Shown: piece after piece, positions 1 to 64,000 of the stretch
Numbering within the stretch: the first letter of the stretch is position 1
Layout: the number at the start of each line of letters is the position of its first letter
NCBI RefSeq assembly: GCF_009363255.1
Contig: NZ_CP045318.1
Span: 33,501 to 97,500 of the forward strand
Origin: Roseivivax sp. THAF197b
GTDB taxonomy: Bacteria; Pseudomonadota; Alphaproteobacteria; Rhodobacterales; Rhodobacteraceae
DNA length: 64,000 nucleotides
Reading direction: 5' to 3'
The notes under the pieces: generated by a model
What the model was told of the DNA's origin: nothing
What the model saw: the letters and a program-made list of their open reading frames with translations, nothing else
Database searches by the model: none
Translations under genes and position numbers: made by a program

Positions 1-21
1 ATGATGGCTCCTGTCGGTGTT

Positions 22-45
22 GGGCGGCCCCGCGTGGGGCCGCCC
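22..45 (-). terminator. GC-rich hairpin downstream of the TRAP binding protein
   Basis: The stem GGGCGGCCCC pairs with GGGGCCGCCC around a short loop, 17 bases after the stop of the minus-strand dctP-like gene. It lacks a clear U-run on the minus strand. It may be an intercistronic stabilising hairpin rather than a full terminator, because an AGGAG-like ribosome site follows at the very edge of the window and could serve a small TRAP permease gene just outside. Confidence 0.45.
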
Positions 46-61
46 GGGTGACAATAGTTGA

Positions 62-1063
62 TCATTCCATCGCCGAGGCCAGCGCCTCATCGAGGCGGTC
101 GATCCAGCCAGCGTCGTCGCCGAGCTCACCGGCCAGCCATTCCTTGACTGCAGGCTGTGCGGCATCGCGGAACATCGCAAGTTCCTCGGCGGTCGGGGAA
201 TAGACCTGCATACCCTCTGCCTGCACGGCGTTCACGCCCGCGGCGGTCGAGAATTGCTGGATCGACCGGCCCATGGTGCCAGCGACCTTGGCGGCCTTCG
301 CGACCACCTCCTGCTCTGCCGGGGAAAGCGACTGGAAGAAGTCGTCCGAGATCACGAGGAAGTCTGCGGCGTAGACATGGCCGTCCAGCGTCATGAACTG
401 CTGAAGCTTGTGCAGGCCGTTGTTGTAGATCACGCCCACGGGGTTTTCCTGGCCGTCGACGACGCCGGTCGACAATGCGTTCGGCAGTTCCGTCCACGCG
501 ATCGGCGTCGGTTCACCACCCAGACCCTCGACCATCTCGATGTAAAGCGGGATCGGCTGAACGCGGAATTTCAGTCCCTCCATGTCCGCAGGGGTCCGGA
601 TCTCACGAACGTTGTTGGTGAAGTTACGGAAACCGGTTTCACCGTAGGCCAGCGTGCGCAGGCCGGTCTGTTCGAGGCAATGTTCGGCCAGCGCGGCGCC
701 GAACGGGCCATCAAGCACTTCCCATGCGACGGGGGCGGAGGGAAACACGTAAGGAATATCCAGCACGCTCGCGGCAGGGCAGGCCTTCGACATGGCACCA
801 GACACCATGACGACCTGTGTCAGCCCGTCCTGCGCCTGCGCGACGAGTTCGTCCTCGTTGCCAAGCGCGCCGGCCGGGAAAAGCTCGACCGTGAGGTCGG
901 TTTCGCCTTCGACGATGTTCTTGAAGATCTCTGCCGCGGCCCCTTTTTTCGAGCTCTGCCAGTCGGCCGGGTCGACATGGGCAAAGCGAAGGGTTTGCGC
1001 ATCGGCCGAGGCGGCGCTTAGTGCGAGGGCCGCCGCGGCGGCAAGGGTTGTGGTCAGACGCAT
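62..1063 (-). CDS. TRAP transporter substrate-binding protein, DctP family
   Basis: Periplasmic solute receptor of a tripartite ATP-independent (TRAP) transporter, which hands substrate to the DctQ/DctM membrane pair for ion-driven uptake. The 333-residue length is normal for DctP. Residues 1-22 form a signal peptide ending in ADA. Family features include the region with FRVQPIPLYIEMVEGLGGEP and the conserved TGVVDGQENP segment near residue 200, which carries part of the carboxylate-binding site. A GGGAGGA ribosome site lies 6 bases before the ATG. Only 39 bp separate it from the upstream shikimate dehydrogenase gene, so the two are probably co-transcribed. The substrate is not readable from sequence, but the neighbour suggests a shikimate- or quinate-like cyclic carboxylate. 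The membrane subunits are expected just left of the window. Confidence 0.9.
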   Translation of the reverse strand: MRLTTTLAAAAALALSAASADAQTLRFAHVDPADWQSSKKGAAAEIFKNIVEGETDLTVELFPAGALGNEDELVAQAQDGLTQVVMVSGAMSKACPAASVLDIPYVFPSAPVAWEVLDGPFGAALAEHCLEQTGLRTLAYGETGFRNFTNNVREIRTPADMEGLKFRVQPIPLYIEMVEGLGGEPTPIAWTELPNALSTGVVDGQENPVGVIYNNGLHKLQQFMTLDGHVYAADFLVISDDFFQSLSPAEQEVVAKAAKVAGTMGRSIQQFSTAAGVNAVQAEGMQVYSPTAEELAMFRDAAQPAVKEWLAGELGDDAGWIDRLDEALASAME

Positions 1064-1102
1064 GGTTTCCTCCCTGATAAGGCGTCGTTGGGGCCTCGGG
1101 TG

Positions 1103-1975
1103 TCAGGTGCCGAGGCTGTCGAAGGTGGCGCGCATCCGGTCTGGATCGGGCGCGCGCCCAGTGATGAGTTCGAAGGCCCGCACGGCCTGGAGCACCGCCA
1201 TGCCAGAGCCGGGCAGCACGCGGCAGCCAACGGCGCGTGCTGCCTGCAGGAGTGCGGTGTCGAGCGGAAAATAGACGATGTCTGCAACCCAAAGCCCGGG
1301 GCGTAGGAGGTGCGGCGGAAAGGGCGATCCGGGCAACTTGGCCATGCCGACCGGCGTGGCGTTGACGACGCCGGTCAGCTGCGCCGCCACGGCGTCGAGG
1401 TCGTTGATGACAGCGACACGGGTCGCGTCGAAATGGTCCCCGAGACTATCGGCCAGCCGCCGAGCGCGCGCCGTTTCCGTGTCGTGCAGCCACAGCCGCG
1501 CAGCGCCGAGCTGCATCAGCGCATGTGCCACGGCACTGCCCGCGCCGCCTGCACCAAGCAGTAGGACCGCATCCAGAGAGGCACCCGCCATGCCGCGGCG
1601 AAAGCTTTCGGCAAAACCCCAGAGGTCAGTGTTGTGGCCGATGCGCCGACCGTCGCGGATGACCACGGTGTTCACAGCGCCCAGTGCACGCGCATTGTCG
1701 GACAGCGAATGGAGGTGGCCGATCACGTCCTGCTTGAACGGGTAGGTGACGTTCAGTCCCGCGAGACCACGTGCTTCGGCCTCGTCCAGAACCTGGCCCA
1801 GTGTTTGGCCCGCGTGGGCGGGATCGTCCATGTCGATCAGGTCGTAGGTATAGTCGAGACCCTGCGCCCTGCCTTCCGCCTCGTGCATGGACGGCGTGCG
1901 CGACGCGGCGATTCCGCATCCCAGCAGCGCGGCGCGCAAGGGCACCGCGGCGTCCTGTACCGCGCGTTCGGCCAT
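1103..1975 (-). CDS. shikimate dehydrogenase family protein (AroE/quinate dehydrogenase-like)
   Basis: NAD(P)-dependent oxidoreductase interconverting 3-dehydroshikimate and shikimate, or a related quinate/shikimate catabolic activity. The 290-residue protein has the substrate-binding N-terminal domain (SRTPS near residue 25, NVTYPFKQ with the catalytic Lys near residue 72, GHNTD with the catalytic Asp near 112). The Rossmann motif GAGGAGSAVAHAL and NATPVGM follow. I chose the ATG at 1975 because a GGGAGGA site lies 6 bases upstream; a longer reading to 2050 exists but lacks such a site. Its operon with a TRAP receptor and a divergent TetR regulator argues for a catabolic paralogue rather than the biosynthetic aroE. 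That is inference. Confidence 0.85.
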   Translation of the reverse strand: MAERAVQDAAVPLRAALLGCGIAASRTPSMHEAEGRAQGLDYTYDLIDMDDPAHAGQTLGQVLDEAEARGLAGLNVTYPFKQDVIGHLHSLSDNARALGAVNTVVIRDGRRIGHNTDLWGFAESFRRGMAGASLDAVLLLGAGGAGSAVAHALMQLGAARLWLHDTETARARRLADSLGDHFDATRVAVINDLDAVAAQLTGVVNATPVGMAKLPGSPFPPHLLRPGLWVADIVYFPLDTALLQAARAVGCRVLPGSGMAVLQAVRAFELITGRAPDPDRMRATFDSLGT

Positions 1976-2034
1976 AATGTTCCTCCCCGAAACCGCCTGG
2001 CGATTCCTCCTCATGAGGCCAACATTGTTCGCAG

Positions 2035-2074
2035 CGGTTAAATCTGTCAAGGGAATTGAACCGTCCGGTTAAAT
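2035..2074. promoter_or_regulatory. candidate TetR operator in the divergent promoter region
   Basis: AACCG-TC-CGGTT at 2059-2070 is a perfect inverted repeat with a 2-base centre. The nonamer CGGTTAAAT occurs at 2035-2043 and again at 2066-2074, 31 bp apart or about three helical turns. The site sits between the divergent aroE-like and tetR-like genes, where an autoregulating TetR protein would bind. Confidence 0.5.
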
Positions 2075-2104
2075 GCGCCAACCTGCAGATCGGGAGGAGC
2101 ATGG

Positions 2105-2767
2105 ATGGCGGATGACGGAAGGCAGGGGCGCGCGACCTGGAAGCAGGATCCGCAGGGCGTACAAGAGAACATCCTGCGCGTGGCGCGCGCGGTCTTCGCC
2201 GAACATGGGCTATCGGGGGCCCGCATGGCCGAGATCGCAGAGCGGACCGAGACCTCGAAGCGCATGATCTACTATTATTTCGGCGACAAAGAGGGGTTGT
2301 ACCTGCGCACGCTCGAGGAAGCGTATCGCGAGGTCCGCGCCAAGGAACGTGCGCTGGACCTTGGTGGATTGGATCCGGTTGAGGCGCTGCGGCGGCTGGT
2401 TGGCTTCACCTTCGACCATCACCGCGCGAACCCCGATTTCATCCGTCTGGTCATGATCGAGAATATCCACCAGGGCCGTTATCTCGAACGCTCAGATGCC
2501 ATTCGGGAGGTCAATCGCGGTGCCATCGCCACGCTGTCCGACATCGTGCGACGTGGCCAAGCGGCAGGCGTGTTTCGCCCCGATATCGACCCGTTGACAC
2601 TCCATTGGCAAATCAGTGCGATGAGCTTCTTCAACGTCTCGAACCGCCACACCTTCGGCCGATCATTCGGAACGGATCTATTATCGAAGGAGGGTCAGAA
2701 GGCGCTGCAGGCTGCGGTCGTGGCCACCATCACGGCTGGTGTTCTGTCTTCAGGCAACGGTTTTTGA
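2105..2767 (+). CDS. TetR/AcrR family transcriptional regulator
   Basis: Ligand-responsive repressor of 220 residues. The N-terminal helix-turn-helix spans about residues 15-60, with the family signature AEIAERTETSKRMIYYYFGDKEGLY. The all-helical C-terminal ligand domain includes a conserved NPDFIRLVMIENIHQGRYL stretch. A GGGAGGAG ribosome site 6 bases upstream selects the ATG at 2105 over the out-of-frame ATG at 2101. It is divergent from the shikimate dehydrogenase/TRAP operon, and the inverted repeat between them is the probable operator, so it likely represses that operon and itself. The inducer is unknown. The gene ends 167 bp before an IS3-family element and appears intact. Confidence 0.88.
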   Translation: MADDGRQGRATWKQDPQGVQENILRVARAVFAEHGLSGARMAEIAERTETSKRMIYYYFGDKEGLYLRTLEEAYREVRAKERALDLGGLDPVEALRRLVGFTFDHHRANPDFIRLVMIENIHQGRYLERSDAIREVNRGAIATLSDIVRRGQAAGVFRPDIDPLTLHWQISAMSFFNVSNRHTFGRSFGTDLLSKEGQKALQAAVVATITAGVLSSGNGF

Positions 2768-2934
2768 ATAGTCTTCCGAGGGATGACGTCAGACATTCGT
2801 GACAGGTGCGGCGAACTGAACTTTGGCTTCCCGCCCAACCTGCGCCTCGGGTTTAACCTTTAGTTTCAGGCAGACCTGCACAGATTGTCGTCACGAGACA
2901 CTTGGTTTCGCTCGGGCATCACGTTGCCAAATTA

Positions 2935-2961
2935 TGAGCACCTCCCCGAAAATCGGACAGT
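2935..2961 (+). repeat. left terminal inverted repeat of the IS
   Basis: It begins TGAGCACCTCCCCGA and ends GGACAGT. It pairs with the right repeat at 4173-4199, with mismatches clustered at positions 6-7 and 16-20 of the repeat. Confidence 0.85.
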
Positions 2962-3015
2962 GACGCAAGCTACGATCTAACGTCTGCTGGTCTCCAAGAA
3001 CGAGGAGATCAGAAC

Positions 3016-3309
3016 ATGTCGAAACGCAGGAACCATGATGCGGGCTTCAAGGCTCGCGTGGCGCTGGAAGCTTTAAAGGGCGAGCGCACCGTGTCGGAAC
3101 TGGCCGCGGAATACGGCGTGCATCCGACCATGATCCACCAGTGGAAGAAGGCGCTGCTCGAGGGGGCATCGGATATCTTCGAGCGTGGCAGCAAGAAGAA
3201 GGCCGAGCTCGACGAGGAGACAGTGCGGTCGCTGCACGCCAAGATCGGAGAGCTGGCTGTCGCCAACGATTTTTTGTCCAGAAAGCTCAAACCCTGGACC
3301 GGCAAGTGA
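3016..3309 (+). CDS. IS3-family transposase OrfA (DNA-binding helix-turn-helix)
   Basis: A 97-residue OrfA that recognises the element ends. Residues 1-60 form the transposase_8-type helix-turn-helix (FKARVALEALKGERTVSELA, then HPTMIHQWKKALLEG). A C-terminal leucine-rich helix (residues 70-92) probably mediates multimerisation with OrfB. Preceded by GAGGAG 9 bases before the ATG. Its coding sequence contains the slippery heptamer used to enter the orfB frame, so this is both the free OrfA product, often inhibitory in the family, and the N-terminus of the fusion transposase. Confidence 0.9.
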   Translation: MSKRRNHDAGFKARVALEALKGERTVSELAAEYGVHPTMIHQWKKALLEGASDIFERGSKKKAELDEETVRSLHAKIGELAVANDFLSRKLKPWTGK

Positions 3310-4160
3310 GGCGCGGGATGATCGAACGCTCTCACCCCACGCTGTCGATCGGGGCGCAATGCCGCCTGCTGTCGATCTCGCGGTCGTCGTTCTACTACGC
3401 TCCGCAGGGCGAGACCGCAGTGAACCTGGCGCTCATGCAACTGATCGACCGGCAGTTCCTGGAAACCCCATTCTACGGCGTCCGGCAGATGACTTGGCAC
3501 CTGCAGAACGAGGGGCACGCAGTGAACGTGAAACGCATCCGCCGACTGATGCGGCTCATGCGTCTGATGCCGATCTACCAGAAGCCCAACACGAGCAAGC
3601 CCGCGAAGGGGCACAAGACTTCCCCCTACCTTCTGGGTGGCCTGCGGGTCGATCGGCCCAACCAGGTCTGGTGCGCCGACATCACCTACCTGCCGATGCG
3701 ACGAGGCTTCCTCTACCTGGTCGCCATCATGGACTGGTTCACCCGCAAGGTGCTGGCCTGGCGCATCTCGAACACGCTGGAGGCGGACTTCTGCATCGAG
3801 GCGCTGAACGAGGCGGTCCACCGCTTCGGCCCACCCGAGATCATGAACACCGATCAGGGCTCGCAGTTCACGTCCTTCGCCTGGACCGACCGGCTGAAGC
3901 GGATCGGGGCCCGGATCTCCATGGATGGCAAAGGGCGGTGCCTCGACAACATCTTCATCGAACGCCTCTGGCGGTCCTTGAAGTATGAGTGCGTCTATCT
4001 GCACGCCTGGGAGACCGGCTCGCAGGCGAAGGCAGGGGTTGGTAGATGGATCACCTTCTACAACCACCAGCGGCCTCACGCCGCCCATGGCGGGCAGCCG
4101 CCCGCCGTGGTCTACTTCAACCAAATAGAAACCGACCAGCAGGGGCAGAGAGTAGCTTAG
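3016..4160 (+). CDS. IS3-family transposase OrfAB made by programmed -1 frameshift
   Basis: The active transposase is expected as an OrfA-OrfB fusion of about 381 residues. The heptamer T TTT TTG at 3270-3276 is in the correct phase of orfA (after codon GAT) to slip into the orfB frame. OrfB then carries the rve-type DDE catalytic core: Asp in WCADITYL, Asp in NTDQGSQFTS, and Glu in DNIFIERLWRSLKYE, followed by FYNHQRPH. All three acidic residues are present and the frame is open to the TAG at 4158-4160, so the copy looks functional. An ATG at 3318 could give free OrfB. Confidence 0.85.
3270..3276 (+). promoter_or_regulatory. -1 ribosomal frameshift heptamer
   Basis: Six T residues followed by G, read as GAT TTT TTG in orfA, give the X XXY YYZ pattern T TTT TTG. 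Slippage by -1 joins orfA codon 87 to the orfB frame, exactly where OrfB similarity begins. Confidence 0.75.
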
Positions 4161-4172
4161 ATCACCACGGAA

Positions 4173-4199
4173 ACTGTCCAAGGATCGGGGAGTAGCTCA
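4173..4199 (-). repeat. right terminal inverted repeat of the IS
   Basis: Read on the minus strand it begins TGAGCTACTCCCCGA and ends GGACAGT, mirroring the left end. Confidence 0.85.
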
Positions 4200-4973
4200 G
4201 TCATCAGATCTCAAGATGTCGACAAGTTCCGCACCCTGAGAGAAACCGCAGCAAACAAAGCGGAGGTCCGAGACACCCTTGGCGTTTCGCGAAAGCAGTT
4301 CGATCTCCTGGAGCAGGCGGGCTTCTTTCCTGCAGCATGCCGCATGGCGCCCCATCCTTGCACCGATGGTGACTACGATCTCGCTCAAGTCAGAAAAGTC
4401 ATTGCGCGGGTTCGGCAGTCCGTAAGCGACCAAGGCTATGTGCCAAATCGCGCGATACAGTTTCGCGAGATAAATCTGCGCAGAACAACGGACCGGCAGG
4501 CGCTCCTACAGATTCTTCGTCAGATCGCCTCAAACGAGCTGCGACCCATGGTTTTCGAAGAAGCGAGCAAATTGGGCCATGCTCTGTTCGACGAAGATGA
4601 AATTGATGTCCTACTGAAGCAGCATGGTGGCGCGCGCGCATGGACAGTCGGCGACATCGCGGCATTCACTGGATGGAAATCCGAGTGCGTCGCCGGTTGG
4701 TGCGAGCAAGGTCTTCTCAAGGCAACCAAGGCAAAACGAGGGAGCCTCGAGGTCTGGCAGGTCACCGAGGAGGCTCTCGCGCGTTTTAATCAGGAGTTTC
4801 GTGTCGTCTCAGATCTTGCGAAGGAGGGAAGAACCACCTCGCGGAAAATCCTCAAATCCTGCGCTGATCGGGTGATCGTCACGGTGGGTTCGCGACCAGC
4901 CGGTTCTTCATCGCGAGGGCATCTGATCCGGTCCTGCGATCTTGCAAGAATCTTGATTTCCCCTGCCGCCTGA
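4200..4973 (+). pseudogene. 3' remnant of a helix-turn-helix protein (TniQ-like?), 5' part lost at the IS
   Basis: The reading frame is open from the first base after the IS right end (GTC ATC AGA...) to the TGA at 4971-4973, giving about 257 residues without a convincing start. An internal ATG at 4344 would give 209 residues. Two helix-turn-helix-like segments are visible: RKQFDLLEQAGFFPA near the start, and WTVGDIAAFTGWKSECVAGW followed by EQGLLKA later. A Thr-Ser-Arg-Lys motif and an RGHLIRSCDLA tail follow. This resembles the C-terminal half of TniQ-type transposition proteins, but I am not sure. The missing 5' half is not visible on the other side of the IS. Codon use is less GC3-biased than the neighbours, suggesting acquired DNA. 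Confidence 0.6.
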
Positions 4974-5002
4974 CCAATCTCCAGAGATTGGAAATTCCAT
5001 CG

Positions 5003-5035
5003 AACGCCGCTGAGGTATCCCTTGGCGGCGTTTTT
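5003..5035 (+). terminator. intrinsic terminator after the HTH remnant
   Basis: An 8-bp stem AACGCCGC/GCGGCGTT with a 14-base loop is followed by a T-run (positions 5031-5035). It lies 30 bp after the stop of the truncated helix-turn-helix gene. Confidence 0.7.
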
Positions 5036-5263
5036 CGTCTTCGATAATTTGTTCGACAGCGGTTTGATTCATAGTTAAGTTTGAATCAAGCAGACACTTC
5101 TTAACTAAATGAATTCGCGAAATATTTTGGGGAAATTGCGCACGGCTTTGGGCAAGGAGAGTGTAAACCTTTTGGCACTGGCGGCAGAATTTTTCCAACA
5201 GCGATAGTGGCGGTCGCGCAGGATTGCGCGGCATACTACAGGAATTTCAGAACCGAACGGACG

Positions 5264-5295
5264 ACGCCGATTGCTGGTCTGGCAATCGGCGTTTT
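5264..5295 (+). terminator. strong plus-strand hairpin with T-run
   Basis: An 11-bp perfect stem ACGCCGATTGC/GCAATCGGCGT with a 7-base loop is followed by TTT. The T-run is on the plus strand, while the next gene (galM) ends here from the other side, so it may end an unannotated rightward transcript or act in both directions. Confidence 0.6.
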
Positions 5296-5317
5296 CCATT
5301 CTGCATCCCTGCGGTGT

Positions 5318-6328
5318 TCAGGAAGACGCGCCGGGAGAGAAGGTGTAGCGCACCTGGTGCCGGTACACATCGTCAGGGCGCAGAATCGCGTCGGGGAAGC
5401 CCGGCTTGTTGGGCGCGTCCGGCCAAGCCTGGGTTTCCAGCGCCAGCCCGCCGAAAGGTGCGTATCGCTTGCCGTCGAGGCCCGACAGACCCGCCTCCGG
5501 GATATGGGCGGCGTCATAAACCTGCATGCCGGGCTCCGTCGTCTCGACCGACATCGAAAGACCGCTTTCCGCACTGAACAGCTCCGCGACAGGCCGCAGG
5601 GGCCGCCGCCCATCCGACAGGCAGAAATTGTGATCCAGACCGCGCCTGCCAATCTCCGATCTTGTGCGAAAATCCAGTTTCGTGCCCGCCACCGGATGGA
5701 TTTCACCCGTGGGGATCAGCTCCGCATCGACGGGCAGGTAAGCGTCCGCATTGATGCGCAATTCATGGCGCGTGATGTCGGGGCTGCCATCGAGGTTGAA
5801 ATAGCCATGATGCGCAAAGGAGCATGGCGTCGGGGCGGTCGTGGTGGCCCGGATATCGAAGCTGAGACTGCAATCCTCGGTCAGGGTTATCTCTGCGCCA
5901 ACGGTCAACTGGCCGGGAAATCCCATCTCGCCATCGGCAAGCGTGAGACCCATCGTGACGCTGTTTTCGGTCAGGTTCTCGATGCACCAGATCTTCTCGT
6001 TCGTGCCGACCGCCCCGCCATGCAGGGCGTGCCTGCTCAGCCGATTGCGGACCAGTTGGTAGTCCTGCCCGTTGAGGGAGAACCGTCCGTGCCCGATCCT
6101 GTTCGCAAAGCGTCCTACAAGGGCGCCGAAATACTTCATCGGACCGAAATAAGGCTCGATGGTAGGTGCGCCGAGGACGAGCGGGTGCGCAAAGCCGTTC
6201 AACCTGAGATCCTGAACGATGGCGCCATAGGTCAGGATATGGGCGCGAAGCCCGCCGCCCCTCAGCGTCACCCGTTGGATGGCGTCTCCGGCCGGGGTTT
6301 CTCCGAAGTGTTCAATCTGTTGGGCCAC
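5318..6328 (-). CDS. galM: galactose mutarotase (aldose 1-epimerase)
   Basis: Converts beta-D-galactose to the alpha anomer that galactokinase accepts, in the cytoplasm. The 336-residue protein shows the GalM landmarks in order: GRFANRIGHGRF near residue 73, ALHGG with the first catalytic-site His, HHGYFNLDG with the second, a D-rich YLPVDAELIPTG segment, DHNFCL, and the C-terminal ETQAWPDAPN with the catalytic Glu. Start is GTG at 6328; the upstream GGGAAAG is a modest ribosome site. It is the last gene of the minus-strand galactoside operon, 123 bp after the alpha-galactosidase gene. Confidence 0.93.
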   Translation of the reverse strand: MAQQIEHFGETPAGDAIQRVTLRGGGLRAHILTYGAIVQDLRLNGFAHPLVLGAPTIEPYFGPMKYFGALVGRFANRIGHGRFSLNGQDYQLVRNRLSRHALHGGAVGTNEKIWCIENLTENSVTMGLTLADGEMGFPGQLTVGAEITLTEDCSLSFDIRATTTAPTPCSFAHHGYFNLDGSPDITRHELRINADAYLPVDAELIPTGEIHPVAGTKLDFRTRSEIGRRGLDHNFCLSDGRRPLRPVAELFSAESGLSMSVETTEPGMQVYDAAHIPEAGLSGLDGKRYAPFGGLALETQAWPDAPNKPGFPDAILRPDDVYRHQVRYTFSPGASS

Positions 6329-6451
6329 GTGTCTTTCCCGGTTGCGTTCAGCCGTCTTGAGACCTGCATGCAGCGAAAGAGATACTCAAGCGATCCTCGT
6401 TTGGCCCGAGTAACACGGACGACACCGCTTGAGCCGGATTCCGCCGTCCGG

Positions 6452-8536
6452 TCAGACCAATTCGCCCTCGATCACCCACATCGTGGCCGGAAAGCTCCAC
6501 GGCAATGTCAGCCCGTGGGCCATCAGATAGCCACCGCTCACGGTCATGCTTTCGCTTTTCAACAAGGGGGTGCCCCGCGACAGGGTCGGCGCGTCCTCTC
6601 TGTTCCTCAACGTGATGCGATAAATTGCGTCCCGCGAAAGCCGGGTGAGGCGCAGAGGGCGAGGAACGATCTGCGACGAGGTATCCTGCTTTCCGGCGAA
6701 GATTACGAAGCGCCCGCCGCCCTGTGCCAGATGCTGTTCGGCAAGCACTGCCGGATCCGGGCTGTCGAGACGCAGGATATCGGCTTTGACCATCCAGTCG
6801 CGATTGTCCTTCCACCACTGGGTCACGTCCTTCAGGACCTGGGCCTCCTCTGCCGTCAATTCGCGCGGATCCATCTCGAAGCCCATATGCCGCTGGGCTG
6901 CGACCCAGGCGCGGAAGCGGATGTCGATGGTGCGGCCCGACGTGTGACACACCCGCGGGCCCACGTGGGAGCCGGTGACGGCCATCGGCAGGAAGATTGC
7001 GGCGTTGTGCTGCATCCTCAGCCGCTCGATCGCGTCGTTGCTGTCGGAAAGCCAGACCCGGTGGGTCCTTTGCAGGATGCCGAAGTCGATCCGCGCGCCG
7101 CCCGAAGCACAGCTTTCGATTTCGGTGGCGGGGAAGGCCGCGCGCAGCCGGTCGATCAAGGCGTAGGACCCGCGGGTCTGGGCCGCGTCCGGCATGGGCA
7201 GGACGCGGTTGTGATCCCATTTGACGTAGTCGATGTCATGATCGCCGAGGATCTTGCCCACTCTGTCGAAGAGGAAATCCCGCACCTCCGGCAGCGCCAT
7301 GTCGAGGGCCTTCTGCTGCCGTCCGAGGATCTGGTCCGCGCTGCCAAAGGCCCATTCGGGATGTTTGCGATAGATGCTGCTGTCCGGATTGATCATTTCC
7401 GGCTCGAACCAGATGCCGAAACTCATGCCCAGCCCGTGCACGTGATCGATCAGCGGCCTCAGCCCGTCGGGATATTTGCGCGGATCGACTTCCCAGTCGG
7501 ACAAGGCGCGGGTGTCGTCGTCGCGATTGCCGAACCAGCCGTCGTCGAGCACGAAGCGCTCCGCGCCAAGCTCTGCGGCAATCTCGGCGATCTCCTTGAG
7601 CTCCGCGAGGTCGTGATCGAAATAGACCGCTTCCCAGCAATTGTAGTGCACCGGGCGCGGCCTGTCGGGGAAGGGAAAGTCCACGACCTCGTCACGCAGA
7701 TGGCGCTGGAAGGCTACGGCGCAGCCGTTGATCCCGTCATCGGAATAGACGGCGTAGAGGATGCCCGTCTCGAAGCGGTGCTTGGCGTTGTTCTCCACGC
7801 GGGCCGCATGGCCGAACTGGATCTGGCGTCGCCCGTCGGGCAATTCCTCGGCGACCATGCGGTGGCCGCCCGACCATCCGTAATGGAAGGCGTAGACATC
7901 CCCCGCCGCGTTGGTTGCCCCTCGGCACGGCAGCAGCAGGCCGGGGAAATGCTCGTGCCCGGTGCGCCCGGTGCGGTTCTCGCGATAGCGCATTCCTGGC
8001 GACCAGGGGGCGCGGTTCATCTGGAACTCACCGCACCAGCGGCCGGAGAAGTCGATCATCTCGTCGGCCAGTTGCGGCGCAGGAAAGACCGGTGCGGAGA
8101 GCCAGTGCAAGTGGATGGGGCTGTCGCTTTCCAGCTCGGCCTTGGTCTCGATCACATGGGTCGCCGAGTTGATCGCGAAGGAGGCGGTGTAGCGCAGCCC
8201 GTGGGCCGTATCGCGAAAGATCAGCGAGAGCGCAGTGCCGTCCTGATCCGCGGTATCGAAGCGAAAGTCGGGCAGGATCGGGGTGCCCGACCCGTCTCGC
8301 AGAATGAGCCCTGGCTGGCCTGGGAAGGTCCGCGTCGCCTCCGGGTTGATCGACAGCTCGGGGTTCGTATCGAGCATACCGCCGGTCACATCGAGCTCGT
8401 TCGCCCGGTAGATCGTTTCGAGATCTTCGCCATCGGGCAGTCGCGGCCCCCAATAGACCACTTCCGCAAGGTGGTCGTTCCGGGCACCGAGAACCAGCGA
8501 CTGCCGGGTGTCATCCAAACGCCAGCATCTGATCAC
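6452..8536 (-). CDS. alpha-galactosidase, GH36
   Basis: Retaining glycoside hydrolase releasing galactose from alpha-galactosides such as melibiose or raffinose-type sugars. The 694-residue length is right for bacterial GH36. It has an N-terminal beta-supersandwich, then the barrel with FVLDDGWFG, the nucleophile Asp in KWDHN (about residue 441), the SCASGGARIDFG loop, and the acid/base Asp in WLSDSND (about residue 498). No signal peptide, so it works on imported sugars. The start is GTG at 8536, which overlaps the stop of the upstream permease gene as GTGA; the longer open frame to 8824 is only overlap with that gene. Translational coupling with the transporter fits import followed by intracellular hydrolysis. 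Confidence 0.92.
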   Translation of the reverse strand: MIRCWRLDDTRQSLVLGARNDHLAEVVYWGPRLPDGEDLETIYRANELDVTGGMLDTNPELSINPEATRTFPGQPGLILRDGSGTPILPDFRFDTADQDGTALSLIFRDTAHGLRYTASFAINSATHVIETKAELESDSPIHLHWLSAPVFPAPQLADEMIDFSGRWCGEFQMNRAPWSPGMRYRENRTGRTGHEHFPGLLLPCRGATNAAGDVYAFHYGWSGGHRMVAEELPDGRRQIQFGHAARVENNAKHRFETGILYAVYSDDGINGCAVAFQRHLRDEVVDFPFPDRPRPVHYNCWEAVYFDHDLAELKEIAEIAAELGAERFVLDDGWFGNRDDDTRALSDWEVDPRKYPDGLRPLIDHVHGLGMSFGIWFEPEMINPDSSIYRKHPEWAFGSADQILGRQQKALDMALPEVRDFLFDRVGKILGDHDIDYVKWDHNRVLPMPDAAQTRGSYALIDRLRAAFPATEIESCASGGARIDFGILQRTHRVWLSDSNDAIERLRMQHNAAIFLPMAVTGSHVGPRVCHTSGRTIDIRFRAWVAAQRHMGFEMDPRELTAEEAQVLKDVTQWWKDNRDWMVKADILRLDSPDPAVLAEQHLAQGGGRFVIFAGKQDTSSQIVPRPLRLTRLSRDAIYRITLRNREDAPTLSRGTPLLKSESMTVSGGYLMAHGLTLPWSFPATMWVIEGELV

Positions 8537-9381
8537 TTGACGGCCCCGAGTGTCAGTCCGGCAATGAAGTGCTTCTGCATCAGGAAGAACATCGCCACCG
8601 GCGGAAGCGCCGCCACGATGGAGCCTGCGCTCATCAGGTGGTAGGCGGCGCGGAACTGGCTGTTGAACTCCGTGATGCCCGCCGTGACCGGCTGCGCGCC
8701 GGGTCCCTGTGTCAGCACGACGGCCCAGAAGTAATCGTTCCAGATGAAGGTGAAGATCAGCACGGCCAACGCGGCTAGTGCGGGTTTCATCAGCGGCAGC
8801 ACGACGTACCAGAAGATCTTCCACTCCGCGACGCCTTCGACGCGCGCCGCCTCGATCAGCGGGAAGGGCAGGGCGCGGATGAAGTTGCGCATGAAGAGCG
8901 TGCAGAAGCCGGTCTGGAAGGCGATGTGGAACAGGATCAGACCGGTCTTGGTGTCATAGAGGTTCAGATCGATCGTCAGATCGCGCACGGGCACCATCAG
9001 GATCTGGAAGGGCACGAAATTGCCCGCGATGAACATGAAGAAGATCAGCAGGTTGCCCTTGAAACGGTACACGCCGAGCGCGAAGCCCGCCATCGCCGAC
9101 AGGGCCACGGCACCAATCACCGTTGGGATGGTGATCAGCAGCGAATTCAGCAAATAGCGCGGCATGTTCGATTCAAAGAACACCCGGCCGTAATTCGAGA
9201 ACAGCTCGAACGAGGACGGCATGCCCCAGTAATTGCCGTTGGCGAAATCCGCCTCGGGCTTGATCGAGAAATTGGCGACAGCAATGAGCGGCAGAAGCCA
9301 CAGGATCAGGGCCAGCGGCAGGAACGCCTGGTAGCTGAGCTGAGCGGAGCGTGGTTGCTTTTCGATGGGTGTCGGGAACAT
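8533..9381 (-). CDS. carbohydrate ABC transporter permease, MalG type
   Basis: Inner-membrane subunit of a CUT1 sugar ABC transporter, 282 residues. Six hydrophobic segments are visible, starting at about residue 20 (LALILWLLPLIAV). The cytoplasmic EAA loop that docks the ATPase is EAARVEGVAEWKIFWYVVLP near residue 187. It pairs with the MalF-type permease encoded just upstream, with one base between that stop and this ATG (TGAGATG). The ATPase is not in this operon but lies divergently at 12696-13754. Substrate is inferred from the coupled alpha-galactosidase. Confidence 0.92.
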   Translation of the reverse strand: MFPTPIEKQPRSAQLSYQAFLPLALILWLLPLIAVANFSIKPEADFANGNYWGMPSSFELFSNYGRVFFESNMPRYLLNSLLITIPTVIGAVALSAMAGFALGVYRFKGNLLIFFMFIAGNFVPFQILMVPVRDLTIDLNLYDTKTGLILFHIAFQTGFCTLFMRNFIRALPFPLIEAARVEGVAEWKIFWYVVLPLMKPALAALAVLIFTFIWNDYFWAVVLTQGPGAQPVTAGITEFNSQFRAAYHLMSAGSIVAALPPVAMFFLMQKHFIAGLTLGAVK

Positions 9382-9382
9382 C

Positions 9383-10330
9383 TCAGCGCGCTCCTTTCTC
9401 GTCCTGGTACATCGACCAGAGGAAGTAGACGATGAAGGCCAGCATGATGAAGAAGAGGATCACCGCGATCGCCGCGCCATAGCCCATGCGGAAGCCGAAT
9501 TCCGACAGCGATTCCTCGAACATGTAGAAGCTCAGGACACGGGTCGATCCGAAGGGGCCGCCATTGGTCATGACCGAGATGAGATCGAAGGACCGAAGCG
9601 CGCCGATGATCGTCACGACGAAGGCGATGAAGGTCGCGGGTTTGAGTTGCGGCAGGATCACGTACCACAGCATCCGCCAACCCTTCGCACCATCAAGGCG
9701 CGCAGCCTCCACCTGCTCGGGATCGACGGCATTGAGGCCGGTCAGATAGAGGATCATGCAATAGGCCGTCTGCGGCCAGAGGCCCGCAGCGATGATCCCG
9801 TAGGTTGCCATGGACGGATCGCCGAGGATGTTCACCGGCCCGAAGCCGAAAACGCCGATCAAGGCGTTCAGAAGCCCTTCGCGCGGCAGGTAGAACCACG
9901 AAAAGACAAGGCCCACGACGACTTGGCTGATGACGAAGGGAAAGAAGAACAGCGACTTGTAGACGCGGATGCCGCGCACCGTCTGATTGAGAAAGAGCGC
10001 GATGAACAATCCGGCCGGGATCGCCAGCAGATAGAGGATCAGCCACTTGATATTGTTCCAGAACGAGGTCTCGAACTTGCGGTCCATGTTTTGCTCGCCG
10101 ATGCCGAGGAGGCGCTCATAATTGGCGGTGCCCACCCATTCGGCCTCTCCCAGACCGTCCCATTCATGCAGGCTGATCCAGAAGCTCTGGCCGATCGGGA
10201 TGATGACGTAGACGGCGAAGAACAGGATCGCGGGCGCGAGGAACAGGAACGGCGTGATCGCTATCTGATTGCGCTTGTACCAGCCGCGCGGCGCGGGCGG
10301 ATGGGTGTCCGGGACGGTGGCGTATGTCAT
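9383..10330 (-). CDS. carbohydrate ABC transporter permease, MalF/UgpA type
   Basis: First permease of the CUT1 transporter, 315 residues. The N-terminal segment ITPFLFLAPAILFFAVYVIIP is the first membrane helix (cut here: residues about 24-44). The EAA loop reads EAARLDGAKGWRMLWYVILP near residue 212. The C-terminus includes a membrane segment rich in Ile and Phe before a charged tail. The gene begins 114 bp after the binding-protein gene, across a strong hairpin that may reduce permease expression relative to the receptor, as in other binding-protein operons. Confidence 0.92.
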   Translation of the reverse strand: MTYATVPDTHPPAPRGWYKRNQIAITPFLFLAPAILFFAVYVIIPIGQSFWISLHEWDGLGEAEWVGTANYERLLGIGEQNMDRKFETSFWNNIKWLILYLLAIPAGLFIALFLNQTVRGIRVYKSLFFFPFVISQVVVGLVFSWFYLPREGLLNALIGVFGFGPVNILGDPSMATYGIIAAGLWPQTAYCMILYLTGLNAVDPEQVEAARLDGAKGWRMLWYVILPQLKPATFIAFVVTIIGALRSFDLISVMTNGGPFGSTRVLSFYMFEESLSEFGFRMGYGAAIAVILFFIMLAFIVYFLWSMYQDEKGAR

Positions 10331-10361
10331 CGGCTCTCCCTCTTGGCAGATGCAACCCTCG

Positions 10362-10394
10362 TGACAGCCGCCGGGTTTGTCGGGGCGGCTGTCA
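10362..10394 (-). promoter_or_regulatory. intercistronic hairpin between binding protein and permease genes
   Basis: A perfect 11-bp stem TGACAGCCGCC/GGCGGCTGTCA with an 11-base loop lies between the two cotranscribed genes. No U-run follows on the minus strand, so it is more likely an mRNA-stabilising or partial-termination element that keeps receptor mRNA in excess. Confidence 0.6.
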
Positions 10395-10444
10395 GAAGGG
10401 TTGGTCCGGGGACGGTGGATGCCGCCCCCGGGCCTTGGGTCCGG

Positions 10445-11713
10445 TTACTCGTAGATCCGCGCACGCGCGTCTTCGAGCCGCGCGAGGATGTCATCGAGGT
10501 TGTCGGGGAAGACCATGAATTCCTGCAGACCTTCCATGCCGACGCTGGCCATCTCGGCCGGGAAGTCGCGATCGAAGAACTGCATGATCCCGCCGGAGGC
10601 ATTGTTCGACAGCATGTCGAAGCCTTCCTGGAGGAACTTGTCTTCACCGATCTCGGAATTGGCGTTCACGGGCAGCTGACCCAGCGCGTCACCGGCATTG
10701 ATCTTGGTCTGGTTTTCTTCCGACACGACGAAGCGCAGGAACGCCTTCGCGGCCTCCATGTTCTGCGCGCCGGATGCGATATGGAACGTGTCCGTGGGGG
10801 CGTCCTCGGCGTAATCGACATCCTCGGCGATCTTCGGGAACTGGTAGAAGTCCAGCTGATCGTCGGTCAGACCGCCGTCGCGGAAGGCCGCAACCGAGAA
10901 GTTGCCCATGAGGTAGGCGGCGGCTTCGCCATTGACCATGAAGGGCACCGCTTCCTGCCAGGAATAGGTCTGGTGATCGTCGATGAAGGCGCCCATGTCG
11001 ATCAGCTCACGCCAGTTGGCGAAGGTCTGGCGGACGCGCTCGTCGGTCCAGGGGATCTCCCCGCGGGCCAGCTCCATGTGGAAGTCGTAACCGTTGGTGC
11101 GGCTGTTGAGGTAGTCGAACCAGCCGCCTGCGGTCCACAGGAACTTGGTGCCGATGGTGTAGCATTTCCGTCCTGAATCGAGGATCGCCTGGCAATTGGC
11201 CTTCTCTTCTTCCCAGGTCGCAGGTTCGCTCAAGCCGAGCTCTTCGTAGATGTCCTTCCGGTAGTAAACGCCCCACTGATAATAGGTGTAAGGCACGCCC
11301 CACTGGGCCCCGTCGATGGTCATCGCGTCCTTGGTGGAGGCCAGCGCCTCGAATTCGGGCTCCGCCCAGAGATCGGAAACATCAGCGAAGAGACCGGCAT
11401 TGACGTAAGGCAGCATGCGGTTGGCCGCGTACCAGTTCACCACGTCCGGCGGGTTCGCGCCGAGCGCGTTGCGGATCTGGGTCTTCCAGGCCTCGCGGTC
11501 GACGATTGTCAGATCGATGTTCAGATCGGGATGCATTTCCTGGAAGTCGGCGACCATGCCCTCCATGACCGCGCGCGGCGCCGGGTTCGACATGTCGGAG
11601 ATGATCTTGAGATCTCCCGACAGGGCCGCCCCGTGCGACTCGGCAAAGGCCGCTCCGGCAAGCAGGCTGGAGACGCCGAGCGCCACCCAGGCAGATGTTT
11701 TCTGAAGTGTCAT
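10445..11713 (-). CDS. extracellular sugar-binding protein of a CUT1 ABC transporter
   Basis: Periplasmic receptor that captures the galactoside for the MalF/MalG-type permeases. The mature protein follows a signal peptide of about 24 residues ending AFA. It carries the SBP_bac_1 fold with NPPDVVNWYAANRMLPYV (site 1 region), GVPYTYYQWGVYYRKD, and a C-terminal tail with ILARLEDARA. Length 422 residues. The start at 11713 is set by GGGAGGAA 5 bases upstream; an extra 33 codons to 11812 have no such site and run through the promoter region. It heads the minus-strand operon and is divergent from the iclR-like regulator. Confidence 0.9.
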   Translation of the reverse strand: MTLQKTSAWVALGVSSLLAGAAFAESHGAALSGDLKIISDMSNPAPRAVMEGMVADFQEMHPDLNIDLTIVDREAWKTQIRNALGANPPDVVNWYAANRMLPYVNAGLFADVSDLWAEPEFEALASTKDAMTIDGAQWGVPYTYYQWGVYYRKDIYEELGLSEPATWEEEKANCQAILDSGRKCYTIGTKFLWTAGGWFDYLNSRTNGYDFHMELARGEIPWTDERVRQTFANWRELIDMGAFIDDHQTYSWQEAVPFMVNGEAAAYLMGNFSVAAFRDGGLTDDQLDFYQFPKIAEDVDYAEDAPTDTFHIASGAQNMEAAKAFLRFVVSEENQTKINAGDALGQLPVNANSEIGEDKFLQEGFDMLSNNASGGIMQFFDRDFPAEMASVGMEGLQEFMVFPDNLDDILARLEDARARIYE

Positions 11714-11732
11714 GGTTTCCTCCCGATCAGAC

Positions 11733-11786
11733 TTCAATTTTGGTCCATTTATTGAAATTGACATCTCATTATTTGAGACGTATGCC
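11733..11786 (+). promoter_or_regulatory. divergent control region with sigma-70 promoter and embedded palindrome for the IclR gene
   Basis: TTGACA at 11758-11763, a 17-bp spacer and TATGCC at 11781-11786 form a plus-strand promoter. The spacer holds the palindrome TCTCA-TTATT-TGAGA (11764-11778). A second inverted repeat, TTCAAT at 11733-11738 with ATTGAA at 11751-11756, lies beside it. These are good candidates for IclR operators controlling both directions. Confidence 0.6.
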
Positions 11787-11814
11787 AGATGGTGAAACGA
11801 GTCAATCATCATCG

Positions 11815-12695
11815 ATGACGCAGATTTCGGATGGCAAAATCACGATGAAGGCCAGGGCTTTGGCTGACAAGAAGAATTCCCAGCGCGAAAACGACGGCTC
11901 CGGCAGCGGTACCGTCGGCAAGGCGCTTGGCGTTCTCGACGTGGTGGCCCGCCTCGGTCGGCCGGTCCGTGCCTCCGAGATTCAGGCCGCCAGCGACCTG
12001 CCGAAAGGAACGCTCTACCGGTTTCTCCAGACCCTGACCGAGCAGAACATGCTGAGCTACGACCCCGACCGGCGGGTCTATTTTCTCGGTGTCCGGCTGG
12101 TCAGCCTGGCGCAGGTCGCGTGGCGCAACTTCGAGATTGCACCCGTGGCCCGGCCGCATCTCGATGCGCTGGCCCAAAAGATCGACTTGGCCACCTACCT
12201 CTCAAAGCTCGACGGCGGTCAGTGCGTCTCCCTTGAGCGTGGCACGCCGGAGGTCATCGCCGGGGTCTTTCATGATATCGACCGGATCTATCCCGCCTAT
12301 TGCACCGCGGTCGGCAAGGCGATGCTTGCCAACCTGCCCGAGGACGCGCGCGAGAACGCGCTCACGATGCAGAGCTTTCATCCGATGACTGACGCCACGA
12401 TCACCGATCCGGACGTGCTGCGGGCCGAACTGACGACGATCCGCGATCAGGGCTACGCCATCGAGGATGGTGAGCATGTCCGCGGGATCATCGCGGTGGC
12501 GGTGCCGATCCTGTCGCCGGGCGGTGCCCTTCTCGGTGGAATTGGCGTCCATGCGGGCGACAGGCGCACCGATCTCGACACGCTCAAGCGCCATATCCCG
12601 GATATGCAGAACACGGCCGCGATCATTGCCCGCGACGCGGCGGAGTGGCGGTTTCCGGATCGAAATGCAAACTGGGATGCAAGGGGGGAGAGCTC

Positions 12696-12708
<13 letters not shown>
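11815..12708 (+). CDS. IclR family transcriptional regulator of the galactoside genes
   Basis: DNA-binding regulator of about 297 residues. The N-terminal winged helix-turn-helix covers roughly residues 34-95 (GKALGVLDVVARLGRPVRAS, then LPKGTLYRFLQTL). The C-terminal IclR effector domain includes YPAYCTAVGKAMLANLPE and GIIAVAVPILSPGGALLGGIGVHA (given in part). No ribosome site decides the start; ATG 11815 and ATG 11845 are both possible. It is divergent from the transporter/alpha-galactosidase operon and heads the ATPase-galETK-beta-galactosidase operon, so it plausibly controls the whole island in response to a galactoside or galactose derivative. Confidence 0.85.
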
Positions 12709-13754
<1,046 letters not shown>

Positions 13755-13806
13755 CGATATCCCGCACCCACACCGGATGCGGACGCACATTCAGAGAGGC
13801 ATTCTT

Positions 13807-14808
13807 TTGAAACCCAGAATTTTGGTCTGCGGCGGCGCCGGATACATCGGCTCGCACATGGTGCGTCAACTTGTGGCTGACGGGTATGACGTGGTCGTCT
13901 ATGACAACCTCTCGCAGGGGAATGCCCAAGCTGTCGGCGGTGTGCCCTTGATCCAGGGCGATCTGCTCGACCGGGAGGCTCTGGCCGCGCTCTTCGCCCA
14001 GCACGCATTCGACGCGGTCTACCATTTCGCCGCGCTGATCGCGGTGGGGGAATCGGTCACGGCGCCGGACCTCTACTACCGCAACAACGTGACCGGCACG
14101 CTCAACCTTCTCGATGCGATGCGCGTGGCGGGCGTGGACCGGTTCGTCTTTTCATCGACCGCCGCGATCTTCGGCAATCCGCAGACCGACCTGATCTCGG
14201 AGGATCATCCCAAGGCGCCGCTCAATCCCTATGGTCGCTCCAAGCTGATGATCGAGCAGGTGCTCGAGGATTACGGCCACGCCTTCGGCATCCGCTCCGT
14301 CTGTTTCCGCTACTTCAACGCCGCGGGCGCTCATCCCTCGGGCGAGATCGGCGAGGCGCATGACCCCGAGACGCACCTCGTGCCGAACGTGCTTCTGGCA
14401 GCGCTTGGGGAACGTGACGGGCTGGAGATCTTCGGGGACGATTACGACACCCGCGATGGCACCTGTATCCGCGACTACATCCATATCGACGACATCGCCT
14501 CGGCGCATCTGAAGGCGCTGGGCTACATGGACGCCCATCCCGGCGCGCATGTCTTCAACCTGGGCAACGGCAATGGCTTCTCCAACAAGGAGGTGCTGGA
14601 TGCCGCCGCGCGGGTGATCGGCAAGAACCACGAGATCCCCTACCGGATCGGCCCCCGCCGTGCGGGCGATGCGGCGGTTCTGGTGGCGGACAGCAGCCGG
14701 GCACGGGAGGCGCTCGGATGGGCACCCGCTACCCCGGATATCGAGGATATCATCGAGACCGCCTGGAACTGGCATCGCGCCCCGAAATACGGCCCGTTCG
14801 CGAAATAG
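13807..14808 (+). CDS. galE: UDP-glucose 4-epimerase
   Basis: Interconverts UDP-galactose and UDP-glucose, completing the Leloir cycle. The 333-residue extended SDR has the NAD-binding GGAGYIGSH at residues 9-17, catalytic Ser-Thr in FSSTAAIFG, the YGRSK catalytic Tyr/Lys pair, [12 protein letters not shown], and RDYIHIDD. The start is TTG at 13807, chosen because GAGAGG lies 7 bases upstream and the protein begins directly with the Rossmann strand ([12 protein letters not shown]). A longer frame running back into the ATPase gene is overlap only. Next gene galT starts 17 bp downstream. Confidence 0.94.
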
Positions 14809-14825
14809 CTTGCACGGAGAACAGC

Positions 14826-15875
14826 ATGGCAGAGCCCGATTTCACCGAGGATCCGCACCGCCGTTACAATCCGCTGAAGGACGAGTGGGTTCTGGTCTCT
14901 CCGCACCGCAACAAGCGGCCGTGGCAGGGGCAGACCGAGGAGACGGCACCCGACGAGAAACCCGCGCATGACCCCGACTGCTTCCTTTGTTCCGGCAACA
15001 CGCGGGTCAACGGCGTGGTCAATCCGACCTATGAAGGCCCTTTCGTCTTCCCGAACGATTTCCCCGCGCTGCTGAGCGACACTCCGAAAGGCGAGGCCGA
15101 GGGCGATCCGTTGTTCCGGGCCGAGACGGTGCGGGGCACGGCGCGAGTGATCTGCTTTTCCGAACGCCACGACCTCACGTTGCCGGAATTGCCGCCCGAG
15201 AGTATCCGCCAGGTCATCGACCTCTGGGCCGAGCAGCTGGAGGAACTCGGAAAAGAGCACGATTGGGTTGCCATCTTCGAGAACAAGGGTGCGGTGATGG
15301 GCTGTTCCAACCCGCACCCGCACGGTCAGATCTGGGCCAGCGACTTCATCCCGAACGAGGTGGCGCGCGAAGATCATTGCCAGCACGCTTACCTGAAAGA
15401 CACGGGCGCCAACCTGCTCGTCACCTATGCCGAGCGCGAAAGTGCCGACGGCGCGCGAACGGTGGTCGAGAATAATGACTGGATCGCCGTCGTGCCCTAT
15501 TGGGCGATCTGGCCGTTCGAGACGATGGTGTTGCCCAAGCGGCACGTCCTCCGGCTGACCGACCTGACCGGCGCGGAGCGCGATGCCCTGGCCGATCTGC
15601 TCAAGCGGCTTTGCACCCGGTATGACAACCTTTTCAAGACCGAGTTTCCCTACACGATGGGCTGGCACGGCGCGCCGATGACCTCGGGCGACCACGATCA
15701 TTGGCAATTGCACGCACATTTCTATCCGCCGCTTCTGCGGTCCGCGACGGTGCGCAAGTTCATGGTGGGTTACGAGATGCTGTCTGAGGCGCAGCGCGAT
15801 CTGACCGCCGAAACGGCGGCAGAGCGGCTGCGCGCGCAATCGGAAGTGCATTACAAGATGGAGCCCACAGGATGA
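14826..15875 (+). CDS. galT: galactose-1-phosphate uridylyltransferase
   Basis: Transfers UMP from UDP-glucose to galactose-1-phosphate through a uridylyl-His intermediate. The 349-residue protein has the DCFLCSGN metal-ligand motif near residue 55 and the NPHPHGQIW active site, with the nucleophile His at about residue 166. Further His residues in HGAPM and [11 protein letters not shown] fit the iron/zinc sites. CGGAG lies 6 bases before the ATG at 14826; the longer open frame overlaps galE. The stop overlaps the galK start as ATGA. Confidence 0.95.
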
Positions 15876-16975
15876 CCGACGATCCGGCGGGCGCGCTTCT
15901 GAACGAAGTGACCGCGGCCTATGAGGCGCATTTCGGCATGGCTCCCGAGGCCACGGCCTTCGCGCCGGGACGCGTCAATCTTCTGGGCGAACATACCGAT
16001 TATAACGGCGGCTTCGTGCTGCCCATGCCGCTTCGCCTGGGCACCGCGATGGCGGCGGGACGGGGCGGTCCTGCGGGCAGCTTGCGGGTGGCGAGCGCCA
16101 ATTTCGACAGCGAAGAGCACCGCGACCTGTCAGAGAGCGCCGATGACAGGTGGTCGGATTACGTGCTCGGCAGCTTTCGCAACGCGCCCGGTCTCGGTGC
16201 AGGCGACGGTCTGACCGCGATGGTTGCCAGCAATCTGCCGATGGGGGCGGGTCTGTCGAGCTCCGCCGCGATCGAAGTCTGTACCTTGCGCATCGCCGAT
16301 ATCCTCTTCGGCACGAAGACCGATGCGGTGGAAATGGCGAAGCTCGCGCGAAAGGTCGAGAACGACTTCGTCGGCATGCCCTGCGGGATCATGGATCAGT
16401 TCGCGGTGTCCGTGGGCGCGGTAGGCGAGGCGCTGTTTCTCGACACCCGGACCTTGCGGCATGAGCCGGTGCCGCTGCTGGCGGAATACAGCTTCCTCGT
16501 CGTGCATTCCGGGGCGACGCATAAGCTCACCGATGGCGGTTATGCGACGCGCGTTGCCGAATGCCAGGCGGCGTGCGCGGCGCTGGGCGTCGAAGTGCTC
16601 AGCGATCTGTCGCTCGACGATCTGGACCGGATTGCGGCTTTGCCCGATCCGCTGAACCGACGCGCGCGGCACATCGTGACCGAGAATGACCGGGTGCAGC
16701 GGGGTGCCGCAGCGCTGCAAGCGGGCGATGCCGCGACATTCGCGGAACTGATGATTGCCAGCCACCGCTCGCAAAGTGCCGATTACGACGTGTCCTTGAC
16801 CGAGATCGACGACCTGGTCGAAGGTGCGCTCACGGCAGGCGCAATCGGTGCCCGGTTGACCGGTGGCGGTTTCGGTGGCTCCATCGTGGCGCTCATTCCG
16901 GATGACAGGGCGACCGCGGTGGCCGACAGCTTGACCGCCGATTTCCCCAAGGCGCGGGTCCTGGCCGCGACCTGA
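15872..16975 (+). CDS. galK: galactokinase
   Basis: Phosphorylates alpha-D-galactose with ATP to galactose-1-phosphate. A GHMP kinase of 367 residues. The galactokinase signature [16 protein letters not shown] lies near residue 33, the ATP-binding loop [12 protein letters not shown] near 125, the catalytic Asp in GIMDQFAV, and [16 protein letters not shown] near the C-terminus. The ATG overlaps the galT stop by 4 bases, so the two are probably translationally coupled. Confidence 0.95.
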
Positions 16976-17011
16976 GGCCGGACACAACATGCAGGTCCCG
17001 GAGCATAGAAC

Positions 17012-18934
17012 ATGAAGCGTACCCTCGGCACATGCTATTACCCCGAGCACTGGCCGCGTGAGATCTGGCAGGACGACGCGCGCCGCATGGTCGAGGCAGG
17101 CCTCACCTGGGTCCGGATCGGCGAATTTGCATGGTCGCGGCTCGAACCCGAGCCCGGCCGGTACGCCTTCGATTGGCTTGACGAGGCCATCGAGGTGCTT
17201 GGTGCGGCAGGTCTGCGCGTGGTGCTCGGCACGCCCACCGCGACGCCGCCGCGCTGGATGATCGACCGGCATCCCGACATGCTGGCGGTCGATGCGGAGG
17301 GGCGTCCGCGCAAGTTCGGCTCGCGCAGGCATTATTGCTTCAGCCATGAAGGCTACAAGGCCGAGTGCGGAAAGATCGTCACGGAACTCGCCGCGCGATA
17401 CGGGCAGAACCCGCACGTCGCCGCCTGGCAGACCGACAACGAATATGGCTGCCACGATACCACGATCTCCTACAGCGATGCGGCACGCAAAGCGTTTCGG
17501 CGCTGGCTCCGCGCGCGCTATCCGGGGCCGTCCAATGACGGTGATATCCGCGCCTTGAACGCCGCCTGGGGCAATGTCTTCTGGTCGATGGAATACGCCG
17601 ATTTCGACGATATCGACCTGCCCAACCTGACCGTGACCGAACCGAACCCGAGCCACGTTCTCGATTTCCGGCGCTTCTCGTCCGATCAGGTGGTGGCGTT
17701 CAACCGCCTGCAGACCGAGATCATTCGCGCCCATTCCAGCGCGCCCATCGCGCATAATTACATGGGGCGGGTCACCGATTTCGATCACTACAAGGTCGGC
17801 GCCGATCTGGAAATCTCCTCCTGGGACAGCTACCCGCTCGGCTTTCTCGAGGACCGCGTGCCTGCGACGGTGGAACAGCAGCGGCTCTATGCCCGACAGG
17901 GCGATCCGGATTTCCAGGCCTTTCATCACGATCTTTACCGGGCCGTCGGGCGCGGTCGCCTCTGGGTGATGGAGCAGCAGCCGGGGCCGGTGAACTGGGC
18001 GCCTTACAACCCTGCACCCCTGCCGGGCATGGTGCGGCTCTGGTCGTGGGAGGCCTTCGCCCACGGCGCCGAGGCCGTGTGCTACTTCCGCTGGCGGCAG
18101 GCCCCCATGGCGCAGGAGCAGATGCATGCCGGGTTGCTGCGTCCCGACAGCGCCGAGGCGCAGGGCCTCAAGGAGGCGCGGCAGGTCGCGGCGGAACTGG
18201 CCGAGACACCGGAGGTGAGCCCTGCGCAATCCCCGGTCGCGCTCATTTTCGACTATGACGCCGAATGGGCTTGGGCGATCCAGCCGCATGGCGCGGGGCT
18301 CAGCTATTTTGAGCTGGTCTTCGAAACCTACCGCGCGCTGCGCCGGGCAGGGCATTCGGTGGATATCCTGCCGCCGGATCCCGCCGCATTGGAGGGCTAC
18401 AAGCTGATCGCCGCGCCCGGACTGATGCATGTCCCGGAGGCGCTGAAAACGGCGTTCGTGGAAAGCGGCGCGATTGTGCTTCTCGGTCCGCGCACTGCTG
18501 CGCGAGACGGCAACATGCGCATCCCGGTGCCCTTGCCGCCCGCCTTGCCGGGCTTTGATGTCACCGTGACGCATGTAGAAAGCCTGCGGCCCGATACACC
18601 CGTGGCTTTGAAAGGCGGCGGTACGATCCGCAGCTACCGCGAGGTGCTGGAAACCGGTGAAGAGGTGCTGGAGACCACGACAGAGGGCGAAGCGGTCGTG
18701 GTTGCGCAGGGTCATCTGATCTACGTCGCAGGCTGGCTGGATGCCGAGGCCATGCGTCGTTCCGTCAAAGACGCGTCCGAACGCGCCGGTCTTGCAACGC
18801 TCGATCTGCCCGAAAGCGTGCGCTGCCGCGATACGGGCGCTGATCGGTTCTGGTTCAACTATGCAACGGTCCCGCAGGAGGTGGATGGCAGGACGTTGCC
18901 ACCCATATCCGTGACGCGGGAGCCCCGGGCCTAA
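17012..18934 (+). CDS. beta-galactosidase, GH42
   Basis: Retaining beta-galactosidase acting on lactose-like or plant/algal galactosides in the cytoplasm (no signal peptide). The 640-residue protein has the GH42 catalytic barrel (residues about 8-380), with acid/base Glu in WQTDNEYG (about residue 144) and nucleophile Glu in WVMEQQPGPVNW (about residue 321). A trimerisation domain resembling a glutamine amidotransferase fold and a short C-terminal beta domain follow. GGAG precedes the ATG. Last gene of the plus-strand operon, 36 bp after galK. Having both a GH36 and a GH42 enzyme means the island can use both anomers. Confidence 0.92.
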   Translation: MKRTLGTCYYPEHWPREIWQDDARRMVEAGLTWVRIGEFAWSRLEPEPGRYAFDWLDEAIEVLGAAGLRVVLGTPTATPPRWMIDRHPDMLAVDAEGRPRKFGSRRHYCFSHEGYKAECGKIVTELAARYGQNPHVAAWQTDNEYGCHDTTISYSDAARKAFRRWLRARYPGPSNDGDIRALNAAWGNVFWSMEYADFDDIDLPNLTVTEPNPSHVLDFRRFSSDQVVAFNRLQTEIIRAHSSAPIAHNYMGRVTDFDHYKVGADLEISSWDSYPLGFLEDRVPATVEQQRLYARQGDPDFQAFHHDLYRAVGRGRLWVMEQQPGPVNWAPYNPAPLPGMVRLWSWEAFAHGAEAVCYFRWRQAPMAQEQMHAGLLRPDSAEAQGLKEARQVAAELAETPEVSPAQSPVALIFDYDAEWAWAIQPHGAGLSYFELVFETYRALRRAGHSVDILPPDPAALEGYKLIAAPGLMHVPEALKTAFVESGAIVLLGPRTAARDGNMRIPVPLPPALPGFDVTVTHVESLRPDTPVALKGGGTIRSYREVLETGEEVLETTTEGEAVVVAQGHLIYVAGWLDAEAMRRSVKDASERAGLATLDLPESVRCRDTGADRFWFNYATVPQEVDGRTLPPISVTREPRA

Positions 18935-19080
18935 ACGCCATTCATGCGCAGATTGCTGACATTCCCGGAGGGGGTGCAGGCCTGATACAGTCGCGCTTCC
19001 CCTTCTCGGCATTGCGTGCCGTCTTCTCGATCCGGGGACCGTGGAGAGGTCGGAGCGCAGGCTTGTGTCGCGCAGGTGCC

Positions 19081-20406
19081 TCAAACACCGGGGATGCAAA
19101 ATTCAACGGCTGTACCGCGTGATACGTCCAGCAGCCGGACCGTGCCCGCATGGATCTGCGCCACGTTGTCGACGATGGCGAGGCCGAGGCCAGAGCCGCC
19201 GCCCGCTTCCAGTTGACCGAACCGTCGAAAGGCGAGATCGGCCTTGTCCATTGGCAAGCCCCGACCGTCATCTTCGATGGTGACGCAGGCGTTTTTATCT
19301 TCCTTGGAAGTGCGTACGGTGATTGCAGTCAGCTCCGGCCCGCCATGTTGCAGGGCGTTCTCGATTACATTGGTAATGGCTTCGCCCAATAGAACGGCGT
19401 CACCCTGAACGCGTAGAGGCTCGGGTGTTTGAACCAATTCGAAGCTGAGATCTCGGGACAGGATCGCGGGGCCGAGATCGGAACAGGCCTGGGCTGCCAC
19501 ATCGTTCAGATCGAGCGTGGCGAAGTCTCGCGGTCCGTCGAAACGCAGCCGCTCGAGCGACAGGAGCTGCTCGGCCAAGCGCGCGGATTTGCGTGCCGCC
19601 TTGATCAGATCGCGCTGGTGTCTTTCGCGGTCCTTCGGGTCTTGGATATCGGGCATCGTTTCGGCCAGGAAAAGCAAGGCCGAGGCCGGATTGCGCAGCT
19701 GGTGAGCGGCGTCGGAAATGAAGGATTGATGCGTCTCGATATTGCGCGCGACCTGCCCGAAAAGGCGGTTCAGCGTGCCGACAATAGCCGCCACCTCAAC
19801 CGGGACCGGGCGCTTTATGCGCCGCAGATCATCGGGCGAACGCTGTTCGATGGCATTTTGCAGATCCCGCAACGGGCGCAGGCCCACCTGCACGCCGAAC
19901 CAGACCACAAATGCGAGAGCCAGCATCAGCACGGCCATCAAACCCGCGGCGCGCTGGGCAAGGGTGGCTGCAAAGGCGGCGCGGTCACTGAGACGCTGCC
20001 AGACGGTTACCACGGCCTGACCCGTCATGGTGCCGATGCTCACCGTTTCGGACATGCGCAACACGCGCACGCGCTCATCGCGGTAATCGGCAAGAAAATA
20101 GGCGGGCTCGTCGCTGTCCGAGCTGCCGGGCGCATTGGGCGGATAGACGTAACCAATGACATAGATGCCGCCCGGACCGGTCACATGATAGAAAATCTCG
20201 CCGCCCCCCGCATCGGACACGATCTCGCGGGTGCTGGGGGACAGCGCATCGCCCTCCGAGATCGTGACATCCCGCGAAATGGCGAGCGCCGCGGATAACA
20301 GGCTGCGGTCGAAGAGATCCTCCGCCGTGCGCTTGGCCACCTCGTAGCGCCAGATGCCGAGCAGCACCGAGACGACGAGGAGCGGCGCAAGGATCAGCAG
20401 GAACAA
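19081..20406 (-). CDS. sensor histidine kinase, TctE-like (5' end apparently frameshifted)
   Basis: Membrane sensor kinase of about 441 residues. A first membrane segment opens the frame (LLILAPLLVVSVLLGIW), a periplasmic 2CSK-type sensor domain follows, then a second membrane segment near residue 153. HAMP, the H-box SDAAHQLRNPAS with the phospho-accepting His, the N-box NVIENALQHG, and the ATP-lid motifs DDGRGLP and GSGLGLAI come next. The only start in this frame is TTG at 20406, inside the first helix. An ATG at 20431 that overlaps the response-regulator stop as ATGA would fit family starts, but it is out of frame by 2 bases at a CGCGCG tract (20408-20413). The gene may therefore be damaged or the sequence may carry an error. 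Confidence 0.8.
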   Translation of the reverse strand: MFLLILAPLLVVSVLLGIWRYEVAKRTAEDLFDRSLLSAALAISRDVTISEGDALSPSTREIVSDAGGGEIFYHVTGPGGIYVIGYVYPPNAPGSSDSDEPAYFLADYRDERVRVLRMSETVSIGTMTGQAVVTVWQRLSDRAAFAATLAQRAAGLMAVLMLALAFVVWFGVQVGLRPLRDLQNAIEQRSPDDLRRIKRPVPVEVAAIVGTLNRLFGQVARNIETHQSFISDAAHQLRNPASALLFLAETMPDIQDPKDRERHQRDLIKAARKSARLAEQLLSLERLRFDGPRDFATLDLNDVAAQACSDLGPAILSRDLSFELVQTPEPLRVQGDAVLLGEAITNVIENALQHGGPELTAITVRTSKEDKNACVTIEDDGRGLPMDKADLAFRRFGQLEAGGGSGLGLAIVDNVAQIHAGTVRLLDVSRGTAVEFCIPGV

Positions 20407-20427
20407 CCGCGCGAAGCGACAAGGCGG

Positions 20428-21150
20428 TCATGAGCCGGTCAGGTCCAACATGTAGCCCAACCCGCGCGCGGTCTTGATGCGCACGCCATGTTGTTCGAGC
20501 CTGCGCCTGAGCCGCGACACATGCGGCTCGATCGCGCTGTCGTCGACATCGGCCCCGGTACCGTAGACACGGGTCAGAAGCTGGGCCTTCGAGACGATCC
20601 GGCCGCGTCGTTCGAGCAGGCATTCGAGGGTGGCGATCTCCTTGTGCGGCACATCGAGCGACGTGTCGCCATCCATCAGCTGCCGACTTGTGCGATCGAA
20701 GGTCAGCGCGCCCAGATGGTCGCGCGCCGAGAACACGAGGTTCTTGCGCCGCGCCATCGCGCGCAGCCGGGCCTCGAGCTCGTCCATCTCGAAGGGCTTG
20801 GTCAGGTAGTCGTCCGCCCTGGCATCGAGCCCCGCCACCCGCTCCTCCGTCTCGCTGCGCGCAGTCAGAAGGATCACCGGCGTGCCATCGCCGCGGCCGC
20901 GGAGCGCCCGCAGAACCGACAGGCCGTCCAGCCCCGGAAGATTGATATCGAGAACGATCAGGTCGGCCCCGTCCCCCTTGAGAAAATCATCCACCGCCTG
21001 CCCATCGTGCAGAAGGTCTACGGCGTGGCCGCGATGCCGCAATCGGGACGCGATCCCGGTGGCGAGCGCTTCGTTATCCTCGATGATTGCAATGCGTATG
21101 CCCGAAACTTTGTCACGATGCGCAAGTTTCGCGCAAAGTTGAGACCGCAA
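20428..21150 (-). CDS. response regulator, OmpR/TctD-like
   Basis: Two-component response regulator of about 240 residues. The receiver domain has the acidic pair in IIEDNEAL, the phospho-acceptor Asp in LIVLDINLPG, Thr in LLTARSE and Lys in YLTKPFE. The C-terminal winged helix DNA-binding domain ends RIKTARGLGYML. No ATG in frame precedes the receiver; TTG at 21150 with GGGGAA just upstream is the best start. It is divergent from the TctC gene, which is the usual arrangement for TctDE control of tricarboxylate uptake. Confidence 0.85.
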   Translation of the reverse strand: MRSQLCAKLAHRDKVSGIRIAIIEDNEALATGIASRLRHRGHAVDLLHDGQAVDDFLKGDGADLIVLDINLPGLDGLSVLRALRGRGDGTPVILLTARSETEERVAGLDARADDYLTKPFEMDELEARLRAMARRKNLVFSARDHLGALTFDRTSRQLMDGDTSLDVPHKEIATLECLLERRGRIVSKAQLLTRVYGTGADVDDSAIEPHVSRLRRRLEQHGVRIKTARGLGYMLDLTGS

Positions 21151-21245
21151 GTTCCCCGCATTGGAGGAGGGGATTCGTCCCTTTGGACAGTCAAACTTAT
21201 CGCCGCGCCTCGCGTCCGGGATACACCGGTCTGTGGGAGGACATC

Positions 21246-22322
21246 ATGACCATCAAGACATTCGCGGGTACCGTTGCCACCGCTGCACTTCTCGCGTCTT
21301 CGGCCGCCGCCGAAGTCGACTTTTCCGGCAAGACGATCGAATGGGTAATCCCGTTCTCGGAAACCGGCGGGTCGGCCAAGTGGGCCAACTTCTTCGCACC
21401 GCTCCTGGCGGAAGAGCTGCCGGGCAACCCGACCGTCGTGGTCAAGTTCATGCCGGGTGCCGGTTCGACCAAGGGCGCCAACTGGTTCCAGGAGCAGGAG
21501 CATGAAAACGGCACGCTGCTGTTCGGCACATCCGGCTCCACGCAGTTCCCGTTCCTTCTCGGCGATCCCCGCGTGCGCTATGAGTATAGCGACTGGACCC
21601 CCGTCATGGCCTCGGGCACGGGCGGTGTCGCCTACCTGAACGCCGAGGATGGCGCCAATTTCGACGGCTCGGCCAATGCGCTTCAGGACACCGATTTCAT
21701 CTATGGCAGCCAGGGTGCCACCCGCCTCGATCTCGTGCCGCTGCTGGCTTGGGAAATGCTCGGCATGAATGTTGAGCCGGTCTTCGGGATCAAGGGCCGC
21801 GGCGACGGTCGCCTGATGTTCGAGCGCGGTGAAGCCACGATCGACTACCAGACGTCCTCGGGCTATCTCGGCGCGTCAGCCGATCTGGTCGCGCAGGGCA
21901 AGGCCGTGCCGATGATGACCTGGGGCGCGCTGGATGCCGATGGCAACATTGTCCGCGACCCGACCTTCCCCGACATCCCGACCTTCAAGGAAGTCTGCGA
22001 AGCCACCGATGGCTGCGCGACCTCCGGCGAGGCCTGGGACGCGTGGAAAGCCTTCTTCGTCGCGGGCTTCCCGGTGCAGAAGATCGCCTTCCTGCCTGCA
22101 GGCACGCCCGATGACGTGGCGCAGGCCTATTCTGACGCCTTCGATGCCGTCCGCAATCGCGACGACTTCGCCACCATCGCCGAAAAGCGCGTCGGCAAAT
22201 ACGACGTCTTCGTCGGCGAAGGCGCGCAGAAGGCCACCACGGCCGACACGACCGTGTCGGACGAAGCGAAGACCTTCGTGCAGAATTGGCTGCAAGAAGC
22301 CTACGGCGTGTCGCTGAACTGA
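21246..22322 (+). CDS. tctC: tripartite tricarboxylate transporter (TTT) substrate-binding protein
   Basis: Periplasmic receptor of the TctABC-type transporter. The 358-residue protein has a signal peptide (MTIKTFAGTVATAALLASS, cleaved after AAA). It shows the Bug/TctC fold motifs: IEWVIPFSETGGSAKWA, PTVVVKFMPGAGSTKGANWF and a PAGTPDDVAQAYSDAF segment near residue 285. GGGAGGAC lies before the ATG at 21246. The gene looks intact, but its membrane partner genes have been deleted immediately downstream, so the receptor is probably an orphan. In roseobacters such receptors often bind citrate or tricarballylate; the ligand here is inference. Confidence 0.88.
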   Translation: MTIKTFAGTVATAALLASSAAAEVDFSGKTIEWVIPFSETGGSAKWANFFAPLLAEELPGNPTVVVKFMPGAGSTKGANWFQEQEHENGTLLFGTSGSTQFPFLLGDPRVRYEYSDWTPVMASGTGGVAYLNAEDGANFDGSANALQDTDFIYGSQGATRLDLVPLLAWEMLGMNVEPVFGIKGRGDGRLMFERGEATIDYQTSSGYLGASADLVAQGKAVPMMTWGALDADGNIVRDPTFPDIPTFKEVCEATDGCATSGEAWDAWKAFFVAGFPVQKIAFLPAGTPDDVAQAYSDAFDAVRNRDDFATIAEKRVGKYDVFVGEGAQKATTADTTVSDEAKTFVQNWLQEAYGVSLN

Positions 22323-22333
22323 GCACATAGCCC

Positions 22334-22362
22334 GCGCGGTCCCCTCTCTCCCGGGACCGCGC
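22334..22362 (+). promoter_or_regulatory. intercistronic hairpin after tctC
   Basis: A 10-bp perfect stem GCGCGGTCCC/GGGACCGCGC with a 9-base loop, followed by CTCTTT. It sits between tctC and the tctA remnant and could act as a weak terminator or as a stabiliser of the receptor message. Confidence 0.6.
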
Positions 22363-22400
22363 CTCTTTCCTGACACTTCCGACAACCGGAGGCCGGTGCG

Positions 22401-22560
22401 ATGGACATCTTCGCAACCGCCCTGCCTGCGCTTGGCCAAGCATGGGCCCTCATCTTGCAACCCGTCGTTTTGGGGTATCTCGTTCTGGGCGTGGTCATGG
22501 GACTTGCCGTTGGCGTGTTTCCGGGCCTCGGCGGCATCGCGGGTCTGTCGTTGCTGTTGC
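22401..22560 (+). pseudogene. tctA: 5' remnant of tctA (TTT transporter large membrane subunit)
   Basis: The first 53 codons match the start of TctA: a hydrophobic N-terminus and the conserved GVVMGLAVGVFPGLGGIAGL motif that opens the family's first repeat. TctA is normally about 500 residues. Similarity stops abruptly near 22560 inside a run of Leu codons. The ribosome site (CGGAGG) and ATG are preserved. The reading frame continues to 22868 only as nonsense out of phase with the following fragment. Confidence 0.8.
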
Positions 22561-22860
22561 GGGGTCCTGTTGACGGTCGGATCCGGAGCGCTCGCCTGGC
22601 TGAAGACCAAGGCCGATCCGGATCTTGGCGCGCAAGGCGCCTGGGGCGGCGAGATGGCCTTTGTCCTTCTGCTCGGTGCTGTCGGGGCGACGGGTCTTGC
22701 GCTTTATGCGGCGACGGGCACCGGGGCGGTCGCGTGGCTTCTGGCGCTCCATCTCGGGCTCGTGCTGACATTCTTCCTGCTGACGCCCTATTCCAAGATG
22801 GCGCACGGGATCTACCGGCTGGCCGCGCTCACGATCGAAGCGGCGCGGCAACGCGGGTAG
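22561..22860 (+). pseudogene. 3' remnant of a tcuB-like (CitB family) membrane protein gene
   Basis: In the frame one base after that of tctA, about 98 codons resemble the membrane C-terminus of TcuB/CitB, the electron-transfer partner of tricarballylate dehydrogenase. Visible features are a membrane segment (AFVLLLGAVGATGLALYAAT), a second with the conserved HLGLVLTFFLLTPYSKMAHG signature, and RLAALTIEAARQRG at the end. The iron-sulfur N-terminal part is absent. The scar implies loss of the rest of tctA, any tcuA and most of tcuB in one deletion. Confidence 0.7.
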
Positions 22861-23020
22861 GCCCCTAACGGGTAATTGCGGGTCCCGGTCGCAATGAGGT
22901 CTTGAGCCGGGTCGATTGCGGGGTCCCGCGCGCGGTCATTCTGCGCAGAGGACTCGCGAGGCTCGCACGGGACGGGACCGGGCGCATTCGAGACACCCGG
23001 TCCTAATCTCGATCCGAGGG

Positions 23021-24007
23021 TCAGATTTCCACGACCACTTTGCCCATGGCCTGACCGCTCTTGAGCCGCGCATAGGCGTCTCCGACCTCGGCGAAGCTGA
23101 AGGTTTTCTCGTCCAGCAACGGAGTGACGCTGCCCGCATCCACCAGCTTTGCGAGGCCGGACAGAATTCCTCCATGTGTCTCGCGACCGACATCGTGCAG
23201 CATCGGAAGCAGCATGAAGACGACATGCAGGGACAGGCCTTTGAAATGCGCAGGCGAGAGGTCGAGCTCCAGCAAGGCGACGGTCGTGACGACGTGCGCG
23301 TTCAGGGCGGCTGCCGCGAAAGAGTTGGTCATATTCTCGCCGCCGACCGAGTCGAAGACCACATCGAATCCGGCGCCGCCGGTATGAGCGGCGACATAGG
23401 CCTCGACTGTCTCGGCCGCGTAGTCGATGGGGGCCGCGCCGAATGTCTTGATCGCGGACAGCTTCGCGTCACCCGTTCCGGTCGACCAAACGTCCGCGCC
23501 GAGATGCTGCGCCAGTTGCACGGCGATATGGCCGACGCCTCCGGCCCCGCCATGCACGAGCACCTTGTGACCTTTGCCTGCCCCGGCGCGCTTGAGGCCT
23601 TCCCAGGCGGTGATGCCGACGAGCGGCAGGGCCGCGGCTTCGCGCATGCTCAGCGATTTGGGCTTGTGGGCGATCAGGCGGACATCGGCCAGCATGAACT
23701 CGGCCAAGGCGCCCTGAAGGTCCGCAAGACCGCCCGCGCAGCCATAGACCTCGTCACCAACGGCGAAGCCTTTGACATCCGCGCCCACCTCTTCGACGAT
23801 CCCCGCGAAATCCATGCTGAGAATGGCGGGCAGATCGGGCGAGAGCGGCAGATCCTTGCCCATGTCGCGGATCATCGTGTCAACGGTATTCACGCTCGTC
23901 GCCTTGACGCGCACGAGGACATGGCCGGGCTTGACCGCCGGGCGCTCGATCTCGGTGGGCGTGAAGATGGCATCGGGGCCGTAGTCGTTCAGGATCATCT
24001 TCTTCAT
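23021..24007 (-). CDS. medium-chain reductase, NADPH:quinone oxidoreductase-like
   Basis: Zinc-independent MDR family oxidoreductase of 328 residues. The GroES-like N-terminal domain ends near residue 120 and has no zinc-ligand Cys/His set. The Rossmann domain carries the glycine motif VHGGAGGVGHIAVQLAQ near residue 150. It probably reduces quinones or activated alkenes with NADPH. It is the last gene of a four-gene minus-strand set with the SDR at 24126, the broken luciferase-like gene and the DUF1330 gene, but a 118-bp AT-rich gap before it could hold its own promoter. Substrate unknown. Confidence 0.88.
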   Translation of the reverse strand: MKKMILNDYGPDAIFTPTEIERPAVKPGHVLVRVKATSVNTVDTMIRDMGKDLPLSPDLPAILSMDFAGIVEEVGADVKGFAVGDEVYGCAGGLADLQGALAEFMLADVRLIAHKPKSLSMREAAALPLVGITAWEGLKRAGAGKGHKVLVHGGAGGVGHIAVQLAQHLGADVWSTGTGDAKLSAIKTFGAAPIDYAAETVEAYVAAHTGGAGFDVVFDSVGGENMTNSFAAAALNAHVVTTVALLELDLSPAHFKGLSLHVVFMLLPMLHDVGRETHGGILSGLAKLVDAGSVTPLLDEKTFSFAEVGDAYARLKSGQAMGKVVVEI

Positions 24008-24125
24008 CGGAAACTCCGGATAGGGGGTGCGTTGACCCGGAGATATTTCCCTATGAATTTTGATATCATCCGTAGAAATATGATTTCAGTTTTCGGTTTC
24101 CGGGTATAAATGCGCGTCTTGCCCG

Positions 24126-24911
24126 TCAGCCCACGGCGGCAAGATCCCGGATCGCGCGCATCACCGCAGCCACTTGCGACGCGTCGCGCGCGCTTGCATT
24201 GGGTTCGGCGAATTTCCCGCTGTCATTGTCGAAATAGCGGCCCGACGCCTCTGCGAATTCTTCCGAAAGGGCTGCGCGACACAGGATATCGGCCCCGATC
24301 GACAGGTCGCTGCCCGCGACGCCGAAGCCTTCCCTGACCATCTTCGAGGCGAGCAGCGAGCCCGGATTGACGGGAATGAAGACGGGTCCCTCCGGGAGGT
24401 CCTGCGCCATCTGCCGCGTCCAGATCGTGATCGCAAGCTTGCTCTGCGCATAGGCCTCCATGTGATCGAGGTCGTGCTCACCACGCAGGGCTGCAACATC
24501 GACGGTCGCCTGCGCTGCCGAGGACAGGTTCACGACGCGCCCCGTCGGGGGAATGATGGGCAGCAAGCGCCGTGTGAGCAGGTAGGGCGCGACGGTATTG
24601 ACCACGAAGCGGGTGTCGAGCCCGTCGGGCGTGCGGGTCTGCGCGGTCTTGAAAACCCCGGCATTGTTGATCAGCACGTCAAGTCGGTCGTGATGCGCGA
24701 GGATTTCCTCGGCCAACGCCTCCACCTGGTCCAGCCGGGAAAGATCGGCCCGGAAGGTTGCGGGGTCGGTGCCCACCTCGCGGGCCGCAGTCGCGAGCTT
24801 TTCGGCGCTGCGGCCGTGAAGCAGCACGGTGTGACCGTCCGCAGCCAGCGTTTTGGCGGTCCGCAGGCCGATGCCATCGGTCGCGCCGGTGATCAGGATC
24901 GTCTTGAACAT
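24126..24911 (-). CDS. short-chain dehydrogenase/reductase
   Basis: Classical SDR-type NAD(P)-dependent oxidoreductase, 261 residues. Motifs: TGATDGIG cofactor loop near residue 8, NNAGV near residue 86, catalytic Ser in VVNLSSAAQA and the YAQSK catalytic Tyr/Lys pair near residue 155. The shape resembles the retinol dehydrogenase/protochlorophyllide reductase-like subgroup. The start ATG at 24911 is preceded by GGAGACATCCC on the minus strand. It lies 11 bp after the luciferase-like pseudogene in the same operon. Substrate not recognisable. Confidence 0.88.
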   Translation of the reverse strand: MFKTILITGATDGIGLRTAKTLAADGHTVLLHGRSAEKLATAAREVGTDPATFRADLSRLDQVEALAEEILAHHDRLDVLINNAGVFKTAQTRTPDGLDTRFVVNTVAPYLLTRRLLPIIPPTGRVVNLSSAAQATVDVAALRGEHDLDHMEAYAQSKLAITIWTRQMAQDLPEGPVFIPVNPGSLLASKMVREGFGVAGSDLSIGADILCRAALSEEFAEASGRYFDNDSGKFAEPNASARDASQVAAVMRAIRDLAAVG

Positions 24912-24922
24912 GGGATGTCTCC

Positions 24923-25891
24923 TCAGATGTGGAAATGCGGCAGGATTTCTTTTGCCAATCGCTGCAGGGTAGGTTCGATGCCCGCGCTGTTGAATCGCAG
25001 GTTCAGCGCGACGTGGTTGATGCCGAGATCGCGGATGTCGGTCAGGTAGGACCGCAGATGATCCGTGCCTGACCGGAAGCCCAAGTGAATGGGTTCGGGG
25101 CGTGCATCCGCGTCCTCGGCAAGATCGACATAGAGCGGTTGCATCACCGGCTTGTCGGGCAGGCCTGCCTCGGCTGTGTTGGACGATACGCTGCCACGGC
25201 GCGGGCCTGCGTGATGGCGTCGCGCGGATAGTTCATCTAGCCATCGCCATTGCCCGCGATCCAATCCGGAGATTGCTGGCTGCCCCCGGTGATCAGCAGT
25301 GGCAATCGTCCCGCCGTGGGTTTCGGCAGCATGTCGATACCGTCCGACAGGCGGCCCTGCGCGGTGTCCCGACGCGGGTAATCCTCCGCCATCGTACGGA
25401 TGTAGTCGAAACTGTCGCGGAACCGCGCGCCGCGATCCTCGAAGCCCATGTTAAGCGCGGGGTATTCATCGGGCCGGTCGCCGGAGGCGATGCCGAGCAG
25501 AAGCCGCCCACCCGAAAGCACGTCCGCAGAGGCCGCCGCCTTGGCCACATGGGCGGGGTGGCGCAGGGGGCAGGACAACGCTCGCCACGCCAAGCGCGAT
25601 GTCGCGGGTCGAGGCGGCCAGCGCGCCAAGGTGAACGAACGGATCGAACACCTGCCTGGCATCGCCGAAGGACGGCACGTTGAACGGCACGTCCCGAAGC
25701 CACAGCGCCGAAAAGCCCAGACCGTCCGCGAGCCGCGCAAGGTCCATATGGCGCGCCATGTCCGGTACGGCGCTATGCGGATAGGCCGCCAGTGGCACGA
25801 CGAGGCCGATGCTGAGCCGCCCGGGGCGGAAGGTGGCATCGAAGCCTCGGTTGAGGGGTTCGAACGCGGGGGAGGTCTGGTCAGGCATCAT
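24923..25891 (-). pseudogene. luciferase-like (LLM) flavin monooxygenase, broken by two frameshifts and a stop
   Basis: The three translated pieces together match the LLM class, similar to the BA3436-type subgroup as I recall it. The first piece (from 25891) ends its similarity at a C5 tract, 25566-25570 on the plus strand as GGGGG, where four would keep the frame. The second piece, with VLSGGRLLLGIASGDRP, ends at a TAG (25237-25239) where the family has Trp in GDGWM. A further shift near 25190 returns to the first frame for the last part (AGLPDKPVMQPLYVDLAED). At least two indels and a nonsense change make a pseudogene far more likely than a sequencing error alone. Confidence 0.85.
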
Positions 25892-25915
25892 GCGCTCCGT
25901 GCTGGGGCTCTGCCG

Positions 25916-26218
25916 TCAGGCGAGATCGTCCTTGCCCGCGACGAGCCAGTGGAAGCTGGTCGATCCGGCATGGCGATTTGCGAGATGGGGCGCATAGTCG
26001 GGATCATCCATGAAGGCCTGTGCCGCTTCGGCGGAGGGCCATTCGATCAGGATGCGCAGAGCCGCCTCGCGTGCGGGCCCTTCCAGTTGCTCGTGGCTGG
26101 TCGTCCGCGCGAGGTATCGCCCGCCATGCTGTGCGATCAGTCGGTTGGCGGTGGGCAGGTAGTCGGCAATCCAGTCTTCGGCCCGGGGCGTCACTTCGAG
26201 GATCGAATAATGCGTCAC
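25916..26218 (-). CDS. DUF1330 domain protein
   Basis: Small protein of 100 residues with the dimeric alpha-beta barrel pattern of the DUF1330 family: ADYLPTANRLIAQHGGRYLAR, then LRILIEWPSAEAAQAFMDDP and a C-terminal STSFHWLVAG. Function of the family is not established; the fold is shared with small monooxygenases. The GTG start at 26218 follows AAAGGAA. It is the first gene of the oxidoreductase operon facing the LysR gene, 24 bp before the luciferase-like pseudogene. Confidence 0.85.
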   Translation of the reverse strand: MTHYSILEVTPRAEDWIADYLPTANRLIAQHGGRYLARTTSHEQLEGPAREAALRILIEWPSAEAAQAFMDDPDYAPHLANRHAGSTSFHWLVAGKDDLA

Positions 26219-26281
26219 AGTCTGTTCCTTTCATTGGATGTACTGCGTTGGAGGCGTCAGCGTGGTGCCAAGTTATCCCTT

Positions 26282-26291
26282 GCGAATTCGC
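26282..26291. promoter_or_regulatory. palindrome between LysR gene and its divergent operon
   Basis: GCGAATTCGC is a perfect 10-bp palindrome in the middle of the divergent intergenic region. A LysR-type activator would be expected to bind here, though the classic T-N11-A core is not clear. Confidence 0.3.
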
Positions 26292-26343
26292 GATAAACCT
26301 AGGCATACCGAGCTAGACATTTCGGTTTTTGGATATAATCGCC

Positions 26344-27249
26344 GTGGACACGGACAATCTGCGTCTCTTCGTGATGGCAGCCGAGCGGCTCAATATTTCC
26401 GCGGCGGGGCGCGAACTCGGCCTGGCGCCGGCCGTGGCAAGCGCCCGGCTCGCCAAGTTGGAACAGGAATTGGGCGCGGAGCTGTTGCGCCGCACCACCC
26501 GCAAAGTTTCCCTGTCGCTCGAAGGGTCGGATTTCCTGCCCTATGCCCGCGAGATCCTGGCCCAGGCCGATGCCGGTCGCGCGGCGCTGGGCGGCAGCGA
26601 TGCCGGGCCGAATGGCACGCTGCGCTTCGCCGCGCCAAGCAGCTTTGCCCAGCGTCACATCATGCCGCTCCTGCCGGAGTTTCACGGCCTCTACCCGGAT
26701 CTCACGCTTGATCTGCGCCTGTCCGACACGCGCTTCGATGCCATTGAAGGCAGTTTCGACCTTGCCTTGCGCAGCGGTCCGCTGAGCGACAGCAGTCTGA
26801 AGGGGCGCAAGCTTGCCGAGGACACACGGGTCCTTTGCGCGGCGCCGGAATATCTCGACAGGCACGGCACCCCGGACACGCCCGCCGATCTCGTGGACCA
26901 CCGGATCATCGCGTGGAACAGCCTCGAGCCACGGGAGCTGGTCAACCGGACCGGAGACACCGCGCGGCTGGACCCGGCGGCTATGTCCTGCCGGATCATT
27001 CTCGACGATGGCGACGCGCAGCGCGAAGCGACTCTTGCAGGGGCGGGGCTTTCGATGAACTCGCTCTGGAACGTCGCCGACGAGATCGCGGCGGGTCGGC
27101 TGGTCCGGGTGTTGCCCGGCTGGAAGATGAACGACCACTCGGTGCTCTGGCTGGTCTATCCGCGCAGCAACGTGCTGACCCCGAAGACGCGGATCTTCAT
27201 CGACTTCCTGATCGCGCGACTGTCGGGTCACGCGGGGTGGAGCGAGTGA
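26344..27249 (+). CDS. LysR family transcriptional regulator
   Basis: Regulator of about 301 residues. N-terminal helix-turn-helix (residues about 3-60; LNISAAGRELGLAPAVASAR, then LARLEQELGAELLRR-like sequence). The substrate-binding domain resembles the CrgA/DNA-binding transcriptional regulator DsdC-like subgroup common next to oxidoreductases. The start is taken as GTG 26344, directly before the conserved DTDNLRLF; TTG 26329 is possible. No ribosome site is visible, and a TATAAT lies just 5 to 10 bases upstream, so translation may be leaderless. Divergent from the DUF1330/LLM/SDR operon, its likely target. Confidence 0.85.
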   Translation: MDTDNLRLFVMAAERLNISAAGRELGLAPAVASARLAKLEQELGAELLRRTTRKVSLSLEGSDFLPYAREILAQADAGRAALGGSDAGPNGTLRFAAPSSFAQRHIMPLLPEFHGLYPDLTLDLRLSDTRFDAIEGSFDLALRSGPLSDSSLKGRKLAEDTRVLCAAPEYLDRHGTPDTPADLVDHRIIAWNSLEPRELVNRTGDTARLDPAAMSCRIILDDGDAQREATLAGAGLSMNSLWNVADEIAAGRLVRVLPGWKMNDHSVLWLVYPRSNVLTPKTRIFIDFLIARLSGHAGWSE

Positions 27250-27272
27250 GCCGCCGTCAGCCCGCTGGCGGC
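27250..27272. terminator. hairpin between convergent lysR and MDR genes
   Basis: GCCGCC pairs with GGCGGC, with an inner AGC/GCT pair, just after the lysR stop. No T-run, so it is a weak terminator candidate. Confidence 0.4.
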
Positions 27273-27442
27273 GTAAGCAGAGACATCGCGGCCGAAACAC
27301 GCGCCACCCTGCAGGCCCGGGCCGCCTCGCAGGCCTGCATCCGACAAGGTCCTGAGGCGATCCTTGCTGCGATGGCGACCCGGAGCCATGCCCTGAGCCC
27401 GGAAAGAATGAGCCGGTCGGCTTGCGATGCTGACGTCAGCCC

Positions 27443-28513
27443 TCAGCCCGCGATCTCTATCCCGATCTTGCCGATATGCGCCTTGCCGAGGAACGCCTCC
27501 TGCGCCGCCCGGAGATCACGAAGCGTGTAGGTCTCGGCCAGAACAGGCCGGATCTCGCCCCGCTCGATATACCCCACCAGATCGGTGAAGACGCCCGGCG
27601 CCTGCCGGGTGCTGCCGGTCAGCGTCAGATCCTTGAGGTAGAGCGTGCGCAGGTCCAACTCCACGATCGGCCCGGCGATGGCGCCGGAGGTCACGTAGCG
27701 CCCGCGCACCGCCAGCGCGTCAAGAAGTTCGGGCCAGCGTGGCCCGCCTACGAGGTCGAGCACCACGTCGTAGGCGCTTTCGGGCAAGATGTCGTCGCGC
27801 CCCAGGATGGCATCCGCCCCGAGCGCGCGCAGGTCGTCGGCCTTGGCCGGGCTGGTCATCGCCGTGACATGCGCGCCGCGCCGCTTGGCCAATTGCACCG
27901 CCGCCGATCCGACGCCACCGGAAGCACCGGTGATCAGCACCCGCTCCGCGCCGAGGTCCGCGCGCTGTATCATCCCCTCGGCCGTGGAGAAGGCGCAGGG
28001 GAAGGAGGCAAGTTCAACATCCGACAACGGGCTAACGATATGGATTGCATGAGCGCTCTCGACTGTGGCGAACTCGGCGAAGCCGCCATCGCGCTCCGAA
28101 CCGAAGGTTATCAGATCGTGGTCTTCACCGCCTGCTGGCCGGTGCATCGGGCGTACCAGCACACGCTCTCCTAAGCGGGCCGGATCGACGCCCTCGCCCA
28201 GCGCGACGATGACGCCGCAGCAATCGGCGCCTTGGATCCGCGGGAAACTCAGCGCGCCGGACCAGGCGCCGTCTTCGTCCGAGGCGCCGTCATATCCCGT
28301 GGCCGCCGCCGATCCGGTGTCGCCGCGCACGGCCTTCGAGTACCAGCCGGTGCGGGTGTTCACATCGGTATTGTTCACCGCGGAGGCGCCGACGCGGATC
28401 AGCACTTCCCCCGGCGCGGGGCGGGGGACCGGCATGTCCTCGCGCAATTCCAGCTTGGAAAGGCCGCCATGGCCCGTCAGAACCATGGCCTTCATCGTTT
28501 CGGGAAGTGTCAT
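27443..28513 (-). CDS. medium-chain alcohol dehydrogenase/quinone reductase family protein
   Basis: MDR oxidoreductase of 356 residues. The GroES-like domain includes the FPRIQGADCCGVIVALGEGV segment (quoted in part), and the Rossmann domain has ITGASGGVGSAAVQLAKRRGA near residue 200. An insertion of about 30 residues after TRTGWYSK and a GGEDHDLITFGSERDGG segment mark a distinct subgroup. Catalytic-zinc Cys/His ligands are not evident. It is divergent from a small TetR regulator, with operator palindromes between them, so it is probably induced by a toxic carbonyl or quinone compound. Substrate unknown. Confidence 0.87.
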   Translation of the reverse strand: MTLPETMKAMVLTGHGGLSKLELREDMPVPRPAPGEVLIRVGASAVNNTDVNTRTGWYSKAVRGDTGSAAATGYDGASDEDGAWSGALSFPRIQGADCCGVIVALGEGVDPARLGERVLVRPMHRPAGGEDHDLITFGSERDGGFAEFATVESAHAIHIVSPLSDVELASFPCAFSTAEGMIQRADLGAERVLITGASGGVGSAAVQLAKRRGAHVTAMTSPAKADDLRALGADAILGRDDILPESAYDVVLDLVGGPRWPELLDALAVRGRYVTSGAIAGPIVELDLRTLYLKDLTLTGSTRQAPGVFTDLVGYIERGEIRPVLAETYTLRDLRAAQEAFLGKAHIGKIGIEIAG

Positions 28514-28529
28514 CGGGTCGCTCCGTCAT

Positions 28530-28573
28530 GTAGAATGATTGCTCTACTTGCGTAGGTAGAGTAATCCCTCTAC
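28530..28573. promoter_or_regulatory. double TetR operator between the MDR gene and tetR
   Basis: Four half-sites alternate in orientation: GTAGAA (28530-28535), CTCTAC (28542-28547), GTAGAG (28556-28561) and CTCTAC (28568-28573). They form two 18-bp palindromes of the form GTAGAR-N6-CTCTAC whose centres are 26 bp apart. The inner pair also gives a near-perfect 28-bp inverted repeat. The arrangement suits two TetR dimers covering both promoters. Confidence 0.7.
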
Positions 28574-28582
28574 ATCGTCAAC

Positions 28583-29110
28583 ATGACCGATACGATGACC
28601 AAGATCGCCTCCGGGCTTGAGCGGGCCTTTGCCGCGCGGGGTTTTGCAGAACCCAGCGTCGAGGACCTACGAGACGCGGCGGGTGTCAGCCTACGCACGC
28701 TTTACAAATACACGCCGTCCCGCGCCGACATGGTTCTGGCGGCGCTGGAGCATCGCCATACCCGCTATCTCGGCCATCTGTTCGACGATCTGCCTGATGC
28801 GCCTGACGCCGCGCTTGATGCGCTCTTTGACCGGGTCGGGGGCTGGATGGCGTCCGAAGCGGCGCATGGCTGCCTGTTTCACGGCGCCGTCGCGGCAGAG
28901 CCGGGCAGCGATCGGCTATGGGCGCTTCTGGCGCGGCACAAGGCCGAGGTCGCCCGCCGCGCCGCTGCCGCCGCTGGCTTGCAGGGGTTCGAGACGGAGC
29001 TCCTGATCATCCTCGACGGTCTGACACAGGCCTGGACGCTGCATCGTGATGCGGCGGTCGCAAGCGCCAAGCGATTGGGGCAGGGCCTGCGGAACAACCT
29101 GGCCGCGTGA
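28583..29110 (+). CDS. TetR family transcriptional regulator
   Basis: Short repressor of 175 residues. Helix-turn-helix at residues about 10-55 (FAEPSVEDLRDAAGVSLRTL, then YKYTPSRADMVLAAL). The C-terminal part has few aromatic residues and ends ASAKRLGQGLRNNLAA. The start ATG at 28583 has no clear ribosome site and lies just past the last operator half-site; ATG 28595 is an alternative. It overlooks the divergent MDR gene and very likely represses both. Confidence 0.85.
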   Translation: MTDTMTKIASGLERAFAARGFAEPSVEDLRDAAGVSLRTLYKYTPSRADMVLAALEHRHTRYLGHLFDDLPDAPDAALDALFDRVGGWMASEAAHGCLFHGAVAAEPGSDRLWALLARHKAEVARRAAAAAGLQGFETELLIILDGLTQAWTLHRDAAVASAKRLGQGLRNNLAA

Positions 29111-29262
29111 TGGCCACCCCGGTTCAGAGCGACGGCATCTTATGGCTGTTCGTTGGAGAAATCCGCGCCACACGCTTGGTTCCGGTGGTAGCCTTTTTGC
29201 GATAACCACATGGGAACGCTTGGTTGCGCTGCAAACCACGCGCGATGGAGGAGTATCCCGCG

Positions 29263-30195
29263 ATGTTCACGATCCCGATTGTGGTGCTTGTCCTTCTGTT
29301 TCTGCTCTGCGTGACGCAGCTTGTCAGTGCCTCCGCCGCGGCTGATCTGCCTGCGCGCGGGAAGAAGACGCGCGTGACCGGCGGGCGGCTGCACTGGGTG
29401 GAGGAAGGGTCCGGCCCCCCGGTTGTCATGATCCACGGGCTCGCCGGATCGCTGGATAATTTCACCTATGCGATGACTGGCGCATTCGAGGGCCAGGTGC
29501 GCGCGATCGCGGTCGACCGGCCGGGCTGCGGATGGTCCGAACGCGACGGCGTGAAGTTCGCGGAGCTGAACCGGCAAGCGCGCATGATCGCCGAATTCAT
29601 CGAGGCCGAAGGGCTGGACCGGCCTGTCGTCGTCGGCCATTCGCTCGGCGGTACGGTCGCGCTTCTGCTGGCGCTCAACCATCCCGCGCAGGTGGGGGGA
29701 CTTGTGCTTTTGTGTCCGGCGACAGCACGGCTCGACAAGACGCCGCCTGCCTTTCGCGGCATCGATATCGCGAAGCAGGACCTCGTGCCGGCCATCGGCT
29801 ACGGCATGTCGGGCCTTGCCGCCAAGGGGATCGAGCGCAGCGTGCTGGAGCAGGTCTTCGCCCCCGAACCGGTCGCGCCGGACTTCATGATGCGGGGCGG
29901 GGCGATCCTCGCGCGTCGCGCGTCGTCCTACATCGCAGCGGCGCAGGACCTCGCAGCCAGCCGTGACGGGTTTCGGCTGCTTGGAGGCCGCGCGGGCGAG
30001 ATCGAGGTTCCGATCAGCGTGGTGTATGGCGCCGAGGACAAGGTGCTCGACCCGACGCTGCACGGACGGGATTTTGCCGAAAGGGTGGGCTGCGACTATA
30101 CCGAGCTTGAAGGCCGCGGGCATCTGATCCCGGTGACGGCCGCTGCGGATTGCGCCGATGCCGTGCGCCGGGTCCTAGCCCGCGTTCATCAGTGA
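29263..30195 (+). CDS. alpha/beta hydrolase with N-terminal membrane anchor
   Basis: Serine hydrolase of 310 residues. An N-terminal hydrophobic helix (residues 3-22, FTIPIVVLVLLFLLCVTQLV) can act as anchor or uncleaved signal. The fold motifs follow: oxyanion HGLAGS, nucleophile Ser in VVGHSLGG, Asp in VYGAEDKVLD and His in GRGHLIP. The start at 29263 is supported by GGAGGAG 9 bases upstream; a longer frame to 29224 lacks a site. Likely an esterase/lipase-like enzyme acting near the membrane, substrate unknown. It stands alone between a TetR gene and a GNAT gene. Confidence 0.87.
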   Translation: MFTIPIVVLVLLFLLCVTQLVSASAAADLPARGKKTRVTGGRLHWVEEGSGPPVVMIHGLAGSLDNFTYAMTGAFEGQVRAIAVDRPGCGWSERDGVKFAELNRQARMIAEFIEAEGLDRPVVVGHSLGGTVALLLALNHPAQVGGLVLLCPATARLDKTPPAFRGIDIAKQDLVPAIGYGMSGLAAKGIERSVLEQVFAPEPVAPDFMMRGGAILARRASSYIAAAQDLAASRDGFRLLGGRAGEIEVPISVVYGAEDKVLDPTLHGRDFAERVGCDYTELEGRGHLIPVTAAADCADAVRRVLARVHQ

Positions 30196-30292
30196 GGGTC
30201 TGACCTGTCAACCTCGCGCGATGCGCCCGGCATCGCTTGAATTTCCGCGCGGCCCGCTATCTAGCGCCACTTCTGCCCCATGGAGGTCCGTC

Positions 30293-30751
30293 ATGCCCAC
30301 GCTCAGCCTGCGCAAGAACGCGCCGTTCGAGGTTCTGACCCTTGGCGAGATGATCCCCGACGAGACGGAAATGGCTCTGGTCAATCCCAACGCCAAGTTC
30401 CCGCTTGATCCGCTGGAATGGCAGGAGAAATGGCTCAACGAGCTCGATGACGCCTCCTTCTACCTGACCGATGCCGAGGGCCGCGATGTGGGCTTCTTCG
30501 CGCTGCGCGTGGGCATCGGCCCCGAGGTCCGGCACCTGACCTATGCCTTCGTGGCACCCGAGGCGCGGGGGGGCTCTGGCGAGCAGATGACCGCCCTGGT
30601 GATCGAGGCCGCACGGCAGCTCGAGGCGCTGACACTGACGCTGAAATGCGAGACTGACAACGCGCCTGCGATGAACGCCTATCTGTCGGCCGGGTTCGAG
30701 GTGCTGTCGGAGCGCGGCGGCATGGCCACGATGCGGATGGATCTGGGCTAG
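30293..30751 (+). CDS. GNAT family N-acetyltransferase
   Basis: Acetyl-CoA-dependent acetyltransferase of 152 residues. The core strand HLTYAFVAPEARGGSGEQM carries the acetyl-CoA pyrophosphate loop (R-GGSG), and the C-terminal TDNAPAMNAYLSAGFEVL is the typical NxxAxxxYxxxGF motif. GGAGG lies 6 bases before the ATG at 30293. Acceptor substrate unknown. It converges on folD. Confidence 0.85.
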   Translation: MPTLSLRKNAPFEVLTLGEMIPDETEMALVNPNAKFPLDPLEWQEKWLNELDDASFYLTDAEGRDVGFFALRVGIGPEVRHLTYAFVAPEARGGSGEQMTALVIEAARQLEALTLTLKCETDNAPAMNAYLSAGFEVLSERGGMATMRMDLG

Positions 30752-30755
30752 GAAA

Positions 30756-30810
30756 GGCCCGACCCCGGCATCGGGCCGGGACCGGGCCTGCGAGAGGTTC
30801 TACCTCTCGC
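30756..30810. terminator. two hairpins between convergent GNAT and folD genes
   Basis: GGCCCGA/TCGGGCC (30756-30762 with 30771-30777), then GCGAGAGGT/ACCTCTCGC with a 3-base loop (30790-30798 with 30802-30810). Such tight stems between convergent stops suggest termination in both directions, though T-runs are short. Confidence 0.5.
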
Positions 30811-30849
30811 GCTCTCCGGAGGTATTTTCGGTCCGAAAGTGAGGGGGCG

Positions 30850-31749
30850 TCAGGCGGTCAGGCCCTCGGGTTCGGGAAGGCCATGGGCGCGGCAGCAGGC
30901 AGTGACCGTATTGGCCAGAAGGCAGGCGATGGTCATGGGCCCGACGCCGCCCGGCACGGGAGTGATCGCGCCCGCAACTTCGCGCACGGCGGCGAAATCC
31001 ACATCGCCCAGAAGTTTGGTCTTGCCGGGCTTGTCGGGATGCGGAATGCGCGTGATGCCCACATCGATCACCGTGGCGCCGGGCTTGACCCAATCGGCCT
31101 TCACCATCTCGGCGCGACCCACGGCGGCCACGACAATATCGGCGCGACGCACGGTCGCGGGCAGATCGCGGGTGCGGGAATGAGCGATGGTGACGGTGCA
31201 ATTCTCCCGCAGGAGCAGCTGCGCCATGGGTTTGCCGAAGAGGTTCGAGCGGCCGATGACGACCGCCTCGAGCCCGGTCATGTCGGGCAGCTCATCGCGC
31301 AGAAGCATGAGGCAGCCAAGTGGTGTGCAGGACACGAGCCCCTTCTCGCCGCTGGCCAGGAGCCCGGCATTGGTCACGCTGAGGCCGTCCACGTCCTTCG
31401 CCGGATCGATCCGGGCGACGATGGCGCGCTCGTCGAGATGCGCGGGCACCGGGAACTGGCAGAGGATGCCGTGCACTTCAGGGTCGGCATTGAGACGGTC
31501 GATGAGCGCGAAGAGGTCGGCCTCGGACGTATCCCCGGGCAGCTTGTGCTCGAAGGAGCGCATGCCGGCCTCGACGGTCTGCTTGTGCTTGCTGGCAACA
31601 TAGACCTCGCTCGCCGGGTCCTCGCCCACAAGGACGACAGCCAGTCCGGGGGTGATGCCATGCGCGTCGGTCAGGCGCGCCACATGGCCCGCGACCTTCT
31701 CTCGGATCGTGGCAGCGAAGGCTTTTCCGTCTATGATCTTGGCGCTCAT
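30850..31749 (-). CDS. folD: bifunctional methylenetetrahydrofolate dehydrogenase/methenyltetrahydrofolate cyclohydrolase
   Basis: Oxidises 5,10-methylene-THF to methenyl-THF with NADP and hydrolyses it to 10-formyl-THF. The 299-residue protein has the catalytic YVASKHKQ motif with its Lys, the [10 protein letters not shown] and DPAKDVDGL substrate loop, and the Rossmann signature [14 protein letters not shown]. The ATG lies one base after the chorismate-mutase stop. It works with fhs in the same operon to move one-carbon units between formate and serine/methylene-THF. Confidence 0.95.
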
Positions 31750-31750
31750 G

Positions 31751-32056
31751 TCATGTGTCCTTTGTCGGGGCCATTACCGCTTCTTCATGCGCAATGGCCG
31801 CTTCGATCAGGATGTGCCAGAGGTTTTCGGCGACATCCGGATCGACGCCGTGCTCTTCGGCATTCGCGCGGGCATTGGCGATTACGGCGGCCACGCGGTC
31901 GTTGGTTCGTGCGGGCAGGCCCTCGCCAGGCTTGAGTTCGGCCGCGCGGTCGATAAGCCGTGCGCGCCTGCCCAGAAGCGTCATCAGTTCCCGATCGAGG
32001 GCATCGATCTCGACCCGCAGCTCGGCCATGGTTGGTATGTCACGGGGGTCGCGCAT
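31751..32056 (-). CDS. chorismate mutase, AroQ-alpha type
   Basis: All-helical protein of 101 residues of the type II chorismate mutase fold. The first helix has [20 protein letters not shown] with the conserved Arg and Lys, the middle [20 protein letters not shown], and the end [11 protein letters not shown]. It converts chorismate to prephenate for Phe and Tyr synthesis. GAAGGAGA lies 7 bases before the ATG. It sits between fhs and folD, an arrangement I recall from other Rhodobacteraceae; the metabolic reason is not clear. Confidence 0.85.
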
Positions 32057-32116
32057 CGGGGGTCTCCTTCAACCGTTGGCTTGGGGTGTGCCGATGCGCG
32101 TGCCCGAGTTCAAGAC

Positions 32117-33793
32117 CTAGAAAAGCCCCTCGATCTCGCCCGCGTCATTCAGCCGGATCGTGTTCGCCGCAGGGGCGGAGGGCAGGCCTGGCATTGTCAT
32201 GATCTCGCCGCAGATCGCGACAACGAAGCCCGCGCCCGCCGAGAGCCGCACCTCACGCACGGGGATCGTGAAACCCGTGGGCGCGCCTCGAAGATTGGGA
32301 TCGGTCGAGAAGGAATATTGCGTCTTGGCCATGCAGACCGGCAGATCGCCATAGCCCTGATCTTCCCATTCCTTGAGCTGCGTGCGGATCTTCTGATCCA
32401 TCTCGATCCCATCGGCGCGATAGATCTTCTGCGCGACCGTCTCGATCTTGTCGGCAAGCGACATGGCATCGGGGTAGATCGGCGCGAAATCGGCGCTGCC
32501 GCCATCGGCCAGTGCGGCCACCTTCGTCGCCAGTTCGGTCACACCGGCGGAGCCGTCGGCCCAATGCTTGGCCAACACCGCCTCGGAGCCCTGGCCTGCG
32601 ACGAAATCCTTCACCGCCTGCACTTCCGCCTCTGTATCGCCTGCGAAGTGGTTGATCGCCACGACGACCGGCACGCCGAAGCTTTTGACGTTCTCGATAT
32701 GGCGGCCAAGGTTCGCGCAGCCGGACTTCACCGCCTCCACGTTCTCCGCGCCGAGATCGGCCTTGGCGACGCCGCCGTTCATCTTCATAGCGCGCACGGT
32801 GGCGACCAGCACCACGGCGGCTGGCTTCAACCCGGCCTTGCGGCACTTGATGTCGAAGAACTTCTCCGCCCCGAGATCGGCGCCGAAGCCCGCTTCGGTC
32901 ACCACGTAATCGGCGAGCTTGAGCGCGGTCTTCGTGGCGATGACCGAGTTGCAGCCATGGGCGATGTTCGCGAAGGGACCGCCATGCACGAAAGCCGGGT
33001 TGTTTTCGAGCGTCTGCACGAGGTTCGGCTGCATCGCGTCTTTCAGCAGGACGGTCATCGCCCCGTCCGCACCGATATCGCGGCAATAGACCGGGGACTT
33101 GTCGCGGCGATAGGCCACGATCATGTCGCCGAGACGCTTTTCGAGGTCTTTCAGATCGGTGGCGAGGCAGAGGATCGCCATCACCTCGGAAGCTACGGTG
33201 ATGTCGAAACCGGTCTCGCGCGGGAAGCCGTTGGCGACACCGCCCAGGGATGCCGTGATCTGGCGCAGTGCGCGATCGTTCATGTCCAGAACGCGCCGCC
33301 AGGTGACGCGGCGGATGTCGATCTCGAGCGCATTGCCCCAGTAGATGTGGTTGTCGATCATCGCCGACAGCAGGTTATGCGCCGAGGTGATCGCGTGGAA
33401 ATCGCCCGTGAAATGGAGGTTCATGTCCTCCATCGGCACGACCTGCGCATAGCCGCCGCCCGCGGCTCCGCCCTTCATCCCGAAATTGGGGCCGAGCGAG
33501 GCCTCGCGGATGCAGATCGCGGCGCGTTTGCCGATCGCGTTCAGACCGTCGCCAAGGCCCACGGTGGTCGTGGTCTTGCCCTCGCCCGCGGGCGTCGGGT
33601 TGATCGCGGTCACGAGGATCAATTTGCCGTCACTCCGATCCGCCAGCGAATTGATGAAATCCTGGCCCACCTTGGCCTTGTCGTGGCCATAAGGCAGCAG
33701 CGCCTCCGTCGGGATGCCGAGCTTGTCGCCAATCTGCTGGATGGGTTTCTTGTTCGCCGCGCGAGCGATCTCGATATCTGTTTTAGGTGCCAT
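32117..33793 (-). CDS. fhs: formate-tetrahydrofolate ligase
   Basis: ATP-driven synthesis of 10-formyl-THF from formate and THF. The 558-residue protein has the P-loop [15 protein letters not shown] near residue 66, the [14 protein letters not shown] region and the characteristic [19 protein letters not shown] segment (near residue 345). I place the start at ATG 33793 with GGGAGAA 8 bases upstream; the frame extends to 34894 only through the oppositely coded dehydrogenase. First gene of the fhs-chorismate mutase-folD operon. In marine roseobacters this route handles formate from methylated compounds. Confidence 0.95.
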
Positions 33794-33988
33794 GATCCGC
33801 GTTCTCCCGCCGGTTCTGTCGCTGTTGGGCCGTGTGTGCCGTGCCCGCTTGCCCTGAACAATGCGGATTTTTGAGAAATCATGCGTCTGGAAGCGACGAA
33901 GGGCTTCCTTTTCGCGGCAAGAGGACCGGAAAGGGGTGGCAGTGACCGCCGTAGCTCGCTTAGGTCCGGGGGAATGACGGAGGATGAC

Positions 33989-34957
33989 ATGGCCAAACCG
34001 AAGATCTTGATCACGCGCGGCTGGCCCGCAGAATGCGAAGCGCGAGCGGCGCGCGACTATGATGCGACGCTGAACCGGGATGACACGCCCATGAATCTCG
34101 ACCAGATGCGCGCGGCATTGGCAGAGCATGACGCGATATGCCCGACCGTGACGGATGCGCTGCCCGCCGATCTCTTCGGGGACGATCTGCGCACGCGGAT
34201 CATCGGCAATTTCGGCGTCGGCTATAACCATATCGATATCGCGGCTGCCAAGGCGGCCGGGATCGCGGTGTCGAACACCCCCGGCGTTCTGACCGATTGC
34301 ACCGCCGACATCGCGTTGACGCTGATGCTGATGATCACCCGGCGCGCGGGCGAGGGCGAACGCATGGTGCGCGCGGACGAGTGGCATGGCTGGACGCCCA
34401 CGCAGCTCATCGGCACGAAGCTCGCGGGCAAGACCCTCGGCATCGTCGGGATGGGCCGGATCGGAATCGCCACGGCGCGGCGCGCACAGCACGGCTTCGG
34501 GATGAAGATCGTCTATTACAACCGCTCCGAGGTCGCGCCCGAGCGTCTGGAGAGGCTGGAGGCCACGCGCCTGCCCTCCATCGACGCCGTGTGCGAGGCC
34601 GCCGACATGGTGTCGCTGCACCTGCCCGGAGGCGGCGAGAATACCGGCACGATTGGCGCGGATCGGCTGGACCTCATCGGCCCGGACGGCTTCCTGATCA
34701 ATACGGCCCGCGGCGATGTGGTGGACGAATCCGCGCTGATCGCAGCACTCGAGGCGGGGCGGATCCGGGGCGCGGGCCTTGATGTCTTCGCCAAGGAGCC
34801 GCAGGTGCCGGAGCCGTTGCGCGCCCTCGACAACGTGGTGCTCTTGCCGCATCTGGGCTCCGCCACCGCCGAGACGCGCGCGGCGATGGGGCATATGGTG
34901 CTCGATAATCTCGACGCGTTCTTCGCGGGCAAGCCGCTGCCGGACCCTGTCGAGTAA
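33989..34957 (+). CDS. 2-hydroxyacid dehydrogenase (glyoxylate/hydroxypyruvate reductase-like)
   Basis: NAD(P)H-dependent D-2-hydroxyacid dehydrogenase, 322 residues. The cofactor loop [16 protein letters not shown] lies near residue 152. The catalytic set is Arg in INTARGD, Glu in DVFAKEP and His in LLPHLGSAT. The ATG at 33989 is preferred over ATG 33974 because ACGGAGG lies 6 bases before it. Likely reduces glyoxylate or hydroxypyruvate, which fits the serine/one-carbon genes next door. It is divergent from fhs, so the two may share a control region of about 195 bp. Confidence 0.9.
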
Positions 34958-34981
34958 GGCGCAGGGCAGTGAGGCGCGGCC

Positions 34982-35359
34982 TCAGCCTTCCATGCGCTTC
35001 GGCGCGCCCGAGGACATTTCTGTCCCGATGAAGGGCAGCTTGGCCTGTTTCCATGCGCCGAATCCGCCTTCGAGATGGGCGATCACGTCAAGCCCTGCCT
35101 CGGCTGCGACGTTCGCCATTCTCGCGGACCGGATGCCCGAGCCGCAATGCAGCACGATGCGCTTGTCGCTCTGGCCGGGCAGGGCTTTTGGGTCGAAATA
35201 GGCCATTGGGAAGTTCATCGCGCCCTCGATATGTTCGAAGGCGAATTCCTGCGGGGTGCGCACGTCGATGATGACGATCTCACCCGCATCGCGCGCGGCC
35301 TTGACCTCTTCGGGGCTCCAGCGCTCGAAGGTCGCCGCGCCGAGTTGTTCCGTCTGCAT
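34982..35359 (-). CDS. rhodanese-like sulfurtransferase
   Basis: Single-domain rhodanese of 125 residues. It has the IIDVRTPQEFAFEHIEGAMNFP strand-helix (quoted in part as the CH2-A motif) and the catalytic Cys loop LHCGSGIRS, which is six-residue as in true sulfurtransferases. It likely moves sulfane sulfur between glutathione persulfide and an acceptor. The ATG lies 11 bp after the persulfide-dioxygenase-like gene, so the two form an operon for sulfide/persulfide handling. Confidence 0.88.
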   Translation of the reverse strand: MQTEQLGAATFERWSPEEVKAARDAGEIVIIDVRTPQEFAFEHIEGAMNFPMAYFDPKALPGQSDKRIVLHCGSGIRSARMANVAAEAGLDVIAHLEGGFGAWKQAKLPFIGTEMSSGAPKRMEG

Positions 35360-35370
35360 GCCTGTCTCCT

Positions 35371-36267
35371 TCAGAATTTGTTCGCGGGGATTTTCAGGTA
35401 GCTCTGACCATCTGCTTCCGGCGCGGGAAGGCGGCCGCCGCGCAGGTTCATTTGCAAAGCATAGAGCATTTGCGACGGAAGACTGAGCGTCGCATCGCGG
35501 GCGTCGCGGATCTCGCGGAACTCGGCCTCCGAGACCCCGCCGCCCAGATGCTTGTTCTGCGCGCGATGCGTGGCGACGCTTGCCTCCCAGGCGGGGTCCG
35601 TGCGGTCGCCCACGGGCGGGTAATCATGGCCCACGAAAAGCCGCGTGTCGTCCGGCAGATCGAGGATCGCCATCAGCGACGCGTAAAGATCGGCCGATGA
35701 GCCGCCGGGGAAATCCGCGCGGGTCGTGCCAGCATCCACATGCATGAACGTGTCATGCACGAAGGCCGCATCGCCCACCACATAGGTGATCGAGCCCAGC
35801 GTATGACCGGGCGACAGCATCACGCGCACCTCGAGATTGCCGATCCGGAACGTGTCGCCATCGGCAAAGAGGTGGTCGAAATCGCGGTCGGGATCGAAGG
35901 CGTCGGGCAGGTGGTAGATGTCGCGCCAGAGTGCCGCGATATCGCGGACCTTTTCGCCGATGGCCGTGGGCGCGCCGAGCTTCTCCTTGAGGTAGGCTTG
36001 CGCCATGACGTGATCGGCATGCGGGTGGGTATCGAGGATCCACACGACGTCGAGGCCTTCGCGCGCAACGAATTCGAGGATCTCGTCGGCACTTTCATTC
36101 GAAAGCCGCGCGGCATTGGTGTCGAAATCGCGCACCACGTCGATCAGCGCCGCCTTGCCGGTTTCGGGATCGCTGACGACATACATGATGGAGCCGGTAT
36201 TCTTGTCGTAGAACCCGTCGACGCGGGGGCTTCCGGGACCGGTCGAGGGCGACGTGCGTGTGAACAT
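35371..36267 (-). CDS. MBL-fold hydrolase, persulfide dioxygenase-like (ETHE1/Blh family)
   Basis: Metallo-beta-lactamase fold protein of 298 residues. Metal ligands are in DTHPHADH near residue 80, SPGHTLGS and the FVGHDYPP C-terminal ligand region. This ligand set and the neighbouring rhodanese match the persulfide dioxygenases (glutathione persulfide plus oxygen to sulfite and glutathione) found with rhodaneses and BigR regulators. No BigR gene is in the window. The activity is inferred from family and context. Confidence 0.85.
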   Translation of the reverse strand: MFTRTSPSTGPGSPRVDGFYDKNTGSIMYVVSDPETGKAALIDVVRDFDTNAARLSNESADEILEFVAREGLDVVWILDTHPHADHVMAQAYLKEKLGAPTAIGEKVRDIAALWRDIYHLPDAFDPDRDFDHLFADGDTFRIGNLEVRVMLSPGHTLGSITYVVGDAAFVHDTFMHVDAGTTRADFPGGSSADLYASLMAILDLPDDTRLFVGHDYPPVGDRTDPAWEASVATHRAQNKHLGGGVSEAEFREIRDARDATLSLPSQMLYALQMNLRGGRLPAPEADGQSYLKIPANKF

Positions 36268-36292
36268 TTTGGACCTCTGTCTCTGCTTTCAC

Positions 36293-36308
36293 ATTCACAT
36301 AACGGAAT
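36293..36308. promoter_or_regulatory. possible operator upstream of the persulfide-dioxygenase operon
   Basis: ATTC-N8-GAAT inverted repeat within CATTCACATAACGGAATATG, upstream of the MBL gene and between it and mutL. Its size and AT-rich character suit an ArsR-type repressor such as BigR, but the match to a known consensus is weak. Confidence 0.25.
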
Positions 36309-36411
36309 ATGACTGCGAAACAAGGGTCAGCTCGAAGATTGCCTGAAAACTTGGGCCAACCTCGTGAAACCCCGTTTCAGAATCGCCGCCAGCCATGCTA
36401 GATATCGCGGT

Positions 36412-38250
36412 ATGAATACGCACAGCCCCAATATCCGCCCGCACATCCGACAGCTGGATGATGCCGCGATCAATCGCATCGCCGCTGGCGAAGTGGTGGA
36501 GCGGCCGGCCTCCGCGGTCAAGGAGCTGGTGGAAAACGCCATCGATGCCAGCGCGCGACGGATCACGATCGAGGTCGCCGATGGGGGAAAGACCCTGATC
36601 CGGGTCACGGATGATGGCTGCGGGATGACGCCCGAGGACCTGCCGCTGGCGCTGTCGCGGCACGCCACCTCGAAGATCGACGGCAGCGACCTTCTGGACA
36701 TCCAGTCCTTCGGGTTCCGGGGCGAGGCCCTGCCGTCGCTCGGCGCCGTGGGCCGTCTGACGATCCAAAGCCGCGCGGACGGTCATGACGGTGCGGAGAT
36801 TGCCGTGGCGGGCGGTGCCATGGGGTCCGTGCGGCCCGCCGCGTTGCAGCGCGGCACGGTCATCACATTGCGCGATCTGTTCTTCGCGACGCCCGCGCGC
36901 CTGAAATTCCTGCGCAGCGATCGCGCCGAGATGCAGGCCGTCTCGGATGTGGTCCGTCGCCTTGCCATGGCCGAGCCGTCGATCGGCTTCACGCTGCGCG
37001 ATGTCACGGGCGGCGGCGAGGGACGGGTGACCTTCCGCGCCGATCCCCAGACTGGTGATTTGTTCGAAGCGCTGACCGGGCGGCTCACGCAGATCATGGG
37101 GCGTGACTTCACCGATAACGCCATTCGCATCGAGGCCGAGCGCGAGGGCATAATCATGTCCGGGCTCGCGGGCCTGCCGACCTATTCGCGGGGCGCGGCC
37201 GTGGCGCAGCATTTTTTCGTCAACGGACGGCCCGTGAAGGACCGGCTGCTGATCGGCGCGTTGCGGGGGGCCTATTCGGACTTTCTCAGCCGGGATCGGC
37301 ATCCGGCCGTGGCATTGTTCATCGATTGCGATCCGCGCAAGGTCGATGTGAACGTGCATCCCGCGAAATCGGAGGTGCGGTTTCGCGATCCGGGGCTGGT
37401 GCGCGGGCTGGTCGTGTCGGGCCTGAAACATGCGCTTGCGGAGGCCGGACATCGCGCGTCCTCGACGGTGGCGGAAGCCACGCTCGGGGCGATGCGGCCC
37501 GAACCCACGGGCGCGCCGCGCATCTACCAGATGGATCGCCCGAGCCCGCGCGCGCTGGGCGCCGCTTATGCCGCTCAGGCCCCCGGTTTCGCGGAGATGG
37601 AGACGGTCTGGTCCGGCCGCGTCGAGGAGGTCTCGCCCGAGACCGAGGAGATGCCCGCTCCGCCCGAGGCGCTGCCGCTCGGGGCCGCGCGCGGCCAGGT
37701 TCACGAGAATTACATCATCGCCCAGACCGCCGATGGCATGGTCATCGTCGATCAGCATGCCGCGCATGAACGGCTGGTCTACGAGACGCTGAAGCGGCAG
37801 ATGGCCGAACGCGGCGTGGCCGCGCAAGCCTTGCTGATCCCCGAAGTGGTCGATCTGTCCGTTTCGGATTGCGCGCTTCTGCTGGAGGCAGCCGACGATC
37901 TGTCGCGCATGGGATTGACCGTGGAACCCTTCGGCGGCTCCGCGATTGCCGTGCGTGAAACACCAGCGATTCTGGGCGAGGTCAACGCCGAGACGCTGAT
38001 CCGCGACGTGCTGGACGAGTTGGCCGAGGGCGGTGGCACCGTGCGCGTGCAGGAGAAGATCGAGGCGATCCTGAGCCGTGTGGCCTGTCACGGCTCGATC
38101 CGATCGGGCCGCCGCATGCGGGGCGAGGAGATGAATGCACTGCTGCGCGAGATGGAAGCGACGCCCCATTCGGGCCAGTGCAACCACGGACGCCCCACCT
38201 ATGTCGAGCTGAAGCTCGCTGATATCGAAAGATTGTTTGGCCGCACATGA
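36412..38250 (+). CDS. mutL: DNA mismatch repair protein MutL
   Basis: ATPase that links MutS mismatch recognition to strand incision. The 612-residue protein has the GHKL motifs ELVENAIDA, DDGCGM, RHATSKI and FGFRGEAL in the first 105 residues, and a VNGRPVKDR hinge. The C-terminal domain holds the endonuclease motif DQHAAHERLVYE and the metal-site CHGSIRSG and CNHGRPT, so this is the nicking type expected in organisms without MutH. The start ATG 36412 has only a weak ribosome site; GTG/ATG further upstream (36364) is less family-like. It overlaps rmuC by 4 bases. Confidence 0.94.
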   Translation: MNTHSPNIRPHIRQLDDAAINRIAAGEVVERPASAVKELVENAIDASARRITIEVADGGKTLIRVTDDGCGMTPEDLPLALSRHATSKIDGSDLLDIQSFGFRGEALPSLGAVGRLTIQSRADGHDGAEIAVAGGAMGSVRPAALQRGTVITLRDLFFATPARLKFLRSDRAEMQAVSDVVRRLAMAEPSIGFTLRDVTGGGEGRVTFRADPQTGDLFEALTGRLTQIMGRDFTDNAIRIEAEREGIIMSGLAGLPTYSRGAAVAQHFFVNGRPVKDRLLIGALRGAYSDFLSRDRHPAVALFIDCDPRKVDVNVHPAKSEVRFRDPGLVRGLVVSGLKHALAEAGHRASSTVAEATLGAMRPEPTGAPRIYQMDRPSPRALGAAYAAQAPGFAEMETVWSGRVEEVSPETEEMPAPPEALPLGAARGQVHENYIIAQTADGMVIVDQHAAHERLVYETLKRQMAERGVAAQALLIPEVVDLSVSDCALLLEAADDLSRMGLTVEPFGGSAIAVRETPAILGEVNAETLIRDVLDELAEGGGTVRVQEKIEAILSRVACHGSIRSGRRMRGEEMNALLREMEATPHSGQCNHGRPTYVELKLADIERLFGRT

Positions 38251-39416
38251 TCGAGATTGCCGGAACCTCCTACGCGTTCAACGACACCCGTGTCATCGCA
38301 GCTCTCGTGGGGCTGCTTCTCGTGCTGGCGATTCTCGCCCTTCTCGTCGCAGCCGTGCGGGCCGCCGGGCGCACGGCGCGGTCCGTGGAACCGCTGGCAC
38401 GCGATCTCGGCCATGTCGCCGCTCGGGTGCAATCGCTGTCGGATGGGCAGGAGCGGCTCGCGGGCGGTCTGCACCACGTCTCCGAAGCGCAGGCGAAAAG
38501 CCAGACCGCGATGCTGGAGCTGATGGAGAAGCGGCTCGCCGAGGTGCAGGGCAAGATGGGGGAAAGCCTGTCGGGTACCGCGCAGCGCACCGCCCGGTCG
38601 CTGGGGGAATTGCAGGAACGCTTGGCTGCCATCGACAAGGCGCAGGCAAACATCACCAAGCTTTCGGGCGACGTTCTGTCGCTGCAGGACATCCTGTCGA
38701 ACAAGCAGACGCGCGGGGCGTTCGGGGAAATCCAGCTGACGGACATCGTCTCCAAGGCGCTGCCCTCGGACAGCTACGCGCTGCAGGCGACGCTCTCGAA
38801 CGGCAAGCGTGCCGATTGCCTCGTGCATCTGCCGAACCCGCCGGGGCCCATCGCGATCGACTCGAAGTTCCCGCTTGAGGCCTATGAGGCCCTGCGCCGG
38901 GCGGAGACGCAGGACCAGCTCAACCGCGCCGCACAGCAATTGCGCCTGGCCTTGCGCAAGCATATCCGCGACATCGCCGAGCGCTACATCATCGAGGGGG
39001 AGACTGCAGACGGGGCAATCCTGTTCCTGCCGTCAGAGGCGGTCTATGCCGAGCTGCATGCCAATTTCCCCGAAGTGGTCCGCGAAGGCTTCGCAGCCCG
39101 GGTCTGGATCGTCTCGCCCACAACCTGCATGGCCACGCTGAACACGATGCGCGCCATCCTGAAAGATGCTCGCATGCGCGAACAGGCCGGTGCCATACGG
39201 CGTGAATTGTCGCTGCTCTACGCCGATGTGGACCGGCTGGGCACGCGGGTCGAAAACCTTGACCGGCATTTCGGACAGGCCTCGAAAGACATCGCGGAGA
39301 TCAAGATCAGCGCCGACAAGGCGGGTCGCCGCGCGCAACGTCTCGACAATTTCGATTTCGAGGAATTGCAGGAGGCCCCCGCCGCGCCGGGCCTTGCGCT
39401 GGAAACGTCGGACTGA
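38247..39416 (+). CDS. rmuC: DNA recombination protein RmuC homologue
   Basis: Membrane-anchored protein thought to limit DNA inversions and rearrangements through a nuclease-like fold. The 389-residue protein has an N-terminal membrane helix (residues 17-38), a long coiled coil (about 45-140), then the RmuC domain with RGAFGEIQLTDIV, LPNPPGPIAIDSKFPLEAY (part) and ILFLPSEAVYAEL. The ATG overlaps the mutL stop as ATGA, so the two are co-translated, which supports a genome-maintenance role. Confidence 0.9.
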   Translation: MIEIAGTSYAFNDTRVIAALVGLLLVLAILALLVAAVRAAGRTARSVEPLARDLGHVAARVQSLSDGQERLAGGLHHVSEAQAKSQTAMLELMEKRLAEVQGKMGESLSGTAQRTARSLGELQERLAAIDKAQANITKLSGDVLSLQDILSNKQTRGAFGEIQLTDIVSKALPSDSYALQATLSNGKRADCLVHLPNPPGPIAIDSKFPLEAYEALRRAETQDQLNRAAQQLRLALRKHIRDIAERYIIEGETADGAILFLPSEAVYAELHANFPEVVREGFAARVWIVSPTTCMATLNTMRAILKDARMREQAGAIRRELSLLYADVDRLGTRVENLDRHFGQASKDIAEIKISADKAGRRAQRLDNFDFEELQEAPAAPGLALETSD

Positions 39417-39840
39417 GCCGCTAACTCCTTCGATTGACGGAATTGGTTGCACTTGGCCCCGCCAATGTGCTGCCTTGACGTACTGAGTGCGACTCGGCGC
39501 GGGAGCCGGAGAACTCCTGCCCGTCGGATCGCGCGACCGGGGCGCCTTTTCGCGTCGCGGCGGAAAGGGAGCGTTGGATGAGGCCAGAGACGACCGGGAT
39601 GCAGTGCATTATTCTGCCCGATGCCGGTGCCTCCGCCGCCCCAGCCATGAGTTTTCGCGCCGAAGCCATGCGTTCCGCGCATATCAAGAATGCACGCCAA
39701 AACCTAAACACAGGCCCTTTGCGATGGTACCGCAGAGGGCGGAAAGACATGTCAGCAAGGCTGACTTAGATGGCCGCGGTCGCACCGATCGCACCAGTAT
39801 TCCGCAGACCTGATCTGCGAAGAGCCAAGGGAGAGGCCCA
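39417..39840 (+). promoter_or_regulatory. 424-bp aceE leader with three consecutive hairpins
   Basis: No gene of clear standing. Hairpins: GCCCTTTGCG with CGCAGAGGGC (39714-39740, one wobble), GTCAGC-AAG-GCTGAC (39751-39765), and CGCAGA with TCTGCG (39803-39819), the last just before the aceE ribosome site GGGAGAGG. A 63-codon ORF (39578-39769) with GGGAG upstream overlaps the first two stems; I cannot tell whether it is translated. The stems look like a structured 5' leader of the pyruvate dehydrogenase operon. Confidence 0.5.
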
Positions 39841-42495
39841 ATGAAAGACACTCCGAACGATATCGATCCAGTCGAATCGCAGGAATGGCAGGAAGCCATA
39901 GAAGACGTCATCATGCGGGATGGCCCGGACCGGGCGCATTACCTTCTCGACAAGGCCGTGCAACAGGCACGCGCCGCCGGGGCGCAGCTGCCGTTTTCCT
40001 CCACAACGCCCTACCAGAACACCATCCAGCCCGATGACGAGATCGACCTTCCGGGCGACACGGACATGGAATGGCGCATCCGGACCATAAACCGCTGGAA
40101 CGCCATGGCGACCGTGGTGCGCGCGAACAAGTCGACGGACGGGATCGGCGGGCATATCGCCTCCTTCGCGTCTTCGGCGGCGCTCTACGATGTGGGTCTG
40201 AACCACTTCTGGCGGTCGAAATCGACGATGCATGGCGGCGACCTGGTGTTCTTCCAGGGCCATGTCGTGCCGGGCATCTACGCGCGCTCCTTCATGGAGG
40301 GGCGGCTCTCGGAAGAGGACCTCGCCACCTTCCGCCAGGAGGTCGACGGATCGGGCCTGTCCTCCTATCCGCATCCCTGGCTGATGCCGGAATACTGGCA
40401 ATTCCCCACCGTCTCGATGGGCCTTGGCCCGATGATGGCGATCTACCAGGCACGCTTCATGAAATACATGGAGAACCGCGGCCTGATCGAGAAGTCGGAT
40501 CGCAAGGTCTGGGCCTTCCTCGGCGACGGCGAAATGGACGAGCCCGAAAGCCTGGGCGCGATCAATCTCGCCGCGCGTGAAGGGCTCGACAACCTGATCT
40601 TCGTGGTGAACTGCAACCTGCAGCGCCTTGACGGTCCGGTACGCGGCAACGCCAAGATCGTCCAGGAACTGGAAGGCGCCTTCCGCGGGTCCGGCTGGGA
40701 CGTGATCAAGCTGCTCTGGGGTCGTGGCTGGGACGAGCTTCTGGAGCGCGATACCTCCGGCAAGCTGCGCCAGCTGATGGACGAGACCATCGACGGCGAC
40801 TACCAGACCTTCAAGTCCAAGAACGGCGCCTATATCCGCGAACACTTCTTCGGCAAGTACCCCGAGACCGCAGAGCTGGTGAAGGACTGGACCGACGACG
40901 AGATCTGGGCCCTGCGCCGCGGCGGCCACGACATCAAGAAGGTCTACAACGCCTACCATCGCGCCACGCATACCGAGGGTCAGCCGACCTGTATCCTCGT
41001 GAAGACGGTGAAGGGCTACGGCATGGGCTCCGCGGGCGAAGGCCTCAACATCGCCCACCAGTCGAAGAAGATGCAGGTCGACCAGCTCAAGCAGATGCGC
41101 GACCGCTTCCAGATCCCGGTGGATGACAAGGACCTCGAGAAGGTGCCCTTCGTCACCCTTAACAATGCGCAGAAAGCCTATCTGTCGGAGCGTCGGCAGG
41201 AGCTGGGCGGTGAGTTTCCCAAGCGCAACACCGAGGCGCCGAAGCTCGAGATTCCGTCGCTCGACAAGTTCAAGGGGCAGCTCGAAAGCACGGGTGATCG
41301 CGAGATCTCCTCGACCATGGCCTTCGTGCGGATCCTGACGACGCTGCTGCGCGACAAGCAGATCGGCAAGCACGTCGTTCCGATCGTGCCCGACGAAAGC
41401 CGCACTTTCGGCATGGAAGGCCTCTTCCGCTCCGTCGGTATCTACAACCCGCTCGGGCAGAACTACATGCCCGAGGACCGCGACCAGATGATGTACTACA
41501 AGGAGGCGATTGACGGTCAGGTCCTCCAGGAAGGCATCAACGAAGCGGGCTCCATGTGCGACTGGATCGCAGCGTCGACCTCCTATTCGACGCACGGCGT
41601 GCCGATGATCCCGTTCTACATCTTCTACTCGATGTTCGGCTTCCAGCGGATCGGCGACTTCGCCTGGGCCGCGGGCGACAGCCGCGCGCGGGGCTTCATG
41701 CTGGGCGGCACCGCTGGGCGCACCACGCTGAATGGCGAGGGCCTGCAGCACGAGGACGGGCACAGCCATATCCTCGCGGGCACGATCCCGAACTGCATCA
41801 GCTACGACCCGACCTTCAGCTATGAGGTGGCGGTGATCGTGCAGCATGGCCTGCAGCGCATGTTCGTCGATCAGGATGACGTCTATTTCTACATCACCCT
41901 GATGAACGAGAACTACACTCATCCCGAGATGCCCACGGGCGCCGAGGAGGGCATCATCAAGGGCCTCTACCGGATGCAGAAGACCGCGCGGCCCGGCAAG
42001 AAGCACGTCAACCTGATGGGCTCCGGCACGATCCTCGTGCAGGCGATCCAGGCCGCCGAGATGCTGAAGAAGGATTTCGGCGTCACGTCGGATATCTGGT
42101 CGGCCACCTCGATGAACGAGCTGGCGCGCGACGGGCAGGATTGCCTGCGCCACAACCGTCTCAATCCGCTGACCGAGCAGAAGGTGCCCTTCGTCACCCA
42201 GCAGCTCGAGAATGCGAAAGGTCCGGTGATCGCCGCGACGGATTACATGAAGAACTACGCGGAGCAGATCCGCGCCTTCGTGCCGCAGCGCTTCACCGTT
42301 CTGGGCACCGACGGCTTCGGTCGCTCGGACAGCCGGGAGAACCTCCGCCGCTTCTTCGAGGTGGATGCGAACCACATCGCGGCGGCGGCCATGACCGATC
42401 TCTACCGTGAAGGCGCGATCACCGAGAAGGACCTGCAAAAGGCCCTCGACAAGTACAACATCGACGGCGGCAAGCCGAACCCGCGCCTGAGCTGA
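39841..42495 (+). CDS. aceE: pyruvate dehydrogenase E1, homodimeric type
   Basis: Thiamine-diphosphate enzyme that decarboxylates pyruvate and passes the acetyl group to lipoyl-E2. The 884-residue length matches the single-chain AceE form. The TDP/Mg motif GDGEMDEPE...NCN lies at about residues 222-260, with the conserved HIASFASSA and GHVVPGIYARSF upstream. The transketolase central domain includes PDESRTFGMEGLF and a C-terminal domain with GTDGFGRSDSRENLRRFF. First gene of aceE-aceF-lpdA. Many alphaproteobacteria use the heterodimeric PdhAB instead, so the homodimeric type is worth noting. Confidence 0.96.
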   Translation: MKDTPNDIDPVESQEWQEAIEDVIMRDGPDRAHYLLDKAVQQARAAGAQLPFSSTTPYQNTIQPDDEIDLPGDTDMEWRIRTINRWNAMATVVRANKSTDGIGGHIASFASSAALYDVGLNHFWRSKSTMHGGDLVFFQGHVVPGIYARSFMEGRLSEEDLATFRQEVDGSGLSSYPHPWLMPEYWQFPTVSMGLGPMMAIYQARFMKYMENRGLIEKSDRKVWAFLGDGEMDEPESLGAINLAAREGLDNLIFVVNCNLQRLDGPVRGNAKIVQELEGAFRGSGWDVIKLLWGRGWDELLERDTSGKLRQLMDETIDGDYQTFKSKNGAYIREHFFGKYPETAELVKDWTDDEIWALRRGGHDIKKVYNAYHRATHTEGQPTCILVKTVKGYGMGSAGEGLNIAHQSKKMQVDQLKQMRDRFQIPVDDKDLEKVPFVTLNNAQKAYLSERRQELGGEFPKRNTEAPKLEIPSLDKFKGQLESTGDREISSTMAFVRILTTLLRDKQIGKHVVPIVPDESRTFGMEGLFRSVGIYNPLGQNYMPEDRDQMMYYKEAIDGQVLQEGINEAGSMCDWIAASTSYSTHGVPMIPFYIFYSMFGFQRIGDFAWAAGDSRARGFMLGGTAGRTTLNGEGLQHEDGHSHILAGTIPNCISYDPTFSYEVAVIVQHGLQRMFVDQDDVYFYITLMNENYTHPEMPTGAEEGIIKGLYRMQKTARPGKKHVNLMGSGTILVQAIQAAEMLKKDFGVTSDIWSATSMNELARDGQDCLRHNRLNPLTEQKVPFVTQQLENAKGPVIAATDYMKNYAEQIRAFVPQRFTVLGTDGFGRSDSRENLRRFFEVDANHIAAAAMTDLYREGAITEKDLQKALDKYNIDGGKPNPRLS

Positions 42496-42521
42496 ACCGC
42501 GGATTTGAGGAGACAGACGAC

Positions 42522-43814
42522 ATGACAACCGAAGTTAAAGTTCCCGATATCGGCGATTTTTCCGATGTACCCGTGGTCAGCGTTCTCGTGAGCGTGGGCG
42601 ACACCATCGCCGAGGAAGATCCGCTGATCGAACTCGAGAGCGACAAGGCCACGATGGAGGTGCCTTCCTCGCATGCGGGCACGGTCAAGGAGATCAAGGT
42701 CTCCGAAGGTGACACCGTGTCCGAAGGCGATCTGATCCTGATCGTGGAAGCCTCGGGCGGGGGAAGCGCCGACGAGGGCTCGAAAGAGACCGAGAAGGCG
42801 GCCCCGAAAGAAGAGCCCAAGGCAGCCGCTCCGGCGAAGTCCGAGGCCCCGGCACCTTCTGCTCAAAGCTCGGGCGCCGTGACCGATGCGGGCTTCGGCA
42901 AGGTCCATGCATCCCCATCGGTGCGCGCCTATGCGCGCCGCGTGGACGTGGACCTCAACAAGGTCAACGGCTCGGGCCGCAAGGGCCGCATTCTGCGCGA
43001 GGACGTGGAGAAGGCGCTCAAGGGTCAGTCCGGTGGCGGCGCGGGTGCTGCAGCCGGTGGCGGTGCGCAAGGTGGCATGGGCATCCCGCCGATCCCGGCC
43101 GTGGACTTCTCCAAGTTCGGCCCCGTCGAAAACGTCGAGATGAGCCGCATCAAGAAGCTCTCGGGCCCCGCGCTGCACCGCTCCTGGCTCAACATCCCGC
43201 ATGTCACGCATAACGAGGATGCGGACATCACCGAACTCGACAAGTACCGCAAGGAGCTCGACACCCAGGCCAAGGAAGAGGGCTACCGCGTCACGCTTCT
43301 GTCCTTCCTCGTGAAGGCGTCCGTTTCGGCGCTGAAGAAGCATTGGGAGTTCAACTCGTCGATCCATCCCGATGGCGACAAGCTGATCAAGAAGGATTTC
43401 TACAATATCGGCTTCGCGGCGGACACGCCCAACGGCTTGATGGTCCCGGTGATCAAGGATGCGGACCGCAAGGGCATCGTCGATATCTCCAAGGATCTGA
43501 TGGAGCTCAGCGCGGCGGCCCGCGACGGCAAGCTCAAGGGCGACCAGATGCAGGGTGCGACCTTCACGATCTCGTCGCTGGGCGGCATCGGGGGGACCTC
43601 CTTCACGCCCATCGTCAACGCGCCCGAAGTGGCGATCCTGGGCCTGACCCGCTCGGCGATGAAGCCTGTCTGGAACGGCGAGGAATTCGTGCCGCGCAAC
43701 ATCCTGCCCATGAGCCTCAGCTACGACCACCGGGCCATCGACGGCGCGCTTGCGGCGCGCTTCGCCGCCCATCTCAAGTATCTTCTGGCCGATCCGCGCC
43801 GGATCATGCTGTAA
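42522..43814 (+). CDS. aceF: dihydrolipoamide acetyltransferase (E2 of pyruvate dehydrogenase)
   Basis: Core of the pyruvate dehydrogenase complex, 430 residues. Domains in order: one lipoyl domain (residues 1-75, lipoylated Lys in [12 protein letters not shown]), an Ala/Glu/Lys/Pro-rich linker (about 80-115), the peripheral-subunit binding domain (SPSVRAYARR, RKGRILREDVE), a Gly/Ala-rich linker, and the catalytic acetyltransferase domain ending with the active-site SYDHRAIDGA. Only one lipoyl domain is present, fewer than the three of E. coli AceF. Confidence 0.96.
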   Translation: MTTEVKVPDIGDFSDVPVVSVLVSVGDTIAEEDPLIELESDKATMEVPSSHAGTVKEIKVSEGDTVSEGDLILIVEASGGGSADEGSKETEKAAPKEEPKAAAPAKSEAPAPSAQSSGAVTDAGFGKVHASPSVRAYARRVDVDLNKVNGSGRKGRILREDVEKALKGQSGGGAGAAAGGGAQGGMGIPPIPAVDFSKFGPVENVEMSRIKKLSGPALHRSWLNIPHVTHNEDADITELDKYRKELDTQAKEEGYRVTLLSFLVKASVSALKKHWEFNSSIHPDGDKLIKKDFYNIGFAADTPNGLMVPVIKDADRKGIVDISKDLMELSAAARDGKLKGDQMQGATFTISSLGGIGGTSFTPIVNAPEVAILGLTRSAMKPVWNGEEFVPRNILPMSLSYDHRAIDGALAARFAAHLKYLLADPRRIML

Positions 43815-43832
43815 CGGAAAGGGACGGAAGAC

Positions 43833-45587
43833 ATGGAAATCAAAGTCCCCGATATTGGCGACTTCACCGATGTGCCGGTCGTGTCGATCCTCGTAAGCGT
43901 GGGCGACACGGTGGCCGAGGAAGACCCGCTGATCGAACTGGAATCCGACAAGGCCACGATGGAAGTGCCCTCGTCCGGCGCGGGCAAGGTCACGGAGATC
44001 AAGGTCTCCGAAGGCGACAAGGTCTCCGAGGGCGATGTCATCATCATCCTCGAGGCGGCCGAAGGCGCGTCCGAAGCCCCTGCCGAGCAAGACAGCAAGG
44101 CCGAGGCCCCGAAAGCCGACGACACACCCGCGCCCAAGGCGGCGGCGGGCACGGCGTCCGGCTCCGGCGACTTTCACGGCGAAGTGGTCGTGCTGGGCTC
44201 GGGCCCCGGCGGCTACACGGCGGCCTTCCGCGCCGCCGATCTCGGCAAGAAGGTCATCCTGATCGAGAAATACGACACGCTGGGCGGCGTCTGCCTCAAC
44301 GTAGGCTGTATCCCCTCGAAGGCACTCTTGCATGCCTCCAAGGTCATCACCGAGACCGAGGAGATGTCTCAGCATGGGATCTCGTTCTCGAAGCCCAAGG
44401 TGAATTCGGACGAGCTGCGCGAGTGGAAGAACGGCGTTGTCGGCAAGCTCACGGGTGGTCTCGCGGGCATGGCAAAGCAGCGCAAGGTTACCGTGGTCAA
44501 CGGCTACGGCACCTTCACCGGCGCGAACTCCATAGAGGTCGAGACCGAAGAGGGCGCCAAGACCGTCACCTTCGATCAGTGCATCATCGCGGCAGGCTCC
44601 GAGCCTGTGAAGCTGCCCTTCATCCCGCATGACGACGAGCGGGTGGTGGACAGCACGGGCGCGCTGGAACTGAACCCGATCCCGAAGAAGATGATCGTCC
44701 TCGGTGGCGGCATCATCGGCTTCGAGATGGCGACGGTCTATGACGCGCTCGGCGCGGATGTGACCGTGGTCGAGATGATGGACCAGATCCTGCCGGGTGC
44801 CGACAAGGACATCGTGAAGCCCTTGCACAAGCGGATGGAGGGACGTCTCGCGGCCATCAAGCTCAAGACCAAGGTCACCGCGGTCGAGGCGCAGAAGAAG
44901 GGCCTCAAGGTCACCTTCGAGGACGAGAACGGCGAAAGCGCGTCGGAGATGTTCGACAAGATGCTCGTCTCCGTGGGCCGGACCCCGAACGGCGCCAAGA
45001 TCGCCGCCGATCAGGCGGGCGTGAAGGTCACCGACCGGGGCTTCATCGAGGTCGATCACCAGCAGCGCACCAACGTGCCGCATATCTTCGCGATCGGCGA
45101 CGTGGTGGGCCAGCCCATGCTGGCGCACAAGGCGGTGCATGAGGGCAAGGTCGCGGCGGAGGTGGCGTCGGGCGAAAAGCGCGCGTTCGATGCCCGCGTG
45201 ATCCCGTCCGTGGCCTATACCGATCCTGAAGTGGCGTGGTGCGGCGTGACCGAGGCGCAGGCCAAGGCGCAGGGCATGAAGATCGAGAAGGGCGTTTTCC
45301 CTTGGGCCGCTTCGGGCCGGGCACTGGCCAATGGACGGTCGGAAGGTATCACGAAGCTGATCTTCGATCCCGAGGATGACCGTGTGATCGGTGGTGCCAT
45401 CGTCGGCACGAATGCGGGCGATCTGATCTCTGAAGTGGCGCTGGCCATCGAGATGGGCGCGGATGCGGTCGATCTCGGCCACACGATCCACCCGCACCCG
45501 ACCCTGTCGGAGACGGTGAACTTCGCCGCCGAGATGTTCGAAGGGACGATCACGGACCTGATCCCGCCCAAGAAGAAAAAGAAGTGA
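43833..45587 (+). CDS. lpdA: dihydrolipoamide dehydrogenase with N-terminal lipoyl domain (E3)
   Basis: Reoxidises dihydrolipoyl groups with NAD. At 584 residues it is about 115 longer than ordinary E3 because residues 1-77 are a lipoyl domain (Lys in [12 protein letters not shown]) followed by an acidic/Ala linker. The E3 body has FAD loop [11 protein letters not shown], redox disulfide [13 protein letters not shown] loop [10 protein letters not shown] and C-terminal HPHPTLSE with the catalytic His-Glu pair. The lipoyl domain is strikingly similar to that of the adjacent E2. The ORF ends in four Lys codons, PKKKKK. Followed by a strong terminator. Confidence 0.95.
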
Positions 45588-45627
45588 TCCAGAGGTCGCG
45601 GTGCCACGGCACCGCGGCAGGATGACC

Positions 45628-45653
45628 AAAAGCGCGCCTTCGGGCGCGCTTTT
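45628..45653 (+). terminator. intrinsic terminator of the pyruvate dehydrogenase operon
   Basis: An 11-bp perfect stem AAAAGCGCGCC/GGCGCGCTTTT closed by a TTCG tetraloop, 40 bp after the lpdA stop. It carries A- and T-tracts on both sides, so it can work in both directions, though the next minus-strand gene (chrR) ends 180 bp away. Confidence 0.92.
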
Positions 45654-45832
45654 GCCGTTTCAGGGGCGCAGCTCCCGGCGTGAAACACCGAGGCCGATCA
45701 GGCCGAGAGAAAAGTTGGGGCAGCCGGGTCAGGGGTTGGCCGGGCAATTCAGGTCCTTAGAGCGCGGATGCGATCCACTCCCGCTATCAGGCCAAGTGAA
45801 TTTGCCCACCACGGCGGCGATGCATGACCGCG

Positions 45833-46474
45833 TCAGATGCGCAGGAACGGCTGTGCAATCCGGGGCAGCCAGCCCTTGAACCGCAGGGGCGCATCAGTGA
45901 CCGCAAGGCATATGCAATCCTCCGAGATATCCGCCACCGGGGTATGGTCCACCTCGTCCGAGGCGACTTCCACATCGCCGCGCGCAAACCTGCCGTCCTC
46001 GTCAGTGAAGGCGCCTTGCAGGACAACCGTGATTTCGGTGCCGTGGTGGGAATGGTCCGGCACGGCAGTACCCGCGGGAATATAGAGCAACCGGGCCGTT
46101 GCCGTGTCGTCCGTCATGGGCAGGATGGCCTGCTTGACGCCGCGCCCGACCGAGCGCCATTTCACATCGGCCAGACGTCCGCCGACATAACCCAGGAGGG
46201 GCTGTGGCAGGACCGGATCGCGCGGCGGTGCCGAGACAGCCGCATCGGCATCCATGTTTAGACCGGCCATCGTGCGCGCGAGAAGGTCGTCCGACACAGC
46301 GACGGTCTCCGCCTCGTCCAGAAGCGCGCCGCCCAGGGCATCGAAGCTTTCGGCAGCCGCGCGGCAGGTATCGCAGAGCGACAGATGGGTCGCGACGGCA
46401 AGCGCGAAGGCTTCGGGCAATTGCCCGGCAGCATAGGCCATCAGCATGTCGTCCGGGAGGTGGTGGTGGATCAT
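45833..46474 (-). CDS. chrR: anti-sigma factor ChrR (zinc- and cupin-containing)
   Basis: Holds the ECF sigma factor RpoE inactive until singlet oxygen or related stress. The 213-residue protein has the N-terminal anti-sigma domain with zinc ligands in the HHH start and the HLSLCDTC motif (about residues 30-37). A C-terminal cupin follows, with HSHHGTEITVVLQG and a final His in DEVDHTP. I use ATG 46474; TTG 46492, overlapping the rpoE stop as TTGA, is also possible. Cotranscribed with rpoE. Confidence 0.92.
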   Translation of the reverse strand: MIHHHLPDDMLMAYAAGQLPEAFALAVATHLSLCDTCRAAAESFDALGGALLDEAETVAVSDDLLARTMAGLNMDADAAVSAPPRDPVLPQPLLGYVGGRLADVKWRSVGRGVKQAILPMTDDTATARLLYIPAGTAVPDHSHHGTEITVVLQGAFTDEDGRFARGDVEVASDEVDHTPVADISEDCICLAVTDAPLRFKGWLPRIAQPFLRI

Positions 46475-46488
46475 CGGGCGGGTCTTTC

Positions 46489-47196
46489 TCAATCCAAAGC
46501 GCGGCGCAGCCGCTCGAGGGCAAGGCGAATGCGGGACTTTATGGTGCCAAGCGGAAGGCCGGTTTCGGCCGCGATCTCAGAATGGGAGAGATCGCCGAAA
46601 TAGGCTTTTTCCACGAGCACGCGTTGCTTTTCGGGCAACGCTTTCAGCGCGTCACGCAAGGTTTCGCTTTCCTGTTTCAGTCCGATCACCTCGGTCTGAT
46701 CGGGTTCCTGTTCGGGCCCCCAGGGAAGGTCTTCGGGTTCCGGCCGGGCGTGGCGGCGGAGCACGTCGATGCGGCGGTTGCGGGCGATCGTGTAGATCCA
46801 GGTCGACACGCTGGCCCGTGTCGGATCGAAGCGGTCGGCCTTGCGCCACACCGTCTGCATCACGTCCTGCACGACTTCCTCGGACAGGGCGGGCTCCAGT
46901 CCCGAGCGGATCAGGAACGATTTCAGACGCGGCGCGAAATGCCGAAAGATCGCCGCGAAGGACGCCTCGCAGCGATCCTGCCGGATCATCACCATCTCGG
47001 CCACCCAATCCGCGGGTACGGCGGACGGCGCATCGGGCTCGGCGACAGGCCGGGCCGGACGCTGTGCCGTCAGGACGTTCAGGTTGTGGGACGCGCCAGC
47101 CGCCAGCGGCTCGACGTTTGCGAGTTGTAACATATTGTCCATACGCACAACGCGCTCTGGCGGATCAGTCTTTTCCGTGATCTGGGACTTTTTCAT
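46489..47196 (-). CDS. rpoE: ECF RNA polymerase sigma factor RpoE (singlet-oxygen response type)
   Basis: Group IV sigma factor of 235 residues. Sigma region 2 runs from about residue 82 (FRHFAPRLKSFL) to STWIYTIARNRRIDVLRR, and region 4 is EKQRVLVEKAYFGDLSHSEIA followed by GLPLGTIKSRIRLAL. The first 60 residues are longer than usual, so an internal start near residue 21 or 67 is possible. Paired with ChrR it should direct the photo-oxidative stress response known from Rhodobacter sphaeroides. Its own promoter is not obvious: I do not see the TGATCC/TAAG-type ECF11 promoter in the 59-bp divergent gap. Confidence 0.92.
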   Translation of the reverse strand: MKKSQITEKTDPPERVVRMDNMLQLANVEPLAAGASHNLNVLTAQRPARPVAEPDAPSAVPADWVAEMVMIRQDRCEASFAAIFRHFAPRLKSFLIRSGLEPALSEEVVQDVMQTVWRKADRFDPTRASVSTWIYTIARNRRIDVLRRHARPEPEDLPWGPEQEPDQTEVIGLKQESETLRDALKALPEKQRVLVEKAYFGDLSHSEIAAETGLPLGTIKSRIRLALERLRRALD

Positions 47197-47255
47197 CCGA
47201 ATGACGCCCTCCCGCGTATGTAGTCAAAGTGTTTCACAACCGGAGAAGTTCCCGA

Positions 47256-48551
47256 ATGCCTTTTGAATCGCGTCCGCCAGCGCCCAAACGCGTCGCCGTC
47301 ATCGGTGCCGGAATCTCGGGCCTTGGCGCCGCACATGCCCTGGCCGATGCGCATCACGTCACCTTGATCGAGGCGGAGCCGCGTCTTGGCGGCCACGCCC
47401 GCACCAAGATGGGCGGCAAACGGGGCGATCAGCCGGTGGATACCGGGTTCATCGTCTTCAACTATGCCAACTACCCGAACCTCGCCCAAATCTTCGACAG
47501 GCTCGACGTGCCGGTGGTGAAGTCCGACATGAGCTTCGGCGCGTCCCTTTCGGGCGGACAACTGGAATACGGGCTGGCCTCGCTCGGGGCGATGTTCGCG
47601 CAGCGCCGCAACATCGCCAATCCGCGCTTCCTGCGGATGGTGCGCGATATCTTCCGGTTCAACGCCCGCGCCTTGTCCTCCGCGCAGGACCGCACCCAAA
47701 GCCTCGGCGACTTCCTCGACGACATGGGCACGGGACCGTGGTTCCGGGATTACTATCTTCTGCCGTTGTCGGGCGCGATCTGGTCGACGCCCACGGACAA
47801 GATCCTGGATTTTCCCGCGCATGCGCTGGTGCAGTTCTTCGAGAACCACGCGCTCCTGAATGCCTATGGCCAGCACCAATGGTACACGGTCGATGGCGGC
47901 TCCATCGAATACGTGCGCCGCTTCGAGGCGGCCCTGCGCGCCCAGGGTGTGGAAATGCGTCTCGGCGCACCGGTCGACGCGGTACGCCGCAACGATCTTG
48001 GTGCGCAGGTGAAGCTCAACGGCGCCGAATGGGAGCAATTCGACGAGGTGGTCTTCGCGACGCATTCCGACGACACGCTGCGCCTTCTGGCCGATCCTAC
48101 TCCGAGCGAGCAATCGGCACTCGGCGCCATCGGCTACCAGCCCAATACCGTGGTTCTGCATGGCGATACCGCGATCATGCCGAAATCGCGTAAGGTCTGG
48201 TCGTCCTGGAATTACATCGAGGATGCGCCGCGCGCCCTCAACACGATCGACCTGACCTATTGGATGAACTCGCTGCAGCCAATCGCGATGGACGATTTGT
48301 GCTTCGTGACGCTGAACTCCACCCGCCCCATCCGCGAAGAGCTGATCTGGGACGAGACGACCTTGCGGCATCCGGTCTACGACCTGGCCGCACTCGAGGC
48401 GCAAGGCCAGGTGGCGGCGATGAACGGAGACAACAACACTTGGTTCTGTGGCGCCTGGATGAAGAACGGCTTCCATGAGGACGGGCTGTCCTCCGGTCTC
48501 GATGTCGCGGAAGGCATCCTTGGCAAATCCACGGTGCCGAGTGCCGCGTGA
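47256..48551 (+). CDS. FAD-dependent amine oxidase-like flavoprotein of the RpoE cluster
   Basis: Flavoprotein of 431 residues with the FAD loop VIGAGISGLGAAHALA near residue 13 and the conserved LGGHART region. Members of this family occur with DUF1365 and cyclopropane-fatty-acid-synthase-like genes, and in R. sphaeroides a related protein acts in unsaturated/furan fatty-acid modification under RpoE control (my recall, not a search). GGAGAAG lies 8 bases before ATG 47256. First gene of the divergent five-gene operon; the next start overlaps its stop as GTGA. Confidence 0.85.
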   Translation: MPFESRPPAPKRVAVIGAGISGLGAAHALADAHHVTLIEAEPRLGGHARTKMGGKRGDQPVDTGFIVFNYANYPNLAQIFDRLDVPVVKSDMSFGASLSGGQLEYGLASLGAMFAQRRNIANPRFLRMVRDIFRFNARALSSAQDRTQSLGDFLDDMGTGPWFRDYYLLPLSGAIWSTPTDKILDFPAHALVQFFENHALLNAYGQHQWYTVDGGSIEYVRRFEAALRAQGVEMRLGAPVDAVRRNDLGAQVKLNGAEWEQFDEVVFATHSDDTLRLLADPTPSEQSALGAIGYQPNTVVLHGDTAIMPKSRKVWSSWNYIEDAPRALNTIDLTYWMNSLQPIAMDDLCFVTLNSTRPIREELIWDETTLRHPVYDLAALEAQGQVAAMNGDNNTWFCGAWMKNGFHEDGLSSGLDVAEGILGKSTVPSAA

Positions 48552-49312
48552 CCCACTTCGTCGATCATATTGAGGGCCATACCTGGCACGGGCGGAAGGG
48601 CGCGGTGAAAAACGACTTCCGCTACTCGATTGACTACGTGTGCCTCGATGCGGAAGCCCCCGTGGAGGGGCCCCGCCTCTTCTCGCGCAACGGCAAGAAC
48701 CTGCTCTCCTTGCAGGATCGCGATCATGGTGGACCGCCGAATGAGGGCCGGGGCGCGCCCTGGGCGCGCGCGGTACTCGACCAGTACCAGATCCGCGCAG
48801 ACGGTCAGCTTCTGCTTCTGGCCCAGCCGCGCGTTCTGGGCCATGTCTTCAACCCGGTCAGCTTCTGGCTGGCACATAACGCGGATGGCGCTTTGATTGC
48901 AGTGATCGCCGAGGTGACGAACACGTTCGGAGATCGGCACTCGTATCTTGCGGCGCGGGCAGACGGCGGGGCCATCGGGCCATCGGACAAGCTAAAAGCC
49001 GCGAAGATCTTCCACGTCTCGCCCTTCCAGCCGATCAGCGGGGGCTATGTCTTCCGCTTCGATATTCGCGACGACCGGATTGGCATCTGGATCGATTTCG
49101 ACGCGGATGGCGGTGAGAACGGCGTGATTGCCACGCTGACGGGACGCCGTAAACCGATGAGCGACCTGTCGGCGCTGCGCGCGCTGGTGCGACGGCCTTT
49201 CGGCTCGCGGCGGGTTTTGGCGCTCATTCATTGGCAGGCGTTGAAACTCTGGTGGAAGGGCGCGCGCTACAAGCCGCGGCCCGAGCCGCCCGCCTCCGAG
49301 GTGTCGCGTTGA
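48548..49312 (+). CDS. DUF1365 family protein
   Basis: Protein of 254 residues with the DUF1365 hallmarks: early GHTWHGRKGAVKNDFRYSIDY, the FNPVSFWL motif, AEVTNTFGDRHSYL and a FHVSPFQPISGGYVFRF strand (quoted in part). The family is regularly found next to FAD amine oxidases and SAM-dependent cyclopropane-type methyltransferases; its biochemical role is not firmly known. The GTG start at 48548 overlaps the upstream stop by 4 bases. No methyltransferase of that type is present in this cluster. Confidence 0.88.
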   Translation: MTHFVDHIEGHTWHGRKGAVKNDFRYSIDYVCLDAEAPVEGPRLFSRNGKNLLSLQDRDHGGPPNEGRGAPWARAVLDQYQIRADGQLLLLAQPRVLGHVFNPVSFWLAHNADGALIAVIAEVTNTFGDRHSYLAARADGGAIGPSDKLKAAKIFHVSPFQPISGGYVFRFDIRDDRIGIWIDFDADGGENGVIATLTGRRKPMSDLSALRALVRRPFGSRRVLALIHWQALKLWWKGARYKPRPEPPASEVSR

Positions 49313-50538
49313 GCGGAGCCAAACCCCTGAACCTGCCGGGCTATGCGGTCTTCGCGGGCACGCTGTCGGCGGCCGGACTGCCGATCTATATCCACGCGCC
49401 CAAATTCTACGCCGACAATTACGCCGTGAGCCTCGGCACGCTCGGCACGATCCTGTTCGCGCTGCGCTTGCTGGACCTCGTGCAGGATCCGTCCTTCGGC
49501 TGGCTCACCGAAAAGCTGCGCCATGTGCGCGGATTGGCCGTGGCGACGGCGGCGGTGGTCATGGGCTCTGGCATGATCGGGCTTTTCGCCGTCGCTCCGC
49601 CCATCGCGCCGGGTCTTTGGTTCGCGTTGACACTGACCATGGTCTTCTCGGCCTTCTCGTTTCTGACGATCACCTTTTATGCGCGCGGTGTCGCCAAGGC
49701 AGGCGATCTGGGCCCGCGCGGGCATCTGCGGCTGGCCCGCTGGCGGGAGACGGGCGGCCTTCTAGGTGTCTGTGTGGCCTCGGTCCTTCCGACGGCGTTT
49801 GCGGCGATGGGATTGCCGGAATTCGCGGCCTTTTCGCTCGTCTTTGCGGGGCTGTGCCTTGTGGCCGTGGTTCTGATGCGCACCGAATGGTCCGGCGGGA
49901 TCGCCGTGCAAAGCCAGGGCTTCGGCGTCATCCTGCGCGATCCCGTTGCCCGCAAGCTGCTTCTGGTGGCGCTGGCCAACGCGACGCCGGTCGCGGTGAC
50001 CTCGACGCTGTTCCTGTTCTTCGTGGAAAGCCGGTTGCAGGCGCCGGGCTGGGAAGGGCCGCTCTTGTTGCTGTTCTTCCTTGCGGCCGCGGGCTCGGCC
50101 CCCTTCTGGTCCCAACTGGCCGAACGGATTGGTGCGAAGCGCACGCTGATGGGGGCGATGGTTGCGGCGATTGTGGCGTTTTCCTTCGCGCTGACCTTGG
50201 GCGAAGGCGACACGATCGCATTCGCGGTGATCTGCGTGGCCTCCGGTGCGACGCTGGGCGCAGACCTGACCCTACTGCCCGCGATCTTCTCGCAACGGAT
50301 GGAGCGGATCGCCCCCAATGCCAGCGAAGGCTTCTCGCTGTGGTCCTTCGCGCAGAAATTCACGCTGGCTTTCGCAGCCGTCGCCCTACTTCCCCTGCTA
50401 GGAGCCGTTGGCTTCGAGACGGGGAAAGAAAATTCTGCACAAGCGCTTTGGACCCTTAGCCTGCTCTATGCGTTGGTCCCCTGTATCCTGAAACTACTCG
50501 CCTTGGGGCTTCTCTGGGCGACCCGATTGGAAGAGTGA
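49309..50538 (+). CDS. major facilitator superfamily transporter of the RpoE cluster
   Basis: About 12 membrane helices in 409 residues, with GPH-symporter-like features (LRLLDLVQDPSFGWLTEK after the first helices, which is the family A-type loop). It starts at TTG 49309 (overlap TTGA with the DUF1365 stop) after GAGG at 7 bases; the longer frame from 49231 lies inside the upstream gene. What it exports or imports is not readable; context suggests movement of a lipid or fatty-acid-related product under oxidative stress. Confidence 0.85.
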   Translation: MSGAKPLNLPGYAVFAGTLSAAGLPIYIHAPKFYADNYAVSLGTLGTILFALRLLDLVQDPSFGWLTEKLRHVRGLAVATAAVVMGSGMIGLFAVAPPIAPGLWFALTLTMVFSAFSFLTITFYARGVAKAGDLGPRGHLRLARWRETGGLLGVCVASVLPTAFAAMGLPEFAAFSLVFAGLCLVAVVLMRTEWSGGIAVQSQGFGVILRDPVARKLLLVALANATPVAVTSTLFLFFVESRLQAPGWEGPLLLLFFLAAAGSAPFWSQLAERIGAKRTLMGAMVAAIVAFSFALTLGEGDTIAFAVICVASGATLGADLTLLPAIFSQRMERIAPNASEGFSLWSFAQKFTLAFAAVALLPLLGAVGFETGKENSAQALWTLSLLYALVPCILKLLALGLLWATRLEE

Positions 50539-50542
50539 GGAC

Positions 50543-51103
50543 ATGGCGGCACTGTCCTTCATTATTGGTATTCTTGTTGCTCTCGCGGGCGTCTGGCTCG
50601 TGCGGTGGCAATACAGCTTTGTCGGCCAGACACCGGCGCATTACGAAGACAAGATCCCCGCATTCGACCTCAAACAGCACCTGAACGGCCCGATGATCTG
50701 CGAGGGCGTCATCTACGGCCCGCTCGGGCGGGTCGTGTCGCGCTTCGTCGCCGATTTCGTTGTCGATTGGGACGGGGACGAGGGCGTCATGCGGGAATCC
50801 TTCGTCTATGACAGCGGCGAGACGCAGGAGCGCGCCTGGTACCTGACCGTGCAGCCCGACGGCGGCGTCATCGCGCGCGCCGAGGATGTCGTCGGCGAAG
50901 GTGTCGGCGCGCAGACTGGCGCTTCGATGCGGCTGAAATACCGGATCCGGCTGGATGAAGCGGCGGGCGGGCATGTGCTCAACGTTGTCGACTGGATGTA
51001 TCTGACCCCGAACGGGACGATCATCAATCGCAGTCAATTTCGCAAATATGGCATCAAGGTCGCCGAACTTGTCGCGACCATGCGCCGGAAGGAGGCATCT
51101 TGA
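50543..51103 (+). CDS. DUF3833 family protein
   Basis: Protein of 186 residues. An N-terminal membrane helix (residues 4-21) leads to a beta-rich domain with FDLKQHLNGPMICEGVIYGP, VADFVVDWDGD and DWMYLTPNGTIINRSQFRKYG (each quoted in part), the DUF3833 pattern. Function unknown; it is membrane-anchored and probably faces the periplasm. GAGG before ATG 50543, five bases after the MFS stop. The SDR gene overlaps its end. Confidence 0.85.
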   Translation: MAALSFIIGILVALAGVWLVRWQYSFVGQTPAHYEDKIPAFDLKQHLNGPMICEGVIYGPLGRVVSRFVADFVVDWDGDEGVMRESFVYDSGETQERAWYLTVQPDGGVIARAEDVVGEGVGAQTGASMRLKYRIRLDEAAGGHVLNVVDWMYLTPNGTIINRSQFRKYGIKVAELVATMRRKEAS

Positions 51104-51831
51104 AGGACTGGACGGGCAAGCGATACTGGATCGTCGGCGCAAGCGCGGGGCTGGGCTCCGCCGTCGCACATCAACTCAGCCGAGTGGGCGCGAAGCTCGT
51201 TCTGTCGGCACGCGACGGCGATGCGCTGCGAGAGCTCGCTGACGAGCTTCCCGGCGTTGCCGAGGTCGTGACGCTGGATATCACCGACGACGCGTCCTGC
51301 GCGGAGGCCGCAAAGACGGTCGGTGATGTTGACGGCGTGGTCTTCTGTGCCGGCGTCTATTGGCCCTTCGGCGCCAAGGAGTGGGATGCCGAGAAGGCCG
51401 TGATGATGGGCCAGGTGAATTACATCGGCGCGATGCGTTTTCTCGGTCATGTCGTCCCGCGCATGGTCGAACGCGATCACGGGCATATCGTTTTGGTTGG
51501 ATCGCTTACGGGATATCGCGGCCTGCCGGGATCCTTCGCCTATACCTCGTCCAAGGCGGCGGTGATGTCGCTGGCCGAGTGCCTGCATTCCGATCTGCAC
51601 AAGACGGGCGTTCAGGTGCAACTTCTGAGCCCGGGCTTCGTGAAAACGCGCCTGACCGAGAAGAACGATTTCAAGATGCCCCAGATCATGGAGCCCGATG
51701 AGGCCGCCCGGATCATGTTCGAGCATATGAATTCGGACAATTTCTCGCGCGCCTTCCCGAACCCCTTCTCATGGGTGTTCAAGGTCGGGCAATTTCTTCC
51801 CGACGGGCTTTATTACCGCATCTTTTCCTAA
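51100..51831 (+). CDS. short-chain dehydrogenase/reductase of the RpoE cluster
   Basis: SDR of 243 residues. Cofactor loop GASAGLGSAVA near residue 12, NAG-like FCAGVYWP, catalytic Ser in LVGSLTGYRG and YTSSK with the catalytic Tyr/Lys. The C-terminal part has a membrane-association look (FPNPFSWVFKVGQFLPDGLYY). Start is TTG 51100 overlapping the DUF3833 stop, after AAGGAGG. It ends four bases into the dinB gene on the opposite strand, so no terminator fits between them. Substrate unknown; lipid-related by context. Confidence 0.88.
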   Translation: MKDWTGKRYWIVGASAGLGSAVAHQLSRVGAKLVLSARDGDALRELADELPGVAEVVTLDITDDASCAEAAKTVGDVDGVVFCAGVYWPFGAKEWDAEKAVMMGQVNYIGAMRFLGHVVPRMVERDHGHIVLVGSLTGYRGLPGSFAYTSSKAAVMSLAECLHSDLHKTGVQVQLLSPGFVKTRLTEKNDFKMPQIMEPDEAARIMFEHMNSDNFSRAFPNPFSWVFKVGQFLPDGLYYRIFS

Positions 51832-53081
51832 CGCAGCGCGCGGCCCTTCAGGATCGCATCGGGGCCGAACCGCGCCCGGATGCGGTCCGTTGCGCGTTCC
51901 GCCTCGCTTCGGCGCGCGGCGTCCGGGTCCAGCAAATCGGGGGCCCGGTCCGCGTCTTCGGCAGAGCAAAGGTCCGACAACCCCACGCCGAGCAGCCTGT
52001 AGGCGCCCTTTCCCTCCAGCTGATCGAAGAGCGCGCGTGCCTCGCGGTAGATGCGGTCGGCGATCTGCGTCGGATCGCGCAGGGCATGGCGCCGCGTGAT
52101 CAGCGCAAATTTCGCGGTTTTCAGTTTCAGCACCACGACACGGCCCGCAAGATCCTTGGCCTTGGCGCGGTCAGCCACCTTTTCAGCCATACGCCACAGA
52201 TGCCCGTCCAGGATGTCGGGATCGGCAGTGTCCTCGTGAAAGGTCGTCTCGTTCGAGATCGACTTGACCGGATTGCGGGAGGACACGCGGCGCACATCCT
52301 CTCCCTGCGCAAGATGGTAGAGCCGCGTGCCCATGGACCCGAACCGCGCGGTCAGATCGCGCGCCTCCCAGCGCAAGAGATCGTCGAAAGTGCGGATGCC
52401 CGCCCGTTCCAGCGAGTCCTGCGTGGCGGCTCCGACCCCCCAGATCATCCGCACCGGCTTTTGCCGCAGGAAGTCCTGTGTTTCGGCTGCACCGATCACC
52501 GCGAAGCCGAAGGGCTTGTCGAGATCGGAGGCGACCTTGGCCAGGAACTTGTTATGCGACAGCCCGATTGATCCCGTGATGCCCAACTCGTCGCGCATCC
52601 GCTTCACGAGCCCGGCCAGCATGACCGCGGGTGGACGACCGTGCAGCTTGGCGGTGCCCGACAGATCAAGGAACGCCTCATCGAGCGACAGGGGTTCGAT
52701 CGCGGGGGTCAACGCCTCCATCATCTCGCGGATTGCGCGGCTGATCTCGGCATAAAGCTGCATGCGCGGCTTGATGATGACCGCGTCGGGGCAGAGCTTC
52801 AGCGCCTGGAACATCGGCATGGCAGAGCGCACGCCCTTGATCCGCGCGACGTAACATGCGGTGGAGACGACACCGCGCCGCCCGCCTCCGATAATCACCG
52901 GCTTGTCCGCCAATTCGGGATTGTCCCGTTTCTCGATCGAGGCATAGAACGCATCGCAATCCATATGCGCGATGGACAGATCCCACAGTTCGTCATGCCG
53001 CACCACGCGCCGGGACCGGCAGGCGGGACAGCGCGGTTCGGTGTCGAACTGGGTCAGGCAATCACGGCAGAGAGCGGGCAT
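51828..53081 (-). CDS. dinB: DNA polymerase IV with N-terminal zinc-ribbon extension
   Basis: Y-family translesion polymerase, 417 residues. Residues 1-25 carry a Cys4 knuckle (CRDC and CPAC), an extension absent from E. coli DinB. The palm follows with HMDCDAFYASIE, the catalytic SLDEAFLD, and SHNKFLAKVASDLDKP. The little-finger domain and a C-terminal tail with LGVGLSDL complete it. No clear beta-clamp motif is seen at the end beyond a short basic tail. The start ATG 53081 is well supported by the zinc knuckle. It overlaps the SDR gene tail to tail. Confidence 0.93.
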   Translation of the reverse strand: MPALCRDCLTQFDTEPRCPACRSRRVVRHDELWDLSIAHMDCDAFYASIEKRDNPELADKPVIIGGGRRGVVSTACYVARIKGVRSAMPMFQALKLCPDAVIIKPRMQLYAEISRAIREMMEALTPAIEPLSLDEAFLDLSGTAKLHGRPPAVMLAGLVKRMRDELGITGSIGLSHNKFLAKVASDLDKPFGFAVIGAAETQDFLRQKPVRMIWGVGAATQDSLERAGIRTFDDLLRWEARDLTARFGSMGTRLYHLAQGEDVRRVSSRNPVKSISNETTFHEDTADPDILDGHLWRMAEKVADRAKAKDLAGRVVVLKLKTAKFALITRRHALRDPTQIADRIYREARALFDQLEGKGAYRLLGVGLSDLCSAEDADRAPDLLDPDAARRSEAERATDRIRARFGPDAILKGRALR

Positions 53082-53110
53082 GGTCCGATCATGTGCGGAA
53101 AAGGGATACG

Positions 53111-53560
53111 ATGTCGAACATGTGCAGCCGGAAGCTTGGGATCAACATGGAAGACGGGTTTCACGGTGCAAAGCTGGTGCTGACGTTGGGGTCGAAGCTG
53201 GTGGTTTTGCGGCGTGATGCACGTCCCGATCTGCTATGGCCCGGCATGTTGGACCTGCCCGGCGGCGCGCGTGAGGGTGTCGAGACGCCCCAGGAATGTG
53301 CGCTGCGCGAAGTGCGGGAAGAAACGGGGCTGGCGTTAAGCGCGGATCACATCACGGACACGCTGGTGCGACGGGACGTGCGGGGTGCTGCGTTTTTCTT
53401 TCGCATCGCGCTGGAGACGGGATGGGAGAGGAAGCTTCACAAGGGGCCGGAAGGTCAGGGGCTGATGCTGATGCGGCCCGAGGTGTTCATCCACTCGAAC
53501 GAGGCCATCCCGCATTTCCGGACCGTGGTTCGCCGGATGATGACCTTGCCGGACGCTTAA
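53111..53560 (+). CDS. Nudix hydrolase
   Basis: Pyrophosphohydrolase of 149 residues. The full Nudix box is present (G-x5-E-x7-REVREETGLAL, around residues 57-79). A preceding LLWPGMLDLPGG segment is typical of small Nudix enzymes that clean oxidised or modified nucleotides. ATG 53111 follows AAAAGGGA; GTG 53093 is an alternative. It is divergent from dinB, and a nucleotide-sanitising role beside a translesion polymerase is plausible but unproven. Confidence 0.88.
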   Translation: MSNMCSRKLGINMEDGFHGAKLVLTLGSKLVVLRRDARPDLLWPGMLDLPGGAREGVETPQECALREVREETGLALSADHITDTLVRRDVRGAAFFFRIALETGWERKLHKGPEGQGLMLMRPEVFIHSNEAIPHFRTVVRRMMTLPDA

Positions 53561-53597
53561 AGCGCGCTGTCTCCACGGCTCGACGGTGGGTGGACAT

Positions 53598-53634
53598 AAA
53601 AAAGCCGGGACCGAGGGGAAGGCTCGGTCCCGGC
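53598..53634 (-). terminator. intrinsic terminator of the small hypothetical gene
   Basis: A 12-bp perfect stem GCCGGGACCGAG/CTCGGTCCCGGC with a 7-base loop. Read on the minus strand the stem is followed by six T residues (plus positions 53598-53603 are A), so it ends the minus-strand gene at 53693 and converges with the Nudix gene. Confidence 0.88.
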
Positions 53635-53692
53635 GGTAAGGAGGTCGAGGGACAGGGAAGTGACCTCCAAGGGAACAATGGCGTAACGCCGG

Positions 53693-54013
53693 TCAGGCCG
53701 CCTTGTTCCGCACAAAATCAAAAAAGTTGCGGGTTTTTTCAAAAAGATCGAAGCCGGTTTCGGCGTCATCTGCACCGTCGCGATCCGATTTCGCGCAAAC
53801 CGTTGATTTCAGGCCTGTATTTTTCGCGTCCTGAATCTCAGCCGCAGCGATCAGGCCGCGCTGCACAAGAGCGTCCGGCGCATTCAACGGCGCTGCATAT
53901 TGCGCGGGGCGGCGGATGCTGCCCTCCGCGGTGGTGAAGGTGACTGTAGCCTCGAAGGCCTCTTCCGCGGCGTTGTAGCGAACGGGTCCGAGCTCGGAAT
54001 GTGTCGACTGCAT
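53693..54013 (-). CDS. hypothetical protein next to pyrF
   Basis: A 106-residue protein I do not recognise. The first 60 residues look like a small beta-rich domain (VRYNAAEEAFEATVTFTTAEG, quoted in part, then RRPAQYAAPLNAPDALVQRG). The C-terminal half is polar with aromatic FDLFEKTRNFFDFVRNK, likely helical. No signal peptide or membrane helix. GAGGC lies 6 bases before the ATG and a strong terminator follows, so it is probably a real gene. It is 81 bp after pyrF on the same strand. Confidence 0.7.
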   Translation of the reverse strand: MQSTHSELGPVRYNAAEEAFEATVTFTTAEGSIRRPAQYAAPLNAPDALVQRGLIAAAEIQDAKNTGLKSTVCAKSDRDGADDAETGFDLFEKTRNFFDFVRNKAA

Positions 54014-54094
54014 TTTTGCCTCGTTTGTTATCTCTTGCTGAACAAACGCGGCGCCCTGTGGATAAGTTTCATGCAGGTCGAAAAGGTCGCGGTC

Positions 54095-54784
54095 TCAGGG
54101 CAGCTCGGCCAGGATCTCGCGGGCGGCACCGCGCGGATCGCTGGCCTGCCAGACGGGGCGTCCGACGACGATGTGATCCGCACCCGCTTCAACCGCATGG
54201 GCAGGCGTCGCGACGCGCTTCTGATCTCCAAGCGCCGCACCTGCGGGGCGCACGCCGGGGGTGACGATCAGGCGATCCTGCGCCACGTTCAGGCCCCGGA
54301 TCCGCGCCGCTTCCTGCGGGGAGGCGATGACGCCATCCGCACCGGCTTCAAGTGCGCGGCCCGCCCGCTCCTCGACCATGTCGGCGACGGCACCGGGCTG
54401 CATCATGCAATCGTCAAGATCGGCGCGATCCAGCGATGTCAGGATCGTGACGGCCAGGATCTTCGTGTCCGTGCCAGCCGCACCCTCCATGGCGGCGCGC
54501 ACCACATGCGGATCGCCATGCACGGTCAGGAAATCGATATTGAACTGCGCGAGGCCCCGGACCGCGTTCTCGACCGTCTGGCCGATATCGAACAGCTTCA
54601 TGTCGAGGAAAATGCGCTTGCCGTGCTCCTGCTTCAGCTCGTTCGCGAGAGCCAGCCCGCCGCCCGTCAGCATTCCGAGACCGATCTTGTAGAACCCCAC
54701 CTGAGGGCCAATCGTCTGGGCCAGTTTGAGACCGGTCAGCGCATCGGCGACATCAAGGGCAACGATCAGGCGGTCATCGGACAT
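54095..54784 (-). CDS. pyrF: orotidine 5'-phosphate decarboxylase
   Basis: Last step of UMP synthesis, cytoplasmic dimer. The 229-residue barrel has the catalytic ALDV at residues 9-12, the FLDMKLFDIGQTV signature with the Lys-Asp pair near residue 61, IVTPGVRP and the C-terminal VVGRPVW. The ATG at 54784 follows AAGG; the frame extends further only by overlap with the next gene region. Its promoter region faces that of the acidic protein gene (138 bp between starts). Confidence 0.95.
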   Translation of the reverse strand: MSDDRLIVALDVADALTGLKLAQTIGPQVGFYKIGLGMLTGGGLALANELKQEHGKRIFLDMKLFDIGQTVENAVRGLAQFNIDFLTVHGDPHVVRAAMEGAAGTDTKILAVTILTSLDRADLDDCMMQPGAVADMVEERAGRALEAGADGVIASPQEAARIRGLNVAQDRLIVTPGVRPAGAALGDQKRVATPAHAVEAGADHIVVGRPVWQASDPRGAAREILAELP

Positions 54785-54922
54785 GGGCAGGGGCCTTTTT
54801 GCGGTTGTTTGGCCCCGGGTAATCGGAATTGGGAACAGAATCCAGCCAAGCTCGTTCAGCTTAGATATGTCTGCCAAGATAACCCAAAAATACCGATTAA
54901 TCACAACGCAGGGAGAGTGACG

Positions 54923-56788
54923 ATGTCCGATGACAAATCCGCCGGTAAAACCGATAGCGGACCCGTAGAGCGGTCCACCAAGGGCGAAGCAGCCAAGAAA
55001 CCGTCGAACGCGGCGCCGTACGTACTGGGCGGCGCGGCGATCGCGATCGTGGCCGTTGCGCTGACCGTTGCGCAAACCCGCGATGGTGGCGGGGAGGCCG
55101 AGGGCGGCGAAACCCAGATGGCCGCGGCGGAGACATCGTCAGAGGGCGAAAGCGGTGATGCGATGGCAGCATCGTCCGAGACGTCCGATGAGAACACTGC
55201 CGAAGGTGGTGACAGCGGTTCGGAAGACGGCGCAGACGCAGCGGCGGACGGCGAGAGCGCAGACGCAGCAGAGGGCGCGGAAGACAGCGCCGAGAGCGGC
55301 TCCTCTGAAGGCGAGACGCCGGGCGAAGACTCCGGTTCTGCGGATGCCGAAGGCGAAGCTTCCGCCGAATCCGAGGGCGCCGCTGCCGAGGCTGATGGCG
55401 AAGCAGATGCTGCCGCCGCGTCGGAAGGCACGGGCAGCGCCGAGGGCGGCAATGAGGCTCCCGCTGAGGGCGAAGCTGCTGAGTCGTCCGATAGCGCGGC
55501 CAGCGAAGGCGAGACCGGTGCCGAAGCCCCCGAGGGCGAAAGTGAAGCCGAAACCGAGACGGCCGAAGGCGAGGCAGCGGATGTGTCCGAAGCGTCCGGC
55601 AACAGCTCCGACAGCGAACAAGCCGCATCGAGCGCTGAGCAGGAAAACGCAGCCTCGGACGGCGCGGCGGAAGATGCCGGGAGCACCGAAGGCGACACCG
55701 CCGAGGGTGGCGATACCGCTGAGGGCACGGAGAGTGCAGAGGGCGGCGAAGGCGAAACGGCCCGTGCAGCCTCCTCGGAAGGTGAAGCTGCCGAAGGCGA
55801 TGGTGAAGCTGACAGCGGCGCAAGCGACGGCGAGTCCGCCGAGGCAGATGCCGCGAGCGACACGGCTGATGAAAGCGCATCCGCCGATGCAGGCAACACG
55901 GATGCCGCCGAAGCCGAAGAGGGTGCAGCAGAAGGGTCCTCGGACAGCAGCGACAGCGCTGAGGCAACCGAAGCGGAAGACGGCAACACCGATGCAGCCT
56001 CGCCCGAAAGCGGCGAAAGCAACGGTGACGCGGCCGAAAGCGAAAGCGCTGACGCGGAAGGCAGCGGCGCGGAAGCCGAGGACAGCGCGGACGCTACCGC
56101 ATCGGGTGACAGCGCAAGCGGTGACGAAGCGGCCGCCGAGGCATCTTCGGATAGCAGCGACACTGCCGAGGCCGAAACCTCCGAGACTGCATCGAGCGAC
56201 AGCGACGCCTCGGACAGCGGATCGGAAGACGGCGAAACCGCCGCGTCTGGCGAAACCGATACGGCCAATGCGGACGGCGAAGGCGACACCTCGGAAAGCG
56301 CTCAGGCCTCCGACGCCGCCAGCGCATCGGGTGACAGCGCGGAAAGCTCCGAGCAATCGGACGCAGGCGATACCGCCGATGCGGGCGCTTCCGAGGAAAG
56401 CGGTGACGCGTCCGAGAGCGAAAGCGCTGATGCTTCCTCCGAAGGTGACGCTTCGGGATCGGATGACGCGGAAAACGCGGAAAGCACCTCCGAGACCGAG
56501 ACTGCCAGCTCCGGCAATGGCGACGCGTCGGACAGCGGTGAAAGCGACGCGATGGCAGCCGAGCTCAGCAATGAGCAGATCGACGAGCTGACCGAAATCG
56601 CGACGCAAGCCGCGCAAGCCGCGCGTGCCGCACAGCAAGCGGCGGATGACGCCCGTGCTTCGGCCTCCGAAATCCAGTCTGCCGCGGATGAAGCGGCCGC
56701 AGCAGCCCAGGAGGCTGCAGATGCTGCCGCGCAAGCCTTCGAGCGGCTGCGCGAGGCGAGCGAGGCCATCGGTTCGTCCGACGACTGA
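54923..56788 (+). CDS. membrane-anchored, extremely acidic low-complexity protein with C-terminal helical tail
   Basis: A 621-residue protein of unknown function. Residues 1-30 are Lys-rich and cytoplasmic in character, residues 31-50 form one membrane helix (PYVLGGAAIAIVAVALTVA), and residues 54 to about 550 are almost entirely Ala, Glu, Ser, Gly, Asp and Thr. No Lys occurs after residue 26 and no Cys, His or Trp is seen anywhere. The last ~70 residues change to an Ala-rich amphipathic helix (LTEIATQAAQAARAAQQAAD, and on to FERLREASEAIG), likely a coiled coil. Positive-inside rule puts the acidic part in the periplasm. GGGAGAG lies 5 bases before the ATG. It sits between pyrF and clpB with its own terminator. 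Long open frames on other strands here are a by-product of stop-poor codons. Confidence 0.85.
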   Translation: MSDDKSAGKTDSGPVERSTKGEAAKKPSNAAPYVLGGAAIAIVAVALTVAQTRDGGGEAEGGETQMAAAETSSEGESGDAMAASSETSDENTAEGGDSGSEDGADAAADGESADAAEGAEDSAESGSSEGETPGEDSGSADAEGEASAESEGAAAEADGEADAAAASEGTGSAEGGNEAPAEGEAAESSDSAASEGETGAEAPEGESEAETETAEGEAADVSEASGNSSDSEQAASSAEQENAASDGAAEDAGSTEGDTAEGGDTAEGTESAEGGEGETARAASSEGEAAEGDGEADSGASDGESAEADAASDTADESASADAGNTDAAEAEEGAAEGSSDSSDSAEATEAEDGNTDAASPESGESNGDAAESESADAEGSGAEAEDSADATASGDSASGDEAAAEASSDSSDTAEAETSETASSDSDASDSGSEDGETAASGETDTANADGEGDTSESAQASDAASASGDSAESSEQSDAGDTADAGASEESGDASESESADASSEGDASGSDDAENAESTSETETASSGNGDASDSGESDAMAAELSNEQIDELTEIATQAAQAARAAQQAADDARASASEIQSAADEAAAAAQEAADAAAQAFERLREASEAIGSSDD

Positions 56789-56822
56789 CGCGACCGTCGG
56801 ACGTCATCAAGACCTCATGAAA

Positions 56823-56851
56823 GGGCATCCCTCCGGGGGTGCCCTTTTTTT
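56823..56851 (+). terminator. intrinsic terminator of the acidic protein gene
   Basis: GGGCATCCC pairs with GGGGTGCCC (one G-T wobble) around a short loop and is followed by seven T residues, 35 bp after the stop. Confidence 0.9.
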
Positions 56852-56862
56852 GGTGTTGCATT

Positions 56863-56888
56863 CTTGCATCATGAAAACGGACCCCCAT
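56863..56888 (+). promoter_or_regulatory. sigma-32 (RpoH) heat-shock promoter of clpB
   Basis: CTTGCA at 56863-56868, a 14-bp spacer, and CCCCAT at 56883-56888 followed by TTTAT match the RpoH consensus (CTTGAA, 13-17 bp, CCCCAT-T-A) with one mismatch in the -35. It sits right after the upstream terminator and 83 bp before the clpB ATG. Confidence 0.8.
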
Positions 56889-56970
56889 TTTATCCCAGAG
56901 GCTCCGCAACATGATGTGCCGCCTGTCGGGCATCGCAACGGACGGAGCGCTTGTAAAAAGGAGAGATCCA

Positions 56971-59589
56971 ATGAACTTGGAGAAGTTCACGGAACGCGCA
57001 CGAGGGTTCATTCAAGCCGCGCAGACCATCGCGATGCGCGAAAGCCATCAGCGCATCACGCCCGAACACCTGCTGAAAGCCCTGCTCGACGATGAAGAGG
57101 GGCTGGCCACCAACCTGATCACTCGCGCGGGCGGTGCACCGGATCGCGTGCGCCAGGCGCTGGAGCTGTCGATTGGAAAGCTGCCGAAAGTGTCGGGCGA
57201 TGCGGGGCAGGTTTTCCTCGATTCTGCCACGGGCCGGGTTCTGGACGAGGCCGAGAAGGTCGCGACCAAGGCGGGCGACAGCTTTGTGCCGGTCGAACGC
57301 ATTCTGACGGCACTCGCCATGGTGAAAAGCCCGGCGAAGGACGCGCTGGGCGCCGGTGCGGTGACCGCGCAGAACCTCAACGCCGCGATCAACGACATCC
57401 GCAAGGGCCGGACCGCCGACAGCGCCAATGCCGAGGAAGGCTATGACGCGCTGAAGAAATACGCGCTCGACCTCACGGCACGGGCCGAAGAGGGCAAGAT
57501 TGACCCGATCATCGGCCGCGACGAGGAAATCCGCCGCGCCATGCAGGTCCTGTCGCGCCGCACGAAGAACAACCCCGTTCTGATCGGTGAACCGGGCGTC
57601 GGTAAAACGGCGATCGCCGAAGGTCTCGCCCTGCGGATCGTCGACGGCGATGTGCCCGAAAGCCTGCGCAACAAGCGGCTCATGGCGCTCGATATGGGTG
57701 CGCTCATTGCCGGTGCGAAATATCGCGGTGAGTTCGAAGAACGGTTGAAGGCCATCCTGAAGGAGGTCGAGGCCGCTGCGGGCGAAATCATTCTCTTCAT
57801 CGACGAGATGCACACGCTTGTCGGCGCCGGGAAGGCCGATGGCGCGATGGACGCGTCGAACCTTCTGAAGCCTGCGCTTGCGCGCGGGGAGCTGCACTGC
57901 ATCGGTGCGACCACGCTCGACGAATACCGCAAGCACGTGGAGAAAGACGCAGCCCTGGCTCGCCGCTTCCAGCCACTGATGGTGCAGGAGCCGACGGAAG
58001 AGGACACCGTGTCAATCCTGCGCGGCATCAAGGAAAAGTACGAGCTGCACCACGGCGTGCGCATCTCCGACAGCGCGCTCGTCGCGGCGGCGCAATTGTC
58101 GAACCGCTACATCACCGACCGCTTCCTGCCGGACAAGGCCATCGACCTCATGGACGAGGCCGCGTCGCGTCTGCGCATGGCGGTGGACAGCAAACCCGAA
58201 GAGCTCGACCAGCTCGACCGGCAGATCCTGCAATTGCAGATCGAGCAGGAGGCGCTGAAGAAGGAAGACGATGCCGCCTCCAAGGACCGGCTGGCCAAGC
58301 TTGAAAAGGACCTCGCCGATCTTCAGGAGGAATCCGCGCAGATGACTGCCAAGTGGCAGTCCGAGCGGGACAAGCTCTCGAAGTCGCGCGAGCTGAAGGA
58401 ACAGCTGGACCGGGCGCGGGCGGATCTCGATATCGCCAAGCGGCATGGTGACCTGGCAAAGGCCGGTGAGCTGTCCTACGGCGTGATCCCCGGCCTCGAG
58501 AAGGAGCTGGCGGAAGCCGAAGGTGCCGAGGACGGGGATGTCATGGTCGAAGAAGCCGTGCGGCCGGAGCAGATCGCCCAGGTGGTCGAACGCTGGACCG
58601 GTATCCCCACCTCCAAGATGCTGGAAGGTGAGCGCGAAAAGCTTCTGCGCATGGAAGATGGCCTGCACAAGCGTGTCATCGGTCAGGATCAGGCGGTGCG
58701 CGCCGTGGCCAATGCGGTTCGTCGGGCGCGTGCGGGGCTCAATGACGAGAACCGTCCGCTGGGATCGTTCCTGTTCCTCGGGCCCACAGGTGTCGGCAAG
58801 ACCGAGCTGACCAAGGCCGTCGCGGAGTTCCTGTTCGACGACGACAACGCGATGGTGCGCATCGACATGTCGGAGTTCATGGAAAAGCACGCGGTCGCCC
58901 GTCTGATCGGCGCGCCTCCGGGCTATGTGGGCTACGACGAAGGCGGTGTTCTGACCGAAGCCGTGCGGCGGCGTCCTTATCAGGTCGTGCTGTTCGACGA
59001 GGTCGAGAAGGCGCATCCGGACGTGTTCAACGTTCTGTTGCAGGTGCTCGATGACGGCGTGTTGACCGATGGTCAGGGCCGCACCGTGGACTTCAAGCAG
59101 ACGCTGATCGTGCTGACGTCGAACCTCGGCTCGCAGGCGCTGAGCCAGTTGCCCGAAGGGTCGGATAGCGGCAAGGCCAAGCAGGACGTGATGGATGCGG
59201 TGCGGGCCCATTTCCGCCCCGAATTCCTCAATCGTCTGGACGAGACGATCATCTTCGACCGCCTCAAGCGCGAGGACATGTCGGGGATCGTGGACATCCA
59301 GCTTGGCAGATTGATCAAACGGCTTGCGAGCCGGAAGATCGGGCTCGAGCTCGACGAGGCTGCGAAGTCCTGGCTTGCCGATGAGGGATACGATCCGGTC
59401 TTCGGTGCGCGTCCGCTCAAGCGCGTGATCCAGCGCGCCTTGCAGGATCCCCTCGCGGAGATGCTGCTCGCGGGCGATATCGGGGACGGCACGACCATTC
59501 CCGTCAGCGCCGGTGCGGATGGCCTGATCATCGGCGACAAGATCGCCGCGTCGAACCGACCGCGCCCGGATGATGCCGTCGTGCACTGA
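56971..59589 (+). CDS. clpB: ATP-dependent protein disaggregase ClpB
   Basis: Hexameric AAA+ chaperone that, with DnaK, pulls apart aggregated proteins after heat stress. The 872-residue length is normal. Clp N-domain (1-150), AAA-1 with Walker A GEPGVGKT (206-213) and Walker B ILFIDEMH, the M-domain coiled coil (about 400-530), AAA-2 with GPTGVGKT (604-611), [11 protein letters not shown] and the C-terminal [21 protein letters not shown] precedes the ATG. Control by the RpoH-type promoter is very likely. Confidence 0.96.
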
Positions 59590-59614
59590 TCCCGCGCTTA
59601 TCTAGGCAAATGAC

Positions 59615-59646
59615 CGCCCCGCTGGACCCTGTCCGGCGGGGCGTTT
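59615..59646 (+). terminator. intrinsic terminator of clpB
   Basis: Long stem CGCCCCGC-T-GGAC/GTCC-G-GCGGGGCG with a 3-base loop, followed by TTT, 25 bp after the clpB stop. Confidence 0.8.
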
Positions 59647-59789
59647 GCATTTCATGCGACAAAATTATGCGAGCCGGGAAAATCCTGGCGATTTGATTCC
59701 GATAATGCTGGGGGGTGATTGCGTCGGCGCATTACGGTCAATGCGATGTAATTGCACTGACTTCTTTTCCAGATCCAAGGTTTGAACCT

Positions 59790-59963
59790 ATGTCACGCCG
59801 GTATTTCCGTTGTCCCAATTGTGAGCACCGATTGCGGTTCAACACGGCGGCCTGCAGCATCTGCGGCACAGGCACCCCGTTCATGAACAGGCTGTCGGTT
59901 ATCCTGATCTCCGTGGGATTGGTCCTTGTCCTACTCTTCGGGATCGCGGGCGTCATGAGCTGA
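59790..59963 (+). CDS. 57-residue zinc-ribbon membrane protein
   Basis: A tiny protein with two Cys pairs (CPNC near residue 8, CSIC near residue 22) forming a probable zinc ribbon, then one membrane helix (about residues 34-54, LSVILISVGLVLVLLFGIAG quoted in part). I use ATG 59790, directly before the Arg-rich start; the frame runs further upstream without a ribosome site. Similar short zinc-ribbon/membrane proteins are common but functionally unknown. It stands alone between clpB and the fasciclin genes. Confidence 0.65.
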   Translation: MSRRYFRCPNCEHRLRFNTAACSICGTGTPFMNRLSVILISVGLVLVLLFGIAGVMS

Positions 59964-60022
59964 CCGCTCTTAGGCCAGGGGCTGCAAGGCGAGGACCGCC
60001 CCGCAGCAGTTGGTTTCGGAGG

Positions 60023-60514
60023 TTACGGCATCAGAACCGAGTCGATCCGGTGGATCACGCCATTGGACGCGGTGATATCGGCCTGGGTGACAGTGGCATT
60101 GTCCACGCGCACGCCATGGGTGCCGTCAATATCGACATTGCTGCCCTCAACCGTCGCAACCGACAGCTGCTGCCCGACCAACTGATCGGAGGTCACCGCA
60201 CCCGGGACCACGTGGTAGGTCAGGATGGAGACGAGCGTGTCGCGATTGTCCGGCATCAGAAGCGTCTCGACCGTGCCCGCGGGCAGTTTTTCGAACGCGG
60301 CATTGGTGGGCGCGAAGACGGTGAACGGCCCGTCGCCCTGCAATGTCTCGACGAGCTCCGCAGCTCCGACGGCGGCGACGAGGGTCGAGAACTGATCGTT
60401 CGTCGACAGGACGCCCACAATGTCGGGCTGGCTGGTCGTTGCCATGGGCGAACACGCGGCGAGCGTGGTGAGACCGGCGGCAGCGGCCAATCCAATGAGA
60501 GTACGGCGGTTCAT
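60023..60514 (-). CDS. fasciclin (FAS1) domain lipoprotein
   Basis: Secreted single-FAS1-domain protein of 163 residues. The signal peptide ends in a lipobox LTTLAAC (Cys near residue 21), so it is probably anchored to a membrane. The FAS1 core shows the H1 motif [27 protein letters not shown] and the end ASNGVIHRIDSVLMP (each quoted in part). Such proteins mediate adhesion or periplasmic stress functions. It lies 65 bp downstream of a paralogue with an ordinary signal peptide. Confidence 0.9.
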   Translation of the reverse strand: MNRRTLIGLAAAAGLTTLAACSPMATTSQPDIVGVLSTNDQFSTLVAAVGAAELVETLQGDGPFTVFAPTNAAFEKLPAGTVETLLMPDNRDTLVSILTYHVVPGAVTSDQLVGQQLSVATVEGSNVDIDGTHGVRVDNATVTQADITASNGVIHRIDSVLMP

Positions 60515-60545
60515 GATGGTCCTCCTTCTATCGTGTTCAGAAAGC

Positions 60546-60570
60546 CGGGGCGCAGAGAGCCCGCGCCCCG
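60546..60570 (-). promoter_or_regulatory. hairpin between the two fasciclin genes
   Basis: CGGGGCGC pairs with GCGCCCCG around a 9-base loop, between the stop of the upstream paralogue and the start of the lipoprotein gene. It could tune the relative amount of the two products. Confidence 0.5.
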
Positions 60571-60579
60571 CCAGCGCCC

Positions 60580-61074
60580 TTACATGTCGGGCATGATCAC
60601 CTGATCGATCACGTGAATGACTCCATTCGACGCCTCGATGTCGGCGGTGGTGACGGTGGCGTCGTCGACCATGACGGTGCCGTCCGCGATCGAGATCGTG
60701 ACATTGCCGCCCTGGACGGTCTCGGCTTCCATCCCGTCGGAAAGATCGCCCGACATCACCGCGCCCGGCACCACGTGGTAGGTCAGGATCGCGGTCAGCT
60801 GATCGAGGTTCTCTTCCATGAGCAGGGTCTCGACCGTGCCCTCGGGCAGTGCGGCAAAGGCATCGTCTGTGGGTGCGAAGACGGTGAACGGGCCGTCACC
60901 TTCCAGCGTCTCCGTCAGGCCGACCGCGTCGATGGCGGCGGCCAGCGTGGTGAAGCTGCCCGCTTCCGCAGCGGTTTCGAGGATGGACTTTTTCTCGGCA
61001 TGTGCGGCACCGAAGGCGGTGGTGGCCGTCGCGGCCGCCGCAAGGGTCATGGCAAGGTATGTTCTGCGAAGCAT
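60580..61074 (-). CDS. secreted fasciclin (FAS1) domain protein
   Basis: A 164-residue protein with a cleavable signal peptide ending GAAHA (about residue 26) and one FAS1 domain: [38 protein letters not shown] (quoted in part), [10 protein letters not shown] and [15 protein letters not shown]. No lipobox, so it is probably soluble in the periplasm or outside. The start ATG 61074 follows CAGGAGAGATCG. The pair with the lipoprotein looks like a tandem duplication. Confidence 0.92.
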
Positions 61075-61210
61075 CGATCTCTCCTGAGCGTTGTCCGACG
61101 CGCGTTCTGCGCGTCTGCCGTTGCTACGGAGATCTGCTGGGCTTGGTTCACCTCACGCGCGCGTCATGGGCGGGTGAGCGCGCATTGACGAGGCGTCGGG
61201 CACGCCTAAG

Positions 61211-61228
61211 CCGCCGGGTTTCCGGCGG
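61211..61228. terminator. hairpin downstream of the DUF302 gene
   Basis: A perfect 7-bp stem CCGCCGG/CCGGCGG with a GTTT loop, 40 bp after the DUF302 stop on the minus strand. There is no T-run, so termination would be weak. Confidence 0.4.
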
Positions 61229-61268
61229 TCCAATAAATGATACGTGACGCAGCGTCAGCTTGCCGTGA

Positions 61269-61706
61269 TCAATCCATGCCGATCGCGGTGCGGGCGATAT
61301 GGCTCAGAAGGTCCTCGACCTCCTTCATCCGGCCTTCCGGAAAGCTCTGAAACCCGATGGTCGTGACTTCGGGATTCTCCTCGGTGACCATCACGAAGAT
61401 GTCGTAGGGACAATAGGCGAGGTTGATGGGATCCGCCTCCATCACCTTGCGCGACACGATGGCCGAGCAGAACGAGAAGACCTGCGCGTTCCGGTAGATC
61501 GTGATGTCCGATCCGACATCGGCCCGCGTCCGTTCCAGCATGTCACCGACCGAGTGCACGCTGTCGACAACAAGGCCCTGTCCGAGGATCGCGTTCTCCA
61601 GCCCGAAGACCACGTCATCGAAGCTTTGGGACGTCTCGTAGCTGATGACGTCACCGGCATGCGCCATCCCACCCATCACCGATATCGCAATGGCCATCAG
61701 TCGCAT
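61269..61706 (-). CDS. secreted DUF302 domain protein
   Basis: A 145-residue protein with a short signal peptide (MRLMAIAISVMGGMAHAG). The DUF302 pattern follows: FDDVVFGLENAILGQGLVV, YRNAQVFSFCSAIVSRKVM and a CPYDIFVM strand. Function of the domain is not settled. AAGGAG lies 7 bases before ATG 61706; a longer start at 61745 is not supported. It is divergent from msrP and upstream of the fasciclin genes. Confidence 0.85.
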   Translation of the reverse strand: MRLMAIAISVMGGMAHAGDVISYETSQSFDDVVFGLENAILGQGLVVDSVHSVGDMLERTRADVGSDITIYRNAQVFSFCSAIVSRKVMEADPINLAYCPYDIFVMVTEENPEVTTIGFQSFPEGRMKEVEDLLSHIARTAIGMD

Positions 61707-61907
61707 ACGCTCGCTCCTTGTGTCGCAGTCTTCCTGCCGCGCCATCTTTATGCACCCGGGGGGCAGCTACGGCAATTGTTCTGATGACACGGGCGGTTTT
61801 GCGTCTTTCGTTACAATCGGCCACGGACATTTGACGCGGGTTGTTTTGGTCACGCTCCATCGGTCGCCTACCTAAGAAGCGACTGAATAGCAGGAGACCC
61901 GAGAGCC

Positions 61908-62813
61908 ATGGCCTATCGCTGGACGAACGACCTGACCCGTGCGGATGCAACGCCGGAGCGGCTGTTTCTAAATCGCCGTCAGATCATCGCGGGGCTGGCC
62001 GCGGGGACAATGCTGGGCGGTCTGCCCAGGGGCGCGCGCGCACAGGACGCGCTGGAGCCCAATTCGTGGGAAGAGATCACGAGCTACAACAATTACTATG
62101 AGTTCGGGACCGGCAAGGATGACCCTGCGCGCTATGCCGACCAGCTGACGACGGAGCCGTGGTCCGTCACCATTGACGGGCTCGTGGACAATCCCGGCGA
62201 CTACGCCTTCTCAGATATCATGTCCGAGATGACCATCGAGGAGCGGATCTACCGCTTCCGCTGCGTCGAGGCCTGGTCGATGGTCGTGCCGTGGAACGGG
62301 TTCGAGCTGGCCGATCTTCTGGACATGGCCGGTGTGCAGGAAGGCGCGCGCTATGTCGCCTTCGAGACGCTCCTGCGTCCTTCCGAGATGCCGGGCGTCG
62401 CGCGCCCGGTGCTCGACTGGCCTTATGTCGAGGGCCTGCGTCTCGACGAGGCGCGCCATCCGCTGACGATCATGGCCACGGGCATTTACGACCGGCCGAT
62501 CCCGAACCAGAACGGCGCGCCGCTTCGTCTCGTTGTTCCGTGGAAGTACGGGTTCAAGTCGATCAAGTCGATCGTGCGCATCACCCTGACCGACGAGGAG
62601 CCGCCCACCAGCTGGAACAAGGCCAATCCCGGCGAATACGGTTTCTACTCCAATGTGAACCCGAACGTGGATCACCCGCGCTGGAGCCAGGCGACCGAAC
62701 GCGAGATTGGCGGCGGGCTGTTCTCCCAGCGCAAGCCGACCCTCATGTTCAACGGGTACGAAGACGAGGTCGCATCGCTTTATGACGGCATGGACCTGAC
62801 GGAGAACTTCTGA
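61908..62813 (+). CDS. msrP: protein-methionine-sulfoxide reductase catalytic subunit (molybdopterin enzyme)
   Basis: Periplasmic Mo enzyme that repairs oxidised methionines in envelope proteins. The 301-residue protein has a Tat-type leader (NRRQIIAGLAAGTMLGG) and the sulfite-oxidase fold with the molybdenum-ligand Cys in YRFRCVEAWSMVVPW. The C-terminal half has PWKYGFKSIKSI and the FNGYEDEVASLYDGMDLTENF end (quoted in part). It is made with MsrQ, which feeds electrons from the membrane; the msrQ ATG overlaps the stop (TGATG). Confidence 0.95.
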   Translation: MAYRWTNDLTRADATPERLFLNRRQIIAGLAAGTMLGGLPRGARAQDALEPNSWEEITSYNNYYEFGTGKDDPARYADQLTTEPWSVTIDGLVDNPGDYAFSDIMSEMTIEERIYRFRCVEAWSMVVPWNGFELADLLDMAGVQEGARYVAFETLLRPSEMPGVARPVLDWPYVEGLRLDEARHPLTIMATGIYDRPIPNQNGAPLRLVVPWKYGFKSIKSIVRITLTDEEPPTSWNKANPGEYGFYSNVNPNVDHPRWSQATEREIGGGLFSQRKPTLMFNGYEDEVASLYDGMDLTENF

Positions 62814-63424
62814 TGACGCTGGTGGACCGTCTGAATGGCTGGGCGCGCCGGCTGCCTGTCTGGTTGGTCTACCTACTTGCTGCGCTGCCTGCGCCGTATC
62901 TCTTCTATATGGGGCTGACGGGTGGCCTCGGTGTGGAGCCGATCGAGGTTCTGGAACATGAATATGGCGAGATCGCGCTTCAGCTTCTGATCCTGGGTCT
63001 CTGCATCACGCCGTTGCGGCGCCATCTCGGGCTCAACCTGATCCGGTTCCGCCGGGCCATCGGTCTTCTGGCCTTCTACTATCTGTCGCTGCACCTGTTG
63101 GTGTGGCTCGTCCTCGACGTGCAGATCCTGAGCCAGATCTGGGCCGACATTCTGAAGCGTCCCTATATCACCGTCGGGATGGCCGGGTTCCTGTTACTCG
63201 TGCCGCTCGCGCTGACGTCGAACAACTGGTCTGTTCGAAAGCTCGGGACTCGTTGGCGGCAATTGCACAAGCTGACCTACGCGGCGGCCCTTCTGGGTGG
63301 CCTGCATTTCGTCATGTTGCGGAAGGGATTCCAGCTGGAGCCGCTGATCTACCTCGGTGTGATCGCCCTTTTGCTGATTTTGCGACTCGATTGGCGGGCG
63401 ATTCCGAGGCTGAATCGCGCCTGA
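62813..63424 (+). CDS. msrQ: protein-methionine-sulfoxide reductase heme-binding subunit
   Basis: Membrane b-type cytochrome of 203 residues that passes quinol electrons to MsrP. About six membrane helices; conserved His residues include the one in LHLLVW (near residue 87) and in QLHKLTYAA and GLHFVML (heme ligands in the family). It overlaps msrP by one base. Placement near RpoE and fasciclin genes fits a periplasmic oxidative-stress theme. Confidence 0.94.
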   Translation: MTLVDRLNGWARRLPVWLVYLLAALPAPYLFYMGLTGGLGVEPIEVLEHEYGEIALQLLILGLCITPLRRHLGLNLIRFRRAIGLLAFYYLSLHLLVWLVLDVQILSQIWADILKRPYITVGMAGFLLLVPLALTSNNWSVRKLGTRWRQLHKLTYAAALLGGLHFVMLRKGFQLEPLIYLGVIALLLILRLDWRAIPRLNRA

Positions 63425-64000
63425 TTGCGGTCTTCGGCCCTACTGAGGCGACGGTGCCCGGATAGCTGCCGGATTTGCGGGCAAGCTAGGGGAAGAAGAT
63501 TGCGTATTGACGCGAGGTCCGCGAAAGAAATTTGCCACAACGCGCTGAAAACATAGAAAAATCGGGAAATTCGGAAAAAATGCGATTTTCTTCGATTTTC
63601 CACTTGCGGGTTTGAGTGGGTAGCCGTAGAAGCCCCTTCACCGGCGGCGCTGAGGCGCGGTTGGGACGCCAGACGGGGCGGCGCTGAGGCGGAGACGCTG
63701 AGGGGTTGGGTTACGAGGCGGATAACATTAGAGGCAGATCTGGGCGGGCGCGCCGTTTAAGTTAGGGCGCAACGGTCTGGTTTTTGTCTCTGGCTCTTTG
63801 ACATTGCTGGTATCTGAAGAGATATGTGGGCGGTTTGGTTCGTTTCGATGGATCAACGTCTGTATATCGCGCTCTTAGGACTTCGGTTCGATGATAGAGT
63901 GTCAGCTTCACTGTTTGAACGGACTTCGGTTTCCATTGGAAACTGATGTACATCAAACAGATGACTCATCGATCCTTAGCCGGATCGATGGATGTGCAGA
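63425..64000 (+). promoter_or_regulatory. rRNA operon promoter and leader (16S gene expected beyond the edge)
   Basis: 576 bp without protein genes. AT-rich tracts at about 63540-63602 resemble an UP element. TTGCGG at 63604-63609, a 17-bp spacer and TAGAAG at 63627-63632 form the core promoter. The 15-bp repeat GGCGGCGCTGAGGCG occurs at 63643-63657 and 63677-63691. A boxA-like GCTCTTTGACA is at 63793-63803. Leader hairpins CTGTTTGA/TCAAACAG (63911-63960) and CATCGATCC/GGATCGATG (63967-63990) follow. The order promoter-boxA-stems is that of Rhodobacteraceae rrn leaders as I recall them. Confidence 0.8.

Follow-up and report, generated by a model that had tools for sequence, protein, structure and literature searches.

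The window (the whole 64,000-nucleotide stretch that was analysed, from Roseivivax sp. THAF197b) contains between pyrF and clpB a real gene, here termed gene X, that encodes a membrane-anchored acidic protein and that is preceded, in the window and in each ortholog, by an EcfG-type (general stress response) promoter motif (Table 1). The motif is new here, having been missed in the first-pass annotation of this DNA, and in our reading of the sequence it is the strongest clue to function. We tentatively propose, with somewhat less than even confidence, that the product of gene X is a polyanion induced by stress and tethered to the inner membrane, which extends into the periplasm and self-associates through its C-terminal tail. 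That the open frame is beyond chance follows from conservation of both ends of the protein in orthologs and from dN values lower than dS values in all 14 comparisons (seven pairs for each end; dN 0.18-0.57, dS 0.79-2.74, with several dS values near saturation). By these substitution rates, the ends are under purifying selection.

Table 1. Features of the gene X locus, with positions in the window.
Feature	Position	Strand	Remark
pyrF, divergent upstream neighbour, syntenic anchor	54095..54784	-	229-aa frame
EcfG-type (general stress response) promoter motif GGAAC-N16-CGTT	54832..54856	+	66 nt before gene X ATG
Ribosome binding site AGGGAGAG	54910..54917	+	5 nt before gene X ATG, by reading
Gene X, membrane-anchored acidic protein	54923..56788	+	open frame, 621 aa
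Predicted transmembrane helix, residues 33-52 of X	55019..55078	+	helix in AlphaFold2 model
Disordered polyanionic linker, residues 53-540 of X	55079..56542	+	pLDDT mostly <50
Alanine-rich heptad tail, residues 541-621 of X	56543..56785	+	one helix in model
Intrinsic-terminator-like hairpin and T run	56819..56848	+	hairpin scan; by eye in relatives
Sigma32-like promoter CTTGCA...CCCCAT before clpB	56863..56888	+	in 7/10 loci, at most 120 nt past X stop
clpB, downstream syntenic anchor	56971..59589	+	start with ribosome site AAGGAGAG, not 56911

The protein has the composition that the first-pass annotation had attributed to it, and recomputation returned the same coordinates, frame, length, single hydrophobic helix, and low-complexity region. 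Within the linker (488 residues, with bounds placed by eye, as for the linkers of orthologs), Ala, Glu, Ser, Gly, Asp, and Thr account for 464 residues (95%), matching the roughly 500 residues made of little else that had been described. The linker has no Lys, two Arg, and a net charge of -151; Phe, Tyr, Ile, Leu, Met, and Val together contribute three residues. The charge is evenly distributed, at -17 to -21 in every one of eight 61-residue blocks. K26 is the last Lys in the sequence, and neither the linker nor the rest of the protein has any Cys, His, or Trp, again as described. An AlphaFold2 model (monomer, three-row alignment) places one helix at residues 38-53 and a second, of 68 residues and with pLDDT of ~97, at residues 550-617; the linker between them is unstructured, and 507 of the 621 residues have pLDDT <50.

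The suggestion that the protein belongs to no described family also held: a search of the whole protein against Pfam and NCBIfam returned no family at E up to 1, and the ends of the protein match no family above the curated cut-off. Three protein database searches, one each with the entire sequence, the N-terminal 75 residues, and an alignment of 11 rows, returned no match, two of the three having scored the best 7,993-7,995 candidates by shared words; low-complexity words swamp those candidate lists, so that the searches have no bearing on rarity, and homologs were taken from genome searches. The layout of the protein was not found described in the literature, among the titles and abstract openings of the matches listed.

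Genome searches identify orthologs of gene X between pyrF and clpB in eight of nine Roseivivax genomes (counting that of the window) and in a further three (G112, G301, and G303) from two other genera. Gene X has the same neighbours, pyrF (orotidine 5'-phosphate decarboxylase) upstream and clpB downstream, in all 10 relatives as in the window. Seven Roseivivax relatives have a common layout, comprising a Met-(Ala/Ser/Thr)-Asp start, a helix like SVAPITLGAAVVVALAIAITLNL, an acidic chain, and a tail like AFERLREASEAI. When the end pieces were searched separately in the nine Roseivivax genomes, own genome included, the N-terminal piece was matched in eight and the C-terminal piece in five. The first-pass annotation had held that absence or frameshifts in all close relatives would speak against the gene; the gene is present and open in eight of nine congeners. 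A clpB match in another genome (G004:C17:398489-401155, locus L025) has one TGA inside the aligned frame; this may be no more than an extended N-terminus in the query (for the window, the frame from 56911 was used).

The ninth congener, Roseivivax lentus, is the nearest relative by ClpB (95%) and has no gene X. Its pyrF and clpB are ~154 nt apart, and the gap, aligned with the window, is identical at 29 of 30 positions at the pyrF start and at 122 of 141 positions on the clpB side, leaving no room for the gene; elsewhere in the genome the best match to the N-terminal profile has E 0.42. Judged by these alignments, the absence is most simply explained by loss. In a draw of 296 genomes of the family, searched at E 0.001, the N-terminal and C-terminal profiles each matched at least four genomes, among which the true carriers were own genome, G112, and G301 for the N-terminal profile and own genome and G301 for the C-terminal profile. 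The remaining matches, judged by eye, were a transporter-like frame (G132, N-terminal profile), a phage tail tape-measure-like frame (G208, C-terminal profile), and an unrelated frame (G181, C-terminal profile), and were not counted. Gene X is thus detected in at least three of the 296 drawn genomes, with the best 20 candidates per genome scored, such that distant members can be missed; G303, of the same genus as G301, carries it too. Since R. lentus retains NepR yet is without gene X, and since the gene is detected in so few of the 296 drawn genomes (at least three), gene X is, as far as gene content can tell, dispensable. In a ClpB tree (FastTree; 83 rows, 89 before six loci without a long enough ClpB were dropped; L044, L045, and L089 omitted as doubles of L030, L014, and L041), long X forms two separate groups, Roseivivax on the one hand and G112/G301/G303 on the other, and non-carriers are found both between these groups and within them. 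By this distribution, the gene would either be ancient, with frequent losses, or have been transferred into this same site by recombination.

The sequence GGAAC-N16/17-(C/T)GTT is present upstream of gene X in 11 of 11 orthologs (10 with CGTT, one with TGTT), 32-66 nt before the ATG, in upstream DNA that is otherwise poorly alignable among orthologs. Excerpts of PMC7083833 describe GGAAC-N16-CGTT as the conventional promoter of the general stress response, with TGTT, CATT, and GGTT as the commonest other -10 boxes; an excerpt of PMC3892343 gives the same motif for Rhizobium etli. NepR is found by Pfam in nine of nine Roseivivax genomes, own genome having it as a 60-aa frame without an NCBIfam match. 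In own genome, nepR lies between phyR (350 bits; cut-off 240) and the gene for an ECF sigma factor (316 bits; cut-off 270), which we take as EcfG by its place, the NCBIfam model being named merely 'RNA polymerase sigma factor'; the kinase next in the locus resembles PhyK far below cut-off (190 vs. 750 bits). The strict motif, with CGTT, lies just upstream of nepR in seven of nine loci and is absent from own locus and that of R. lentus; in own genome, GGAAC-N16/17-GGTT is present on both strands between nepR and phyR. From these sequence data we infer EcfG control of gene X.

The strict motif is not enriched genome-wide: it has 49 matches, below the 74 of a reversed control pattern. A lone match therefore means little; what carries weight is that the motif is conserved and that it co-occurs with the gene. 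The genome counts are what would be expected if the sites upstream of gene X were chance occurrences or served some other use, with gene X expressed constitutively or driven by heat shock together with clpB. We consider that explanation quite improbable, because a chance motif would not be expected to recur in every one of the 11 orthologs, 32-66 nt before the ATG and in DNA that otherwise aligns poorly, or to co-occur with gene presence across 77 pyrF-clpB gaps (below), and because clpB has a promoter-like site of its own past the terminator-like hairpin of gene X. The latter site has the sequence CTTGCA...CCCCAT, which we take to be the sigma32 consensus. Since clpB thus has its own heat-shock-type promoter, downstream of the hairpin, gene X and clpB are probably not an operon. 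The ribosome binding site and the terminator that the first-pass annotation had assigned to gene X are both represented, the latter by a terminator-like hairpin. The terminator scan alone is weak, having returned three sites in the region vs. 3.1 expected by chance; a GC hairpin with a T run is seen by eye 3' of gene X also in the other loci inspected. Rfam, searched at the gathering threshold, has no match in 54780-57000.

The linkers of the orthologs differ in sequence and agree in charge. The 11 linkers, at 277-495 residues (the comparison of lengths among relatives that the first-pass annotation had proposed), are not alignable, and their net charge per residue lies between -0.20 and -0.31; together they comprise 4,308 residues with one Lys, five Arg, and no Cys, His, or Trp. 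On these counts the linkers keep charge, not sequence, and a chain that keeps its negative charge while nearly excluding Lys, Arg, aromatics, and Cys is, by composition, built neither for folding nor for binding to itself through opposite charges. Should charge indeed be kept while sequence drifts, gene X would be a clear example of a bacterial envelope protein in which selection acts on composition and not on sequence. In four of nine relatives examined, the gene contains exact DNA repeats of 35-74 nt (38 nt in L016, 74 nt in L017, 41 nt in L019, and 35 nt in L020), which indicates that the linker grows by duplication in some lineages. The DNA of gene X in the window is not repetitive, with a longest exact repeat of 18 nt and, by TRF, one 18-nt unit present 1.9 times; the proposal that the length could change by slippage of repetitive codons is therefore unsupported for this copy.

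The linker might alternatively be weakly constrained low-complexity filler that drifts under a composition bias, with only the short ends mattering, or nothing. Such drift would account for a linker that is not alignable, for the exact repeats in four of nine relatives, and for the absence of the gene from R. lentus. We regard it as improbable, since filler would have had to remain at one Lys, five Arg, and no Cys, His, or Trp over 4,308 residues in two separate clades, and since the ends are under purifying selection and the promoter is kept.

The placement of the chain is suggested by charges flanking the helix. Six Lys or Arg are present within residues 1-32, and behind the helix a single Arg (R53) is followed by acid; 10 orthologs have two to six Lys or Arg in residues 1-32 and zero or one in residues 45-66, and in two of the 10 a single Arg lies just behind the helix. 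According to the positive-inside rule, Lys and Arg before the helix and acid after it predict an N-in orientation and place the chain in the periplasm. With the opposite, N-out, orientation the acidic chain would be cytoplasmic and might mimic nucleic acid or sequester basic proteins, and Asp/Glu-rich chains are indeed known from DNA mimics. We consider this very improbable: the charge distribution is the reverse of what N-out insertion needs, the two orthologs with an Arg behind the helix notwithstanding, and the charge of the protein is spread evenly, not displayed on a folded surface. Nucleic-acid mimicry, one of the functions raised in the first-pass annotation, is accordingly unlikely if, as the charge distribution implies, the chain is periplasmic. 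What stands of that overall interpretation is a single-pass, lysine-free polyanion with a helical tail; slippage is not evident in this copy.

To the Ala-rich helical tail of the first-pass annotation, which the model reproduces, we add a heptad alanine pattern and a sub-threshold likeness to the Alanine_zipper family. In the ortholog alignment, the tail has invariant alanines at heptad spacing and near-invariant residues E607 and L609. In the eight Roseivivax tails, Ala, Ile, Leu, Met, Val, and Phe occupy 78-91% of heptad positions a and d vs. 31-40% of other positions, with permutation p values from 0 of 2000 (the window's tail) up to 0.022. Outside Roseivivax the pattern is weaker (75-81% at a and d vs. 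40-44%; p = 0.038 for L039, 0.17 for L041, and 0.13 for L131); overall, the heptad alanine pattern is clear in nine of 11 orthologs. The tail looks built for pairing with copies of itself, at least in Roseivivax; tail self-association is least supported in the genus of L041 and L131, where the heptad is not significant.

Comparison with known families yields a likeness, as judged from scores, not proof of descent. With the Pfam model PF11839 (Alanine_zipper), the window's tail scores 15.2 bits, below the curated cut-off of 23.1, and the full protein has no match. PF11839 is the sole family seen in eight of eight Roseivivax tails (best E 6e-4); it is also seen in five of eight reversed tails (best E 0.02) and in none of eight shuffled tails. 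Run over the nine Roseivivax genomes, the model matched gene X in one (G002, E 0.01) and three other frames (G001, G006, and G008), one of them above cut-off; other frames thus score as well as or better than gene X. A PDB search with a sequence profile of the tail returned weak matches, several of them to Ala-rich helices (best E 0.037), and a Foldseek search with the tail returned no match, as expected for one helix. In engineered Lpp, according to an excerpt of PMC4137666, lengthened alanine zippers lose stability, which counts against the reading of the tail as a bundle.

The main rival to self-association is a long-reach tether, in which the polyanionic chain would be no more than a flexible leash and the conserved tail would dock on a specific partner at the wall or at the outer membrane, much as TolA does or like an Lpp anchored in the inner membrane instead. 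A docking tail would be expected to be better conserved than the linker, as is observed (invariant alanines, near-invariant E607 and L609), and a leash would leave linker length free to vary; the weak heptad in L041 and L131 also fits. We nonetheless consider the tether unlikely, though with a substantial residual chance: the tail offers little beyond an alanine face flanked by acidic and polar residues, a design better suited to self-association, a leash has no need of near-exclusion of Lys and Arg over 4,308 linker residues, and there is no match to a TolA-type family in Pfam or NCBIfam.

In the self-associating, tethered-polyanion reading that we prefer, we infer the regulation, topology, self-association, and function of gene X as follows. 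Upon stress, PhyR would release EcfG from NepR, and EcfG would transcribe gene X from GGAAC-N16-CGTT. The product would be inserted N-in into the inner membrane, and its chain, which in orthologs measures 277-495 residues and carries one net negative charge for every three to five of them, would reach into the periplasm as a disordered polyelectrolyte. The alanine zipper at the C-terminus would bundle two or more chains, yielding a tethered polyanionic brush. Under osmotic or heat-type stress, this brush would increase the fixed negative charge, retain cations and water, and keep the inner membrane at a distance from the wall and outer membrane. If true, this would place a gene-encoded, protein-made periplasmic polyelectrolyte beside the osmoregulated periplasmic glucans. 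Substitution of gene X for those glucans was considered and rejected: mdoG (PF04349) is present in nine of nine Roseivivax genomes, so that gene X would add to the glucans, not replace them.

The proposed protein resembles two known envelope systems in part. Like the alanine-zipper or Lpp-type lipoproteins (PF11839; E. coli Lpp, Licanantase), it has an Ala-rich heptad helix in the envelope; unlike them, it has no Cys and hence no lipobox, is anchored by an N-terminal helix, and has a 277-495-residue polyanion ahead of the tail. Lpp carries a C-terminal Lys, and the gene X product does not. TolA/TonB-type spacers have an inner-membrane anchor, a long periplasmic stretch, and a C-terminal element, all with counterparts here; unlike those spacers, the gene X product has no family match, is not encoded in a tol-pal cluster (its flanks being pyrF and clpB), has a disordered polyanionic linker, and has no folded C-terminal domain in the model. 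With the EcfG regulon genes of Alphaproteobacteria, gene X shares GGAAC-N16/17-CGTT at a distance within the range given in excerpts of PMC6599016, where hypothetical and membrane proteins are among EcfG targets; those excerpts include no target with the layout of gene X, which is known here as a candidate from the motif. In Sphingomonas melonis Fr1, ~40% of EcfG-dependent genes have no assignable function (excerpts of PMC6599016). Gene X would offer one candidate EcfG-type gene whose physical role, fixed periplasmic charge, is concrete and testable, and which comes with a conserved promoter motif and with a congener, R. lentus, that is without the gene.

To compare pyrF-clpB gaps more broadly we used 80 named pyrF loci, 77 of which have clpB nearby in divergent orientation. 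A gap gene was defined as a frame of at least 70 aa directed toward clpB with an early hydrophobic segment and an acidic remainder, a rule written after the candidates had been seen; variant -10 boxes were admitted after a first look, per PMC7083833. A membrane-anchored acidic gene is present in eight of 77 gaps: two are gene X (R. halotolerans and Heliomarina) and six are shorter. An EcfG-type motif in matching direction is present in seven of the eight gaps with an acidic gene (all but L102) vs. two of the 69 without (Fisher one-sided 1.2e-7), where L086 and L087, both within the 69, are one contig stretch under two records. The strict CGTT motif alone is present in five of eight vs. zero of 69 (Fisher 2.8e-6). 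In a tree-aware test, the well-supported branches of the ClpB tree yield six independent pairs; in five or six of these the motif goes with the gene, and in none does it go the opposite way (p 0.031-0.0625, median 0.031). Strict GGAAC-N16/17-CGTT sites that face pyrF are present in gaps L054, L055, L056, L071, L077, L093, and L112, 87-156 nt from the clpB end, and in L045 a strict site facing pyrF lies at the gene X motif itself.

The shorter gap proteins (Salipiger, Marivita, Palleronia, Loktanella, and Nereida) are like the gene X product in position, orientation, N-terminal helix, and an acidic chain without Lys after residue 60, and five of the six have the EcfG-type motif. They differ in length (100-262 aa) and in that none is among the best 25 matches of the tail profile. 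With the N-terminal profile, run over 9,047 frames, three of the six rank 4th to 6th (E 0.023, 0.082, and 1.3), behind the true orthologs, one ranks 22nd, and two lie outside the top 25. They are candidate homologs of gene X, and common descent is suggested by these likenesses. From the gap comparison, membrane-anchored acidic proteins with stress promoters seem to form a class that resides at the pyrF-clpB site, and gene X would be the long zipper form of this class. The broader proposal, that this is an unrecognised class of EcfG-driven, inner-membrane-tethered periplasmic polyanions of Rhodobacteraceae that alter periplasmic fixed charge and hydration on stress, with alanine-zipper bundles in gene X, is one that we put forward as speculative and, taken whole, unlikely. 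Gaps L082 and L117 (Marivita) and L112 (Nereida) each have two short membrane-anchored acidic frames, one behind the other, and the site may hold tandem genes. The gap proteins of L088 and L102 (Palleronia and Loktanella) have in common a C-terminal PTPSGP motif.
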